Positions 1-64,000 of a stretch of 64,000 nucleotides of DNA are shown one piece after another. Both the position numbers and the translations under genes were made by a program. Source of the DNA: Spinacia oleracea. Lineage: Eukaryota; Streptophyta; Magnoliopsida; Caryophyllales; Amaranthaceae. The stretch spans positions 91,431,285 through 91,495,284 of the forward strand of contig NC_079488.1 in assembly GCF_020520425.1 (NCBI RefSeq), in the 5' to 3' direction. Within the stretch, counting starts at the first letter, position 1; each line of letters starts with the position of its first letter. The notes beneath the pieces are model-generated. The model was not told the DNA's origin. It did not search any database and worked only from the letters and a program-made list of their open reading frames with translations.

Positions 1-65
1 GGGGTAGGATCGTTTCACCCTTCGGCTATTTTGATTACCTACAAGCACGAGTATTTCCTTCACTA

Positions 66-84
66 TCCCCAGTGGAGTCGCCAC
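66..84 (-). other. Primer-binding site of the left-edge gypsy element
   Basis: Read on the minus strand the sequence is GTGGCGACTCCACTGGGGA, immediately after the LTR end. TGGCGACTCC(A/G)CTGGGGA is a recurrent tRNA primer site of large plant Ogre/Tat gypsy elements. Confidence 0.65.
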
Positions 85-1551
85 TGTGAGGGGGTCGAAA
101 AAGCGCGAGGCTAATGCGTGACCTTGTCCCTCGTGGGTGTGACGATTCTTTTTATTCAAACAAGTGTAATTGGATTTCCTGTGAGTATACACCCAATTGA
201 CTAGTAATATAGGAGTCGCCATTCAGTTTTTAACGACAATGAGAAAAACTGACAAAACCCGGTTATCGTGACATAAAAGGAGTGCAATTATGTTTCACCA
301 CGACGGCCGTAGGTTCCCTTGTGATCCCTGGTGTGGGGATCTCTCAATATACACCCGCAAGGTAGAGATTGAGGGTTCGGGGGACTGTAACTACCGAGAG
401 GAGTAATTCGCTCGTCTATAACTCCAGAGGCAGGATATCCTTACTAGCTCAGCATAAATAATTGAAGGGACATGCGTTAACTATTAGACTAATCTGAGTT
501 GATTTTAACAATATGCAACATATAATACTAATTCGATCGTGATTATCTGATTTAAATAGCATTAAGGGACCTAGCATGATAATCCGATTTCCCAAAAATA
601 TTATATTTGTTAGGCGTGATAGAACATTCAGATTAGGTTAGTTTAACAGTTCATAAAAAGGGCGAAGAAAGCAGTTAAATCATCGAAAAGGGACACATTA
701 CGACGCACCCTTGAGAGGTGCGTCACGGTTCTCAAAAAACTAACCACTTTGACTTTGCTATTTCTCCTTTTTATTTAACGAATCTCAATTATGGGACAGG
801 ATACGTTCTGTTCGATTTATGGATCGATTGCGACAGAACGCGTGAACAGTTTCGCAGCGAGAGGCTTAGGCTAAGGGGTTTAGAGTCAATACTCATAATA
901 TATTATGTGTTGTTGTGTCCCTTTTTCACGTCGAAACTAGGGGCCTATTTATAGGGAAGAGTTCGTGGAAAGATAGAATTGCAGAGTTCTAATCCGCAAA
1001 GAATTAGGAAAAGAAACGTACCCAGGTATTTTCAGCGCCCAGGCCTAGGCGCCGAAGATTTCGGCGCCCAGAGCCAGGCGTTGAAAATAGGGTCTGGGCA
1101 GTTTTTTTTGTTTAGTCAGATTCGGATTCTAAAATTCGTAGAGTTTGAGATTAATTTGAGTCTTTTAGCGCGTATCAATTTGTGACGGAATGCGTCTGGG
1201 CCCGTTACGAACTCTAGGCTCGTTAGGATTTAAATTAATACGTAACTCTTATTTCCGAATCCTATTAGGAATAGGATTCTCGCAGTTTTCTATCTCATTT
1301 AGGATTTATGTTGGAATGCAACACCTAATTCTGACAGGTTTCTATCTTTTATGATTTGCCACTTTTAGAAGCTACCTTTTACGGCGGTTACTATTTTTAG
1401 CAGGTTTCCATAAATAGCAAGTTTCGGGTGAAATGAAATGGGGAATCGAGATTCGTTTATTTTATAGGAGATGCGTTGTCAAGTGGAGTTTTTATGCTTT
1501 CATCATCGAACCTTTCCCTTGCGGGAATGGGGACAAAAGTAGGTGTCTACA
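85..1551 (-). mobile_element. LTR of an Ogre/Tat-like gypsy retrotransposon (5' LTR, minus strand)
   Basis: The block runs TG...CA; read on the minus strand it starts TGTAGACACCTACTTTTGTC and ends CCCCCTCACA. A primer-binding site lies directly beyond it (66-84), so this is the 5' LTR of an element whose body lies left of the window. A TATA box (minus strand TATAAATAG) sits near 945-955. About 90 bp upstream of it is a GC-rich palindromic patch, GCGCCGAAGATTTCGGCGCC (1050-1069). Short ORFs inside it are chance. The lineage rests on the LTR start and primer site only. No target-site duplication can be tested because the other end is outside the window. Confidence 0.7.
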
Positions 1552-1750
1552 ATTATATATTTATTACTTAAAATTCATAAATTCTATTTAAATATAAATA
1601 ATATACGTTAAAATATATTAATAAAATTTATAAATTTACGGGGGATTACTTCAAAGTAAAAGGGAAATTCACAAAAGAGTACTAAATCTAGAAACAAATT
1701 AAAGCTTAAACTATCAACGACACATACTCTAATAAAAAAAATCCATTGAT

Positions 1751-1767
1751 TCCCAGCAACGGCGTCA
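1751..1767 (-). other. Decayed Athila-type primer-binding site
   Basis: On the minus strand it reads TGACGCCGTTGCTGGGA, three mismatches from the Athila site TGGCGCCGTTGCCGGGG. As in the intact Athila element further right, a 6-bp gap (AACACT here, AAAACT there) separates it from the LTR. Positions 1552-1750 beyond it are probably old internal leader, cut off by the neighbouring LTR. Confidence 0.6.
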
Positions 1768-1773
1768 AACACT

Positions 1774-3697
1774 TGATGATGCCTAAATACGTCGTTAAAC
1801 ACTTAGGCTTCCATTCAAGTAATACAATTTAGTCCACTTGACTCAATCCTATGACACTACACAAAATATAGTAGACAAGTGTAAGTAAAGGGTCTAACTC
1901 TCGGGGATCAAGTGTTTTCCATACTAGGAAGATACGTGTAGCTACTAGCACACTTCACTTCAACGATAATCAATGGTTGGGTTATTTTCATAACTTGTCA
2001 CTAATTTGCACAAATGGATAATCAATATAAATGATAGGACTATGGAAGAGGGATTTTACCTAGTAAAGATATGGTAAGTCAAGATTTCTCTACTCTACTC
2101 AAGCATGAACAATTGGCGAATTACAAGTTAATCTACGGAGCATTGAGCACTACTACAAACCATCCCCACCTGATGGCCACGGTATGGTTCAAGATCTAGC
2201 ATTGTCTTTCTGAATTTCTACCTAGGTTCCTGATGGTCACTGTGAAAACTAGGTAAATACGAGGCTCAACACCCACTATAATCACGCTCACAGGGTCAAC
2301 ACGAAGAACAGGCGCTTTTCCGTGTTAAGGGAGAGTTTCGGGTGTTAACAGCTCCATGCTCAATGCCTATCTATGAGAGTAACTATAGCACATGAATCAC
2401 AACTTTTCCTTGGGGTTCGGAAAAAGGAAAAAAATAAGAAAGATCAACCTAAGTCCATCTAACATGTCCATACACCCATCTCAAACAAGGACATAATCCC
2501 ACAATAACTAGCAAAACCCAACAAACACCAAAGTTACATACAAAAAAAGAGAGCGAAGAATCATGGGATAATTCTACTAGGTGTCACCCAACCCCTAGGC
2601 ATAATATAACTACTCACACATAGTAGCACTTAAACCTAGTTGATCTAAGCAAACTACACATGAAAACATGCCTTTCTATTTCGGGTAAAGAAACCCAACC
2701 TAAAAGATGAACTTGGGGATGAATACCAAGAACGTACCAATTTTGGTAAAGAACTTCAACCACAAATCATGAACTAAAAACTCAGAAATTTGCAAGAAAG
2801 ATATAAATGAAAGCAATAAATAGATTAAGCAGTAAGAGAAAGTACTTGAATTGGAAGAGTAGATCTTGCTCCTAAATTTGCAGAATCAAAAGACAAATTA
2901 AAGCAATTAAAGAGTTCATCTAGAAAGCAATAAAGGGGTGAGAGTGTGTAAAACCTAAGAGAAAACAAAATGACAGAAAATAAATTCTAATACACATTAT
3001 ACACATGTGGGATTTAGGGTAACATTCTATTTATACTAAGGGAAACATGTGCCCAAGAATTGGGGTAGACGTCATACATTGCATGGTCTTTGTCAGCTAT
3101 GCACGACCCGTGCAAGTGTTACATGACCTCGAAGATGGGATGGATTAGCAGGTGTTGCACAACCCATGTCAAATATGCATGACTCATGCATATGGTCGTA
3201 AACCAGATATTGCACGACCCAAGTCGAATCGTGCACGGTTCGTGCATAGCTGCTATCCATTGTTGATGTTCTTCCAGTGTGATGTAAGGGTTGCATGATC
3301 CATGCAAGGACCATTCCCCTAGGTGCTTCGATCACTTTTCTTATAATCTTCTCCCGTGCATAGATATCATGTCTCATTCAAGCGCAAAGACTTCGCTTGG
3401 TGGAAGCTTTCCATACGTACTTCTCTTCCTTTGTGAGAGACTTCAATGAAAGTGACGAGGTGGGATGACGAGGATTCCGCGAAGATTACACACGAACCCC
3501 ATTGGTGTGGTCAATCTCTCTTTTGTATTAGCGGGACATCCATACTTCGTGCGTCGCTTTAGCTTGGCATGAAAATAGGGAGAGAGAAGTTTTCCGTAGA
3601 AAACAAGCAAAGAAAGGCAATAGAGTAAGAATAGCTCTAAATGCAACTATATGAAACTAAATTACGCTAATATGTATATAAAAGAGATTCTAATTGG
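1774..3697 (-). mobile_element. Degraded Athila-like LTR
   Basis: It starts TGATGATGCC next to the decayed primer site. It ends roughly where the plus strand shares CTCTAAATGCAACTA and a TATATAAA...GATTC pattern with the terminus of the intact Athila LTR at 37,390-37,465; the terminal CA is no longer clear. A minus-strand TATA box (TATAAATAG) lies near 3027-3037. Immediately upstream of it, at 3090-3330, is a degenerate array of about 35 bp units built on TGCACGACCCGTGCA-type palindromes. The intact Athila LTR has the same architecture with a different word. The right boundary is uncertain by tens of bases. Confidence 0.55.
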
Positions 3698-5333
3698 CTC
3701 CTGAAAATGTGCAATTTACAAACACAACATCCACAAACACAATAAATTTATCTTTTTTTTTTCCATATCATCATCCACATTACTTTCCACTATCTTGATC
3801 GAGTCACTATTATGTGTCAACTCTTATATATTTTTTTACAAAGGTGAACATACTCACAACTCTCTCTCTCTCTCACTCCTACTTTTGTCAATTATATAAG
3901 ATGAAGTGGGAGGAGTTAGGCAGAAAATTCAAGCAAGTGGGTGACAAGTGCCAAATTTTCGTTGGTCGTTGGCTCGTGGGCCGAGGCTGTCAATGACCCA
4001 ACAGTCGCTACAACCTCATACCATGAGGATGCTACGAGACACAACCTACAATAGTGAGCTTACCCATAAAGAGGAAATAGGGTGTTGTGAGGCACTAGAA
4101 ACTCACTATTGCTCATGCTCTGAACGTAAATAAACGAGTTGTTCATGAAATTAAATGAACGAGCATATATATGTTCAGGTTCATGCTCATTAAACAAATT
4201 TGAAAGGTTGTTCACCCTCAATTCATTTATTTAAAAAACGAACATGAACGAGCTTTAGTTGAGCCCGAGTATTTTATGGAGAGTCGACTCATTTACATCC
4301 CTACATGCATGTACATAGAACAATCTTAAACTCGAATTATATACTTGCTTCGTTCCATATTTTATGTTTATTGCACCATTGGGGTCGAACATTAGTTTTT
4401 TTTGTAGTGGAAAAAAAGAAAGAGAGAGAAGTGTAAAAATGCAAACTTGCCTAAGTGATTAAAATATTAAAAACAAAATAAAAACAAAACAAAACAAAAG
4501 TTAACATGTACCTAAAAGATATTTAGTGTGAAAGAAAAGGATTATTCTTGCGTGGACCTGATCCACAATAATATTATTAGTGTGGACCTAAAATCAATAA
4601 TTTTCTCTAGCATCTTTTTTACACTCATAGTGACATTTGTTGTTCATATAGTAACTATAATACATTAAACACCAAAACTCTTAGACATATTAACCATTTT
4701 TTGAAGCATAGTAACCCTGTATTTTTAAAAGCAAATTGTGACTTAAAATCACATTATTCAAGCACAACATATATCAACGACGCTAATTTGATACGGAGTA
4801 TATTTTTCATAATTATCCCAATAAAAGGCCAAAATAAATTAGAAACAAGTTGTTGACTTTATTTTAAGGCATAGTCCACAATAAATTTAGTGTGAACCAA
4901 TTCCATTCAAGAATTGGTGAAAAGAAATTGCAGAGCTAGTATTTTATTTCCTAAAATGATTATAGTGCAATATTGGTAAAACTTCTTTAAAAGGTAAATT
5001 GTACCATAGTATTAGAACGGAGAATATAAAAATATACTAATATTAATTCTCAAAATACATACAACGACAGGGGGCATGGGGCTGACGAATCAATAGTTTG
5101 AACATAAATAATAATATTTGTATCGATATAAAGCTTATTCGGATAATCCGGTTTAGTTAACCAAATTTGTAAGGACTAATATAACATCCAACTTTGTTCA
5201 AGTTGCTTACAAGTTATAAGTCTCAATATTATAAGGGGGAAATCATGCATGAGTTCTCAGGACATAAAATAGACCTCCAGCTTATATAATTCATTTGAAA
5301 ATCATATGCATCATAGCAGAATTAATGTTTTCA
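3698..5333. other. Intergenic, no gene seen
   Basis: This AT-rich sequence lies downstream of the CER1-like gene. It holds a (CT)n run near 3860-3880, a patch rich in GAACGAGC/GTTCATG words at 4125-4260 (probably an old repeat), an AAAAC run near 4470-4500 and one TACGGAGTA word at 4792. No coding sequence is supported. The 3' UTR of the gene should reach into its right end. Confidence 0.6.
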
Positions 5334-8300
5334 CTACTTAACTAAGCAGGGTTCAGGGGAAGGGCGAAATCCATGTTGAAGGGAAGCTTCCCATATTTGT
5401 TCTACGTCGAAGAGCTTATCACCGCATTCATGTACATTCCATCCTTCTAAAGCATGCACAATTCCGGCCACACGCCACGCGCTAATCACCCTTCTTGGCA
5501 GCCAATTCTACTTACACAAGCAAGAACATGAGCTACTACAATTAATTAATTTTCGGAAAATAATGAACACTTCTCTTAAGATATGACATAACTAATAAAT
5601 GGCCGGGAAAATACTAAGAGCATATTGTCATCAAGTTATTATTTCAAAAAAAAATAATAAGTTGAGTAGAATAGAGTCCAGAGGAAGTCTTTTTGCATAT
5701 CTGATATGTGTTTGCTAATGCATATCATAACAAAAGACAAAAAATATACTTTTTTAAACAAAAATGGTAATTTTTTTAATATGAATGGCCTTCCTTTTTT
5801 GTCTTTTAGCTATTTGTCTTTTAGCTGGTATGTGTGTTGCCACACATATCTGATATCCGATAAAACGACCCCATTGAACGTACCTCACAAGAATGCAAGT
5901 TGCCGAAAGATGTAGGAGCCACCAATGATGGAGTATTGAGATAGGTGCAGTCTTTCCTTGTCTTCTTAGGAGGGAATTGAGAGAAGGGAATTATTATTGT
6001 TCCTTTCGATGCCATGGACTGCTCCACTTCTGTCAAATCTTCTCCTACTAACCATACCTACATGAAATAGAAAGATATTACATTTGAGTCATATACCAGT
6101 AGAAAAGCTGGCTGGAATTAGAACACTATTCGAACATATATGAAGATTAATAAGAAGATTGACGGTGTGTTTGGATAGACTAATATGGAGGCAAAGGGGT
6201 GGAAGAGAAAGTGAGGGATTACCTTCTCATTGCAGCCTTTTGCTGAAAGGGTCAAATTAGCGCCATCTTCTTTCGTCAAAGCCTTCTTAAGCTTCTCATA
6301 TTCAGCTTGTTTTGTGGTAACAACCTGAATGATAAAGATGTTAAAAACATAGGTTAAAATCACCAAGTATCTTTTTAAGATGAAGCCATTCCCATAATTA
6401 ACATCCGTGTTGAGAGATTGAGTTGCAAACTTGCAATCAGAAGATGGAGTAATAATATAACATCAGAAAGTCAATTTTCATTTTCATTACATAGACAGTA
6501 CATGTCATGTTTATATACCTGGATGTCCTTTTGACACAGCGCAGAGACAATGGAATAAGCAACCTTATTGAGGCGGCCCCTAAACAGAACTTTAGAAGTT
6601 CCCTTTGGGATGCTATTAAGGACCACTGCAACAGCTAAGCTGCTACCATCTATCACTTTTACTTTGAGCTTAGGATTCCTTTCCAAGTAAATTTCACCAT
6701 TTCTATTGAAATAATCCCCCTGAAGTAACAGGAATCACATGATGAAAGTTAGGCAGCTATCCCTTAGTTAAACTAGCTAGACGACAAGGAAACTAAAATA
6801 TACCTGATTTAAAAGTCCAAGGCTCACTACTTTGATTCCTTTCGCATCTGCCTCTAGTATAGCATCTTCGATCAACTTGTTAATAGCAGAGCGTTGCCAC
6901 TGTAAAAGATACTACACCCCCAAACAAAGACAGAAAATATCAATATGTTTTGTTTACAACATGATAAGAAATAAACGTAATTTAAGGTATTTCTTATGAA
7001 TATACATATATCTTGGAGTTGCAGAGTGGTAAAAAAACTTACATGAATCCTGTATCGGGGTACAGCCCATGATTGTGCCTTTAGCTTTTTAAAGGTATTT
7101 CTTTCTATAATGAATGTACGACCATGAATCCATGTCAAAATCATGGACCATAGTGTGACAGGCCACATTAGCCAGAGATACCATGTGGAAGTTAGGGGAT
7201 TCGAGGCAAGACCAGCAAACCCTACCCTAAGTTGGTAAACAGACTGTGGTGTTGTCATATGTGTAAGATGAACAGCGTCTGGAATATCATCCGGTTTTTT
7301 AAGAGAAGTTTCATATAGAGTATCTGTAGACTTGTCCATAGTTCCATAGATATAGTCATAGATTGGCATGAAGAGTGAGAGATTTGTCCTAAACTGAGTA
7401 TGATGTAGAGAGTGAAACCTGTCACCACAAATTAAACAATTTAATTACAGGGTTAAATTTCATGAAAACAATTTATATACTGAGTTTGAGCCAATAGAGA
7501 CGCGATGAATTACTTACGAGGGTGTATACATGAGATACTTGAGCGGAGGAAAGATAGTAAACATCCATTTAGGAACAACCTCAAAGTTGCAGTGACCCAT
7601 ATTGTTCATAAAGTCGATGTAAGTAGCATATAAGGTCAGGGAAGCAATAGAGTTGGTTCCAGTTAGAATAGATGTTAGTACTGGTATGGCAAAGAGAGTG
7701 AAATATACTAAATGTTCAGCAAATGGATGAATCACCGCTGTACACAACAAATAGCCAAGAAAACAAATAAAAAATGAGATAATATATATTCTCAACTATC
7801 TTACAACTTACAAGTAATGAATGTACTTAAGACTTACAAGTAATGGGCTCGGTGACAATGGAAGAATGGTGATGAGAATGGTAGCGTGAATATAGGAAAT
7901 GATGGTGGAGAGCGCGATGGAACCAGTAGTAGAGAAACTCAACAGGACCAATGTGAAGCAAGGTTATTTGAATCAGACCATCAGTTCTCCATAAGGGCAA
8001 GTGTTTTGCATTTTGTAGCACCGAATACCCAACATAGAATAAAATCCCATTCAGCAGTATCTGATCATCCCTATATTCATTCAACGTACAATTAATAGTC
8101 AATCTTAAGTAGTTGAGTACTCCGTAGCATGCATCAGAATGTATGCTATTACTTTTTTTTTTTTAAAGCATAGCACACCCGGTTCACCGGAGCTTAGCTC
8201 CGACTACATCTGGGATCGACTCGTGTCGCACACCTTGCTTATGGTGGGTGAATCTCCCAACAAGAGTTTTTGCATACGGCGAAACTCGAACCCGAGACCT

Positions 8301-11300
8301 CCCTTAAGCGACATCAAGTTGCTTACCACTTGAGCCAACTCTATGTTTGTCAGAATGTATGCTATTACAAATTAAAGCTCGATCATAATTATTATCTATA
8401 CAATTAGGAGAACGAGTCATCAACCAAATCAACACCACTTGGGAGGCACAACGGACAAATGAACTTTGAAGGTTATTACTTCGTATTTCTATGCGTTCCT
8501 GAAGGAACTTGTTTATTTAATTCAAGTACAGTACTCCGTATTCAAATTACGTTTATTCTGGATCCTACTACATGTACACCTAGTGTATAAAGTATCTTTT
8601 ACACCATGCTTTTCTATTGGTTGAAATGACATATCTATTGTCTTTCATTCTCATTTTTTAGAGGGTTTGATGATGTGTCAACAAATTAAGGTGATGTACA
8701 TGAGAATCTTGTACACTAGGTGTACATGTAACCTTTTCCGTTTATTCTAGTTCTTTGTTATACGAGTAGTAATATATACTACTGCATAAAACATAATGCA
8801 TACCTATATTAATAAACCCTAACAGAGTAACACCTTATACGAAGTATTAAATAGAGATGCAATTTACTTATTCCCAAATATATTTTACTTAAATGTCCTA
8901 TATTTACTCAAATTTCATACTTTTTAAATATCGCGTTATAATTTTTTTTTTTTAAGTTCGATAAAATAAATCGATCTATGCGGTACAGACCTAAAAATTT
9001 CGGTTTCAGGCCGAATCGGACTGGACCAAAAACCCGACATCACCTTAAGATCGAAGATAGTGTTTGTTTTAGACCGACCAGTCCAATCCGGTCTGGACTA
9101 TGAAAACCCTACTTATACATAGCTAAATACAGAGTATAAGAACATCACCAACAATCGAAATATATGGATTATGAATGCTTTAATCTGAAGGGGAAAAAAA
9201 ATTACAATTTAAATTGAAATATGGGAAAAGTAGATAGAAAGAAAATGAAATATATTCAATATAGGTACCTACAAATTTATTCTACTAGCACATATTGGAG
9301 AAGATTTTATACGGAGTAAATGCTAAGGAAAACGACCCTAGCTATTAAACCAACACATGCCTCCCGCTACTCCGCTAGTGAATGCAGTCCAATGTTACAG
9401 TTCACACACATTAAGATGTCATTAAGCCATTACGAATTGTGGACCGCCATTTTAAAACGGACTATGTCACTAGCTTTGAAAAATATTACAATTCAAATAC
9501 TTTACGCTTTGAAAAATGTGTCCAACAATTAAAACTTTGACCATAAATTCTCACTATTATATCTATAAAAAATTATCATGAGATATCTTGTTAGACACGT
9601 CTCAAAATGTATTTTATAAATATCAATTTTTTATAATTTTTTGCCATACAGAATTGGATATAATAACAGTCAAACATTGCATCGGAGTCCGTGCAAATAG
9701 TAAGTGTAAAAATCTTTTTGAAACGGAGGTAGTATGAAATATATAGGTTGGTACTTCGTTAACAATTCTACGTAAAGGTTAGTTAGGTTAGCGTTTAATT
9801 TGAGTTAAGTAGACATATTGCAATTTGCATGATATGATCGAAATTTAGCCGGCCATATATATGCACCGGATCACCGATCCATACCCGGTCCTCATGATAG
9901 TCTTAAATTCCGATCCCATACATGATACAACTACTAGGTAGCAATGAATTTGGATATGATTCACGGAAATTAAAAATATATACTTGTATTAAATTAAAAC
10001 TTTTATATAAGGCGGTTTTAAGTAAAAGACTATATTGGTGTTATATAAGTTAAGCAATGGAATCAATTAGTTAAGCACTGGAACTAATTAGTTAAGCACC
10101 GAAACCAATTAGTTAAATAACGAACTAATTATTTAATCACTGGACCTAATTAGTTACCCAATGAAATCAATTAGTTAATCAATTAAAGTAGTCGTTTTAA
10201 TAAGGCGGTCTTACACAAAAGTTGTCGACTGAGGAAAGTGATACAAGCGAGTAAAGGGAATTGATTGATCATGCATGAATAATCATGATAGTGTTGCAAT
10301 AATATAATATACGTACGTACCAATTTCTTTCTCTGTCGACTTGCTCAAACTCGAGACTCTTGTCAACAATGAGGTTGTTGCCTTTGGCAGTCCGATACCG
10401 AGAATAACTGATCCAGATTTGGTTGTGAAGCATCCTCCATAGCATAAATGGCAATATAGCCAAGTAGCCAATATCTCTTTCCTCTGCTCCTACTACAAAC
10501 AAGTATATGCTGTGGACTACGAATGGTGCTACTACAATGTACTGCACTCACAACTTTAATTTGTTATTACCAGATCAAGCATTCAAGTTTAACATTGATA
10601 AGTTAGTACGTACTACTATATTAAAATATGATTTCTTTCCTTTCTACACCGGGCTTCATAACTCATACGTAGTATCTGAATAAATTAAAAGAAAACGGAG
10701 ACGGGTGGTGGAGGAAATTAATTAAGACTACGAGATTATATTTCTTTTCCCAAAATTGAAAGGATCTGGTTTATTGCAACGAAGAAAGTTGGTTCATCCA
10801 ATTAGTGGATTATCTATTCTCATGTGCCTCTCTTTGTAGTTCTAAGTATCACAGGTTTTAAGTATCACAGGTTTTTAAGGGCTTCCAATCAACTTCAAGC
10901 TTGCTTGGAGCCAAATGAAAATGGGGATTTGGAAAGTATATGTGTAGCATGCTTTAACGCACAGAGTATTGCGCGTTGCATTGATCAAGGGAGCGTCATC
11001 AATCAAGGACCAACAATTAAAGCATTTGCTACCTTTGTTGTTTCAAAATTTTCTGCTTAATATGATTTGTAAGAGTTAGTAAAGCGCTCTTAGTAATTTG
11101 TTGTATGGTGTGAACCACTTTCGTTAATGTATGTTTAGCCTATGTTTTAAAATTATAAAAAAAGGAAGAAAAATACTCCCTCCGTCCCGGAATACTCGAC
11201 CCGGTTTGACCGGCATAGAGTTTAAGGGACTTGAATTGACTTATTTAATTTAATAGGTAGTAGTTGATAGTGGGGTTTTATTTTAATGTAGTTAGTGGGA

Positions 11301-12098
11301 AATGTGTAAAGGGGTGGGGTTGGGGGAGAGTAGGGGTTGAATTTTTAATTATTTTTTGTATGGAGTAGGGGGTAGGTGGGTTAATAGGGGTGGAGTGAGA
11401 AATAATATAATATTGTTAGAATATTTCCATTTTTAGAAACAGGTCAAGTATTAAGGGACGGCCCGATAAGAAAAACAGATCAAGTATTCCGGGACGGAGG
11501 GAGTAGAGCGCTAGCTCCAATCCGTATAAATATATAATGACCTACTCTGTATATAAGTACAATACTTCATACTTGGTGTATACTCTGTATAATGTTACAT
11601 TGTTACTTAGCTAGCTTGCCACTCTCATAACTTCCAATAAAGTACTAGCAATGTTATCATTTATCAAGCTAATTACTTAATTAGTTCCTTCAATTATACC
11701 ATCATCTCGTATAGTAAGAAGTTAAAACATTTAAGTGTGTTATAATTCCTTCGATCGTTCATGCAAAATACTCGCACTAATTAAGGTACTTATGGTGCAT
11801 CTTTGGTACTAAATTTAGGCAATCTATCAAAGCATAGGCGATAACATAAACACATAATTTATTCCATTTCCAAAACTTTTAAAAAAAAATACTATTTTAC
11901 GAATATACTCGATCAGCTTAGCTCATAATAAATATATATGTACACCACAATCGATCAACACATTCTTTGAAAATGTTTATTTTCCTTTGAAACAAACGGA
12001 GCATCAGAAGAGGAAAAGAAAGGGAAAAAGAGGGTTACCTTGAAGCTACCAAGAGGCTCCCATGGCCAGTGAGTAAGAATACCAGGTGTATACGCCAT
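5334..12098 (-). CDS. CER1: CER1-like very-long-chain aldehyde decarbonylase, ten exons
   Basis: The exons join as 12098-12039, 10541-10321, 8070-7838, 7737-7518, 7418-7043, 6911-6804, 6719-6519, 6324-6223, 6057-5884 and 5507-5334. All nine introns are GT-AG, codon phase is kept throughout, and the stop is TAG. The product is 622 aa, against about 625 for Arabidopsis CER1. It starts MAYTPGILTHWPWEPLGSFK, the family N-terminus. The membrane-bound fatty-acid-hydroxylase domain has the di-iron histidine clusters HRALHH (145-150), HSHHH (158-162) and HSLHH (247-251). The C-terminal WAX2-type domain ends with NWLPRR and LEGWNVHECG. CER1 acts in the endoplasmic reticulum with CER3 and cytochrome b5 to turn very-long-chain aldehydes into cuticular wax alkanes. 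Introns 1 and 2 (1.5 and 2.25 kb) carry MITEs, a SINE and a minisatellite; the others are 84-376 bp. No lesion is visible. Confidence 0.93.
8153..8349 (-). mobile_element. SINE in intron 2 of the CER1-like gene
   Basis: It is flanked by a perfect 19-bp direct repeat TCAGAATGTATGCTATTAC (8134-8152 and 8350-8368). On the minus strand it opens with a tRNA-like head carrying an A box (TGGCTCAAGTGG) and a B box (GGTTCGAGTTT), and it ends in an A-rich tail (the T run at 8153-8164). The intact duplication indicates a fairly recent insertion. It lies antisense-free with respect to the gene, since both are on the minus strand. Confidence 0.88.
8560..8738. mobile_element. Mutator-like MITE in intron 2 of the CER1-like gene
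   Basis: A 10-bp direct repeat CGTTTATTCT flanks it (8550-8559 and 8739-8748). Inside are inverted ends sharing ACATGTACACCTAGTGTA. A target duplication of about 10 bp with no coding capacity fits a Mutator-type MITE. Confidence 0.6.
10046..10185. repeat. 21-bp minisatellite in intron 2 of the CER1-like gene
   Basis: There are about six and a half degenerate copies of a 21-bp unit of the form TAGTTAAGCACTGGAACTAAT. Similar AAGGCGGTTTTA and AAGGCGGTCTTA words bound the array (about 10,010 and 10,202), so it may be the core of an old repeat element. Confidence 0.7.
11176..11503. mobile_element. Stowaway MITE (family A) in intron 1 of the CER1-like gene
   Basis: The ends are near-perfect inverted repeats starting CTCCCTCCGTCCCGGAATAC, bounded by TA target duplications at 11174-11175 and 11504-11505. 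It is 328 bp with no coding capacity. Its interior (TAGTTGATAGTGGGG, GTAGTTAGTGGGA) recurs in the interrupted MITE at 26,216-27,113, which defines a shared family. Confidence 0.88.
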
Positions 12099-12103
12099 AC
12101 TTG

Positions 12104-12130
12104 ATTCTCTCTCTCTCTCTCTTTCTTTCT
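12104..12130 (-). repeat. GA-rich microsatellite in the 5' UTR of the CER1-like gene
   Basis: The plus strand shows (CT)n followed by TTTCTTTCT, which is AGAAAGAAAGAGAGAGAG on the transcript, ending a few bases before the start codon. GA/CT tracts are common in plant 5' UTRs and often vary in length. Confidence 0.75.
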
Positions 12131-12237
12131 AGGGAGTAGAGACTATAGAGTACTCCGTATATATTAATTATGTTTGTATGGGTCACTAATGAGGAGTAGG
12201 CAGGACAAAACTTAATTGGTAGCGCAAGAGCGCGCAC

Positions 12238-12247
12238 TTTATATAAG
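12238..12247 (-). promoter_or_regulatory. TATA box of the CER1-like gene
   Basis: The minus strand reads CTTATATAAA, 140 bp upstream of the start codon. Transcription would start around 12,205-12,215, giving a 5' UTR of about 110 nt. No operator or enhancer could be assigned. Confidence 0.6.
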
Positions 12248-13445
12248 CCATACGTAGTATTAGCTCGTATATGGCTTAGATTAAACTACGGAGTACTCCA
12301 TAATAAATACTCCAATCCCTTTTGACCGTCATTGATGGTTTTCATATATAGGTCTGTTTCAATGGATTTTTTTTTTTTTTTTTTTTTTTTTATACATGAT
12401 ATTTTTACAATATCAACTTTTAGGATTTTTATTATGAACAATTCAAATATTTATAATATAAATTATGCGGCTGTTAAATGTATTAAACTGTTTTAAGAGA
12501 AAGTGTATACAGTAATTGGTTTTGGAGTAAAAACTTAAGTACTAAGATTTATTATAAGCCAACTCATCGGCAATACATCAGCATCGATCACCTGCTTAAC
12601 TTAATGCCCGAGACCTACAACAACGAACTACCTGAATGAGTCGATTCATATGAGACGCGTATACCATTTTGTTAATAAATTTTATTTGTAAATTCATATG
12701 GCCTGCCATATATCTTTCATTAGTTAGTTGATGCATGTTTCAGTGGCCGCACCAGAAAATGTATAATAAGGGTTTGAAAATTTAAAATAACAACAGTTTT
12801 TTTAACGATATTTTTTATATTGTACATAAGATATGTTTAAAATTTGGCAACATAATTCAGAGTCTAAAATTCAATTTAAACCCAAAAATTTGACGAGTAA
12901 TACTAAAATTACATTCAAAAAAGGAAAAAAAAAATTACTCCGTAGGGATGTATAGGAATGAATCTAAAAGTATAAGTATATACTATAAAGTTAAAAAGAA
13001 AAGAAAAGAAATAGAAATAATTATGGAACATGCACCTTAAAAGAAAAAGAGAAAAATATTTAAGAACGGAAGAAATATATGAATTGTTGCTACTTTTTTT
13101 TTTGGTTCAAATTATGAAATTAAATAAGGAAATTAGGAAAAGGGAAAGAACAAATAAAAAGAAAGGGAAAAAAAAACACGAGGAGATTTCCCCAACCAAA
13201 AATAAATAGGAAAGGGTAAGAGACAAAATTCTGTTGTAATTTCGGCATTATCTTGCTTAAATCGATTGTTAGCACATCTCTAAGACGAGTTCGACTCTAA
13301 ATAGAATTCATCCAAAATAATATTGTAGATTTATATTTGATTATTTTTTTCTTTGGGTGCGAATGAGTAACAAGAATAATACAAATAAAGGAAAGAGTGA
13401 GAATTCAAACTCATAATCTATCGTTACGAAAAGCCATCAGTCTTA
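12248..13445. other. Upstream intergenic DNA, no gene seen
   Basis: This is AT-rich sequence upstream of the CER1-like promoter, with a T27 homopolymer near 12,366-12,392 and A-rich tracts. No coding sequence or recognisable element is supported. Confidence 0.6.
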
Positions 13446-13786
13446 GGCTCCGTTTGGTAAGGCGTAAAACGTTTTCATGGAAAACGATTTTCCACTTTTC
13501 AATCATTTTAAGTTGTTTGGTTGAATAAGGGATGGAAAACCATTTTCCATGACTCCCTCAAAGGTGGAAAACTCTTTTCCATTTGAAAGAGAGGGAAACC
13601 ACTTTTCCTTCTTTCTTCCTTACCTCCCTCTCCTTTCTTCCCCTCAATCTTCATCTTCTTCTCTCATTTTCCTTTAAGCTACCAAATAAAGGAAAACTAG
13701 TTTGTAATTGTGATTTCCCTTGAAAAATATTTTCCATGAAAAATCATTTTAGGATGAAAACGTTTTACACTCTACCAAACGGAGCC
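13446..13786. mobile_element. Tourist-like (PIF/Harbinger) MITE
   Basis: The terminal inverted repeats are GGCTCCGTTTGGTA and TACCAAACGGAGCC, flanked by TTA target duplications (13443-13445 and 13787-13789). The subterminal AAAACGTTTT stretches also pair. It is 341 bp without coding capacity. Confidence 0.85.
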
Positions 13787-14534
13787 TTAAGGTTAATTAA
13801 GACAAAATTTATATATTTGATTATTCATTATGTTGCTTAAAGTTTTATATTGATAAATTCACATTCAAAGTTGATCACAAAAGGTGAAACAGAGTCTATT
13901 TTACTACGTACGTACGTAGTTGTTCTACACCAATACGCATGTATGAATGTATGATGTCTTACGGACCACCAAACCACAATACATGTGACTTGTGTTGTTG
14001 TTTATGCCTACTACCTTACATGCAAAATTGGAATTGATCTACGACTAAACAATAAATAATCTTTTTACTAATTTCAGGATTAACATTCGACGAGGGTTGC
14101 AGTCTTGCAGAGTATTACCCAAGTAGTCAGGCACAACTTATAACTAAATGAAATTTCATAAGTTCAAATAAGTTTATTAAATGAAAATATAATTAGTTTC
14201 AAATAAGTTTAGAGAATCAAAATTAAGTGAACATAACACACCCTTTTTCTATGGATTACGGAGCATTATCTTGTGCAAGTGGAGTAAACAGGTGAATTAT
14301 TTAAACGGTACAAAGTACAATTTGAATTATACATCCGGATGGGCGCGCATTGTTCACTGTGCAGCCTGATAAACGTTCATTGTACACCTAATTAATATGG
14401 AGAAGAATTTCAATGTACACATACAAGTGGAACATTATACTATATAGTCTTTATAATATTTTTGGTATACGAACAGTATGTTCTTTAAATTTGAATTTAA
14501 AATATATGTTTATTTAATTAGAAACATGGTGCAT

Positions 14535-14639
14535 AGTTTTTGGTGTGAATGAGCCACAACGGCTGGGATGAAAATCGATCTCAGGAACACCTGAAACCGA
14601 GAGAGAAACTTTAACCAACTGAGTTATTGTATAGTGAGT
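14535..14639 (-). mobile_element. Short SINE with target-site duplication
   Basis: A perfect 9-bp repeat ATGGTGCAT flanks it (14526-14534 and 14640-14648). On the minus strand it has an A-box-like AACTCAGTTGGTTAAAG and a B-box-like GAGATCGATTTTC. At 105 bp it is short, so it may be truncated or an unusual small family. Confidence 0.65.
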
Positions 14640-15159
14640 ATGGTGCATCCGAGTACATAAAGAATGACAAAAAAAATTCCGCAATAAATATTGCACTTAA
14701 AAAGTTTGGCGAATTGGTGCATTTAAAACATACGAAGGGAGTACCACTACATGCTATAAATGGTAAGCAACTGTAAACTACCAGCAGACAGTACTATAGT
14801 TAGGCCTAGATTGACTGATTACAATTGCCTTAGCAATTAATAAGCCGCAACAAACTTTAATTAAAGCTGATTTCCGAACACTCATAATCAAGACAGATAT
14901 ATCGATGATGCACTATACGCATCTACGTAGAACAATCTATTTGTAAATCTAGACAAAGCTTTCAAACTTATTTACTTTAATTTAGTCCGGATCTTCTACA
15001 GTTTAAATAGGATGCGGTAGAAGAATATATAATCGGTAATATAGCATGGTATTTGTACAATTTTATTAATATATTGGGGAGAATATATTAATTGGGGGTT
15101 ATAAAAAATTATATGACGAATTTTATGTTAGAGGTCATATTCTCTTTACGGTCCAACTA

Positions 15160-15290
15160 ATTCGGATTCGGGGCGAGTTCTGGGTGGATAGGTTTCAGTC
15201 CCCTCCCAATTGTTGTTGTGGGGGATCGAACAAGAGTTCTCCCTATCAAGTTCAGCCTCAATCACCACTGAACTAACATGCAATTGGTTC
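15160..15290 (-). mobile_element. SINE with target-site duplication
   Basis: A perfect 12-bp repeat ACGGTCCAACTA flanks it (15148-15159 and 15291-15302). On the minus strand the head carries an A box (TTAGTTCAGTGGTGATTGAGG region) and a clear B box (TGTTCGATCCCCC). It differs in body from the other SINEs here and lacks an obvious long A tail. Confidence 0.75.
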
Positions 15291-15302
15291 ACGGTCCAAC
15301 TA

Positions 15303-16045
15303 TAGGTGTTAATTAAACTGCGTTTTAATCGAAGTTATTGGTTAACCAGCTGTTCGTGAACACTATGAATTGTTTCCAGCCCTTAGAAGGAATAGATGGC
15401 AATAAATTGTCAATCGGATTAGGTGTATAATATTAATTGTCCATGCAAATACCACAATATAGTCATGATAGGGGGACCAAGACTCCAAGTGAATGCCATC
15501 CATAAAATATCGTCAGAATATGAAAGGTATCATATTAGAAAGCTAAGTGATCTAATTAAACTCTAAAGGGTACCCCCAAAAGGGAAAAGATATAAAGGAG
15601 AAAAAAAACGAGGAAAATCTAGATAATGGAACTTAATTATACTTAACGGGAACATTGTTTGTTTATTACCCCACTTTTTTTTGTTTATTACCCCACTTTA
15701 ATAGACGAATTTGTGAAATACGTAATTCTAGTTTTTCTAATCATTTTTGTGATGAATGACTAACCATGATTTAGATGGTCGATAAAGAAGTACGGTGACT
15801 CAGAGCATGGATGTATGATACACCCAAAGATATTTACAAGTACCTTTTTAGTAATTGAAAATATGGATCAATTTGATTATTAAGATGTTGATCGAGCTTT
15901 TGATCATGTGGTAGCGCGGTTAGCACCGTAGTACCCTTCTTACATTTATATTCTTTTTCAAAAATAGCAATTAATGGAATTCAATTTTAGTTGAGATGGT
16001 GGAAGATAATTTTAAATAAAATAGTACGTAATTAGTTGTCGTACA
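15303..16045. other. Intergenic, no gene seen
   Basis: This is AT-rich DNA with a small tandem duplication of GTTTATTACCCCACTTT at about 15,657-15,700. Nothing else could be assigned. Confidence 0.5.
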
Positions 16046-16102
16046 CCAACAACAATAATAAAGCCTTAGTCCCAAAATAATTTGGGGTCAGCTAACATGA
16101 AT
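16046..16102 (-). mobile_element. Fragment resembling the 3' end of an Au-type SINE
   Basis: On the minus strand it reads TGACCCCAAATTATTTTGGGACTAAGGC followed by TTATTATTGTTGTTG. The GACCCC...GGGA...AAGGCTT core followed by TTG repeats is the hallmark of Au SINE 3' ends. The tRNA-like head is not found beyond 16,103, so only the tail remains. Confidence 0.45.
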
Positions 16103-16148
16103 CGTCATAAAATATTGTCAGTGTGATCAATCAAACCATAAAGGAGCG

Positions 16149-16472
16149 TGAAGACATTTGAGTCTTTGATTCATTCAAACAGCAAGCAATCAACATTCTC
16201 TTGTTTAGCTCTCATTTCATTTCTATTTCATTTCATTGTGATGTGAGCAACTGCTCTTACAGCATGCATTAAATAGGACGGCGCAACATCCATTTTGAGG
16301 GGAGTGCCAGCCAATCATTGTCCTAGAATTTACCCTAAACATGACTCATATAAGAGGACAAAATAGAGGCACATGATCCCATAAGGTGATCATGTGATTT
16401 GCAGCTAGAGTGGGCTGAACTAAATGAAATGAAATGGGCTTTAGGACACTATTGACACTGCCATTCTCAACA
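16149..16472 (-). repeat. Copia-1 3' LTR
   Basis: It starts TG and ends CA on both strands (minus strand TGTTGAGAATGGCAG...). Differences from its partner include the words CAACATTCTC versus CAGCATTCTC and CATATAAG versus CATACAAG. Confidence 0.93.
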
Positions 16473-16486
16473 CTCCCCCTCAAGCT
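16473..16486 (-). other. Copia-1 polypurine tract
   Basis: The minus strand reads AGCTTGAGGGGGAG directly before the 3' LTR, the usual copia plus-strand primer. Copia-2 has nearly the same tract. Confidence 0.85.
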
Positions 16487-19400
16487 GAGAGTGCAGGTTT
16501 AGAGCAAACTCCCAGCTTGGAGAGAAGGTAGTGTTGTTGCTTGGTTGACAGCAGTTTAGTGAAGATGTCAGCTAGCTGATCCACACTAGCAATTTTTGTA
16601 GGCTTGATGATACCTGCAGCTGCTTTTTCTCTGATAAAGTGATAGTCTATTTCAACATGCTTGGTCTTTTCATGATGCACAGGGTTGGCTGCAATGGCCA
16701 GAGCTACTTCATTGTCACAGTGCACAAGAGTGGTTCCCAATTGAGCCAGGCCTAGATCTTTTAGCAGTTGTTTAATCCATAAGATCTCACAAACAGTCAA
16801 TGCCATTGATCTGTATTCAGCTTCAGCTGTTGATCTGGCTACCACAGACTGTCTTTTGGCTTTCCAAGAGATGGGAGATCCACCTAGGAGAATGCAAAAA
16901 CCAGATGTTGATCGTCTAGTGGAGGGGCATCCAGCCCAATCACTGTCACAGTAGGCCTGGAGTTGAGCAGATGAGTGAGAAGCAAGGAGAATACCTTGGT
17001 TAGGAGAGCCAGATAGGTATCTAAGGACCCTCATAGCAGCTTGTAAATGAACATTGGTAGGTTTGTGCATGAATTTGCTTAGCACATGAATGGTGAATGT
17101 AATGTCAGGTCTTGTAATAGTGAGATAGATGAGTTTCCCCACAAGCTTCTGGTAGGGTTCAGGATCAGCCAATACATCACCAGTGTCAGGTGAGAGTTTC
17201 AAGTGAGCATCCATGGGAAGCTTTAGGGGTTTGCAGTTGAGGATGCCATACTCAGTGAGTAGGTCTAGCACATATTTTCTTTGAGAGAGAAATATCCCTT
17301 GGTCATTCCTGTCCACTTCAATGCCTAAGAAATAGCTCAGTTCTCCCAAGTCTTTCATTAAAAATTGAGAGGAGAGGAATGCCTTCGCTTCACAGATGGC
17401 AGACATGTCACTGCCTGCAAGTATCAGATCATCTACATACACCAAGATGCTTGTGCAAGACTTGCCAGATCTTTTAGTGAAGAGAGAGTAGTCAGATTTG
17501 GATTGAGTGAAGTTGTTGCTTTTCAAGGCTGAGCTTAGTTTAGCAAACCATTGTCTGGGTGCCTATTTGAGGCCATATAGTGATTTGTGAAGTTTACAGA
17601 CCTTTGTGGGATCTCCTTTCTTAATTGTCCCCCCTTCAGCTTGCACAGTGATTCTGCTTCCCATCTCAGTGTAACCAGGAGGCATCTTCATATACGCTGT
17701 TTCCTGTAAATCACCATGGAGAAAAGCATTCTTAACATCCATTTGATGTACAAACCAATCTTCTAGGGATGCAACAGCTAGTAATGATCTGACAGTAGTC
17801 AGTTTTGCAACAGGAGCAAAGGTATCCTCATAGTCTATTCCAAATCTTTGTCTGTTGCCAAGAACAACAAGTCTAGATTTGTGTCTCTCAAGGTTGCCAT
17901 CCCTATCATGTTTGTGCTTGTACATCCATTTACACCCTATGGCTGTCTTGCCAGGTGGAAGATCTGTGATCTCCCATGTGTTGTTCAATTCCAGAGCTTC
18001 TAGCTCCTCATTCATGGCTTCAACCCACTTGGGGTTGGAAAGTGCCTTTTTGAAATGTACAGTATTAGGCTTGTTGGTAATGTGTGACATAAAACATGAG
18101 AATCTAAGAGTGTTAGAGAATTCAGTCACATTCTTCATTCTCTTTTGGTCAATGGAAGCAGTTGCCATGTTTGTGTGGTACTGGTTCAACCAAGTGGGTG
18201 GTTTGTGAGGTCTGGTAGATTTTCTTGGCTCAGGTTGTGTAGTGGGTTCAGGTTCATGTGTTTGAGGGCTAGGTTGTTCAATTACTGGTTCAGTCATCGG
18301 TTGGTCTGGTTCAGTGTGATGTTCATCATTGGTTTCATCTATCCAGTTAGTGTTTGGGTTTAAGCAAAGGGGTGTAGGTTGAGTTGTTTTCTTGTGAAAC
18401 AGCTGTATTTCTTCATAGAACTTCACATCTCTAGACACAAAGGTGGTATTGGTTGTCAAGTTAAGGAGTTTGTATCCCTTCTGTGTCATGGGATAGCCAA
18501 TAAACACACAAGGCACACCTCTAGGTCCAAACTTGTCACCAACTCTAGTTGGATTGTGACACATAGCTAAACAACCAAAAACTTTCAAGTAATCATAATT
18601 AGGCACAGTTTTGTATAGTACCTCATATGGTGTTTTGTCACCTAGAATTGCACTTGGCAGCCTGTTTATCAGGTGGACAGCAGTAAGAACACAATCTCCC
18701 CAAAGTTGGAGAGGTAGGCCAGCTTGAAACCTTAGAGCTCTTCCCAACTCAAGTACATTTCTGTGTTTCCTTTCTGCTCTCCCATTTTGTTGTGGTCTGT
18801 CATTGCATGATGTCTGGTGTGATATTCCCAACTCAGTGAAGAAGCCAGTGCATTTCTTGTCATCAAAATCTAAAGCATTGTCTGATCTTATGACCTTCAC
18901 ACTTGCCCCAAACTGATTCTTTGCCATGTAAACAGGTTTTGATTGCTTCAAAGGCATCAGATTTCTGTCTCAGTAGGTGTAGCCATGTCATTTTGGAGTG
19001 ATCATCCACCATAGTGAGAAAATACTTGTAGTGTCCTCTTGTTTCCACCTTGTATGGTCCCCATGTGTCAATGTGCACAAGTTCAAATGCCTTACTAGCC
19101 CTTGAATTGCTCATTTTGAAAGGCAACTTAGTGAATTTGGCTAGAGGGCAAGTGAGGCAAATGTCTTATGTGGTGTTTCTGAAGCCTTTCAGATCACCTA
19201 TCTTGTTGATCTTGCTTAGTGGAGCATGTCCTAGTCTGTGATGCCACAAGGTGGTTTTGTTGAGGGGTTTCACTCCTTCAATCACTGCTGGAACATTCAG
19301 GGTGGTGGAGGCATTCATGCATTGAAATTTCTGTTGTCTGAATTCCTCAACAGTCTCATTCAATGGCTTATTCACTAGGTAGTACAAGCCATTTTTCACT

Positions 19401-20832
19401 CTACCAATTCCCTTCACTTCTGATGTGCTCCCATCTTCAATGATGCAGTATTTAGGGTGGAAAGTTACCTTGCAATTTCCATCACTAGTGAGCTTCTTAA
19501 CTGACAGCAAATTGTATTTGAAAGCTTAAACACACAGCACATTCTTGAGTTCAAGTCTATTTTCCAGCATAGCTTCACCACAGTGAGTGATGAGAGAAGT
19601 CTCACCAGTGGGTAGGTTTATTTTGGGTTTGTTGTTGCAAGTTCCCAGTTTTGTCAGCAAGTTCACATCTCCAGTCATGTGATGAGAAGCTCCTGTGTCA
19701 ATGATCCAGTCATTGTTTCTTTTGTCAGCAAAGTAACAACTTACCATGTTAGAATAGCTTACATCCATTTCTTCCTCAGTGTCAGTCCCTCCATTTTTGG
19801 AAGGCACAGGCAAGCTTCTCAACATTTTTTCAAGTTGTTGAGCAGTGAAAGTAGTTGAACTGGATGAGCCACTCTCATTGTAACCATGGGCATTGGCAGC
19901 CATTCCTCCCTTGTTGTTGTTCTTTCCCTTGTTCCACTTCTGATTCCCTTTAAAACCAGCAGTCTTTGTTTAGTATTTCTTTCCACTATACTCTCTGGGT
20001 TTAAACTTGCTTTGTTGTTGATTTCTTGCATGCCACTCAGGGTATCCAACCACAGTCCAACACTTATCTTGTGTGTGACCAACTTTTCCACAAGCACTGC
20101 AGTTAATTTCCTGAGCTTTGCTGTACATGGCTGTCACATCATTTTCTTCTTTTACTGGTCTAAGAATCTCTCTTTGAGATTCTTCTTGTTGCACACAACT
20201 GCATGCTGTGTCAACACTAGGGAGATGACTCATCATCAGCAAGTGACTCCTTTGAGCACTGTACACTTCATCTAACCCATTCAAAAACTGGAACAGCTTC
20301 ATCTCTTCTTGTTGTTGCTCATGAGCTTGCACAAAAGCATTAATCTCTGTAGTCATGGTGGTGATGGCAGGATATACACTTAGTGACTCTAGTCTTCCCA
20401 CAGAGCTCTCATGTCAGTATAGTATTCTGAAATGAGCCTACCTTGTTGCTTAGTTTCATATATTTCCTTGCACATTCTATACTTTCTAGACCCATTTGAC
20501 ACAGAGTACCTTCTTTCAAGTTGTTTCCATATCTGAGCACAGTTGGCTACAAACATTATGGACTTCTTCACTGACTCACACACAGACCCTAGAATCCAGG
20601 ATATAACCATATCATTGCAAGTATCCCAACACTCTTGTTTTACTTTATCACTAGGATCTCTGGTTATAGCACCAGTTACAAAATCAAGTTTTCTTTTGGC
20701 TCCTAATGATATCTCCATAGATCTTCTCCAGGACCTATAGTTTGAGGATCCTTGGAGTTTTTCAATGTTTATGGAGTTGCTTCCATCAGATGGATGCAAA
20801 TATAGGGGACTGGTGGTATCTATGGTAGTCAT
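16480..20832 (-). pseudogene. Copia-1 gag-pol polyprotein, disrupted
   Basis: The start codon is at 20,832. In order: a copia-type gag with the YLHPSDGS N-terminal signature, a CCHC knuckle (CSACGKVGHTQDKC), protease (DTGASHH, about 19,690), the GAG-pre-integrase HRLGH motif, integrase with catalytic residues around 19,060 and 18,880, reverse transcriptase with YVDD (about 17,430), and RNase H with an AEAEYR motif near 16,820. The frame is broken by in-frame stops near 19,970, 19,526, 19,166 and 17,563 (the last just after YGLK) and frame changes near 20,395 and 18,950. It cannot make a full polyprotein. It encoded the machinery that packages, copies and integrates the element. Confidence 0.93.
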
Positions 20833-21014
20833 TTTCTTAGATTTTCAAGTTCTTGGCACAAACTAATTACAGCATGGGATTAACAGAGAACAGAAAATGA
20901 AAGCTTCTATTTTTAAGAGACTTAATAGAATGATGATTGAATGCTTCTACACAGGATATCTAACCAGGAAGGATGAGAAAGATTCGAGCTTTACTTACCT
21001 AAGCTCTGATACCA

Positions 21015-21338
21015 TGAAGACATTTGAGTCTTTGATTCATTCAAACAGCAAGCAATCAGCATTCTCTTGTTTAGCTCTCATTTCATTTCTATTTCATTTC
21101 ATTGTGATGTGAGCAACTGCTCTTACAGCATGCATTAAATAGGACGGCGCAGCATCCATTTTGAGGGGAGTGCCAGCCAATCATTGTCCTAGAATTTACC
21201 CTAAACATGACTCATACAAGAGGACAAAATAGAGGCACATGATCCCATAAGGTGATCATGTGATTTGCAGCTAGAGTGGGTTGAACTAAATGAAATGAAA
21301 TGGGCTTTAGGACACTATTGACACTGCCATTCTCAACA
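21015..21338 (-). repeat. Copia-1 5' LTR
   Basis: It is bounded on the left by the primer site (GCTCTGATACCA at 21003-21014, minus strand TGGTATCAGAGC, matching initiator tRNA-Met) and on the right by the target duplication. Confidence 0.93.
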
Positions 21339-22980
21339 GAGCGGAATGTTAGAAGGGTAAATAAGGAAAAGGGAGAAAGTGAAATTAATGAAAGTAAAAT
21401 AAGAGGAAAATATATATAAACTACAGAAAAATAGTATAAGGGATAGTAAAAAAAAAAAAGTTAAGTTTAAAATAAATAAAATAAGTACATTTCAAAATAA
21501 AATTATAAGTCCATTGAAAAGAAAAAAAAAGAAGTTGCAAAACTCAAGAAGTAAAAGTAAGAGAGTTAACATGGAATATGTATAAGTCAAATGAAGTCAT
21601 CAACGTATTCTCTCCCTCCACTTATCCTATCTAAAAATAAATATTGTTTATTTTAAAAAAAGAATTAAAAAATATTGTTTATTGAAGGCGTAGAAAATAG
21701 GAAGTGAAACACATGTGTGAATTTACTGTTGTTTTAAAGATAAACTAGTATGTGCTATCGCATTAGCACGAGATCTTTATTATCATGTCAGCCACTCTTG
21801 ATAATAAATTTAATTTTCACATATGAGGTTCTTTGTTTACAATAGTGTTTATGCACGCGATACAATCAATTCAGATTTTACGTGAACACTTATAATCTGA
21901 ATAAAGTTAAGGGGCCTTACAAAAAAAATATCACAATACTGTGTTCATACTGTACGCGCGTTTATGCATAATAAGCTTACTTGAGATTTCATATGAACAC
22001 CATTAATCCTAATATAATCATATTGTTAATTAAGAGCAAATTTTATTTTTGTTTTATTGTTTAAACAATTAAAATATGGATTAAGTAGGGCCAAATTAGA
22101 CTATTTATATGCTAGTTATTTTATTTTACTTTTTAACCGTTATACGCTTATAGGAATGGTTAATGATACTGTATGATTTTATGATTGCTAATTGAATTTT
22201 GGATTGAAAGAAATATTATTTTGATACATAGTAATTGATCAAATATTTTATGTTGATCGTTAAAGATTTGATCGAACTTCATAACTATATTATGGTTGTT
22301 TTGCATACTCATAAATCGATTAGTTGAGTATAAATAAGTTGCTTTACATAAATCTGATTGAATGAGTTTCGATAATTTCTTTGTTTATATGATGTTCAAA
22401 TCGAGTTAATTTTCATATCGTTGACTAATTGTCTAAAAAATAATGCTCTGTAGTAATATTCATATTGCAATCATTTGTAGACTGAAGTTTTTGTTTTCTT
22501 AATTTGTTCGATCTCATCCGAAATTCACGCTTTTGTCCATGCAAGAACTGTTAATATAGTTGGTAAAGTGTTGCACAATTTATCCGGAAAACGTGCTAGT
22601 AGATTTGATTTCTAAATATTAAAGGAAATAGGATTAACCGAATGTAATATTTAATAAGTTCTTCATAATTCTTTAATTTTTATAATCTCGAGTCTTTATA
22701 AACCCCCAAACTTATTAAATATATCGATCTAAATTATATTTCGGAAGTTTTTATCAAATGATCCTTATTTTGCGTATGTTTTTCATGCATTTCATGTTAC
22801 TAGAACTGTTTATCATCCAAATTTATTAATTCTTAATATTCGATTTATGACATATTTCTTTAATTGTGTTCTTTTGGTTGACATTAATTGTGAATTGTTG
22901 GAGATTGAGCCGATAAATTTATATTGTGCATTTTAAAAAATTCTAACTAAACATATTTTCTTATTCGAAACCCGTAATTA
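21339..22980. other. AT-rich intergenic DNA, no gene seen
   Basis: Apart from the putative Helitron end, this stretch is AT-rich with no supported coding sequence and many short A/T runs. Confidence 0.55.
21745..21772 (-). mobile_element. Possible Helitron 3' terminus
   Basis: On the minus strand it reads a hairpin GTGCTA-ATGCGA-TAGCAC, a few bases, then CTAG followed by T. This is the form of a Helitron 3' end (hairpin, CTRR, insertion next to T). The element would extend rightward on the plus-strand map. No matching TC 5' terminus or Rep/helicase coding was found. Confidence 0.4.
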
Positions 22981-23325
22981 TAATATAATTTGGAACCAAC
23001 CCGCTACCGAATCAGATTCGGTTTCCTATCGGTTTGGGTTATTATCGGATCGGGTTATTCGGTAGCGGGTTGGAATCCGACTCGTGTTAGTCCGTTACCC
23101 GATTAATCTGATCCGATATGAATCCGAACCGATATGAATCCGGTTCCATTATAGTCCGGCTAATCCCGGATTGTTTCAACCCGAACCGTTTACAACCCGA
23201 ATTGTTTCAACCCGAACCGTTTACAACCCAAACTGTTTCAACCTGGATCGTTTAAAACCCGAACTGTTTCAACCTGGACCGTTTATTACCCGAACTGTTT
23301 CAACTCGAACCGTTTACAACCTTTA
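22981..23325. repeat. CCCGAACCGTTT minisatellite
   Basis: From about 23,170 a unit near 31 bp (CAACCCGAACCGTTTACAAC... with GAATTGTTT) repeats about five times. It is preceded by related TCGGGTTATTCGGTAGCGGG-type words on the opposite strand. It lies in otherwise AT-rich DNA. Confidence 0.65.
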
Positions 23326-23984
23326 ACTTGTTTATTAGAGTAATCAAATGTAGAATGTTATATTCGTTAACTCTTTGAGAATGTTATAAAACTTACGAAC
23401 TTGTATTGTTTTATTAGTTTTGCACTCTTTTATTGGTTCATATATATTCAACTGATTAATTGATTACTAAACTAAATTGATCTAATTCAATACGTTATAA
23501 TCTTATTGTAAGTTATAACCAAAGAACTAATAGAAAAACTATGTTGTTTTAACTTAATCGATTTAATTCATTAACAATTGAACTTGTTTGTCTCGTTTCG
23601 TTGTTGAGCATGTTAGTCTCGTTGTTGTTTAAACCAATATGAATATATGATAAACTTGTATTTACAAACTTTATAAATTCATTACTACATATGTATTAGT
23701 TCATCATTATCTATTATTAATTACTACGTTATTAGTTATAAATTCATCAATAAATATTTCATGAATGCGAAGTGATAAATTCTATTAGGCATTAGTTCAC
23801 CGTTATCTATGATAAAACTAAGTAATATACTATTTATTCACTAACTCTAATGGTCTTAAAATTTTAAAACTTTTAAATTTAGTTACCGCACTTGTCTCTT
23901 AATTAAGACATCCTTATAATAATATAAATGTATTGAAAATTGTGATTTTAGTAATAACCCGATATTTTATATAATTTGTATCTG

Positions 23985-24395
23985 AATTGACCTGGCCAGC
24001 CATGAACCCGACCCGATATGAACCCGGCTCGATATGATGTGAACCTGTTATAACCCGGCTAAACACGTTTACAACCCGACGTGCTCCAACCCCAACCGAC
24101 CTGGCCCGACCCGACTATAATCTGGCCCGACATGGCCCGACCCGATTATAACCCAACCTGATACAACCCGACTAAGCCCGATTACAACCTGACCCAATAT
24201 GACCCGACCCGATTATACCCCGACCCGATATGTATCCGAGTCGATACTAACTGAAACCGACATGAACCCGATCCGATGTGAACCCTGTCAACCAACCCAA
24301 ACCGAACCGAATCGTTAATTTTTCAACAAGACACAATCTGACCTGATAACCAAATAAACCCGTTTCAATCCGAATCGATGAACCCGACCCAAACT
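23985..24395. repeat. Degenerate CCCGACCCGATATGAA repeat
   Basis: Irregular repeats of 10-16 bp variants of ACCCGACCCGATATGA fill this stretch. They resemble the block at 22,981-23,325, about 650 bp away, suggesting one element or satellite family interrupted by AT-rich sequence. Confidence 0.65.
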
Positions 24396-24630
24396 AAGTA
24401 TATGTAATCGATTATACTGTGAATAGGTTATATTATATTATTACTCTCTTTACTATAATCTGTATTTATGGTACTATCTAATCACCTCCTTTCATCTTCT
24501 TATTGTTATCGATATATTACCCGGAAAATGAAGGGTGATCGGGAAATCAACACGACGACAGATGTGGAGTAAAACTAACAACACCAAAACTTTTAAAATG
24601 GGTGAGACGGAACGAGATACATGTATATTC

Positions 24631-24808
24631 TTTTTTTTGGGTTCTACTACGAGAAGTTCCCACCGCATTTGGCGAGTGGAAATATCCCGTGGGAGTTTGT
24701 ATGGGTACCTCGATGGACATCATCACTTTCATTTGAGGTTTTGTCCATTCCTAAGGCTCAAATCCGAGACCTTGGTTGAGGGCTTCTTAACCACTCATGC
24801 CAACCTTA
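24631..24808 (-). mobile_element. SINE-like element
   Basis: On the minus strand it begins with the A box GGTTGGCATGAGTGGTTAAG and a decayed B box (GGATTTGAGCC) and ends in an A run (T8 at 24631-24638). No clear target duplication was found, so it is older than the other SINEs. Confidence 0.55.
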
Positions 24809-24942
24809 ATAGACAATAGCATTAGCTAGACATATATAGGTCCATGCATATATAATGAGCTTACTATGTACACTATAATATTATAATGTCCCTAACGTCC
24901 ACTTAAATATTTCAATCACTCTATTATGGGAAATTTTATGAT

Positions 24943-25004
24943 TGTTTTGACGTGAATGGGTTTATTTTCCCTAAAAAAAAAATGTATTCCATTCACGCCA
25001 AAAC
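24943..25004. repeat. Short foldback repeat
   Basis: Arms of about 20 bp (GTTTTGACGTGAATGGGTTT and its near reverse complement CCATTCACGCCAAAAC) flank an A-rich loop. It is probably a MITE remnant. A small-RNA hairpin cannot be excluded from sequence alone. Confidence 0.5.
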
Positions 25005-25978
25005 ACACTTAAAATTACCTTATAAGTAGCAAATTACTCTAAATAATCCAATCAAATAACAAGTGATTATCCCAATAATCCAATATGCAAATTATAATTG
25101 AGTTCACTATGAGCGTTGTGGAAGGAGCATACGCTATAAAATGAGTTGGGCTTGATATTTGCATATTGTCGATCTATACATTGATAAAATGATAATATTC
25201 CGCATCTGCTGATGGGATTCAAAGCTAATCTAGCTCATTAAATGGACCGTGTGCGTGCTAAGTCTTGATTAATAATATATAGCTATATTACCAACCCAAT
25301 ACTAACAAACCAAGCCCAATCCTCCACTAGGCCCAATAACACATGCCATCTCATATTCAATATATGAGGGACATGAGTATATTTAAAAACAACCAAAACA
25401 TCATTTCTCTTCCATGTGGGAGAATACTCCTACACACACAAGTTGAAGACTAATATCTAATACGATGTTATTGAAATCTCAATAGTTTATGGGGACGTTT
25501 GATTAGTACAAAGAAATGTTTTTCAATGTTATTATACTAGTGATAATATATTAATATATAATTACGGTTTATAGAAATATGAAAATGAAGTATTAATTAG
25601 GAATGATAAAGCTAATCATGACATGTAAGAGTGAGACAAAGAAAGCTAACAAACAATTAGAAATCAACACTCACAAGTCACAAGTCACAACATGCATATA
25701 CATACACCAATAGTTCACGGCACAGCAACTACACAGGGGATTACGTACCATGATATATGAAATGCAATTAAGGTGGATGATAAACCATTGGGACGTCCAT
25801 ATATATGCATGAGTGATGAGTAAAGTGCCACCCTACATGACTTTGATCGATCATGCATGGATTCATGGATGAGGTAGAAGCCAAGAGCAACATGATTTGC
25901 ACGACAAATCGAGAATATGGATCATTCTCCTATTGTAGAAGACTAATAGTTGCCTACTAGCCTGCGAAGTATGGAGTA
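25005..25978. other. Intergenic, no gene seen
   Basis: This AT-rich sequence has no supported gene or element. Confidence 0.5.
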
Positions 25979-26196
25979 CTCCCTCCGTCCCTAATTGTTT
26001 GCCTCATGTTTCAAAATATACTTTATTAAGAGTTAGGTGGATGGAATTGACAAGAGACAAAAATAGTGAGACTAAATGTAACTTATGTGAGAGTAAAATT
26101 AGTTGTTGTCCCATGAACATTTTTGATACTAGAGCAACTTTTTAAGGGACGACTCAAAATAGAATGGGGCAAACAAAATGGGACAGATGGAGGGAG
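25979..26196. mobile_element. Stowaway MITE
   Basis: The inverted ends CTCCCTCCGTCCC... and ...GGGACAGATGGAGGGAG are flanked by TA (25977-25978 and 26197-26198). It is 218 bp; the TTGTTTGCC subterminal word marks a family distinct from its neighbours. Confidence 0.85.
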
Positions 26197-26329
26197 TACT
26201 TATTTAGGAAACACCCCCTCCGTCTCTTAATACTCTCTCCAGTTTGACCGACACATAGTTTTAGTTAATTTAATTAACTTAGTAATTTATTAGGTGGTAC
26301 TCTTCCCTCAAAAAAAATATTAGGTGGTA

Positions 26330-26672
26330 CTCTCTTCGTTTCTTTTTGTTCTTTACGTTTTCCTTTTTGGGTGTTTCAAAATGTTCTTTATATTTCCTTT
26401 TATATTATCACATAAATGCTTTAATATTCTATCAAAATTTGTGTCCAATAATTATTTTAACCAATTCATTGGGTCATTTTATCTTTCACACTTTTTCATT
26501 GGGATATTGAAATTTTCTCATTTTTTCATTATCAGAATTTTGATAAAAGCGAAAACATTATAAATATAAGTAATTTGTCTTGTTTAAATAAAAAAAGATA
26601 GACGTACATTAATTAGTCGTTAATAAACGTGTAAAAAAGCCAAACGTAAAGAACAAAAAGAAACGGAGGGAG
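26330..26672. mobile_element. Stowaway MITE (family B), copy 1, nested
   Basis: The ends CTCTCTTCGTTTCTTTTTGT and ...AAAAGAAACGGAGGGAG are flanked by TA (26328-26329 and 26673-26674). It is 343 bp and very similar to copy 2. Confidence 0.85.
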
Positions 26673-26689
26673 TAGTTGATAGTGAGGTA

Positions 26690-27042
26690 CTTCCTCCGTT
26701 TCTTTTTGCTCTTTATGTTTTTCTTTTTGGGTGTCTCAAAATGTTATTTACATTTTCTTTTATATTATCACATAAATGCTTTAATATTCTATCAAAATTT
26801 GTGTCAAATAATTATTTTAACCAATTAAATTCATTGGGTCATTTAATCTCTTACACTTTTCTATTGGGACATTAATTTTTTCTCATTTTTTCAATATTAG
26901 AATTTTGATAAGTGTGAAAATATTATAAATAAACGTAATTTTTCTTGTTTAAAAAAAAATAGAGGAATCTCAATGCACATTAATTAGTCGTTAATAAACG
27001 TGTAAAAGACCAAACATAAAGAACAAATACAAACGGAGAGAG
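26690..27042. mobile_element. Stowaway MITE (family B), copy 2, nested
   Basis: The ends CTTCCTCCGTTTCTTTTTGC and ...CAAACGGAGAGAG are flanked by TA (26688-26689 and 27043-27044). It is 353 bp and lies 17 bp from copy 1 in the same orientation. Confidence 0.85.
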
Positions 27043-27113
27043 TATTTTTTTTAAATATAGTTAGTGGGAAATGGGTCATATAAAGGGTTAGGGGTGGAGT
27101 GTGATTTGAATTT

Positions 27114-27361
27114 TTTACTTAAGGAAATATATCCCGGATAAATCGCATGTGTTGCAACCGGAGACCATAGAATTAGACCAAAGTCTAACCTTTGAGGAAA
27201 GACCTGTCAAAATCCTTGATAGCAAAGTGCGTAGTACGTGTACTAAAGATGTGAAAGTTGTCAAAGTGTTGTGGCCTAATCAAGAATCTGAGGAAGCTAC
27301 TTGGGAAGCGGAGGACGAAATGAGAAAGAAATATCCCGACCTTTTTCCCGAGGTTAGTTGA
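27114..27361 (+). pseudogene. Chromodomain end of a chromovirus (Tekay/Del-like) pol
   Basis: The frame is open from before 27,124 (RKYIPDKSHVLQ) to the stop at 27,361. It carries the conserved tail of chromovirus integrases: an EERPVKILD block, then a chromodomain-like LWPNQESEEATWEAEDEMR. The chromodomain would direct integration to marked chromatin. Only about 80 codons remain; the rest of pol is cut off by the MITE junction. An LTR follows at 27,633, consistent with the 3' end of an element. Confidence 0.82.
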
Positions 27362-27614
27362 GTTACGGGGTCGTAACTCGTGTCTTTTAAAGGGGGTACA
27401 GTGCGGTAGAATTTCGCGCTTTTTACCTTATTTTCCCCTATTTTATGCTCAATTTAGTGCTTTCTATTGAATTTGCACTTATTATTGTCCTGTTTAATCA
27501 TGTAAAGAGTACAACAACTTAATTTTTTTGCAAAAGAACGCATTGAAAGTCTCATAAAGTCTCAAGTTTTGAGTTGAATCTTGATTTCCGAACCCAAGTT
27601 TCGGGACGAAACTT

Positions 27615-27632
27615 CTTTTAAGGAGGGTAGAC
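27615..27632 (+). other. Polypurine tract of the chromovirus fragment
   Basis: TTTTAAGGAGGGTAGAC precedes the LTR start TGTAATACC. The region 27,362-27,614 between the stop codon and this tract is the element's 3' untranslated sequence, including the typical TTTCGGGACGAAACTTC word. Confidence 0.6.
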
Positions 27633-29235
27633 TGTAATACCTCGTATTTTTATAATATTTATAAGTATATTTTATTATATTTATAAAGCATTTTACGATT
27701 AATTAGCATTTAAATAATATTTAAATGTATTTTATTTAGATGTATTTTAATTAATTAGAATATTTATTATTTTAATTAACTACGAAACGAATTTAATTCT
27801 TGAGTCGGGAAATTAAATGGGTCGCAAATGATTTTTAAAGGCTTCGGGTTTTAAATAAAAAGTCCAATTCGTTTTATTAAACAAGCCCAATCAAAAGAAT
27901 TTAATTCCAAGCTCTTGGCTAGCCCAATCATTTAATTGCTAAGCCCAATCCTATTTTCCTAAGCCTAGCCCATTAAAAATAAGGAGCCTATAAATAGGAC
28001 TCCTCATCATTAAATGAGCCCCTAAAATTCATAAACCCTATTTTGCTTTGCTTGCCCATCACTCTTCCTCTCTCCTCTTTGCTCGGCTTGTCCGCACGCT
28101 GCACGACCCTCGTGCCCTCGTGCTCGTGCCCCTCTTGCTGTTGCGTCGCTGCTGCTTGGCCTCACGCCCCAGCGCGCTGCTCTCCCCTTGTGCCCTCGTG
28201 TGCTGTCGCGCCCAGCGCCCAGCACTCCCTCACTCGCTCCCTCGCACGCCAGAGCCCACACTCCCTCTCGTCTCTCTTCTCTCGCCCGCAGCCCGCAGCG
28301 AGCCCTCGTGCCTGCGCTGCTGCTGTGCCTTGTTGTTGCTCGTGTGCTCAGCGCACACCCCTACTCTCTCGCCCGCGCGCCCCAGCGTGCCGTGTGCCCT
28401 GTCTCGCGCGCAAGCGCTGCTGCGTCCCTTCGTCCCTGCGCGCACACACACGCGTGTGTGTTGTTTGGGTTTGTAATTCAATTCCTTTTTGCCCAATCAC
28501 TCTAATTCGTGGTTGTTCCGTGCTATAGGCCGGATTGGTATAATTCTCTTTTTCCTTACCTATTCTATTTCAATTCCGTATTTTAAATTATAATATTAAT
28601 ATTGTTTTGAGTAATTAAAATGCTGGGAACCGGTTATGAATACCGTGGTTTGAGGATTTGCGTGTTGTGATTCATTAGGCTTGTTTTAATTATTAAAGGA
28701 CGAATTTTCAGATTTGTTTATTGAATAAATTAAGAATTGATTTTTATGATAATAAATTAGTTTTATTGGGATTTTCAAGTTAGGGTTTTAACCTAGACCT
28801 AATGAGTCAATTGATTAGCATAATTAGGTGATGATTTTAATTATGATAATCAATTATATTTTTAGATTTGAATAAAGGCTTAAAGTGTTGATTTTTATTG
28901 ATTTTAAAGGCGGAAAAAGTATGTTTTCGTACAAGGGATTGATTTTGCAAATTGAGACGATTATATTATTGAAAAACGATTGAATTCTAAAGTTTAAATG
29001 AGGTTTTAGATTTTATAAAGTTGCTGGAAATTTAATGAACATGGAAGTAATTTAAGTTTCATTATTTTGATGATAGGAAGTGATTTCTAGTTGAGTGCTC
29101 GTTATTGCAAAGTGGCCCCTACGCTTAGGTATTCAAGGTACGTACAAGTCTAGGGCGACCATACATTTTGTCAATGACATTACATGATTGTTGATGATGC
29201 GAATTATATTATGTGGATTCATATATGCTTTGGTG
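27633..29235 (+). mobile_element. Truncated LTR of the chromovirus
   Basis: It starts TGTAATACCTCGTATTTTTA, as Tekay/Del LTRs do. A TATA box (CTATAAATAGG) lies at 27,988-27,998. A strongly GC-rich block (28,070-28,450) full of CTCGTGCC and CGCGC words follows it; open frames there are composition artefacts. The right end is not a recognisable CA terminus. PPR-gene sequence begins around 29,240, so the LTR is probably cut. Confidence 0.65.
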
Positions 29236-29244
29236 AACGATCAT

Positions 29245-29782
29245 GTGGATTAATATATCTTGTTTGATGCTTTCTACAAGAATTCTAGGTTCTCTGATGG
29301 AAATTCATAATGTAGTTCCTGATATCATAAGTTATAATTCGAAGGTATATGGACTGGTTTTGGAGAGTAGGATTCAGGAAGCTGTGGACTTTGTTCAAGA
29401 AATTATGCCAAAGGGCTTGAAGCTTGATGTGTACACTTATAATATTTTGTTCAGAGGCTTTTGAAGTGATGGGAAGTATTTAGAAGAAGTCAAAAGATGG
29501 TTTGATGAAATGATGAAAACTAAATGTCCACCAAACCACCTGACATTTGCAATATTGCTAAGATATGCTTGTAAAAACAATGATTTTCACTTTGGTTCTC
29601 GGTTGTGTAGAGCGTTGTTTTATCGCCGTTATCGGTTAAATGAGGTGGGCTTGCTGCAGAAGGTTGTTGATGGGTTAGTGAAGCAGAAAAATATCAGGGA
29701 AGCAGAAGTATTGGTGAAACTTGGAAAGGGGAGTAAATATTCATGTTATCACAACCTTAAAATGCCGAACTTTGGAAATTAA
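29245..29782 (+). pseudogene. Broken pentatricopeptide repeat (PPR) gene, 3' part
   Basis: About 180 codons match the C-terminal end of a small P-class PPR protein. Three 35-residue repeats can be seen, beginning PDIISYNSK, DVYTYNILF and NHLTFAILL. They are followed by a VVDGLVKQKNIREAEVLV segment and the terminal SKYSCYHNLKMP. A TGA near 29,462 interrupts the second repeat after GF, and the frame changes near 29,280. Such proteins bind organellar RNA. The upstream half is missing at the LTR junction, so this is a pseudogene. Confidence 0.82.
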
Positions 29783-30637
29783 TATAGATTCCTTATTTCT
29801 CCGGTATTTAGATCAAACTTGTTTGTTCTTTAGCTCTGTTTAGAGACGTTGGATTGAAGAATTATTGAATCAGGTATGACTATCTTTTTAGCTAAAGATA
29901 TTTTTTGTTCTCATTACTAGTGCAAGTGATCATTTTTTTTTTCATATATGCCAATTATTTACTGGTGCAAAGTGCATGTTTATTTTTAAGTGTGTTGTGA
30001 TGTGTTTTTTTTTATGTTACTTAAAAATTGTATGAATTTTTATATAAAGATAATCCTTATTCAAATATCGAAATGGTGTTTCATGTGTCATTAATTTGTA
30101 CATAAAGAGTATCAACCTGTCATTAGAAGGTGGTAATACTCTTAGAGTCATGGGCGAAGTAAAATACTGCATCTATCATCTATGTTTATCAAATTCTTTT
30201 CAGCATAGCTGAAGCATCCATGAACCATAATCATTAATATGAACACTAAGAATTAGACTATTAGTACCTAGAAAGGGTGAACTCTTTGAGTGATAGAGTA
30301 ACCATTACCATCATGATTTATTGTTGGATACTTTAATTTTTCATCCTCATCTCATGAAATGTTGATAAACTTACCAATCAAATGCACTTCTTCTGTACTC
30401 CCCCCCCCCCCTCTTTTCTCATCATTTGGCAGGATGGGGATTGGGTGTAAACTGGCTTGACATCTCATGGTGTTGTTTCCTTGAAGGGGGTGAAGAAACT
30501 TTGAGAATTTGCTGTTAGAATAACTAGTCCCTTTATGGGTTTGACAGTCCTACTGAAATGTAAGGTGAGCTTTGTTTATGTTTGGTTAAATTTCAATAGA
30601 GACTTCCCCTTAGGCTGGATGAAATATACCTTGATAG
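29783..30637. other. Flanking DNA between the PPR pseudogene and Copia-2, no gene seen
   Basis: It is moderately AT-rich, with T runs near 29,932 and 30,010 and a C14 homopolymer near 30,400. No gene is supported. It was contiguous with 53,670 onward before Copia-2 inserted. Confidence 0.6.
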
Positions 30638-31019
30638 TGTTGGTTAATACCATGCAGTACCATGCAATGCAATACCACCACAATTAGTGTGCATCATCTA
30701 TCACCTGATCATTTCTTCTCTAACTGATTTTAGCTGACGTGGCAAGTCAGCAGGTGGTCTGTTATTCTACTGCATTCTGATTGGTTGTTATGCTCATGCT
30801 GCTCTCTGATTGGTTAGGACAGCATTACAGTTTTCTATATAAGCTTATCTATTGTATTATTGCAGTTAGTTAGTTTTTCCCTAATTGCTTGAGCTGTAAG
30901 CAAATCATCAATAAAGATTATATTCTCTCTTCTTCCTTAGCAGCTCAGTTTATAGTTGCTAAGGCCCAAACTGTGCGTTTGTTCTAAGCTACTTCAATGG
31001 AGATCAACTGATTTTATCA
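30638..31019 (+). repeat. Copia-2 5' LTR
   Basis: It starts TGTTGGTTAATACC and ends TTTTATCA. The TATA-like TCTATATAAGCTTA lies near 30,833. The primer site TGGTATCAGAGC follows at 31020-31031. Confidence 0.92.
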
Positions 31020-31139
31020 TGGTATCAGAGCAGTAAGATCAAGATTCTGGTTCAATTCTCTATGCTGATTCCGCTGGTATGATTCAATCAAGATTCTGAG
31101 TTCTTTATTCTTCGAGGTCTGTTCATCCTCAATTTTGTT

Positions 31140-31223
31140 CTGGTATTTCTTTCCTAATTGCTGATTGATTAGGAATTCCTGCTGGTATTTCTTTCCTAAT
31201 TGCTGATTGATTAGGAATTCCTG
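31140..31223 (+). repeat. 42-bp tandem duplication in the Copia-2 leader
   Basis: Two identical copies beginning CTGGTATTTCTTTCC lie between the primer site and gag. They contain the inverted pair CCTAATTGCTGATTGATTAGG. Confidence 0.9.
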
Positions 31224-31326
31224 CTGCTGTTGTTTCTAAATTGTTTCTGCTGGAATCAATTTGTTAATTGATTGTTAGATTTCGTTCTACTTAGATTCGG
31301 TTGCATAAACCTAGAATCCTGTAGGA

Positions 31327-34300
31327 ATGGCTACACCAATTTTAGCACCAAATCAGGATCCTGCTAGTCCTTTCTATCTTCATCCAACTGATAACACAAC
31401 TAGTCAGCTAGTTTCAATCAAGTTCAAAGGTGAAGGTTATGGTGATTGGAGAAAGAGCATGATGATTTCTATGTCTTCTAAGAACAAGTTAGGTTTTGTT
31501 GATGGCACAATAGCAAAACCAGATCCTACTCACCCTACTTACCAAGCCTGGACAAGGTGCAATGATATGATGATATCATGGTTGCTGTTTAATCTTGATG
31601 GTTCAATATCCAAGAGTGTTTTGTATTTTCATACTGCTAGGGAGATATGGCTAGATCTAGAAGATAGGTTTGGCTTTGTATCTGGTCCACAACTCTTTGC
31701 TCTAGAACAACAGGCAGCTGAAATTACACAGGGAGGACACAATGTGGCTGAGTTTTTCATTGAAATCAAGTCCATATGGGACAAGATAAGTGCAGCAAAT
31801 CCATTGCCAACATGCACCTGTAACCTATGTGTATGTAATGTGACACAAAGAATCTTTAAGATGCAGCAAGAGCAAAGGCTTATGCAGTTTCTCATGAAGT
31901 TAGGAGAACATTTGGCTGTAACCAGAGGAAGTCTTTTAATGTGCAACCATTGCCAACCATTTCACATGCATATAGAATGCTGGCACAGGAAGAAAGGCAA
32001 AGAGAGATTGGTGCAGTCACACAATAACATGAGAGTCATGCTTTTGCAGTTGACAGAAGGAGGTTTAATGATAACCAAAATAAGGGAGTTTTCAATCCTT
32101 CCAAGAACCAACAACCTTATTACAAGAGCAACTATGCAGGAGGAAACAAATCATCTGTGTACAAAAGACCTTCCATCTATTTTTGTGATCACTGCAAGAT
32201 CAATGGGCATAGTACTGAGAGATGCTTCAAGCTGCATGGATTTCCACCTGGTTTTACTGGTTTCAAATCTGACAGAAAGACTACAGCAGTGGCTTACACA
32301 GATGAAGGCTACACTGATGAAGAAATGGGAGAATACCAACAACAACAATCATTCTATCCTCCAGAAAGAGATCATTCTCAGACACAAATGCAGCCTCAAC
32401 CAGGATTTCTCACTGCAGAACAATGTTCACGGTTACTGAGTCTTATGAACAAGCAACAAAATGACAAAATGTGTCCACCAGAGAATCAAAATGATGAAGG
32501 AGAACCTTCAGCTCATGCTTTCATGGCAGGTAACACTTTCTGTTTTCTTACATGTTCTCAATCCAATTGGTTGCTTGATAGTGGAGCATCAGATCAAATG
32601 TGTGGGAACTTGAATATGTTTGATTCTTATGAGGCTATATTTGGAAACAATGAGTTCATAACTATCCCTGATGGAAGAAGAGTAGGAATACAGCATAAAG
32701 GAACAGTCACTATTAATGATAACATACAGCTGAAAGATGTACTGCATGTGCTTGATTTCCACTACAACTTATTGTCTATCAACAAACTGTGCAAAGACCA
32801 GAATTGCACAATCTCATTCACTGCTGATAAATGCTATGTTCAGGACCATTCAATGAAAGAGCTACAGGTTCTTGGTAGTGTGAGGTCAGGATTATACAGC
32901 ATTGATGACAACAAGCTACAAACTGATGGTGTACGATCTTCAGCTACCTGTTTTCAAGCATCTAATAACAGCAAAGTTGCTACACAGATTTGGCATTTGA
33001 GGCTTGGACATGTTCCCTACAATAAGATGAAGCTAGTGATAGATAACTTAGATACTCCTTTGACACATGATAGTATATGTCAAATTTGTCCTGTAGCTAA
33101 ACAAGTTAGAAGCTCATTTCCAGTCAGTAGCATTAAAAGTACAAAAATGTTTTAACTGATACATTTAGATACTTGGGGACCATATAAGCACAAAACTCAT
33201 TCTGGCTGTACTATGTTTCTTACTATAGTGGATGATTTTACAAGAACTACCTGGACTCACCTTTTGAAATCTAAAACTGATGCAATTCCAGTGATAGTTT
33301 CTTTTTTGAACATGGTAGAAACACAGTTTAATTCAAAAGTCCAGTGCATCAGATCAGATAATGCTTTGGAGTTATGTGAAGGAGATATGAAGAAACTACT
33401 GCTACAAAAGGGAATTTCTCAGCAAACTAGTTGCAGTGGCACTCCACAACAGAATGGAGTGGTGGAAAGGAAACATAGACATTTGCTTGAAACAGCTAGA
33501 GCTTTACATTTTCAATCCAAACTTCCTATGAAATACTGGGGAGAATGTGTTCTATGTGCCACCTATTTGATAAATAGGATGCCCTTAAAGAGTATTGGCA
33601 ACCTCACACCATATGAAAAACTTCATGGGCACAAACCTCTTTATGATCACTTAAGACCTTTTGGTTGTCTGGTGTATGTCTCCACCACCAAAGCTCACAG
33701 AACCAAGTTTGATGCTAGGGCCATCCCTTGTGTTTTCATTGGTTATTCACCATCTCAGAAGGGGTATAAAGTGCTAGATAAAAACACAGGCAAGATTACA
33801 GTATCAAGGGATGTAGTTTTCCATGAAACACATTTCCCTTTTCATCACCTTGATACTGTCCTTCCTTCTGATAACTCACCACTTATTTCTGAATTTCCAC
33901 CTTACCTTTTTCTTCCTGTTCATACTCTTTTGCTTCCTGATCCAGACACTATCCTACCCTTCACAATTTCACCTCAAATTCCTTCCCATATCTCCACTTC
34001 AAATGACTCATCTTCATAACCTTTCTCTGCACCTTCTACTCCTCACTCCATCTCTAACTCTACACCACTCACCACTCCTGATTCCTCTTCTATCTCTTCT
34101 TCTGTATCACCTGTGAATCAGCCATCTCTCAACCCTTCACCACCTCCTATTCGAGTCTCTAACAGATCACACAAACCACCCTCATATCTGTCTAATTACC
34201 ATTGCTATACTGCAACTCACTGGTGTAACTTAGTCTCCTATAAGAATCTACCTTCCAGTCATCATGCTATAGTGGTTTTACTTGACAATATTAGTGAACC

Positions 34301-35601
34301 AAGTACTTATACAGAAGCTGCACAGAAACCAGAATGGGTACAAGCTATGGAAAAAGAGATTGCAGCTTTGTTACACAATGACACATGGGAGGTAGTTGCC
34401 TTACCAGTTGGAAAGAAACCCATTGGTTGCAAATGGGTCTTCAAAGTCAAACTTAAAGCAGATGGGTCACTAGAAAGGTGTAAAGCAAGGCTGGTTGCTA
34501 AAGGTTTTACACAGAAACATGGGATTGACTATGAGGAGATATTCTCTCCTGTAGTCAAGATGGCAACTGTCAGGTGTATTATTGCTCTTGCAGCAAACAT
34601 GAAATGGGTGATTTACCAACTGGATGTGAATAATGCATTTCTTCATGGAGATCTCCATGAAGAAGTGTACATGAGAATGCCTAAGGGAATACCTAATCCT
34701 AATAATATGGTTTGCAGATTAAAGAAGTCTTTGTATGGTCTCAAACAGGCTTCTAGGCAATGGTTTGCCAAATTACATGGAGAATTACAACACCTGGGTT
34801 TCATTCAGTCCAAGAATGATTATTCCCTTTTCATTAAAAGACATGGTGATGATATTACTCTAGTTGATGTATATGTTGATGACATCCTACTCACTGGTAA
34901 TCATCTGCCTACTATAACCACTCTTAAAGCTCACTTGGATGATGTTTTTTAGCATCAAGGATTTAGGGGTAATGAGCTATTTCCTTGGTATTGAAGTTGG
35001 CTACTTACCAGATGGAGTGGTTCTCACACAGAAGAAGTTTACAAAATCCCTATTGTCTGACTGTGGTTTTGATCTACACAAGTCAGTTGTCACCCCTCTT
35101 TCCATCAACACAAAACTATATGCTGATGAAGGTCTCCCTTATGATGCTCCTGAACATTACAGAACATTGGTTGGAAAGCTCAATTTCCTTACCCACACTA
35201 GACCTGATCTATGTTTTGCAGTACAATTGTTAAGTCAATTCATGCATATGCCCAGAATTCCTCATGTTACAGCTTTGCAACATGTTCTCAGATATGTGGC
35301 ACACACTGCAGGGCAAGGTATCATTCTCAAAGCTGCAGATTCTCTCACCTTGCAAGCTTTTTCTGATAGTGATTGGGCAGCCTGTCCAAACACCAGGAAG
35401 TCTATCACAGGATATGTTTTGTTACTTGGGAACTCACCTGTCTCCTGGAAATCCAAGCAACAAGGAACTGTGTCTAAAAGCTCTTCTGAAGCAGAGTACA
35501 GAGCAATGGCTGCAGCTGCCTCTGAGATTACATGGCTTGTTAGACTTCTTGAAGACATTGGAGTCACCAATCTCAAACCTGTCACTCTCCACTCTGACAA
35601 C
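31327..35601 (+). pseudogene. Copia-2 gag-pol, 5' part, disrupted
   Basis: It opens with a copia gag (PFYLHPTDN signature, 31,327). Then come a CCHC knuckle (CDHCKINGHSTERC, about 32,180), protease DSGAS (about 32,580), HLRLGH pre-integrase motif, integrase with its D,D,E region (33,170-33,480), reverse transcriptase with YVDD (about 34,875), and RNase H up to HSDN. Lesions are a frame change and stop in gag between 31,930 and 32,020, in-frame stops near 33,153 and 34,017, and a frame change at a T run near 34,945. The Athila insertion then interrupts RNase H. The lineage is the same as Copia-1 by gag and tract similarity. Confidence 0.92.
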
Positions 35602-37465
35602 TGATAGATTAAAAAGTGATACCGCAAGTGCACGGTGTCTGTTGTTAGCAGATACTTAGCAAATACGGGTCGATCCCACAGGGAGACAAGTTCTATTAGT
35701 TTTTGCCCAATTATACGAACTATTTCAATAACGAAAGTTGAGTTTGAGTATTAACTACTAAAGCTAAAACAATAATAAAAATGCGTAATTTATCAATGAA
35801 TTAAAGGTCTAGGGCGTCTGTTCGGTTCACCATGCTTATACCAATCCAATAACATAATTTAATTCGACAACGAATAAACTAGGCCGAGTAATTAAAGTAC
35901 ATGCTAATCCTACGGTCGGGTCTTAACACTTTCAATTCAACATATGCAGTACGATCGCTAACATAATCAGAATTGCCAATTGTACAAAGCCTCTAAAAAC
36001 ACGATCTTTCGATTCTAATTCCTATTAGCTAGATAATTAATCCATGAAATTGGACGATAACATGAATCAACGATTAAGAACAAATCAATTGGAATTACTC
36101 AAGCAATAATCTATAGATTAGCAAACTTTATTGCATAACAATCATGGTATAAACATGGCTTCCCTAACTTAGCCCTAGAATATAACTACTCGCTCATAAT
36201 TGAATTAACAAGCATGAAATACATAATGAAAACGAGATTCATAATCAAAGGACGAATTAATCTAAGAAACGAAAATAATAAGAAAGAATAAAAGCAAAAG
36301 AAATTATTGAATTACCTCTAGATTGATTAATTGAATGGAATGAACTAGGGCTCAATAATGTGTAGAGAGAGAAATAAAACTGAACGTTTAAAAGAATTCT
36401 AGGAAAATAATAACATGAGGGAAATTAATTAGTTCCCTTGAGTATTTATATGCTCCTATTTTCTAAAATAAAAAAAATTAAATAAATATGAAAATAAAAA
36501 TAAAAGTCGTCGATGATTGGTCGATGGAGCGATGATGTGGCAGCCAAACCCGAGCACGAGCCGCGCACACGGGAAGATAGATGGCGAGGCATGGGCAGCG
36601 AGGGATCTCGCGCACCATCCCTCGCTGGCATCATGATGAGCGACTAGCAAGAAGGTAGAGCAGCGAGGGAGCTAGCGAGCCATCCCTCGCTGCCCTGCGC
36701 GTGTGTGTAGCAAGCCAAGCGACGAAGCTATAGGCAGCGAGGGAGCTAGCGAGCCATCCCTCGCTGGCCTAGTGAAGTGCAGCAAGACAAGACGACGAAG
36801 CTATAGGCAGCGAGGGAGCTAGCGAGCCATCCCTCGCTGGCCTAGTGAAGTGCAGCAAGACAAGACGACGAGCAACGAGGCAGCGAGGGAGCTAGCGAGC
36901 CATCCCTCGCTGGCCTAGTGAGATGCATAGCAGGCCAAGGCGACGAGCAACGAGGCAGCGAGGGAGCTAGCGAGCCATCCCTCGCTGGCCTAGTGAAGCA
37001 AGCAACCATGAAGCGATGAGGCACGACGATGGATGTAGCGAGGCAACGATAAATGTAGCGAGCCTACGATAAATGTCTTGCGAGCCAACGAGGGATCTTG
37101 CGAGCCAACGATAAATGTAGCGAGCCTACGATAGATGTCGTCTTGCGAGCCAACGAGGGGTCTTGCGAGCTATGCACAAGCGATATATCGAGTTAATCAT
37201 CCCCGGAAAACTCAATTCTCCGATCAAACACTTCGTCTCCGACTCAAACCATCCGGTGATCATTCGTTCCACCTCCAAACACTCCGAAAGCACCCAAATG
37301 ATTGTAAAATCACCTGAAATATCAAAGAAAACACAAACGGAGCGTAATAGAGTACAATAACGACGACTTATGCAATTATGACTCTAAATGCAACTAAAAT
37401 GAGACGAATGCCTAGAAATGCAACCTAAATGAGCCTAGAATACCCTATATAAATATGATTCATCA
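35602..37465 (-). repeat. Athila 3' LTR
   Basis: It is bounded by TGATAGATTAAAAAG and GATTCATCA on the plus strand. A minus-strand TATA box (ATATAAATA) lies near 36,443-36,453. Upstream of it, at 36,590-37,170, lies a tandem array of palindromic GCAGCGAGGGAGCTAGCGAG / CCATCCCTCGCTGGCC units, followed by GCGAGCCAACGA repeats. Confidence 0.94.
36590..37170 (-). repeat. Palindromic minisatellite upstream of the Athila LTR TATA box
   Basis: About five units of roughly 58-75 bp each contain AGCGAGGGA and TCCCTCGCT, able to form hairpins. A second array of TGTAGCGAGCC(T/A)ACGATA-type units follows. The same array is at 52,185-52,765 in the 5' LTR. Confidence 0.85.
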
Positions 37466-37480
37466 AATTCCCCCAAGCTA
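37466..37480 (-). other. Athila polypurine tract
   Basis: The minus strand reads TAGCTTGGGGGAATT directly before the 3' LTR. Two further copies of the core TAGCTTGGGGGA occur upstream (see the repeat entry at 38,330-38,992). Confidence 0.85.
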
Positions 37481-38329
37481 AACTGTTGCTTGTCCCCAAG
37501 CAACACTAGACCGAAAACAGAGAAATGAGACGCACATGACTTTCATTGAACTTGAACAAACCTACTCAACTCTCGGGCAAACAATCAAACAAAGTTATTA
37601 AGACAGAAATTTAGCTCGGATACAAATAGAACCACAAAGCATCATGATCCACAATTGAAACAACCAAGCTTAGCCACAAACCGTTCTCAATCAAGCTAGT
37701 CTTCGCCGCATACTTTGTAGAATATGAATATATGATGCAACGCGGGGTAAGATGACAATAGCAAGAAACAATTTTCGCTTATTCACAAAACAAACATGCC
37801 GATCAAGAGGTCTTTATAGTAAGCTTGTAACGGGGCTAGGTGGAAAGGAAGGGTAGGATATAATTTGGGAAAAAGTGAGAGTAAGGTCCAACTTGGGGAG
37901 CAAATGTGAACTATATGCGTCGGCGTGATAATGCTGAAAATCCAACTCCGTCGAACCATGAAACCCGAACAATCAACCAAGTTATATATGAGCAAGGGGA
38001 AAAACATAATATAATGTCAATGATCTTTGTTCAATCCCCTTTCCCTGCCTTCAAACTATATACAAAAACGAAAAACGTATTTTTGATTTTTCTTTGATTT
38101 TTCTTTTTTTTTTTTTTTTTTTTTTTTTTATTTTTTTTTTTAAAAACTGAAACTAAAGAATGAAATCGAAAGTACATAGATAAATCTAATTCTAACTGTT
38201 ACAAGCTTGGGTGCCAACAATAATATACACCATTTCCGAACCACAAATCCAAACATAGCCTCGAACCACGAACTATTGCCGTAGTGTGCCAATCAATCAA
38301 CATCGACGAAACCATTACGAACACCGAAG

Positions 38330-38992
38330 CTCCCCCAAGCTAGACTCGGGATAAGTAACCAACGGGGCTAATAGGGCTCAGTTTTGTGGAGTTAAAAGAA
38401 TAAACGGACAAGGCTACAACATGGGTATGAAAGGCAGGAACTGATGTTTCTAAATTCGTCTGAAGGCTTCCTATGAGAATGGCCTCTGTCATACGCGGCA
38501 TGCGTGAGTTGCAACTAAACTACTAGTGAATCTCAAGCCAAAATCATACGATAACAAGTCACATCAATCACACAAACACATAGTAAGGTGACCTACAAGA
38601 TAATTGGCTAGCTATTCTTGATACGAGACCAACATCTTACCGCATACCATTCAATTGGTTCACACAATGCCAAGCAGTTATCAATGTATAACACAACCGA
38701 CTGAATTTCAGAATCATAGCTAAGTTCAAGAGAAGCTCTAAAGAGTCAAAAAGAGTCTGAACATGGTTTGAAAGTCAAATTCACTATGCAGGGTATAAGG
38801 AAATATGAATGTAATGCAAGTAAAGAAAGACAACTAAACGAATCAGTAATACTAGGAAAGCAGTACATTTTTTTCGTTGCACGTAAACTCCCACCCCTAA
38901 TGGATGGTACAAAGCGTACAACACCTATGAAAGCGATAAAAAGTACACTAAGAAAGCAATAAAGGATAGGATATCCCTCCCCCAAGCTAGAA
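38330..38992 (-). repeat. Two additional polypurine-tract-like words inside the Athila 3' region
   Basis: On the plus strand CTCCCCCAAGCTAGA occurs near 38,332 and CTCCCCCAAGCTAGA again near 38,978, matching the core of the terminal tract. The long T run at 38,103-38,145 lies nearby. The rest of 37,481-39,054 has no supported coding sequence. Confidence 0.75.
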
Positions 38993-39054
38993 TGATGCAG
39001 TGACCCCACTGCGACAATACATAGTAATGCAAGGGAAAGAGAAAAAGGAACGAC

Positions 39055-40443
39055 TCACTCAGCAAGAGTCGGGGCAGGAGCTGGAAGCCGTCCAAGAATG
39101 GTGAAAACATCCTGTCGCAAAGAGGCAACCTGGTCGTCAAGAGCAGAGAGACGCTCAAAGACAGCAGTATGAAAAGTTTCGCAAAGCGAAACAAAGGCCC
39201 CCAGCTGGTGCTCAAGTGGTACAGAGCCAGTAATAGGAGTAGGTGATGTCGGACCCTCGAGGGTAGCAGCAATGGGAGACACAGGAGGACTCACTGAGGG
39301 TCCGGGGGGTGGACGCGCGGAGTCTGCCGTCCGGCTCCCCGGTCGTCGAAAGTCAGGTGAGAATGTCAAACATCCCAAGGTAGTGAGATCCGCTCGAGAA
39401 CACGGGAGATAGGCATAAGGGGAGTCGGCCAGGCGGTGTCCCCCTCGTTTCACGTTCCAAATATAACGATCTCCTGTCTCCTTGAGCCAACCAAAACGAC
39501 CCAATGCCTTAATATCAAGCAAATAGTTTTTCGATGAAACCGGCTTCTTGCCCTCAGTTGACAACCCAAAATGTTTGGCAATACTAGTGATAAAACCGCC
39601 ACAATGGATATCTCCAACATCTCTGTTGCGAGCAGTATGAAAAGCTGAGACCAAGAAAGAACCATAATCAATCGTAGGAAAGTCCGGGGTCCTTTCAATA
39701 GTGAAAGCCAATAAGTGTCTGAGGTCAGATGAGGTGACTTGATTCATCTCCTTTTTAGGGTAGAAGACACTCTTAATCACCCGATGGAGTAATCTGAGGG
39801 AAGGATTGATGATCGAGCCACACTTGCTATGGCCGGGATTCCAATCCTTTTTTCCAGTTATTCGAAACCAAAAGTGGGAGAGATCACAAGGTGTACCATC
39901 CTCGCCTATCTTGTCATCCAAGAAGGTGTTGAACCCGTATGAATCAATTAAGCATCCTTTCTCCCATCCAAATATATCATTTACCTCATCGACAGTCAAT
40001 TCGCGAGCTACACCACCAAGTTTAAAATACATCTTTGAGGGCTCTCCTTTAAACTCAAAGGAAGCTAGGAATTCATAAGTCCAATCTGCAAAAGTAAGCT
40101 CAGTAATACCAAGAAATTTCTCCCAAGACGAACCAGAAAGAAGTTCGTCAATACTAGAATGAAGTCCCAATTTGGTAGCCGCATCTATGGAGTAGAAAAG
40201 TGTAGAACGGACCGGTCTTTTGTGCAAGGCGGCTAGCAAAGATTGTTGGCGAAGCTCAGGATTTAGATGTGGTGGTGGTGGTGGTATTATGGGTGTGGGG
40301 GCTTGTAAGGGTGGTGGTAATATGGGTGGGGTGACTTTTGGTGGTGGGGGTTTTGGGGTGGGTGGCTTTTTGAATGTTGTAGGTTTGGGTGCAGTTGGTT
40401 TAGTGGCATTACGCTTAGGATTTGAGCGTCTTGGTGGTGTCAT
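39055..40443 (-). CDS. Athila downstream ORF (ATHILA ORF-1-like protein, env position)
   Basis: This is an uninterrupted 462-aa frame on the element's coding strand, 3' of pol. It begins MTPPRRSNPKRN and has a proline/lysine-rich stretch to about residue 70. A central globular region follows (FYSIDAATKLGL, FADWTYEFLASFEF, VDEVNDIFGWEKG) in the pattern of the ATHILA ORF-1 family of plant gypsy elements. A serine/proline-rich linker comes next, then a C-terminal heptad-like segment (LGAFVSLCETFHTAVFERLS) that could form a coiled coil. No signal peptide or clear membrane span is seen, so an envelope role is not supported by sequence. The function is unknown. Intact length in a broken element suggests recent activity of the family. 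Confidence 0.75.
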   Translation of the reverse strand: MTPPRRSNPKRNATKPTAPKPTTFKKPPTPKPPPPKVTPPILPPPLQAPTPIIPPPPPHLNPELRQQSLLAALHKRPVRSTLFYSIDAATKLGLHSSIDELLSGSSWEKFLGITELTFADWTYEFLASFEFKGEPSKMYFKLGGVARELTVDEVNDIFGWEKGCLIDSYGFNTFLDDKIGEDGTPCDLSHFWFRITGKKDWNPGHSKCGSIINPSLRLLHRVIKSVFYPKKEMNQVTSSDLRHLLAFTIERTPDFPTIDYGSFLVSAFHTARNRDVGDIHCGGFITSIAKHFGLSTEGKKPVSSKNYLLDIKALGRFGWLKETGDRYIWNVKRGGHRLADSPYAYLPCSRADLTTLGCLTFSPDFRRPGSRTADSARPPPGPSVSPPVSPIAATLEGPTSPTPITGSVPLEHQLGAFVSLCETFHTAVFERLSALDDQVASLRQDVFTILGRLPAPAPTLAE

Positions 40444-41968
40444 GGTGTATGAAATCTGTGATAAGTGTCACCACAATCAACAATGCCAACAATCCAAGTA
40501 AATCAAAACTCCGGTACTCCAAGCAACAATCAAATCAATGAAAACCAGAATTCACAATGAAGCAATTTGTCCCTCAATCAATTTCAATTGACAATCAAGT
40601 AATTCATGTAATTCAATTTAACCATAAGCATAGAAATTCTTGAATAATGTCAAAGAGTAAAATAGAGGGAGTAATTCAAATCTTACTACCAATTTGGTGA
40701 TGAATAGAGCATGAAATTGATGTAAATCTCCTCCTTTGACCCTTATGAAGTGCACAATTCAACCAATTTGAACTCCAATTATGAGAAACAAAAACCCCCA
40801 AATTGATTAAGTCTAGGGTTTATGGTGTTAAGGTGGGGAAAAGGTGAAGGATTTTGAGGGTGGGTGGCTGGTTTGGGGCGGCGCCGGCAACGGGGGTGGT
40901 CGCCGGCGGTGTTGTGGTTGTGGCAGTTGGTAGGTGATGGTGAGTGATGGGACGTTGGGTGGTGGTGGTGGAGAGTATTGGTGAGTGAGAGAAAGGCGTG
41001 ATGCGTGGGTAAAAGATTTTTGGGTGGGTTGATTGTGGCCTGAAGGGCGTCGAGTGAGGTGAGGCATGAGGGCTGGCAGCGCGAGCTCTCTCGCTGGCGT
41101 CGAGCCAGCGCTCGCTGGAAGTTACGAGCAAAGAGGAGTGGCGCGGGCTGTGGAATGACGAGGCATGCGCGCGCGAGACCTCTCGCTGGTGGTCGAGCAT
41201 CGCTCGCTGGAGCTGCGCGAGATCGATCGCTGATGACGAGGGATCCCTCGCTGGGCGCTGCGAGACTTGTTGCGCGTGCTCTCTCGCTGCATCGAGCCAG
41301 CGCTCGCTGGGCGCGAGCATAGGTGGGCTGGCTGGTGCACGACGAAGAGCAGCGCGGGCATTGGCAAGGGGCAGTGAAGGCTGGCAGGACGCGAGACATC
41401 GCTCGCTGGTGACGAGTGCTCGCTCGCTGGCGAGAGATGCACGCAATGGGACAAGTCCAGCGCTCACGCTGGATTGCCAGCGGGCAAGGCAGTGGCTCTC
41501 AATCGGAGTGGTTATAGGCCAGCGCGCACGCTGGGTAGGCGCTGGGTTTCGCGAGCTTGCGGCTTGTCGATGCATCAAAATTTCCGAAATTAACTCGATC
41601 TTGCACCTACACATCTTTTAAAAGGAAACAAGCACCACTAAAATAAAAAAATTAGAATCGTTAGTAAAAATTAAAACACGCAAAAATAAATTAAAAATTA
41701 CGATGACTGAAAACTAATCTAAAAATAAAATAAAAATAAAAATACGAAAATAAATAAATAAATAGATGAATTCAAGTGAACTCAAAAATAAAATATTTTT
41801 TTTTTTGTTCTTTTGTTGTTTATATACTTTTTATTTTTATTTTATTTTTGCAATAAAATAACCAAATAAATAAAATAAATTTCATTTAAAAAAAAAAGAG
41901 TTAGAAATCGGGTTGCCTCCCGATAAGCGCTCGTTTTAAGTCATTAGCTTGACTCCAAACCTCAATAG
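40444..41968 (-). repeat. Spacer between integrase and downstream ORF, with CGCTCGCTGG repeats
   Basis: No coding sequence is supported. From about 41,045 to 41,560 the word CGCTCGCTGG and its complement recur more than ten times, echoing the CCCTCGCTGG units of the LTR arrays. Overlapping open frames here (for example on the minus strand 40,779-41,614) are due to the GC-rich repeats. The 41,630-41,960 part is A/T-rich. The spacer could hold the leader, promoter or splice site for the downstream ORF. Confidence 0.6.
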
Positions 41969-42781
41969 TCAAGCGTCGGTGGGTGGATCGGAGAGATAGA
42001 TTGTCTCCAATTTTCCAATAAACGCTCCTTCAGTGTATAGCTTCAAACGTTGACCGTTCACTTTGAACTTGGTGCCATTTTCACTAGCAACCTCGATAGC
42101 TCCATGTTCCTTGACTTCGGTGATAGTAAAAGGTCCGGACCATCTAGACTTAAGCTTTCCTGGAAAAAGCCGTAGTCGTGAATTATAAAGCAAGACCTTA
42201 TCACCGATGTTGAACTCCCGTTTTTGAATCATCTTATCATGAAACTTCTTCGTTTGCTCCTTATAGAGCTTATGATTCTCGTAAGCTTCAAACCGTAGTT
42301 CATCTAGCTCATTCAATTGAAGAAGTCTCGCTTCACCGGCCGCTTCTAAATCCATATTGATCTCCTTGACGGCCCAAGTAGAGAGATATTCCATTTCAAC
42401 TGGTAAATGACAAGCTTTGCCATACACCAACCTATACGGAGTTGTCCCCAACGGAGTCTTGTAGGCCGTGCGCAACGCCCACAATGTGTCATCCAGCTTC
42501 AACGACCAATCTTTTCGAGACTTGTTGACCACTTTTTCGAGAATTCTCTTGATCTGTCGATTAGAAACTTCGACTTGGCCACTCGTTTGAGGATGATAAG
42601 CCATGCCAACCTTTTGAGTAACTCCGTGCTTCTTCAGAAGAGCCTTAAAAGTCCTTTGATGAAAATGGGAACCCCCATCACTAATCACGACCCTTGGGAC
42701 TCCAAAGCGCGGAAAGATGATTTTCTTGAAAAGCTTCTTTACGACGTTAGAGTCGTTGGTTGGCGATGCAATAGCTTCCAC
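41969..42781 (-). pseudogene. Athila integrase, C-terminal part (after the CACTA insertion)
   Basis: The frame resumes with [10 protein letters not shown]. It contains [18 protein letters not shown] (second catalytic Asp), then [16 protein letters not shown] with the catalytic Glu, and the C-terminal domain ending at the stop at 41,969. It is intact in itself, but separated from the N-terminal half by 3.6 kb. Confidence 0.9.
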
Positions 42782-43005
42782 CACTAGTGGAAAAAACGCC
42801 TATTGTAGCCCCCTTGTTGAGGGGGGCATACATAAGTGAGCCTCAATAACCACTCAGCCAACGCGGGTCAAATGTTTTACTAACAGGTTGAGGCGGGCTT
42901 TTGTGGTGTTCGCTTCTATAGATACTGTGGAAGGGGGCTTTTGATTGCCCGCCTCAATAGACACTAGTCTAAAGGGGCGGGCTTATGTTTGTTCGCTTCA
43001 ACAGG
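42782..43005. repeat. CACTA left subterminal repeat region
   Basis: Degenerate GAGGCGGGC(T) and GCCCGCCTCAATAGA words recur (42,815-42,990). They are probably transposase-binding sites, as in other CACTA elements. Confidence 0.7.
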
Positions 43006-44760
43006 TCTCCTCCTCACCGCCAAACAGATAAGATCTACTGGTTTTAATTCTCTCTCCTCATTTCATCTGTTTCATTTCTCTCTCTTCTCTCCCCTCTCCT
43101 CTCTCCTGGTTCAAAACTCCTCAAACCCGCTATTTCGTCAACAAATCGGGCTCCCACTCGCTCTCCTCACAGTCGTTGGCTTCCATGGAAGCTTTTCCTC
43201 CGCCTTCCATGGAAGAGTTACAAAGCTAGGGTATCTCCGCGACCTCTCTCCCTCGACTCTTCAAACTCGTCGATTTGTCTCCCTCCTCAAGCTAGGGTAT
43301 ATCGATTCTATCGTTTCTGCTTTCTTTTTTCTTAATTTTATGCTGGTATTGCGAAAAATTAATGTTATGGGTGTTGAATTCGTTCAATTTGAACTTTTGA
43401 TGCCGCATTTTGGTATATAGTATAGATCTATGATGTTTTGTTGTTTTTAATTGGTTAAATCTAATTTTTGATGCCTCGTTGCATAATATGAGAACATGTA
43501 TTTGAAATTTATTAAGTTAGGGGTTTCGATATTTGCAATAATCGCAATTAAGGTTTATTTCAATAATGTTCCTCTTTTACGCTTCTAATTTGCATACTGA
43601 ATTTCTTCGTTATTCATATTAATATAATAAGTCGACATCTTAGTATCTGAAATAGAATTGGGTACTTTCAGCAAATTGTTGCTAGTAATATTTTTGGTTG
43701 ACTAAGTTGTTGAGTATGATTTAGCCTAGAGGGTGGAAATCTTGAGTACTTGTCTTCAGAGTTTTCCCTAATCATCAGATTAATAATAACAATCTCAGAA
43801 AGGTTTGATTCGATTGTAAAGAAAACTCTGGATTTGAATATGAGTGCACATTATGTTCACTGGATTCTGCTTGTGATAAGCATATAAGTTTAGTGTAAAT
43901 ATGTATCCCTGCATTGTAGGAGTAAACTTCAAGCATTTAGAGGGAGTATGTTTGGATTAGGTACATTTCATAATGAACAAAGTATGGAGGTGTAGTATTG
44001 TGAAACTTTAGATTTTGGTAGTTCTTCATTTCGAATCATCTAGTGTGGGCGAAAGGTGCTATACTAGTATTCGCACATAAATGATTCAATTTTGAACTTA
44101 AGTTGATTGTGGAATTTGCTAGACTTTCCTCCCTGCAAAATAAGCTGGTAATGTCTCAGAACTTATGAAGTTTGGTACAGTACTATCTATACTCCTGTAT
44201 TGTGCAAGAAAGGAAGTTAAACAATTTGGGATGAAAGTTCAAGACAGTCAAACAGACTCTTCCTGAATGTTTCGTCTGAATACCAGTAAATGAATTAGAT
44301 CACAGGCACAGTCAATCTCCTCGATTTCTCAATTTCATATAGGGAATTAGTAGAATGGTCTAATTTGGTATCTGATGTAGCTTATCCTGTCTTCTGGGTG
44401 TTTGTCCTGTCTTTTAATGAACAATCCTTGTGATGCGCACAAAATTTTCTAAAGTGAAGTTTCACAATGAAACAATATGTCACATATAAGGCAGGAATTT
44501 TATGTTTTTTCACTGGTTCTTTAACTTACTGAAATAGCATTGCTGGATAAGTCGTTTTACAAGTGATATACAATACAACTACTACCTACTGTTACAGGGG
44601 ATATGATGCTACAGTCCCATGATGCTCTTGTAACATTCATAAAACTGTATTTTTTTGTGCGCTGTATGTTTACACTAGTAATTTCGCTGCTCATAATATC
44701 TGGCTCTCTATGTGTTGCACTAGAATGACTAGATAAATCTGATTTTATTTAAGTAGGTAT
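43006..44760 (+). other. CACTA interior, possible captured 5' region
   Basis: 43,010-43,320 is CT-rich and resembles a plant 5' UTR/leader (TCTCTCCTC, CTAGGGTATCTCC). The remainder looks like intron sequence. No exon could be assigned with confidence. It may be the upstream part of the captured cyclin gene. Confidence 0.35.
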
Positions 44761-44764
44761 ACTA

Positions 44765-45833
44765 TGTGTTTGATGAAGCAAACATGGCTTTTGTGCTTCC
44801 TGTTGATGACTATAAGCATGCTCATTACTATTTTCATTATGAATAGTACTAGCTGCGTTCCTCCAAATTATATGGACAGGCAACCTGACATTAATGAAAA
44901 GATGAGAGCCATTCTGGTTGATTGGCTGATTGAGGTAATTTTGCAAGCATTACTTATTTCTTATAGTCGAGAGAAAGTTAACTATAACCAGTGGTGCCAC
45001 TAACTATCTGATATTGAACCAAAAGGTCCATTATTAGTTTGAGCTCATGGAGGAGACGATATATCTGACAGTTAACCAGATCGACCGCTTCTTAGCAATT
45101 AAGCCAGTGGGGAGAAAAAAAGCTCCAGCTAGTAGGTGTCACAGCAATGCTTCTGGCTAGGAAATATGAAGAGGTGTCAGCTCCGGTTGTTGAAGATCTG
45201 GTACTGGTATCTGATAGGGCTTATAGTAGGCAAGAAGTTATTAATATGGTAAAAATCTACAGAGTGGTGTTATGGTAATGTACATTCTGCATTGTTGGAT
45301 CAGATATTTGTATCAACATCTTGCTATCTTTTTCTTCTGGTGATTAGTTTCTGAAACTGATGGTCTTTTTTAATTGTTGGATCTTTAACAGCTCGAACTC
45401 CTGTCCTTTTTGATTGAGCTTTGCCTGATTGAGTAAGAAGTGTTGAAGTTCCCACCTTGTCTATTAGCAGCAACATCAGTATTCAGTGCTATGTGCACTA
45501 TGAGTGGGTGCAAGCATTGGAAGAAGACCTGTGCGTGGCACACTGGTTATTCTCAAGATCGGTTAATGTAAGCACTCTTGTACTTGTCATTTCCTAAATT
45601 TACGTCTGAGTAAGCCAACAATTATATATTCATTGTTTATGGTTTGTTTCAGGGACTGTTCAAGACTGATGATTACTTTCCATCTGAACGCTGCATCAGC
45701 AAAGCTCACTGGTGTACTGTCCATCGGAAGTACAACACTTCTAGATATGGCTACACAGCAAAATGCGAACCAACTCTCTTTCTCTTAGAAACCATTGGGT
45801 TCAGTGGGTGGACATACAAATAAGGAAGCCAAA
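44765..45833 (+). pseudogene. Captured cyclin B (B2-like) gene fragment with introns
   Basis: Segments match consecutive parts of the B-type cyclin core. 44,765-44,934 ends [20 protein letters not shown]...WLIE at a GT donor. 45,026-45,248 begins after an AG acceptor with [20 protein letters not shown], then [20 protein letters not shown]. 45,392-45,567 has FLIELCL and LKFPPCLLAA. 45,653-45,833 has VHRKYNTSRYGYTAKCEP. Retained introns show DNA-level capture, not retroposition. Lesions are a TAG just before FELMEE, an A-run frame change after GRKK, a TAA in the third segment and a missing exon between segments two and three. B cyclins activate CDK at mitosis; this copy cannot. Confidence 0.87.
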
Positions 45834-45915
45834 TGAATCCACCGTTCTCTTGGGGTCTGGCATTAAGGACTTTAAAGCAACTGAAGTTGTGCCCTCTTCT
45901 ACTGAAGTTGTGTGA
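45796..45915 (+). other. Unidentified open tail after the cyclin segment
   Basis: In a second frame the 39 codons WVQWVDIQIRKPNESTVLLG...STEVV end in TGA. The composition looks coding, but I do not recognise it. It may be a second captured fragment or chance. Confidence 0.3.
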
Positions 45916-46087
45916 ATTTATATTGTAAAATTACATTAAACAATATTATTTCAATATTAATGTGAGCGAAAGATTTATTGTTTACAATTGTCTATTTTAT
46001 GAGTATTATAGTTCTTTTATTACCTAACAAAAAAAATTAAAGCAGAATATTAGTGGTGGTAGCCCAGCTAAGCTGTGATTAAGACAA

Positions 46088-46383
46088 TGTTTGCCTCAAC
46101 AGGCTTGTCTGTTGAGGGGGGCAATTTAATGTTCGCCTCAACAGGCTTGTCTGTTGAGGGGGGCTTTATAAATGCCCGCCTCAACAGGTGTTAATTTCAG
46201 CATCAACAGGCTTGTCTGTTGAGGGGGGCTTTCAAATGCCCGCCTCAACAGATATCTTTTTGAGGCGGGCTAGGCCCGCCTCAACAGATCTCTGACCTGT
46301 TGAAGCCCCCTCTGTTGAAGCGGGCCATGTTCGCCTCAACAAGCCCGAAATGCCCCCCTCAACAGGGGTTTTTTCCACTAGTG
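46088..46383. repeat. CACTA right subterminal repeat array
   Basis: Four or more copies of GCCTCAACAGGCTTGTCTGT followed by TGAGGGGGGC lie in tandem and inverted order, ending in the terminal repeat. The array is palindromic and denser than at the left end. Confidence 0.88.
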
Positions 46384-48348
46384 CACCCACTTTGTAACGT
46401 AATCAACGGCAACCAAGATGTACCGATTCCCACATGAGGAAGGGAACGGTCCCATAAAATCAATGCCCCATACATCAAATGGCTCAACTTCAAGAATTCC
46501 GGTCTGTGGTAGCTCTTGCCTTTTCGAAACGTTGCCCGTCCGTTGACATTCATCACATGCATTGCAAAAGAAACGAGCATCCTTGAATATAGAAGGCCAA
46601 TAGAAACCACTTTGAAGAGTTCGATGGGCGGTCGGAATAGCACCAAGATGGCCACTAGAAGGTAAACTGTGGCAATGCTTAAGAACCCCTTGGGTATCCC
46701 AATCCGCTACACACCTACGAAACATACCATCGGCACACTTCCGATACAAATGTGGATCATCCCAAAAATACCGCTTAGCATCATGGTAGAATCTCTTACG
46801 TTGTTGATATGTCAATTCCGGAGGATGGGAGCCACCAACACAATAGTTTGCAAAGTCCGCATACCATGGGGATTGAGTAGACACGGAGAATAGATGATCG
46901 TCAGGAAAAGAATCATTGATAGGCCCGTCTGTGCTAGATTGAAATTTCAACCGAGAGAGATGATCTGCAACAACATTCTCAGCACCCTTCTTATCCCGAA
47001 TCTCCAAATCAAACTCCTGGAGAAGAAGAATCCATCGAATAAGTCTCGGTTTGGCCTCTTTCTTGGCCAACAAATACTTCAAAGCGGCATGATCAGTGTG
47101 TATAATGACTTTCGATCCAACAAGATACGTCCGGAATTTGTCAAGTGCATAAACAACCGCAAGGAGCTCTTTCTCAGTAGTAGCATAATTCATCTGAGCT
47201 CCATCCAAGGTTTTGCTTGCATAATAGATGGCATGCAACACCTTGTTCTTTCTTTGGCCAAGCACTGCTCCAACAGCATAATCACTCGCATCACACATAA
47301 TTTCAAACGGCAAATCCCAATCCGGAGGCTGAATGATCGGAGCAGTTATCAATGCTTTCTTTATCCTGCCAAAAGACTCCAAACAAGCATCAGTGAACTC
47401 AAATGTGGCATCCTTGAGCAGTAATTGAGTGAGGGGTTTCGCAATTTTAGAAAAATCTTTTATGAAACGGCGATAGAAACCCGCATGACCGAGAAAACTC
47501 CTCACTCCCTTGACATTCACAGGAGGGGGAAGTTTCTCAATCACCTCAATCTTTGCTCGGTCAACTTGGATGCCACGCTCAGAAATAAGATGACCAAGTA
47601 CCACTCCTTCATTGACCATAAAGTGGCACTTTTCCCAGTTCAATACCAAATTCACCTCAGAACAACGTTTAAGCACTTTAGAAAGATTATGCAAACATAC
47701 ATCAAAGTCAGAACCATAAACACTAAAATCATCCATAAATACCTCCATGATATCCTCGATGAAGTCAGAAAAAATGGCCATCATACACCTTTGAAATGTA
47801 GCAGGGGCGTTGCACAAGCCAAACGGCATTCTGCGGTATGCAAAAGTTCCATATGGACAGGTGAACGTCGTCTTCTCCTGGTCATCCGGGTGAATGGGAA
47901 TCTGAAAGAAACCTGAATATCCATCCAAATAACAGAAAAAGTTGTGTTTTGCTAATCTTTCTAGCATCTGGTCAATAAAGGGGAGGGGAAAGTGATCCTT
48001 CAAGGTGGCCGTATTCAACATTCTATAATCTATACACATACGCCAACCTGTGACAACACGAGTAGGGATAAGCTCATCCTTATCATTCTTAATGACCGTT
48101 GTCCCCCCCTTCTTAGGAACGACTTGCACCGGGCTCACCCATTTAGAATCTGAAATGGGATAGATGATGCCCGCATCAAGTAGTTTCACTACCTCTTTTC
48201 TCACCACATCTTGCATATTAAGATTCAAACGACGTTGTGGTTGGATGCGAGGGCGGTGATCTGCTTCCAAATTAATTCTATGCATACAAAAGTCAGGACT
48301 AATGCCCTTGAGATCGTCAATGCTATACCCGATTGCCTTTTTGTGCAT
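46384..48348 (-). pseudogene. Athila reverse transcriptase, RNase H and integrase N-terminal part
   Basis: The frame begins [18 protein letters not shown]. It contains reverse transcriptase blocks ([18 protein letters not shown] at about 47,716-47,745), RNase H ([41 protein letters not shown]), and the HHCC integrase zinc finger ending [11 protein letters not shown]. It stops at the CACTA junction after YVTKWV. It overlaps the gag-protease frame by 26 nt in another frame. It is either a one-base lesion near 48,345 or a frameshift site. Otherwise it is uninterrupted. Confidence 0.92.
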
Positions 48349-51058
48349 ATATACGGAGCACGGTCAGAAGCTTAGAAAGCTGGCTATCATCGAGTGCAGC
48401 ATTAACGATCACAGGAAAATCCTCAGTATCATCAAGAAATGCATATTTAAGGTGGGATGGTAACGGTTTTAGTTCTACTTTCGTTACCTGTGGCTCGGAA
48501 ATAGAGCAAACAGTTTCTAATACCTCAAAACCATCGACCTTCTCAGCTTCACTTCCATCTAAATCCGAGATCAAGGAATCAATCTCACAATCTCCTTCTC
48601 CTTTTCGGGCCTGCAAGGTGAGAGTCGCCAGCAATAGATCATCATACAACATTCTAGGAATGTTGTCTAGAGAAATTTCTTCTGCAATATCAATCCTGCA
48701 ACAAGTATTCTCAAGCATAGGAGACTTCACAGCATTGGTTAGATTAAAAGTAACAGTATCATCACCAACACTCAAAGTAAGAGACCCGGACTTGACATCA
48801 ATGACAGCACCTGCAGTACATAAAAATGGCCTACCCAAAATTATGGGAATTTGACTATCCTCCTCCATATCTAGCACTACAAAATCAACAGGAATGTAGA
48901 ATTTCCCCACCCGGACAGGAACATCCTCCAAAATACCCAAGGGATACTTTATAGAACGATCTGCCATTTGCAACGTGATTTGTGTGCATTTTAGTTTTCC
49001 CATATTCAACCTATTACAGACAGAAAGGGGCATGACAGACACACTTGCACCTAAATCACACAATGCTTTATCAATGAACAATGCACCTACATGACAGGGG
49101 ATGGAAAAACTACCCGGATCCTTAAGTTTGGGTGGAGACTTATTTTGCAATATCGCACTACACTCTTCAGTTAGAGCGACTCTCTCCACACCACCATAAT
49201 CCCTTTTCTTAGTGATCATCTCTTTCAAAAATTTTGCATAAACAGGAACTTGAGATATTAAATCAGTAAAAGGGACCGTTACCTCAAGATTCTTGACCAT
49301 TGCCAAGAACTTACCAAGCTGTTGATCGACCTTAGTTTTCTGCATCCGGTGAGGGAAAGGTAACTTAGGCACGATAGGGAGAGAATCAGAAATCTTCTCT
49401 TTCCCCTTATTTGCACCAACATCATCAGCATTATCAACTTCCATGACTCGAGGCTCTGCATCAGTTGCTTTCCCTGGTCCATCTGTGTTCCCCTTAGCAA
49501 GAGTTGCATCATCAGTGGGCATCGGGGGTCCATTATATTTAGTGCCACTTCTAAGAGTGATAGCATTGGCACTTTCTCTGTTCTGGGGCGGAGTAGGTTG
49601 CCCTGGTAGTGTACCCGGTTGCCTTTGAGATAGAGTGTCAGCAAGTTGGGCAACTTGATTCTCCAACATTCTATTCTGATTCTTCAACTCTTTGATGCTC
49701 TCATCATGGTTCTTTTGAGCTATCTCTGCGGTCTTCTGCATATTTGCAATGAGCTTATACAGATCACCCATGTTAGGCTCTGGAGTAGCACTGCTCTGAG
49801 GGGGTTGTTGATATCCTTGATGCGGGGGCCTATTAAACCCCGGGGGAGCATTATGTGAGGCTCCTTGTTGAAATGGAGGCCTAGCAACATGTGGTTGAGG
49901 TGGATGGAACTGTGGTTGCGACCATTGTTGTTGGGGTTGAGGATTCTGAACATTGTTGCCCCGATATGAGAAATTTGGATGATTCCTCCAACCCGGATTA
50001 AATGAATTGGAGTATGGGTCATTGGGTTGTCTCTGTTGAAAAGCATTCACTTGCTCCAATTGCGTAGTATCCTGTAAACTATAAGAGCACTCATGACCAA
50101 AGTGACCTTGGATGCCACATACTTCGCAGTAAGAAGTTGTCACTGGAGCTACACTAGACATAGCATTGATACTCATTGGGGGTGTACTAGACTGAGGAGC
50201 CTTCAAAGAATCGATCTTCAGGTTCAAGGCTGCCACTTGTGAGGACAATAGAGCATAAGCATCGACATCCAATTTTCCCTTCTTAGATGTGGATCTGGTG
50301 GTGCTGTAATGGTTGGCAGCTAAGTTGGCAAGAAAATCATAACCTGCATCCACTTCTTTGTCAAGAAAAACACCCCCAGCAGCAGAATCAACCGTGTTCT
50401 TTGTTTCATCTTGCAAACCATGGTAGAAAATCTGAACCAAGAACCATTTTTCAATATTGTGATGCGGACACGACCGCTGCAAAGCCTTGAATCTATCCCA
50501 GGCTTCTCGAAGTGATTCACCAGGTTCTTGAGTGAATGTAGTTAGCTTATGCCTTATTTCAGCAGTCTTGGTGGGTGGAAAGAATTCTTCTAGAAAGGCC
50601 TGTGAAATAGCACTCCACTCTGTCTCCTTGACATCATTCAACCATATATGAGCCTTATCACGAAGGCTAAAACCAAACAACATGACTTTCAATTGGTCTT
50701 GAGTGACCCATTGATGCTTGATAGTACCACACAGTTGGTTGAACCTCTGCAAATGGTTGGTGGGTTCCTCAGATGGATGGCCACCAAATTGACTTTCTGA
50801 GACCATGGAGATTAGAGCGGGCTTGATCTCAAAGTTGACTGTATCAATAGTTGGCATTGTGAGCCCAGTCGGAACACTATTCGAGGAAGGAACCCCATAT
50901 GATTTCAGGGATTTAGACATCGTGTGACTCGGTGGAGTCTGTGAGTCTTGGGACCCTGACTGCTTCTTCTTTTTCTGTTGCTTTTTTAGTTGACGAAGAG
51001 TCTTTCCAAGATCGGGATCGGGAGGAACCAAGGTACCCGTTCTGGCAGACCTGGGCAT
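48323..51058 (-). CDS. Athila gag-protease
   Basis: The open frame extends to 51,124, but the first plausible start is the internal Met at 51,058 ([10 protein letters not shown]), as expected for Athila gag. Domains in order are a retrotransposon gag region ([18 protein letters not shown], about 50,530-50,610), a CCHC knuckle ([14 protein letters not shown], about 50,090-50,130), a Q/P-rich linker, and an aspartic protease with [12 protein letters not shown] (about 49,030-49,065) and IILGRPFL. It packages and matures the element's particles. The frame is intact; it ends 26 nt into the reverse transcriptase frame. Confidence 0.9.
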
Positions 51059-51172
51059 AAACAACAACGAAAGAAAACGCAGTGAGATTTGCCTCAATTG
51101 GAACTGAGAGTTCCAATAAGACAATGGAAACAGTTCAAATAATCAAACTAAAACTAATAGAATATAGCCGTC

Positions 51173-51190
51173 TCCCCGGCAACGGCGCCA
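51173..51190 (-). other. Athila primer-binding site
   Basis: The minus strand reads TGGCGCCGTTGCCGGGGA, the Athila tRNA primer site, six bases (AAAACT) from the LTR. Confidence 0.92.
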
Positions 51191-51196
51191 AAAACT

Positions 51197-53057
51197 TGAT
51201 AGATTAAAAAGTGATACCGCAAGTGCACGGTGTCTGTTGTTAGCAGATACTTAGCAAATACGGGTCGATCCCACAGGGAGACAAGTTCTATTAGTTTTTG
51301 CCCAATTATACGAACTATTTCAATAACGAAAGTTGAGTTTGAGTATTAACTACTAAAGCTAAAACAATAATAAAAATGCGTAATTTATCAATGAATTAAA
51401 GGTCTAGGGCGTCTGTTCGGTTCACCATGCTTATACCAATCCAATAACACAATTCAATTCGACAACGAATAAACTAGGCCGAGTAATTAAAGTACATGCT
51501 AATCCTACGGTCGGGTCTTAACACTTTCAATTCAACATATGCAGTACGATCGCTAACATAATCAGAATTGCCAATTGTACAAAGCCTCTAAAAACACGAT
51601 CTTTCGATTCTAATTCCTATTAGCTAGATAATTAATCCATGAAATTGGCCGATAACATGAATCAACGATTAAGAACAAATCAATTGGAATTACTCAAGCA
51701 ATAATCTATAGATTAGCAAACTTTATTGCATAACAATCATGGTATAAACATGGCTTCCCTAACTTAGCCCTAGAATATAACTACTCGCTCATAATTGAAT
51801 TAACAAGCATGAAATACATAATGAAAACGAGATTCATAATCAAAGGACGAATTAATCTAAGAAACGAAAATAATAAGAAAGAATAAAAGCAAAAGAAATT
51901 ATTGAATTACCTCTAGATTGATTAATTGAATGGAATGAACTAGGGCTCAATAATGTGTAGAGAGAGAAATAAAACTGAACGTTTAAAAGAATTCTAGGAA
52001 AATAATAACATGAGGGAAATTAATTAGTTCCCTTGAGTATTTATATGCTCCTATTTTCTAAAATAAAAAAAATTAAATAAATATGAAAATAAAAATAAAA
52101 GTCGTCGATGATTGGTCGATGGAGCGATGATGTGGCAGCCAAACCCGAGCACGAGCCGCGCACACGGGAAGATAGATGGCGAGGCATGGGCAGCGAGGGA
52201 TCTCGCGCACCATCCCTCGCTGGCATCATGATGAGCGACTAGCAAGAAGGTAGAGCAGCGAGGGAGCTAGCGAGCCATCCCTCGCTGCCCTGCGCGTGTG
52301 TGTAGCAAGCCAAGCGACGAAGCTATAGGCAGCGAGGGAGCTAGCGAGCCATCCCTCGCTGGCCTAGTGAAGTGCAGCAAGACAAGACGACGAAGCTATA
52401 GGCAGCGAGGGAGCTAGCGAGCCATCCCTCGCTGGCCTAGTGAAGTGCAGCAAGACAAGACGACGAGCAACGAGGCAGCGAGGGAGCTAGCGAGCCATCC
52501 CTCGCTGGCCTAGTGAGATGCATAGCAGGCCAAGGCGACGAGCAACGAGGCAGCGAGGGAGCTAGCGAGCCATCCCTCGCTGGCCTAGTGAAGCAAGCAA
52601 CCATGAAGCGATGAGGCACGACGATGGATGTAGCGAGCCAACGATAAATGTAGCGAGCCTACGATAAATGTCTTGCGAGCCAACGAGGGATCTTGCGAGC
52701 CAACGATAAATGTAGCGAGCCTACGATAGATGTCTTGCGAGCCAACGAGGGGTCTTGCGAGCTATGCACAAGCGATATATCGAGTTAATCATCCCCGGAA
52801 AACTCAATTCTCCGATCAAACACTTCGTCTCCGACTCAAACCATCCGGTGATCATTCGTTCCACCTCCAAACACTCCGAAAGCACCCAAATGATTGTAAA
52901 ATCACCTGAAATATCAAAGAAAACACAAACGGAGCGTAATAGAGTACAATAACGACGACTTATGCAATTATGACTCTAAATGCAACTAAAATGAGACGAA
53001 TGCCTAGAAATGCAACCTAAATGAGCCTAGAATACCCTATATAAATATGATTCATCG
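51197..53057 (-). repeat. Athila 5' LTR
   Basis: It is nearly identical to the 3' LTR, with a TATA box near 52,037-52,047 and the palindromic array at 52,185-52,765. The outermost base is G at 53,057 (A in the partner). Confidence 0.93.
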
Positions 53058-53062
53058 ACAAC

Positions 53063-53395
53063 CAGTCAGCCATTTACATTGGCAAGAATCTTGTTTTCCA
53101 TGAAAGAACTAAACATATAGAAATCGACTGTCACTTCACTAGAGACAAGGTTTTAGAAGGTCTTCTTCAACTCACATACTTGCCAACACAATCTCAACTT
53201 GCTGATGTCTTTACAAAAGCCTTACCTTCTCCTCAATTCACTGAGTTACTCTCCAAGCTAGGCCTTTCTTCTGCAACCCCTAGCTTGAGGGGGGGTGTTA
53301 GTGAATACCATGCAGTACCATGCAATGCAGTACCACCACAATTAGTGTGTATCATCTATCACCTGATCATTTCTTCTCTAACTGATTTTAGCTAA
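53063..53395 (+). pseudogene. Copia-2 RNase H C-terminal end, continued after the nested insertion
   Basis: The frame resumes exactly after the ACAAC duplication with QSAIYIGKN, followed by [13 protein letters not shown] and [11 protein letters not shown], the conserved end of copia RNase H. The stop lies inside the 3' LTR. Confidence 0.9.
53284..53295 (+). other. Copia-2 polypurine tract
   Basis: CTTGAGGGGGGG immediately precedes the 3' LTR. Confidence 0.85.
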
Positions 53396-53669
53396 CGTGG
53401 CAAGTCAGCAGGTGGTCTGTAATTCTACTGCATTCTGATTGGTTGTTATGCTCATGCTGCTCTCTGATTGGTTAGGACAGCATTACAGTTTTCTATATAA
53501 GCTTATCTATTGTATTATTGCAGTTAGTTAGTTTTTGCTTGAGCTGTAAGAAAATCATCAATAACGATTATATTCTCTCTTCTTCCTTAGCAGCTCAGTT
53601 TATAGTTGCTAAGGCCCAAACTGTGCGTTTGTTCTAAGCTACTTCAATGGAGATCAACTGATTTCATCA
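53296..53669 (+). repeat. Copia-2 3' LTR
   Basis: It starts TGTTAGTGAATACC and ends TTTCATCA. It lacks an 8-bp segment (CCTAATTG region) present in the 5' copy. Confidence 0.92.
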
Positions 53670-54718
53670 GATAGAAATTGTTTGCTAGGAAGTGCTTGTT
53701 CAAGGAAGTGTGCCTAATGTGAAAAGCCTATCTGTGAATCACAGGGATAAAGGTGCAGATATGCCATCTGAAGACATACAATTTAAGCCGCCTAAAGTTT
53801 CTAAGAATTCTAGTTGCACGGGTTTCTCTCAATAGAATCAGAGACAAACCTGTTTATCTGGTAATCAATTTGTCTCCATTCTCCAATGCTAGCTGTGTAC
53901 AGATCTTATTAAGAAGTATGTTTAAGTTGCTGGCAGATTTGAGCGTATGAGGTTGCTAAAAACTGCATTGTTCCTAGTAGTCGAGAGGAAAGGGGTAAAT
54001 CGTTTTTTTCCTTTACGGATCTGTTTGTTTCAAAGGAAAACCATTTTCAAGGGAAAAAACAATTGTAAAATAGTTTTCTTTTGTTTGTTTCCTTACAAGA
54101 AAAGTTAGTGAGAAAAAGGAAATGGAAGTGAAGGAGAGGGTAGACGGGAGGAGAGAAAGAGAAATGTAAGGAGTAGACATGAAAATGTGGCTTTCCTTAT
54201 TTCCAAAGGAAATTGTTTTCCATCCTTAACAAAACAAATAGAAGAAAATTGAATATTTTTCTTCCTGGAATGTGTTTCCGTCAAAACAAAAAGAGCTAAT
54301 AGCTAACTGTTTAAAGAACATCTCTCCCCACCCCCATGATGAATATGTGAGAACATGTCAACTATTACAATTTTACATTTCAGTTCCCTGTAACTTGATC
54401 AATCTTTTTAAAAGGTCAAGCAGCTAGACTTTTCAAAGAAGTATTTTGTCTATTTGGTGATTTGGTCCATATAGGTTACCCGTCAGGCCGTCACCTAATA
54501 TTGAATGATGATCTTTATCTTCCATTACTCTGAACTGCTTGTGATGACTTTTATCTATCTAGTTGTTAAGTGCCGTAATTTTGCGGCTACTCCCACTTGG
54601 AAAAGTGGAAGAAGTGTTGAATGGTGCAATCTGATTTCATATTGTTGAAATGAAACACCTTCTCTGACATAAAAGTTTCCTAACTGCAACATTGCTTCTC
54701 CTTATATCTTACTTAGTC
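53670..54718. other. Host DNA upstream of the receptor-kinase remnant
   Basis: No gene is clearly supported. 53,690-53,830 reads open for a while (SVPNVKSLSVNHRDKG) but ends in stops and is unrecognised. 54,015-54,297 has GGAAAACCATTTTC-type words and imperfect inverted ends resembling the Tourist MITE at 13,446; it is probably a decayed relative. Confidence 0.4.
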
Positions 54719-55973
54719 ATGGCATGCTTTCCTATCTCTTGGTCTTCTTTACTTCACATTCTGATCTCTCTGCTTATTTTCTCGATTAATCGTTTTGCAG
54801 TAGCTGACCCGGCCTATGTATTTTCCCTTTGCTCAGATATGCAAACTGTTGCACCAACTAGTAATTATCAGACTAATGTTGATGCTCTTCTGTCTTCCTT
54901 CTCATCTAACAACGCCAATGAAAGCCTCTTCTACAACACAACTGTTGGGATTGGAGCAAATAAGGTCTATGGCTTCTTTTTCTGCGGTTTTGATGAAACT
55001 GTTGCTATCTGCCAGAAGTGCATTTCCTTGGCCATCAACTCGTTGAATTCCCGTTGCCGTGGACAGAAAGAATCTGTAGTATGGTATGATCAATGTCTGG
55101 TACGATACTCTAATGAGTCTTTCTTTGGTACCATGAATGATGCTCCAATGATACCAATGTGGAACAGACAGAACGCTGTTGACATACAGAACATTACAAA
55201 CAACCAATTGGGTTTTACACAAGTTCTGCTAGGAACTTTGAGAAATGTTTCATCCGAAGCAGCAACAGGTCCATCTGGAAAAAAATTGCTACAAAGGAAG
55301 GGAAATTTGTGGCTAATTTGACAAGCATGAACTTGCTTTACACGCTTGCTGAATGCACCCCAGATATTTCTGTGAGGGACTGCAACACTTGTCTCCAGAT
55401 GACCATTGGCAACATGACAGACATGTGCAACATGAAGCCAGGTTGCACTATGATGAATCCCAGTTGTAATATTAGGTACGACGTATACGCTTTTTATGGA
55501 GATGCTGTCACACCCACTTTAGGACCTCCGTCTGTTCCCTTTTCCGTAGGTAAGAATGTAAGAAACTTTAATAAGGTTCATTTTATTTTATTTGGTTTGA
55601 GTTGCTGCCAGATTGGCTATGAGTGAGGTTTGTTTAGTTCTAAGTGATGTTTGTGCCATCAATCCATTTTTGTGTTGGGTAAAATTTTCTTATTTTATTT
55701 TTTAAAATTATATCATATGATGGACTGATGGAGCTAATGCTGTAATGCACAAGGATCATCCCTTGGTTGTCTTGTGGCCAAGTTCACTCTGCCAGTAAAA
55801 TGAATAATGCCGTGTAATTTATGTCAAATAGATACCTCCAGAAAAGAGTCAAGGCGTAAAAAGGCATTACTTATAGTAGGCGTCAGCAATTTCAGTTATT
55901 TTGGCAATGGTGATTCTTTTCGGAGCTTGGAATTTATAGCACAAAAAAAGTTCCAAGAAACCAATTTTAGGTA
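54719..55973 (+). pseudogene. Cysteine-rich receptor-like kinase (CRK), 5' exons only
   Basis: The start was chosen at the second Met (54,719), which gives a signal peptide MACFPISWSSLLHILISLLI ending near FAVA|DPAY. The first exon carries two DUF26 (Gnk2) domains with the C-X8-C-X2-C motifs CGFDETVAICQKC and CTPDISVRDCNTC. It ends in a donor after PFSVG (about 55,550). A second exon (about 55,829-55,973) keeps a membrane span (ISVILAMVILFGAW) and ends at GTAAGAACT. Lesions are a frame change at the A7 run near 55,277 and a frame change plus stop in the membrane exon. CRKs are plasma-membrane sensors in stress and immunity signalling. No kinase exons remain before the Tat element at 56,067; they may lie right of the window. 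Confidence 0.85.
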
Positions 55974-56066
55974 AGAACTGAACAGGACCTTCTCATTCTG
56001 TCCCAACCCTTTGTATAAGTCACTGGCTCTTTGTCATCAGCCAATCTGGAAATAATATTGTACGGG

Positions 56067-56480
56067 TGTGCTACCAGCTGGTTGGTAGCATCCCCAACCA
56101 GTTAAGGATAATAGCCGATAATCCTTAACGGCAGCTATTATTCCCTACCAGCATCTCTTAAAAGCCGGTAGGGAGGCGGCACGTGATCAATCAAGAAGTC
56201 AACGGGTCGCTATCAATCGGGTATGACCCATTTGTCCGTACGCCCGACCCGCGCCTATATATATGAGCTTCATTTATTACAAAAGGTACGCAATCACAAT
56301 CATTCTCAAAAAACCTAAAATACTTATTACTTATCATACCTGACTTTAGCATCGGAGGGGGGATCCTCGAATCACCCTCGAGGCTAGTTCATCTTTGTTA
56401 TCTGCGCAGGATATCATCAGGATAACAACACTACTCGACCAGCAAGACCTCTCCAACCGTTCCCATATCTTACCGGAACA
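56067..56480 (+). repeat. Tat element 5' LTR
   Basis: It starts TGTGCTACCAGC and ends TTACCGGAACA. The hairpin words GCTACCA...TGGTAGC and TTAAGGAT...ATCCTTAA lie upstream of a TATA box (CTATATATATG, 56,255-56,266). The exact start is uncertain by a few bases because only one LTR is visible. Confidence 0.75.
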
Positions 56481-56500
56481 ATTGGCGCTAGAAGGAGGGG
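56481..56500 (+). other. Tat element primer-binding site
   Basis: ATTGGCGCTAGAAGGAGGGG follows the LTR end directly, a Tat/Retand-type site. Confidence 0.8.
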
Positions 56501-56532
56501 ACTTCCCAATCTTGTCAAGCTAATTAGCCACC

Positions 56533-58158
56533 ATGGATACCAACAACAAAAAATCTAGAAAAAACAACAATCTCCCACAATCAGCAGTGATCACACCAAC
56601 ACCAGTAGCACAAGCCACGATAGTCAAACCTTCTCTCTTACCTGTCTCAACCAGCCAAGTCACTCCACTTACCAATCCTCCCCCCAAAGTACTCAAGTCA
56701 CAGATAAGCATTCCCCCCCAGGTTTTGAAAACCCGAATGACGTGCTCATAGAGGATGAGACGTCCATGGAAGAAAGGGCACATGATTCTCCATCCCCCCC
56801 CCCCACAGATTCAGAGCAACCTCTCGGCGTTGTCCCAAAGGTTCACACCACAACAGCTTCTGACGGCTTCGGCCGTCATGAAGGCAATGGCTGAACTGTC
56901 CTCGGGGAGGACAGAAGGAAATCTGATCGTGGTTACCGGTAGTCGCCCGGGCGCGATGCCAGTTAGAAATCTCTACGAAACCCTAGAGCATGAAGTGGTA
57001 CTGCCAGCACAACCTTAACCAATACTTATCTGCAGTGAAAATCCGGGCAGAAGAAAAAGGCATAGTTCTCGGCGCAGAGAAAGGTCCACTAGACGCCGAG
57101 AGTCAATATCAGAGCAAGAAGGGTCGGTTCCCGCTAGTAGGGAATCGACGCCGTACCACGAGGAGTACATCGTGCAATCTCCGCAGCCTGGTTGGAATAG
57201 ATATGAAGGATATATGCCTCATCAGGAGCCGATGAGACGAACCATACACCCCAAAGACTCCCCGCTATGCAGGGGTATTCTGGAACAGCCTATGGAGAAG
57301 GTAAAGATGCCGACGTGCAAATACAACGGAACCACAGACCCCGAAAATCATTCCACCGCTTTCGAACAACACATGATGATGTATTCTGACTCAGATGCCA
57401 TGTGGTGCAAAGTGTTCCAAACCACCTTGTCAGGGGTGGCAGCTGATTGGTTTAAGAAGTTGCCGGCTGGATCGATATTTAGCTTTCGGCAGATACAAGA
57501 GGACTTTGTGAGGCGGTTCATTAGCAAAGTTGAACGAAAGAAAACATCCGGAGAGTTGATGTCAATCTCACAAAGGCCGAAAGAACCGCTGAGAGAGTAC
57601 CTTACCCGGTTTAACAACGAATCCATAACCATACCAGATTTACAACAAGAAATAGCCGTTTTGGCTCTGTTGAGAGGAATGCAAGAGTGCGAGTTCAAAA
57701 GTTACCTGGGAAGAAAATCATTTACCTCGCTGGGGGAGGCCTTGAGAAAAGAAAATGAGTATATCAGAAGTGATGAGCTGATGCTAATATCACCCATGGG
57801 GGGAAATCAGGCAGTACAATCGGCCAGGAAGGATCATGTTCCCATACAGCAACACAGTTACCGAAAAGATAACAGTAGAAAGGAGGGCCATTGGCAGAGA
57901 GGGGGATATCAGAATAGACAGCCGGTAGGGGCTTATCAGGTGTACACTCCACTCAACACCGCCAGAGCTACTATCTACGCAGTAAACAAATCAGCAGCGT
58001 GGAGAAAGCCGTTACCGATGGATGCTCCAGGTAACAATAAGAATTTTTGTGCTTTTCATAATGATCATGGTCATTACACGGAGCATTGTAAAGAGCTCAA
58101 AGATAACATTGAAGAGCTGGTAAGAAAGGGATACTTGTCCCAGTACAGGATCCGGTAG
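56533..58158 (+). pseudogene. Tat element gag, disrupted
   Basis: The start is MDTNNKKSRKNN at 56,533. The frame changes at C-runs near 56,713 and 56,793 and again after 57,000, where an arginine/serine-rich stretch is read in another frame. From 57,172 the gag domain is open: MYSDSDAMWCKVFQTTLSG, DWFKKLPAGSIFSF, EDFVRRFISKVE, then a CAFHNDHGHYTEHC knuckle. It ends with TAG at 58,156. The protease frame continues in phase after that stop. Confidence 0.87.
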
Positions 58159-59322
58159 GAGGGCCAAGGAGGAAATAATAGGCAGGGCAGTTCACATAGT
58201 CATGCCCCATACATACCTACCCAGCCGAGGTATTCACAGCCCGCTGGTAGGATTGAACAAGCACCACCACCCCGGTCATTACCGGAAACGAGTAAAGAAG
58301 GGGTTGACAGGGGAAAGAGACCCACTATCTGGGTGATCTCAGGAGGGCCCGTGCATGGAGGTACAGTTAGCGGGGTAATAAAGAATCTAGAGGAGCACCG
58401 GCACCTGGTGAGCTACCATAGTGCAAGGAAATGGCCGGAACCAACCCCCTTACCGGTCATCACGTTCACCTCAGAGGATTGTCGCGGCATCATATACCCC
58501 CATGATGACCCGCTGGTACTGGAACTCGAGATAGCAAACTTCCCCGTCAAGAGATGCCTGATTGATGGAGGCATTTCTGCGAACATCATATTCTGGGAAG
58601 CTTTCACCCAGTTGAACATAGATCACGGAGAGTTAGCAAGGGTAAACTATCCCGTTATCGGATTCTCTGGAGCCAGCGTTTACCCCGAAGGCAGCATCCG
58701 TTTACCGGTTCAAGTGGGTAGAGGAGTATCAGTCAGGGACTTAATGGTCGATTTTTTGGTGATAAAGGTACCAGAAGCGTATAACGTAATAATTGGTCGA
58801 CCGTTTATCCATGACGCCCAGGCGGTGGTGTCCACTTATCATTTGACTATGATATATCTCTCGAATCTGGAAAGAACGGAAAGAGTACATGGCAGCCAGG
58901 AGACTGCCAGATCGTGTTATCTGACAGCGATAAAGGCACAAGGGAGGATGGTGCCGAAAACCAACCTCGCCCGAGAAGCAAACATGCCAGCCAAAAGAAA
59001 GAGAGGGGATCTCAGTATGGAGAATTTTGATGAAAGGCCTGCTAGCATCCCAAGGCCGGCTGCAGATGAAGAAACTCGAGAAATTGAGTTGATAGAAGGA
59101 GTTCCAGAGAAAACGATACGAATAGGTGCCGATATGGAAACAGATCAGCAAGTCCATCTTATCGGCCTACTGCGAGAACATGCAGATGTGTTCGCCTTCT
59201 CTGCAGATGAAATGCCCGGTATCAGCCCAGACATTATAGTGCATCGTCTGAATGTGGACAAGTCAGTCAGGCCGGTGAAGCAAAAGAAGAGAAATTTCCC
59301 AATGAAAAAAATACTACAATAA
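58159..59322 (+). pseudogene. Tat element protease region
   Basis: It is open to 59,322. It carries the retropepsin-like CLIDGGISANIIFWEAF, where Tat elements have IDGG, and VIIGRPFIH. It ends in a frame change before reverse transcriptase, near 59,315. Confidence 0.85.
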
Positions 59323-59330
59323 GGGAAGAA

Positions 59331-59933
59331 GTGGAAAAATTGCTGGAAGCAGGGTTCATAGAAGTTTGTGACTACCCTGAATGGTTGGCCAACGTGGTCA
59401 TGGTAAAAAAGTCAAATGGCAGTTGGCGAATGTGCGTGGATTTTACCAACCTGAATGGGGCATGCCCCAAGGACTGCTATCCGTTGCCACGAATCGATAG
59501 ACTGGTAGATTCGACCAGTGGCCATGCTCTGTTGAGTTTCCTAGATGTCTTCTCAGGGTATCATCAAATCAGTTTATGTAGGGCCGATAGAAAGAAGGCC
59601 GCCTTCATCACAGATACAGGGGTGTACAGTTACAAGGCTATGCCGTTTGGGTTGAAGAATGCAGGAGCAACCTACCAGAAGCTGGTGGATAAGGTATTTG
59701 CTTCCCAGAAAGGGAGAAACATAGAAGTATATGTGGATGATTCAATAGTTAAAATCCGATTGGCCAGCGACCACATCGATGATTTGAGAGAAACTTTCGA
59801 AACACTGAGGAAGTTTAGGATGAAGTTAAACCCCAAGAAATGTGTATTCGGGGTCCGGTCAGGAAAGTTCTTGGGTTTCCTAGTAAGCGAAAGGGGAATT
59901 GATGCCAACCCAGATAAGGTAGAAGCAATTATG
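59331..59933 (+). pseudogene. Tat element reverse transcriptase, 5' part
   Basis: It has FTNLNGACPKDCYPLPRID, LSFLDVFSGYHQI, MPFGLKNAGATYQ and the YVDD catalytic motif (59,727-59,744). It is interrupted by the solo LTR after DKVEAIM and continues at 61,285. Confidence 0.9.
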
Positions 59934-61279
59934 TGAAGGAAATAATGCCCTTGGTCCAAGTATGCATTCTATGTTAAGTCTAATAAATGCGGTTCAGTAT
60001 TAATTAACAAGTTAATAATTCAGTGAGATCAAGTGAGCTGAATGCCTAACTAGAGGCCGCTTCAGTTCAAGTGGAATTAATGATATTAATCCACAGCTTA
60101 CTCTTGACTGAACCCGTAGGGTCACACAAATAGTACGTAAACGGATCAAGTATTTAATGGCATTAAATACTCCATCTATGAATATTCGGAACCGACGGAT
60201 CTTGGTTTCAGTGGGAGCTAAGATCGTCACAGGCAAGAAATGAATACTCCGGAAACGATGATATTGCCGGAAACGGAAATATGGATCGTATCGGAAATAT
60301 GAATATTATCCAAGTCGTAGATGTTGCCGGAAACGGAAACATGGTACGTATCGGAAAATATTATTGGAAATGGAAATATTACCAGAATCGGAAATATTGC
60401 CGGAAACGGAAATATTGTCAGAATCGGAAATATTACCGGAATCGGAAAATAATTCCGGAAACGGAAATATTAAATATTTGTTCGAATCGGAAATTAATTC
60501 CGGAATCGGAAATATTAAATATTGTTCGTATCGGAAATAGATTCCGGAAATGGAAATTTAATCGGAAGCGTATCGTACGAATTAGCATCGGACGAGGCCT
60601 GCCGGACGAAGGCCCAGCACGAAGCCGGGCCATCGCCCAGCAAGCATGCACGCCACAAGCCCAGCGCGCACCAAGGCCACGGATGCGTGGGCCGCGCTGC
60701 ATGGGCTGCTGCTCGCATGCGCATGGGCAGCCCTTGTGGCTGCCGTGTGTGTGTGTGAGTTTGTGCTCATGCGTGATTCCTAAAACTGCAAGAGTTAGTG
60801 TGTGATTAAATTCCTATTCCTAATTAGATAAATTAATTAAATAGAATTCATGTAGGATTCTAATTTCAATTAATTCGTATCCTACTAGGATTGCGATTCC
60901 TTTTCCATAACTCTATAAATAAAGGCCTAGGGGTCATTATTTATACACAAGTTTAAAAGTATTCAAAAGTGAGTTTTTGAGAGAAAATTAAAACACACAT
61001 CTTGCTCATAAAGTGCCGAAATTTTCTAGTACCTTAAGGGCGATTCTAGTTGGTCAATCTTAAGGCGGATCCGGACGTGCTGTGGACTATCTACGGAGGG
61101 ACGACACTTGGAGTCCTAAAGACTTGTTCTTGTTCGGTTCGGGCGCAGCTAGGGAGGGCACGCAACAAAGAGTATGCATCTAAATTATGCTATATGATTA
61201 TGTGTAAATAATATGTTGTCCTGGCTTAATGGTTGTTTCCGCATGATCTATGTAATATCATATGTATCATAACCTAACA
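59934..61279 (+). mobile_element. Solo LTR inserted in the Tat reverse transcriptase
   Basis: The TGAAGGAAATAATG...AACCTAACA block is flanked by a perfect TTATG duplication (59929-59933 and 61280-61284). Removing it rejoins the reading frame. There is no internal domain, so it is a solo LTR of 1,346 bp. A GGAAA(C/T)GGAAATATT minisatellite fills 60,245-60,575 and a GC-rich block 60,590-60,740. A TATA box (CTCTATAAATAAAGG) lies at 60,910-60,924. The parent family is not known. Confidence 0.92.
60245..60575 (+). repeat. CCGGAAACGGAAATATTG minisatellite in the solo LTR
   Basis: About fifteen degenerate units of 17-21 bp alternate GGAAACGGAAATATT and GAATCGGAAATATT. The open frame across them is compositional, not a gene. 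Confidence 0.85.
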
Positions 61280-61284
61280 TTATG

Positions 61285-62937
61285 AACCTACCAGAGCCCG
61301 GTTGCATAAAAGACGTGCAAAAGTTAACAAGAAGAATGGCCGCATTGACCCGGTTCATTAGCAAATCAGCAGATAAGTTGTTGCCCTTCTTCAACGTATT
61401 AAAGCAAAATAAGAAATTCAAGTGGGGAGAAACAGAAAAAGCAGCTTTTGAGGCTGTAAAACGGCACTTGCAAGCCTTACCCACGATAGCTCGACCAGAG
61501 GAGGGAGACACGCTGCAGCTATACATATCTGCTTCTCAGCACACAGTAGCAGCAGTACTGATCATAGAGAAGGATAAAGCACAGATACCGGTGTACTTTG
61601 TCAGCCACATCCTGCAAGAAGCAGAAACGAGATACTCCTTGATAGAAAAGTTGGGATTGGCAGTGCTGATTGCAGCCAGAAAACTGAGACCCTACTTTGA
61701 TGCACACGGAATTGAAGTCCTCACAAACTACCCACTGGAGAAAGCAATGCAAAAAATGGACACATCAGGTAGACTCCTAAAATGGGAGATTGAACTGTCA
61801 GAATTTCACATGGAATATCGGCCCAGAACAGCTATAAAAGCCCAAGCACTGTCTGACTTCATAGTCGAAGCATCATATCAGGAGGAGGAAATAGAGGAAG
61901 GAAAATGGGAAGTAGCAGTAGACGGCTCTGTTACCAAGTCAGGAGCAGGAGCAGGGGTAATTATTACTTCACCAGAAGGAGACCAGTTCGAGTATGCCAT
62001 TAAGTTCTCTTTCCAGGCATCAAACAACGAGGCAGAATACGAAGCTGCAATTGCTGGCATACAGATCTGCATGACGGCTGGTGCTCGGAGGCTCATACTC
62101 CCAACCGACTCACAGTTGGTAGCAAACCAGTTCTCAGGAGAGTATGAAACGAAGGAAGAATCCATGAAACGATATGCCGAAAAGCTTAAACAGTCAGTGG
62201 CACAGTTGGAAAGTTTCGAAATAAAATTAGTGCCCCGGTCAGAGAACATGTTGGCAGACTCCCTGTCGAAACTGGCCAGCTCAAGTGTTCTGATCAAATC
62301 AGTAATGATGGAAGTCATGCATCGAAGGAGTACGGAGATAGTGGGGAAAGAGGTCATGGTAATCACGAGCCAACCTGAACGGTATGACACTATGTGGACA
62401 TACAAGAGAGATGGAACACTGCCTACAGAAAAAACGGAGGCAAGAAGGTTGATTAGGAACTCATGCTGGTTCATAATCATCAGAGGTCAACTCTACAAAT
62501 GGGGTTTCAGCTTGCCTTTGTTACGATGCATATCAGCGTATGAATCGGCACGACTGATAGAAGAAATGCATGAGGGAATTTGTGGAAATCATCAGGGAGG
62601 AAAAACCCTTGCACTGGTATGCCAAAGACAAGGATACTACTGGCCGACAATGTTAACAGACGCACAAGAGTACGTCAAGAGATGTGAAAAATGTCAAGTT
62701 TTCGCGGCAGTCATCAATCGTCCTGCAAACGATCTTATGCCAATCCTAAATCCAATACCGTTCGCCCAGTGGGGAATGGACATTCTGGGATCATTCACAA
62801 CGGCATCTGGTGGAAGAAAATTTATGATAGTGGCAGTTGATTATTTCACCAAATGGATAGAAGCAGAACCAGTGGCAAAGATAACTGCAAATCAGGTCAA
62901 AAAGTTCATATGGAAAAATATAATCACCAGGTTTTGA
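61285..62937 (+). pseudogene. Tat element reverse transcriptase end, two RNase H modules, integrase N-terminal
   Basis: It resumes NLPEPGCIKDVQKL. The first RNase H region (YFVSHILQEAETRYSLIEKL) is followed by a second, archaeal-type RNase H with WEVAVDGSVTKSGAGAGVII, ASNNEAEYEAAIAGI and TDSQLVANQ. This arrangement is diagnostic of the Tat lineage. The integrase zinc finger (HEGICGNHQGGK, CEKCQVF) and WGMDILGSF follow. A TGA at 62,935 interrupts integrase. Confidence 0.9.
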
Positions 62938-63615
62938 TTACCAATGGCAATCGTTATGGACCATGGGGTACAGTTCGATTGCTCGCCAGTACAAAGTTTC
63001 TTGAGTCTGTACAAAGTCAAGTTCGCCTACTCTTCTGTTTGTCATCCTCAGAGCAATGGCCAGGCAGAAGCTGCCAACAAGCAGATACTGGCAGCAATGA
63101 GAAAGAAGCTGGATGACTATAAGGCTGGTTGGGCCGATATTGTTCCTGAAATACTTTGGGGAAATAGAACCACCGTTAAGGAAGCAACGGGAGAGAGCCC
63201 ATTCCGCCTATGTTTCGGATCAGAAGCAGTGATACCAGCAGAAGTAGGGTTACCCACATTCAGGATCCAGCATTATGAAGAAGACAGGAACGATCAACTG
63301 TTAAAGCAGGAGCTGGATTTCCTCCCAGAGATCAGACTCAGAGCAGAAATCAGATCAACGGCATACAAACAACGTATAAGTAATGCTTACAACAAAAGAG
63401 TAAAGCACAGACAGCTTGAAGTAGGAGACCTGGTGCTCCGTAGAACTGCAGCTACGGGCAAGGCAAAGGTTCAAGGAAAATTAACCCCAAAATGGGAGGG
63501 GCCCTATCAGATATGGGAAGAAATTGTACCAGGAGCTTTTAGGCTGATGGATATGGGGGGAGTCGCATTGAAAAACTCATGGAACGCCAGCGTCCTTAGA
63601 AAGTTTTATGTGTAA
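62938..63615 (+). pseudogene. Tat element integrase, C-terminal part
   Basis: The frame continues past the TGA: IVMDHGVQFD (catalytic Asp; the usual DNG/DHG block), SSVCHPQSNGQAEAANK with the catalytic Glu, and a C-terminal GPYQIWEEIVPGAF domain ending at 63,615. Confidence 0.88.
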
Positions 63616-63703
63616 TCAGTAAACCAAAAGGCCTGTTGAGCCAGGGCTGTTATGACCCATGAAATGAAAGGAAGTCGAGGAATTCAAAACAAACAAAATC
63701 AAA

Positions 63704-64000
63704 CCCTTAAAGTAGGTCAGCAAGGCTACTATCAGCTTGCTGACTCGGGGTGATGTATAAGCAAAATTTTTGATTCAAACCCTTAAAGTAGGTCAGCAAG
63801 GCTACTACCAGCTTGCTGACTCGGGGTGATACGAATCAGACCCTTAAAGTAGGTCAGCAAGGCTACTATCAGCTTGCTGACTCGGGGTGATGTATAAGCA
63901 AAAATTGTGATTCAAACCCTTAAAGTAGGTCAGCAAGGCTACTATCAGCTTGCTGACTCGGGGTGATACGAATCAGACCCTTAAAGTAGGTCAGCAAGGC
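63704..64000 (+). repeat. Hairpin-bearing tandem repeat in the Tat 3' region
   Basis: Units start CCCTTAAAGTAGGTCAGC at 63,704, 63,780, 63,841, 63,917 and 63,978, that is alternating 76- and 61-bp units (137-bp higher-order period). Each contains GTCAGCAAG...CTTGCTGAC, a perfect 9-bp stem with an 11-nt loop. Length differences come from the linkers ATGTATAAGCAAAATTTTTG and ATACGAATCAG. It runs past the window edge. Confidence 0.93.

Follow-up and report, generated by a model that had tools for sequence, protein, structure and literature searches.

The sequence analysed here, referred to throughout as the window, is a single 64-kb stretch of the spinach genome, at C2:91431285–91495284, in which three mobile elements lie one inside another. 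The outermost is an older copia-type retrotransposon at 30638–53669 (+ strand) that has an RVT_2 domain and LTRs that are 95.6% identical, and it holds an Athila-type Ty3/gypsy retrotransposon at 35602–53057 (− strand) with LTRs that are 99.6% identical. The limits of the LTRs and the target site duplications of both elements (GATAG and ACAAC respectively) were partly read by eye. The Athila element has ATHILA ORF-1, gag, RT and integrase domains, and its LTRs (35602–37465 and 51197–53057) differ at 4 aligned sites of about 1861, or 5 with the last base, plus one 3-base gap. If plant sequence changes at an annual rate of 7e-9 to 1.3e-8 per site, Athila inserted about 0.08–0.2 My ago. The third and innermost element sits within the integrase frame of Athila and was inserted later.

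This third element is a non-autonomous CACTA transposon of 3602 bp at 42782–46383 (+ strand). Sequence searches and arm alignment place its terminal inverted repeats at 42782–42797 (+) and 46368–46383 (−), where 16 bp (CACTAGTGGAAAAAAC) match perfectly in inverted orientation and the enclosing 24-bp arm is 92% complementary. Exact matches to CACTAGTGGAAAAA occur in the 64-kb window only at 42782–42795 (+) and 46370–46383 (−). The flanks read CAC at 42779–42781 and again at 46384–46386, and when the element and one CAC were excised in silico the host integrase frame, ...DYVTKWVEAIASP..., was restored so that the empty site reads through; the rejoined frame forms a plant Ty3/gypsy integrase motif. 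A Pfam scan of 15 ORFs, from a total of 95 stop-to-stop ORFs of which some lie outside the element, found no transposase and the longest ORF wholly within the element encodes 150 amino acids, much less than the 3.3-kb ORF 1 of Chenopodium CACTAs (PMC8978399), which is why we class it as non-autonomous. The perfect CACTA ends, the CAC target duplication and, among the 15 ORFs scanned, the lack of a transposase given in the preliminary description of this locus are thus all borne out.

The two ends of the element are those of a larger family. The 5′ end (42782–43314, +) comprises the inverted repeat, subterminal repeats of the GCCTCAACAG type and a CT-rich leader that may be an untranslated exon, and it is 87–91% identical in 13 relatives fetched from elsewhere in the genome. 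The 3′ end (45908–46383, +) comprises the inverted repeat and further subterminal repeats, and is present in 7 of the 13 relatives, these being the ones whose stretch reaches so far. There are five exact copies of GCCTCAACAG in the 64 kb, all within the 3′ end of the element, where 0.06 would be expected; at up to two mismatches the element contains 11 copies on the + strand and 10 on the − strand, two of them interior. Folded as DNA, the 3′ end has a much higher stability than shuffled sequences (z −11.5), as expected from inverted subterminal repeats. Inverted repeats starting with CACTA in all eight cyclin-bearing copies described below, subterminal repeats in direct and inverted orientation, and a 3-bp target duplication, perfect in seven of the eight and also seen in the relatives L016, L020 and L021, place the element in the CACTA superfamily. 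The terminal inverted repeat was also sought in viral contigs, where it had no match.

Between these ends lies a captured genomic fragment of a CYCB2 gene that runs from an intron to the 3′ region (44752–45905, +; limits by eye, with BLAST pieces spanning 44754–45900). Exon a lies at 44847–44934 (+). Exon b (45026–45248, +) is interrupted by a nonsense codon at 45035–45037 and has gained one base in a run of A near 45116, exon d (45392–45567, +) has lost one codon and has an in-frame TAA, and exon e (45653–45823, +) contains a 5-bp insertion and has a stop codon at its end. Exons b and d are separated by a fused intron remnant (45249–45391, +) in which about 153 bp of donor sequence, including the 33-amino acid exon c, has given way to 27 bp. 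No remnant of exon c could be found in these 143 bp, as 449 of 500 base shuffles scored equally well. When six ORFs were compared with Pfam, three matched Cyclin_N (E 2.1e-8, 3.1e-5 and 2.2e-13), one matched Cyclin_C (E 2.2e-8) and two had no match, and the four cyclin B2-like blocks quoted in the preliminary description are present in the translations. A search with 120 cyclins outside 44800–45814 gave a best E of 0.029 for further cyclin exons, while the spinach CYCB2 query gave nothing better than E 0.31 elsewhere in the element. The preliminary description of a captured cyclin segment is right as to the presence of cyclin sequence and needs correction as to its extent: only about 1.15 kb of the 3.6 kb is cyclin, the 33-amino acid exon is missing and 43831–44755 comes from another gene.

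The donor of the cyclin fragment is a CYCB2 gene on the minus strand at C5:111642795–111645230, which matches spinach G2/mitotic-specific cyclin-2 isoform X2 (P0241) exon by exon. BLAST aligns element and donor in three pieces (44754–45285, 45313–45808 and 45851–45900) at 87–88% identity. The alignment covers a stretch of upstream intron, exons a and b and parts of the introns flanking the lost exon c, and continues through exon d, the next intron and exon e into a little 3′ sequence. The introns that had been proposed from their GT/AG borders are hence matched by the intron DNA of the donor itself. The preliminary description had suggested aligning the insert to the host CYCB2 genes, and the result, a donor at C5:111.643 Mb with matching introns and with no element-end sequence in the gene or in about 5 kb on either side, shows that the Pack-type capture which it proposed took place at the DNA level. 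A processed, reverse-transcribed CYCB2 copy is refuted by intron sequence that aligns to the donor introns: it precedes exon a, separates a from b and d from e, and is also present on both sides of the missing exon c. We found nothing in favour of such a copy.

Excluding gaps, the element differs from the donor at 44 of 631 exon sites and 35 of 391 non-coding sites, giving Jukes-Cantor distances of 0.073 and 0.095 respectively. At the plant rates given above, the two would have separated roughly 4–7 My ago. The element cyclin is sister to spinach CYCB2 in a 26-row protein tree, with support of 100/99, and its branch length is 0.14 compared with 0.016 for spinach CYCB2. Using quinoa as an outgroup, the 21 differing residues could be polarised to 16 changes on the element side and 3 on the spinach side, with 2 undecided.

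Upstream of the cyclin fragment the interior has a different origin. The segment at 43831–44755 (+) matches C3:2080367–2081486, with 115 of 951 compared sites differing, and apart from the eight copies of the element this was the sole match among the places scored (40 of 61 candidates). Two ORF pieces weakly similar to thioredoxin (E 2.7e-4 and 0.086, both below curated cut-offs) flank the C3 stretch, which for this reason is most likely in an intron of a thioredoxin-like gene. Sequence matches thus show the element to be a chimera of two donors, CYCB2 on C5 and the probable thioredoxin-like gene on C3. The switch from one donor to the other is abrupt, at about 44747–44755. At the opposite junction, between CYCB2 and the 3′ end, the 12-bp ACTGAAGTTGTG occurs twice within 45880–45912 (+), at 45880–45891 and 45901–45912; ACTGAAGTTGTG itself occurs in CYCB2, and one copy of the element (L013) has a 21-bp deletion at this junction.

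The remaining interior was partly traced. The segment at 43315–43671 (+) is 93–95% identical to at least 20 other places in the genome, as found in an interior DNA search with 40 of 61 candidates scored. One of these places (L052) was examined and also contains parts of the family 5′ end in diverged form (76–79%); the exact terminal inverted repeat was not found there. The segment appears to belong to the CACTA family. Part of 43672–43830 matches two places on C5. In a check of the coding content of 43030–44740, none of nine ORFs, of which eight precede the cyclin part, had a Pfam match, and the C3-derived intron DNA accounts in part for this result.

Searching the assembly for further copies of the terminal 200 bp had also been suggested. 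With the first 201 bp as the query, 40 of 765 candidate places were scored, all at 96–100% identity and including the window. We fetched for comparison the 20 places ranking next after that of the window, of which seven share the cyclin insert and 13 have another interior. The seven contain the whole element with the same lesions in the cyclin, making eight full-length copies that are 98.7–99.9% identical in pairs over ungapped sites (differences 0.08–1.3%, mean 0.93%). The same eight full-length matches were obtained in the interior DNA search (40 of 61 candidates scored), and a genome-wide protein search with spinach CYCB2, in which all 88 candidates were scored, gave eight full sets and the intact donor, together with cyclin paralogues and three decayed pieces elsewhere. 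The CACTA ends are intact in all eight copies, with L014 differing at the 16th base. Seven have matching target duplications (AGA, CTG, TTT, GCA, GAG, ATC and CAC) and the eighth, L011, has an imperfect one (CCA/CTA). The duplications and the 10-bp flanks differ among the copies, which speaks for independent insertions and against a larger segmental duplication that contains them all; the flanks of one of the seven other copies (L010) match retrotransposon polyproteins, and those of L012 and L015 match repeats of the 64-kb window. This structure suggests that transposition has multiplied and dispersed the captured DNA.

Every one of the eight copies has the in-frame TAG and the extra A, lacks exon c, and contains the in-frame TAA as well as the 5-bp insertion, so that capture and decay must be older than the spread. 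At the seven splice sites examined the GT or AG is kept in every copy. Variable columns among the eight copies number 23 of 658 in the exons, 9 of 318 in the introns, 36 of 1532 in 43315–44846, and 19 of 532, 13 of 440 and 1 of 63 in the remaining parts of the element. Within the exons 11, 4 and 8 of the variable sites fall at codon positions 1, 2 and 3. This variation among the copies is neutral drift. Since stops, frameshifts and the lost exon are shared by all eight copies, and the exons vary as freely as non-coding DNA, the evidence supports the view that the cyclin cargo is a pseudogene that would give no working cyclin, as had been proposed.

The shared lesions also bear on the order of events at this locus. 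Considering the window alone, it is possible in principle that the CACTA element was already in Athila when it received the cyclin piece. This order is already refuted by the seven other copies at unrelated sites with identical cargo and lesions. It is also contradicted by divergence, as the 5 LTR differences translate to about 0.9 change expected in 658 exon bases since the Athila insertion (upper limit 2.1), compared with 16 element-specific amino acid changes. We consider it exceedingly improbable.

The 13 relatives without cyclin share the first ~530 bp with the element and have other interiors. Six (L016–L019, L023 and L025) have one type of interior, six (L021, L022, L024 and L026–L028) have a second type that is at least partly common to them, and L020 alone has a third. 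One representative of each type was traced to its right end, giving elements of 4289 bp (L016, target duplication TTA), 5006 bp (L021, TAC) and 3912 bp (L020, CAC). In L016 there is an alkenal/double-bond reductase exon that matches PDB sequences with E values down to 1.2e-9, has no Pfam match and scores 6.5e-9 in NCBIfam, below the cut-off. L021 carries an exon that is weakly SBDS-like (Pfam 0.024 and 0.0055, NCBIfam 0.013, all below cut-offs) and has no PDB match. L020 contains at 2405–2626 what may be a CHX-antiporter-like motif, a region that gave no Pfam match. A more ambitious reading of the family would see a cassette system whose members share a transcribed leader and differ in an interchangeable cargo from several genes, in which spliced or small RNAs of the cyclin copies would adjust CYCB2; we think this improbable. 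The cargo in such a system would be CYCB2 and the thioredoxin intron, the alkenal reductase, the SBDS-like exon and others; the eight cyclin copies do retain their splice sites and long stretches identical to CYCB2.

The reading we prefer, with a probability of roughly 0.96, is that a spinach CACTA element took up DNA from C3 and C5, that this cargo decayed, and that the composite then spread to eight places, most likely as a silent passenger. As the sequence matches show, an element from a large spinach CACTA family gained two pieces of DNA between its ends, one from the intron of the thioredoxin-like gene and the other the 1.15 kb of CYCB2 from intron to 3′ region. After the cargo had decayed to a pseudogene the composite multiplied to eight places, probably using transposase supplied in trans by a related autonomous CACTA, and the copy in the window entered the Athila integrase gene once Athila was in place.

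The preliminary description had raised the possibility of antisense or small-RNA effects on the parental cyclin. Across the five donor exons examined, 145 of 637 21-mers and 118 of 622 24-mers occur unchanged in the element and the longest run is 71 nt, a match that would allow small-RNA effects on CYCB2. Captured sequences in maize have been described as siRNA reservoirs acting on their donors, the elements named in that account being Helitrons, Pack-MULEs and Sireviruses and not CACTAs (PMC13317346), and gene fragments in a soybean CACTA are transcribed and spliced (PMC1947982). Against this, the exons drift like non-coding DNA and so give no sign of a selected function, and the authors of the soybean study think that transcription there starts outside the element (PMC1947982), while the spinach element lies within a retrotransposon. 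An action of transcripts or siRNAs of the eight copies on the parental CYCB2 seems unlikely, and the cyclin cargo is most probably carried along in silence.

The route of acquisition is less certain than its outcome. Two unlinked donors in one element would imply more than one round of capture or the joining of pieces during repair. According to the model that Catoni et al. (2019) put forward for Pack-CACTAs, as described in PMC8903248, two neighbouring insertions flanking a gene fuse, and the same article treats this as a general model with examples in several superfamilies. For the spinach element this would need at least two rounds, as the donors are on different chromosomes. The ends of the element have no match today in the roughly 5 kb around the CYCB2 donor, and the duplicated 12 bp at one junction are compatible with end-joining or with template switching. 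We regard fusion of neighbouring insertions as possible but doubtful; the other candidate is repair of an excision gap in which non-homologous pieces were joined. Because its junctions can be read, a chimera of two donors may help to discriminate between such models of CACTA gene capture, and a crop family whose interiors are exchangeable offers a way to ask whether captured cell-cycle sequences silence their parents.

A literature search at the level of listings found no CACTA-borne cyclin, no spinach Pack-CACTA and no account of the present element; apparent mentions of “cyclin” in PMC8978399 and PMC4938662 proved to be “cycling”. The closest known systems fall into three groups. One comprises Jozin and other CACTAs of Chenopodium, from the same plant family, where the inverted repeat of C. 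sosnowskyi starts almost identically (CACTAGTGGAAAAAA...), the subterminal repeats are structured and captured gene fragments are reported in some elements (PMC8978399). They differ in that the four complete Jozin elements are 8–10 kb with a transposase ORF (ORF 1) of about 3.3 kb and another 12-bp subterminal motif (PMC8978399). Membership of the Jozin family was considered and rejected, as the subterminal repeats here are GCCTCAACAG-like and not of the 12-bp TATTTGTAACTA / TATTTGCGTCAC kind (compared by eye with the motifs in PMC8978399).

Tgm-Express1 of soybean is likewise a CACTA with several unrelated host fragments that keep their introns, including one from a cell-cycle gene, CDC2 (PMC1947982). 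Its five fragments lie within a flavanone 3-hydroxylase gene and their splicing as exons has been demonstrated (PMC1947982), whereas the spinach element has two identified donors, lies within a retrotransposon and is known here from sequence alone. Pack-TYPE elements, including Pack-CACTAs, are defined as non-autonomous elements with terminal inverted repeats and captured gene DNA (PMC8903248). The spinach element shares with them the non-autonomous CACTA ends, the internal host gene fragments and the presence of several copies (transduplication; PMC8903248), and it has host-gene DNA between its inverted repeats from donors that could be located with matching introns. It differs from the Pack-CACTAs described there in its host, spinach, in having two donors on different chromosomes, one of which contributes an intron only, and in a family 5′ end that is common to four different interiors among the fetched copies. 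The spinach element is thus a well-resolved further Pack-CACTA, in which two donor loci and their junctions, the succession of events and the copies detected can all be followed in one genome, and the kind of gene capture that it represents is already known.

Three levels of insertion are nested between positions 30638 and 53669 of the window. The outermost is a copia-type element (LTRs 95.6% identical, target site duplication GATAG), which contains an Athila element (LTRs 99.6% identical, duplication ACAAC), and this in turn holds the Pack-CACTA element with its CYCB2 fragment (duplication CAC). Downstream of the nested retrotransposons, an ORF at 54692-55321 encodes a Stress-antifung (DUF26) domain, a domain found in cysteine-rich receptor-like kinases. 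Two other cyclin-bearing copies, L012 and L015, adjoin or occupy repeats that are also present at the window start. The flanks of L015 match the repeat at 94-916, and a flank of L012 that at 1287-1551.

Exactly the 33-aa exon lost by the CACTA element is also absent from 9 of 13 aligned database CYCB2 proteins (P0001, P0002, P0004, P0005, P0006, P0014, P0018, P0020 and P0027), a set in which such proteins were favoured because the search query itself lacked this exon. Query bias aside, several gene models skip it.

Outside the eight cyclin-bearing elements, the spinach genome (G000) contains three decayed CYCB2-like pieces (C6:42343316-42343489, C6:24772038-24772583 and C4:92634322-92634540), possibly other captures or old pseudogenes. 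Three relatives share the ends of the CACTA element and carry different cargo: an alkenal reductase exon in L016 (C6:39297848), a weakly matching SBDS-like exon in L021 (C6:39560330) and a third kind of cargo in L020 (C1:28293284). The family thereby resembles a cassette system, its ends common and its cargo differing.
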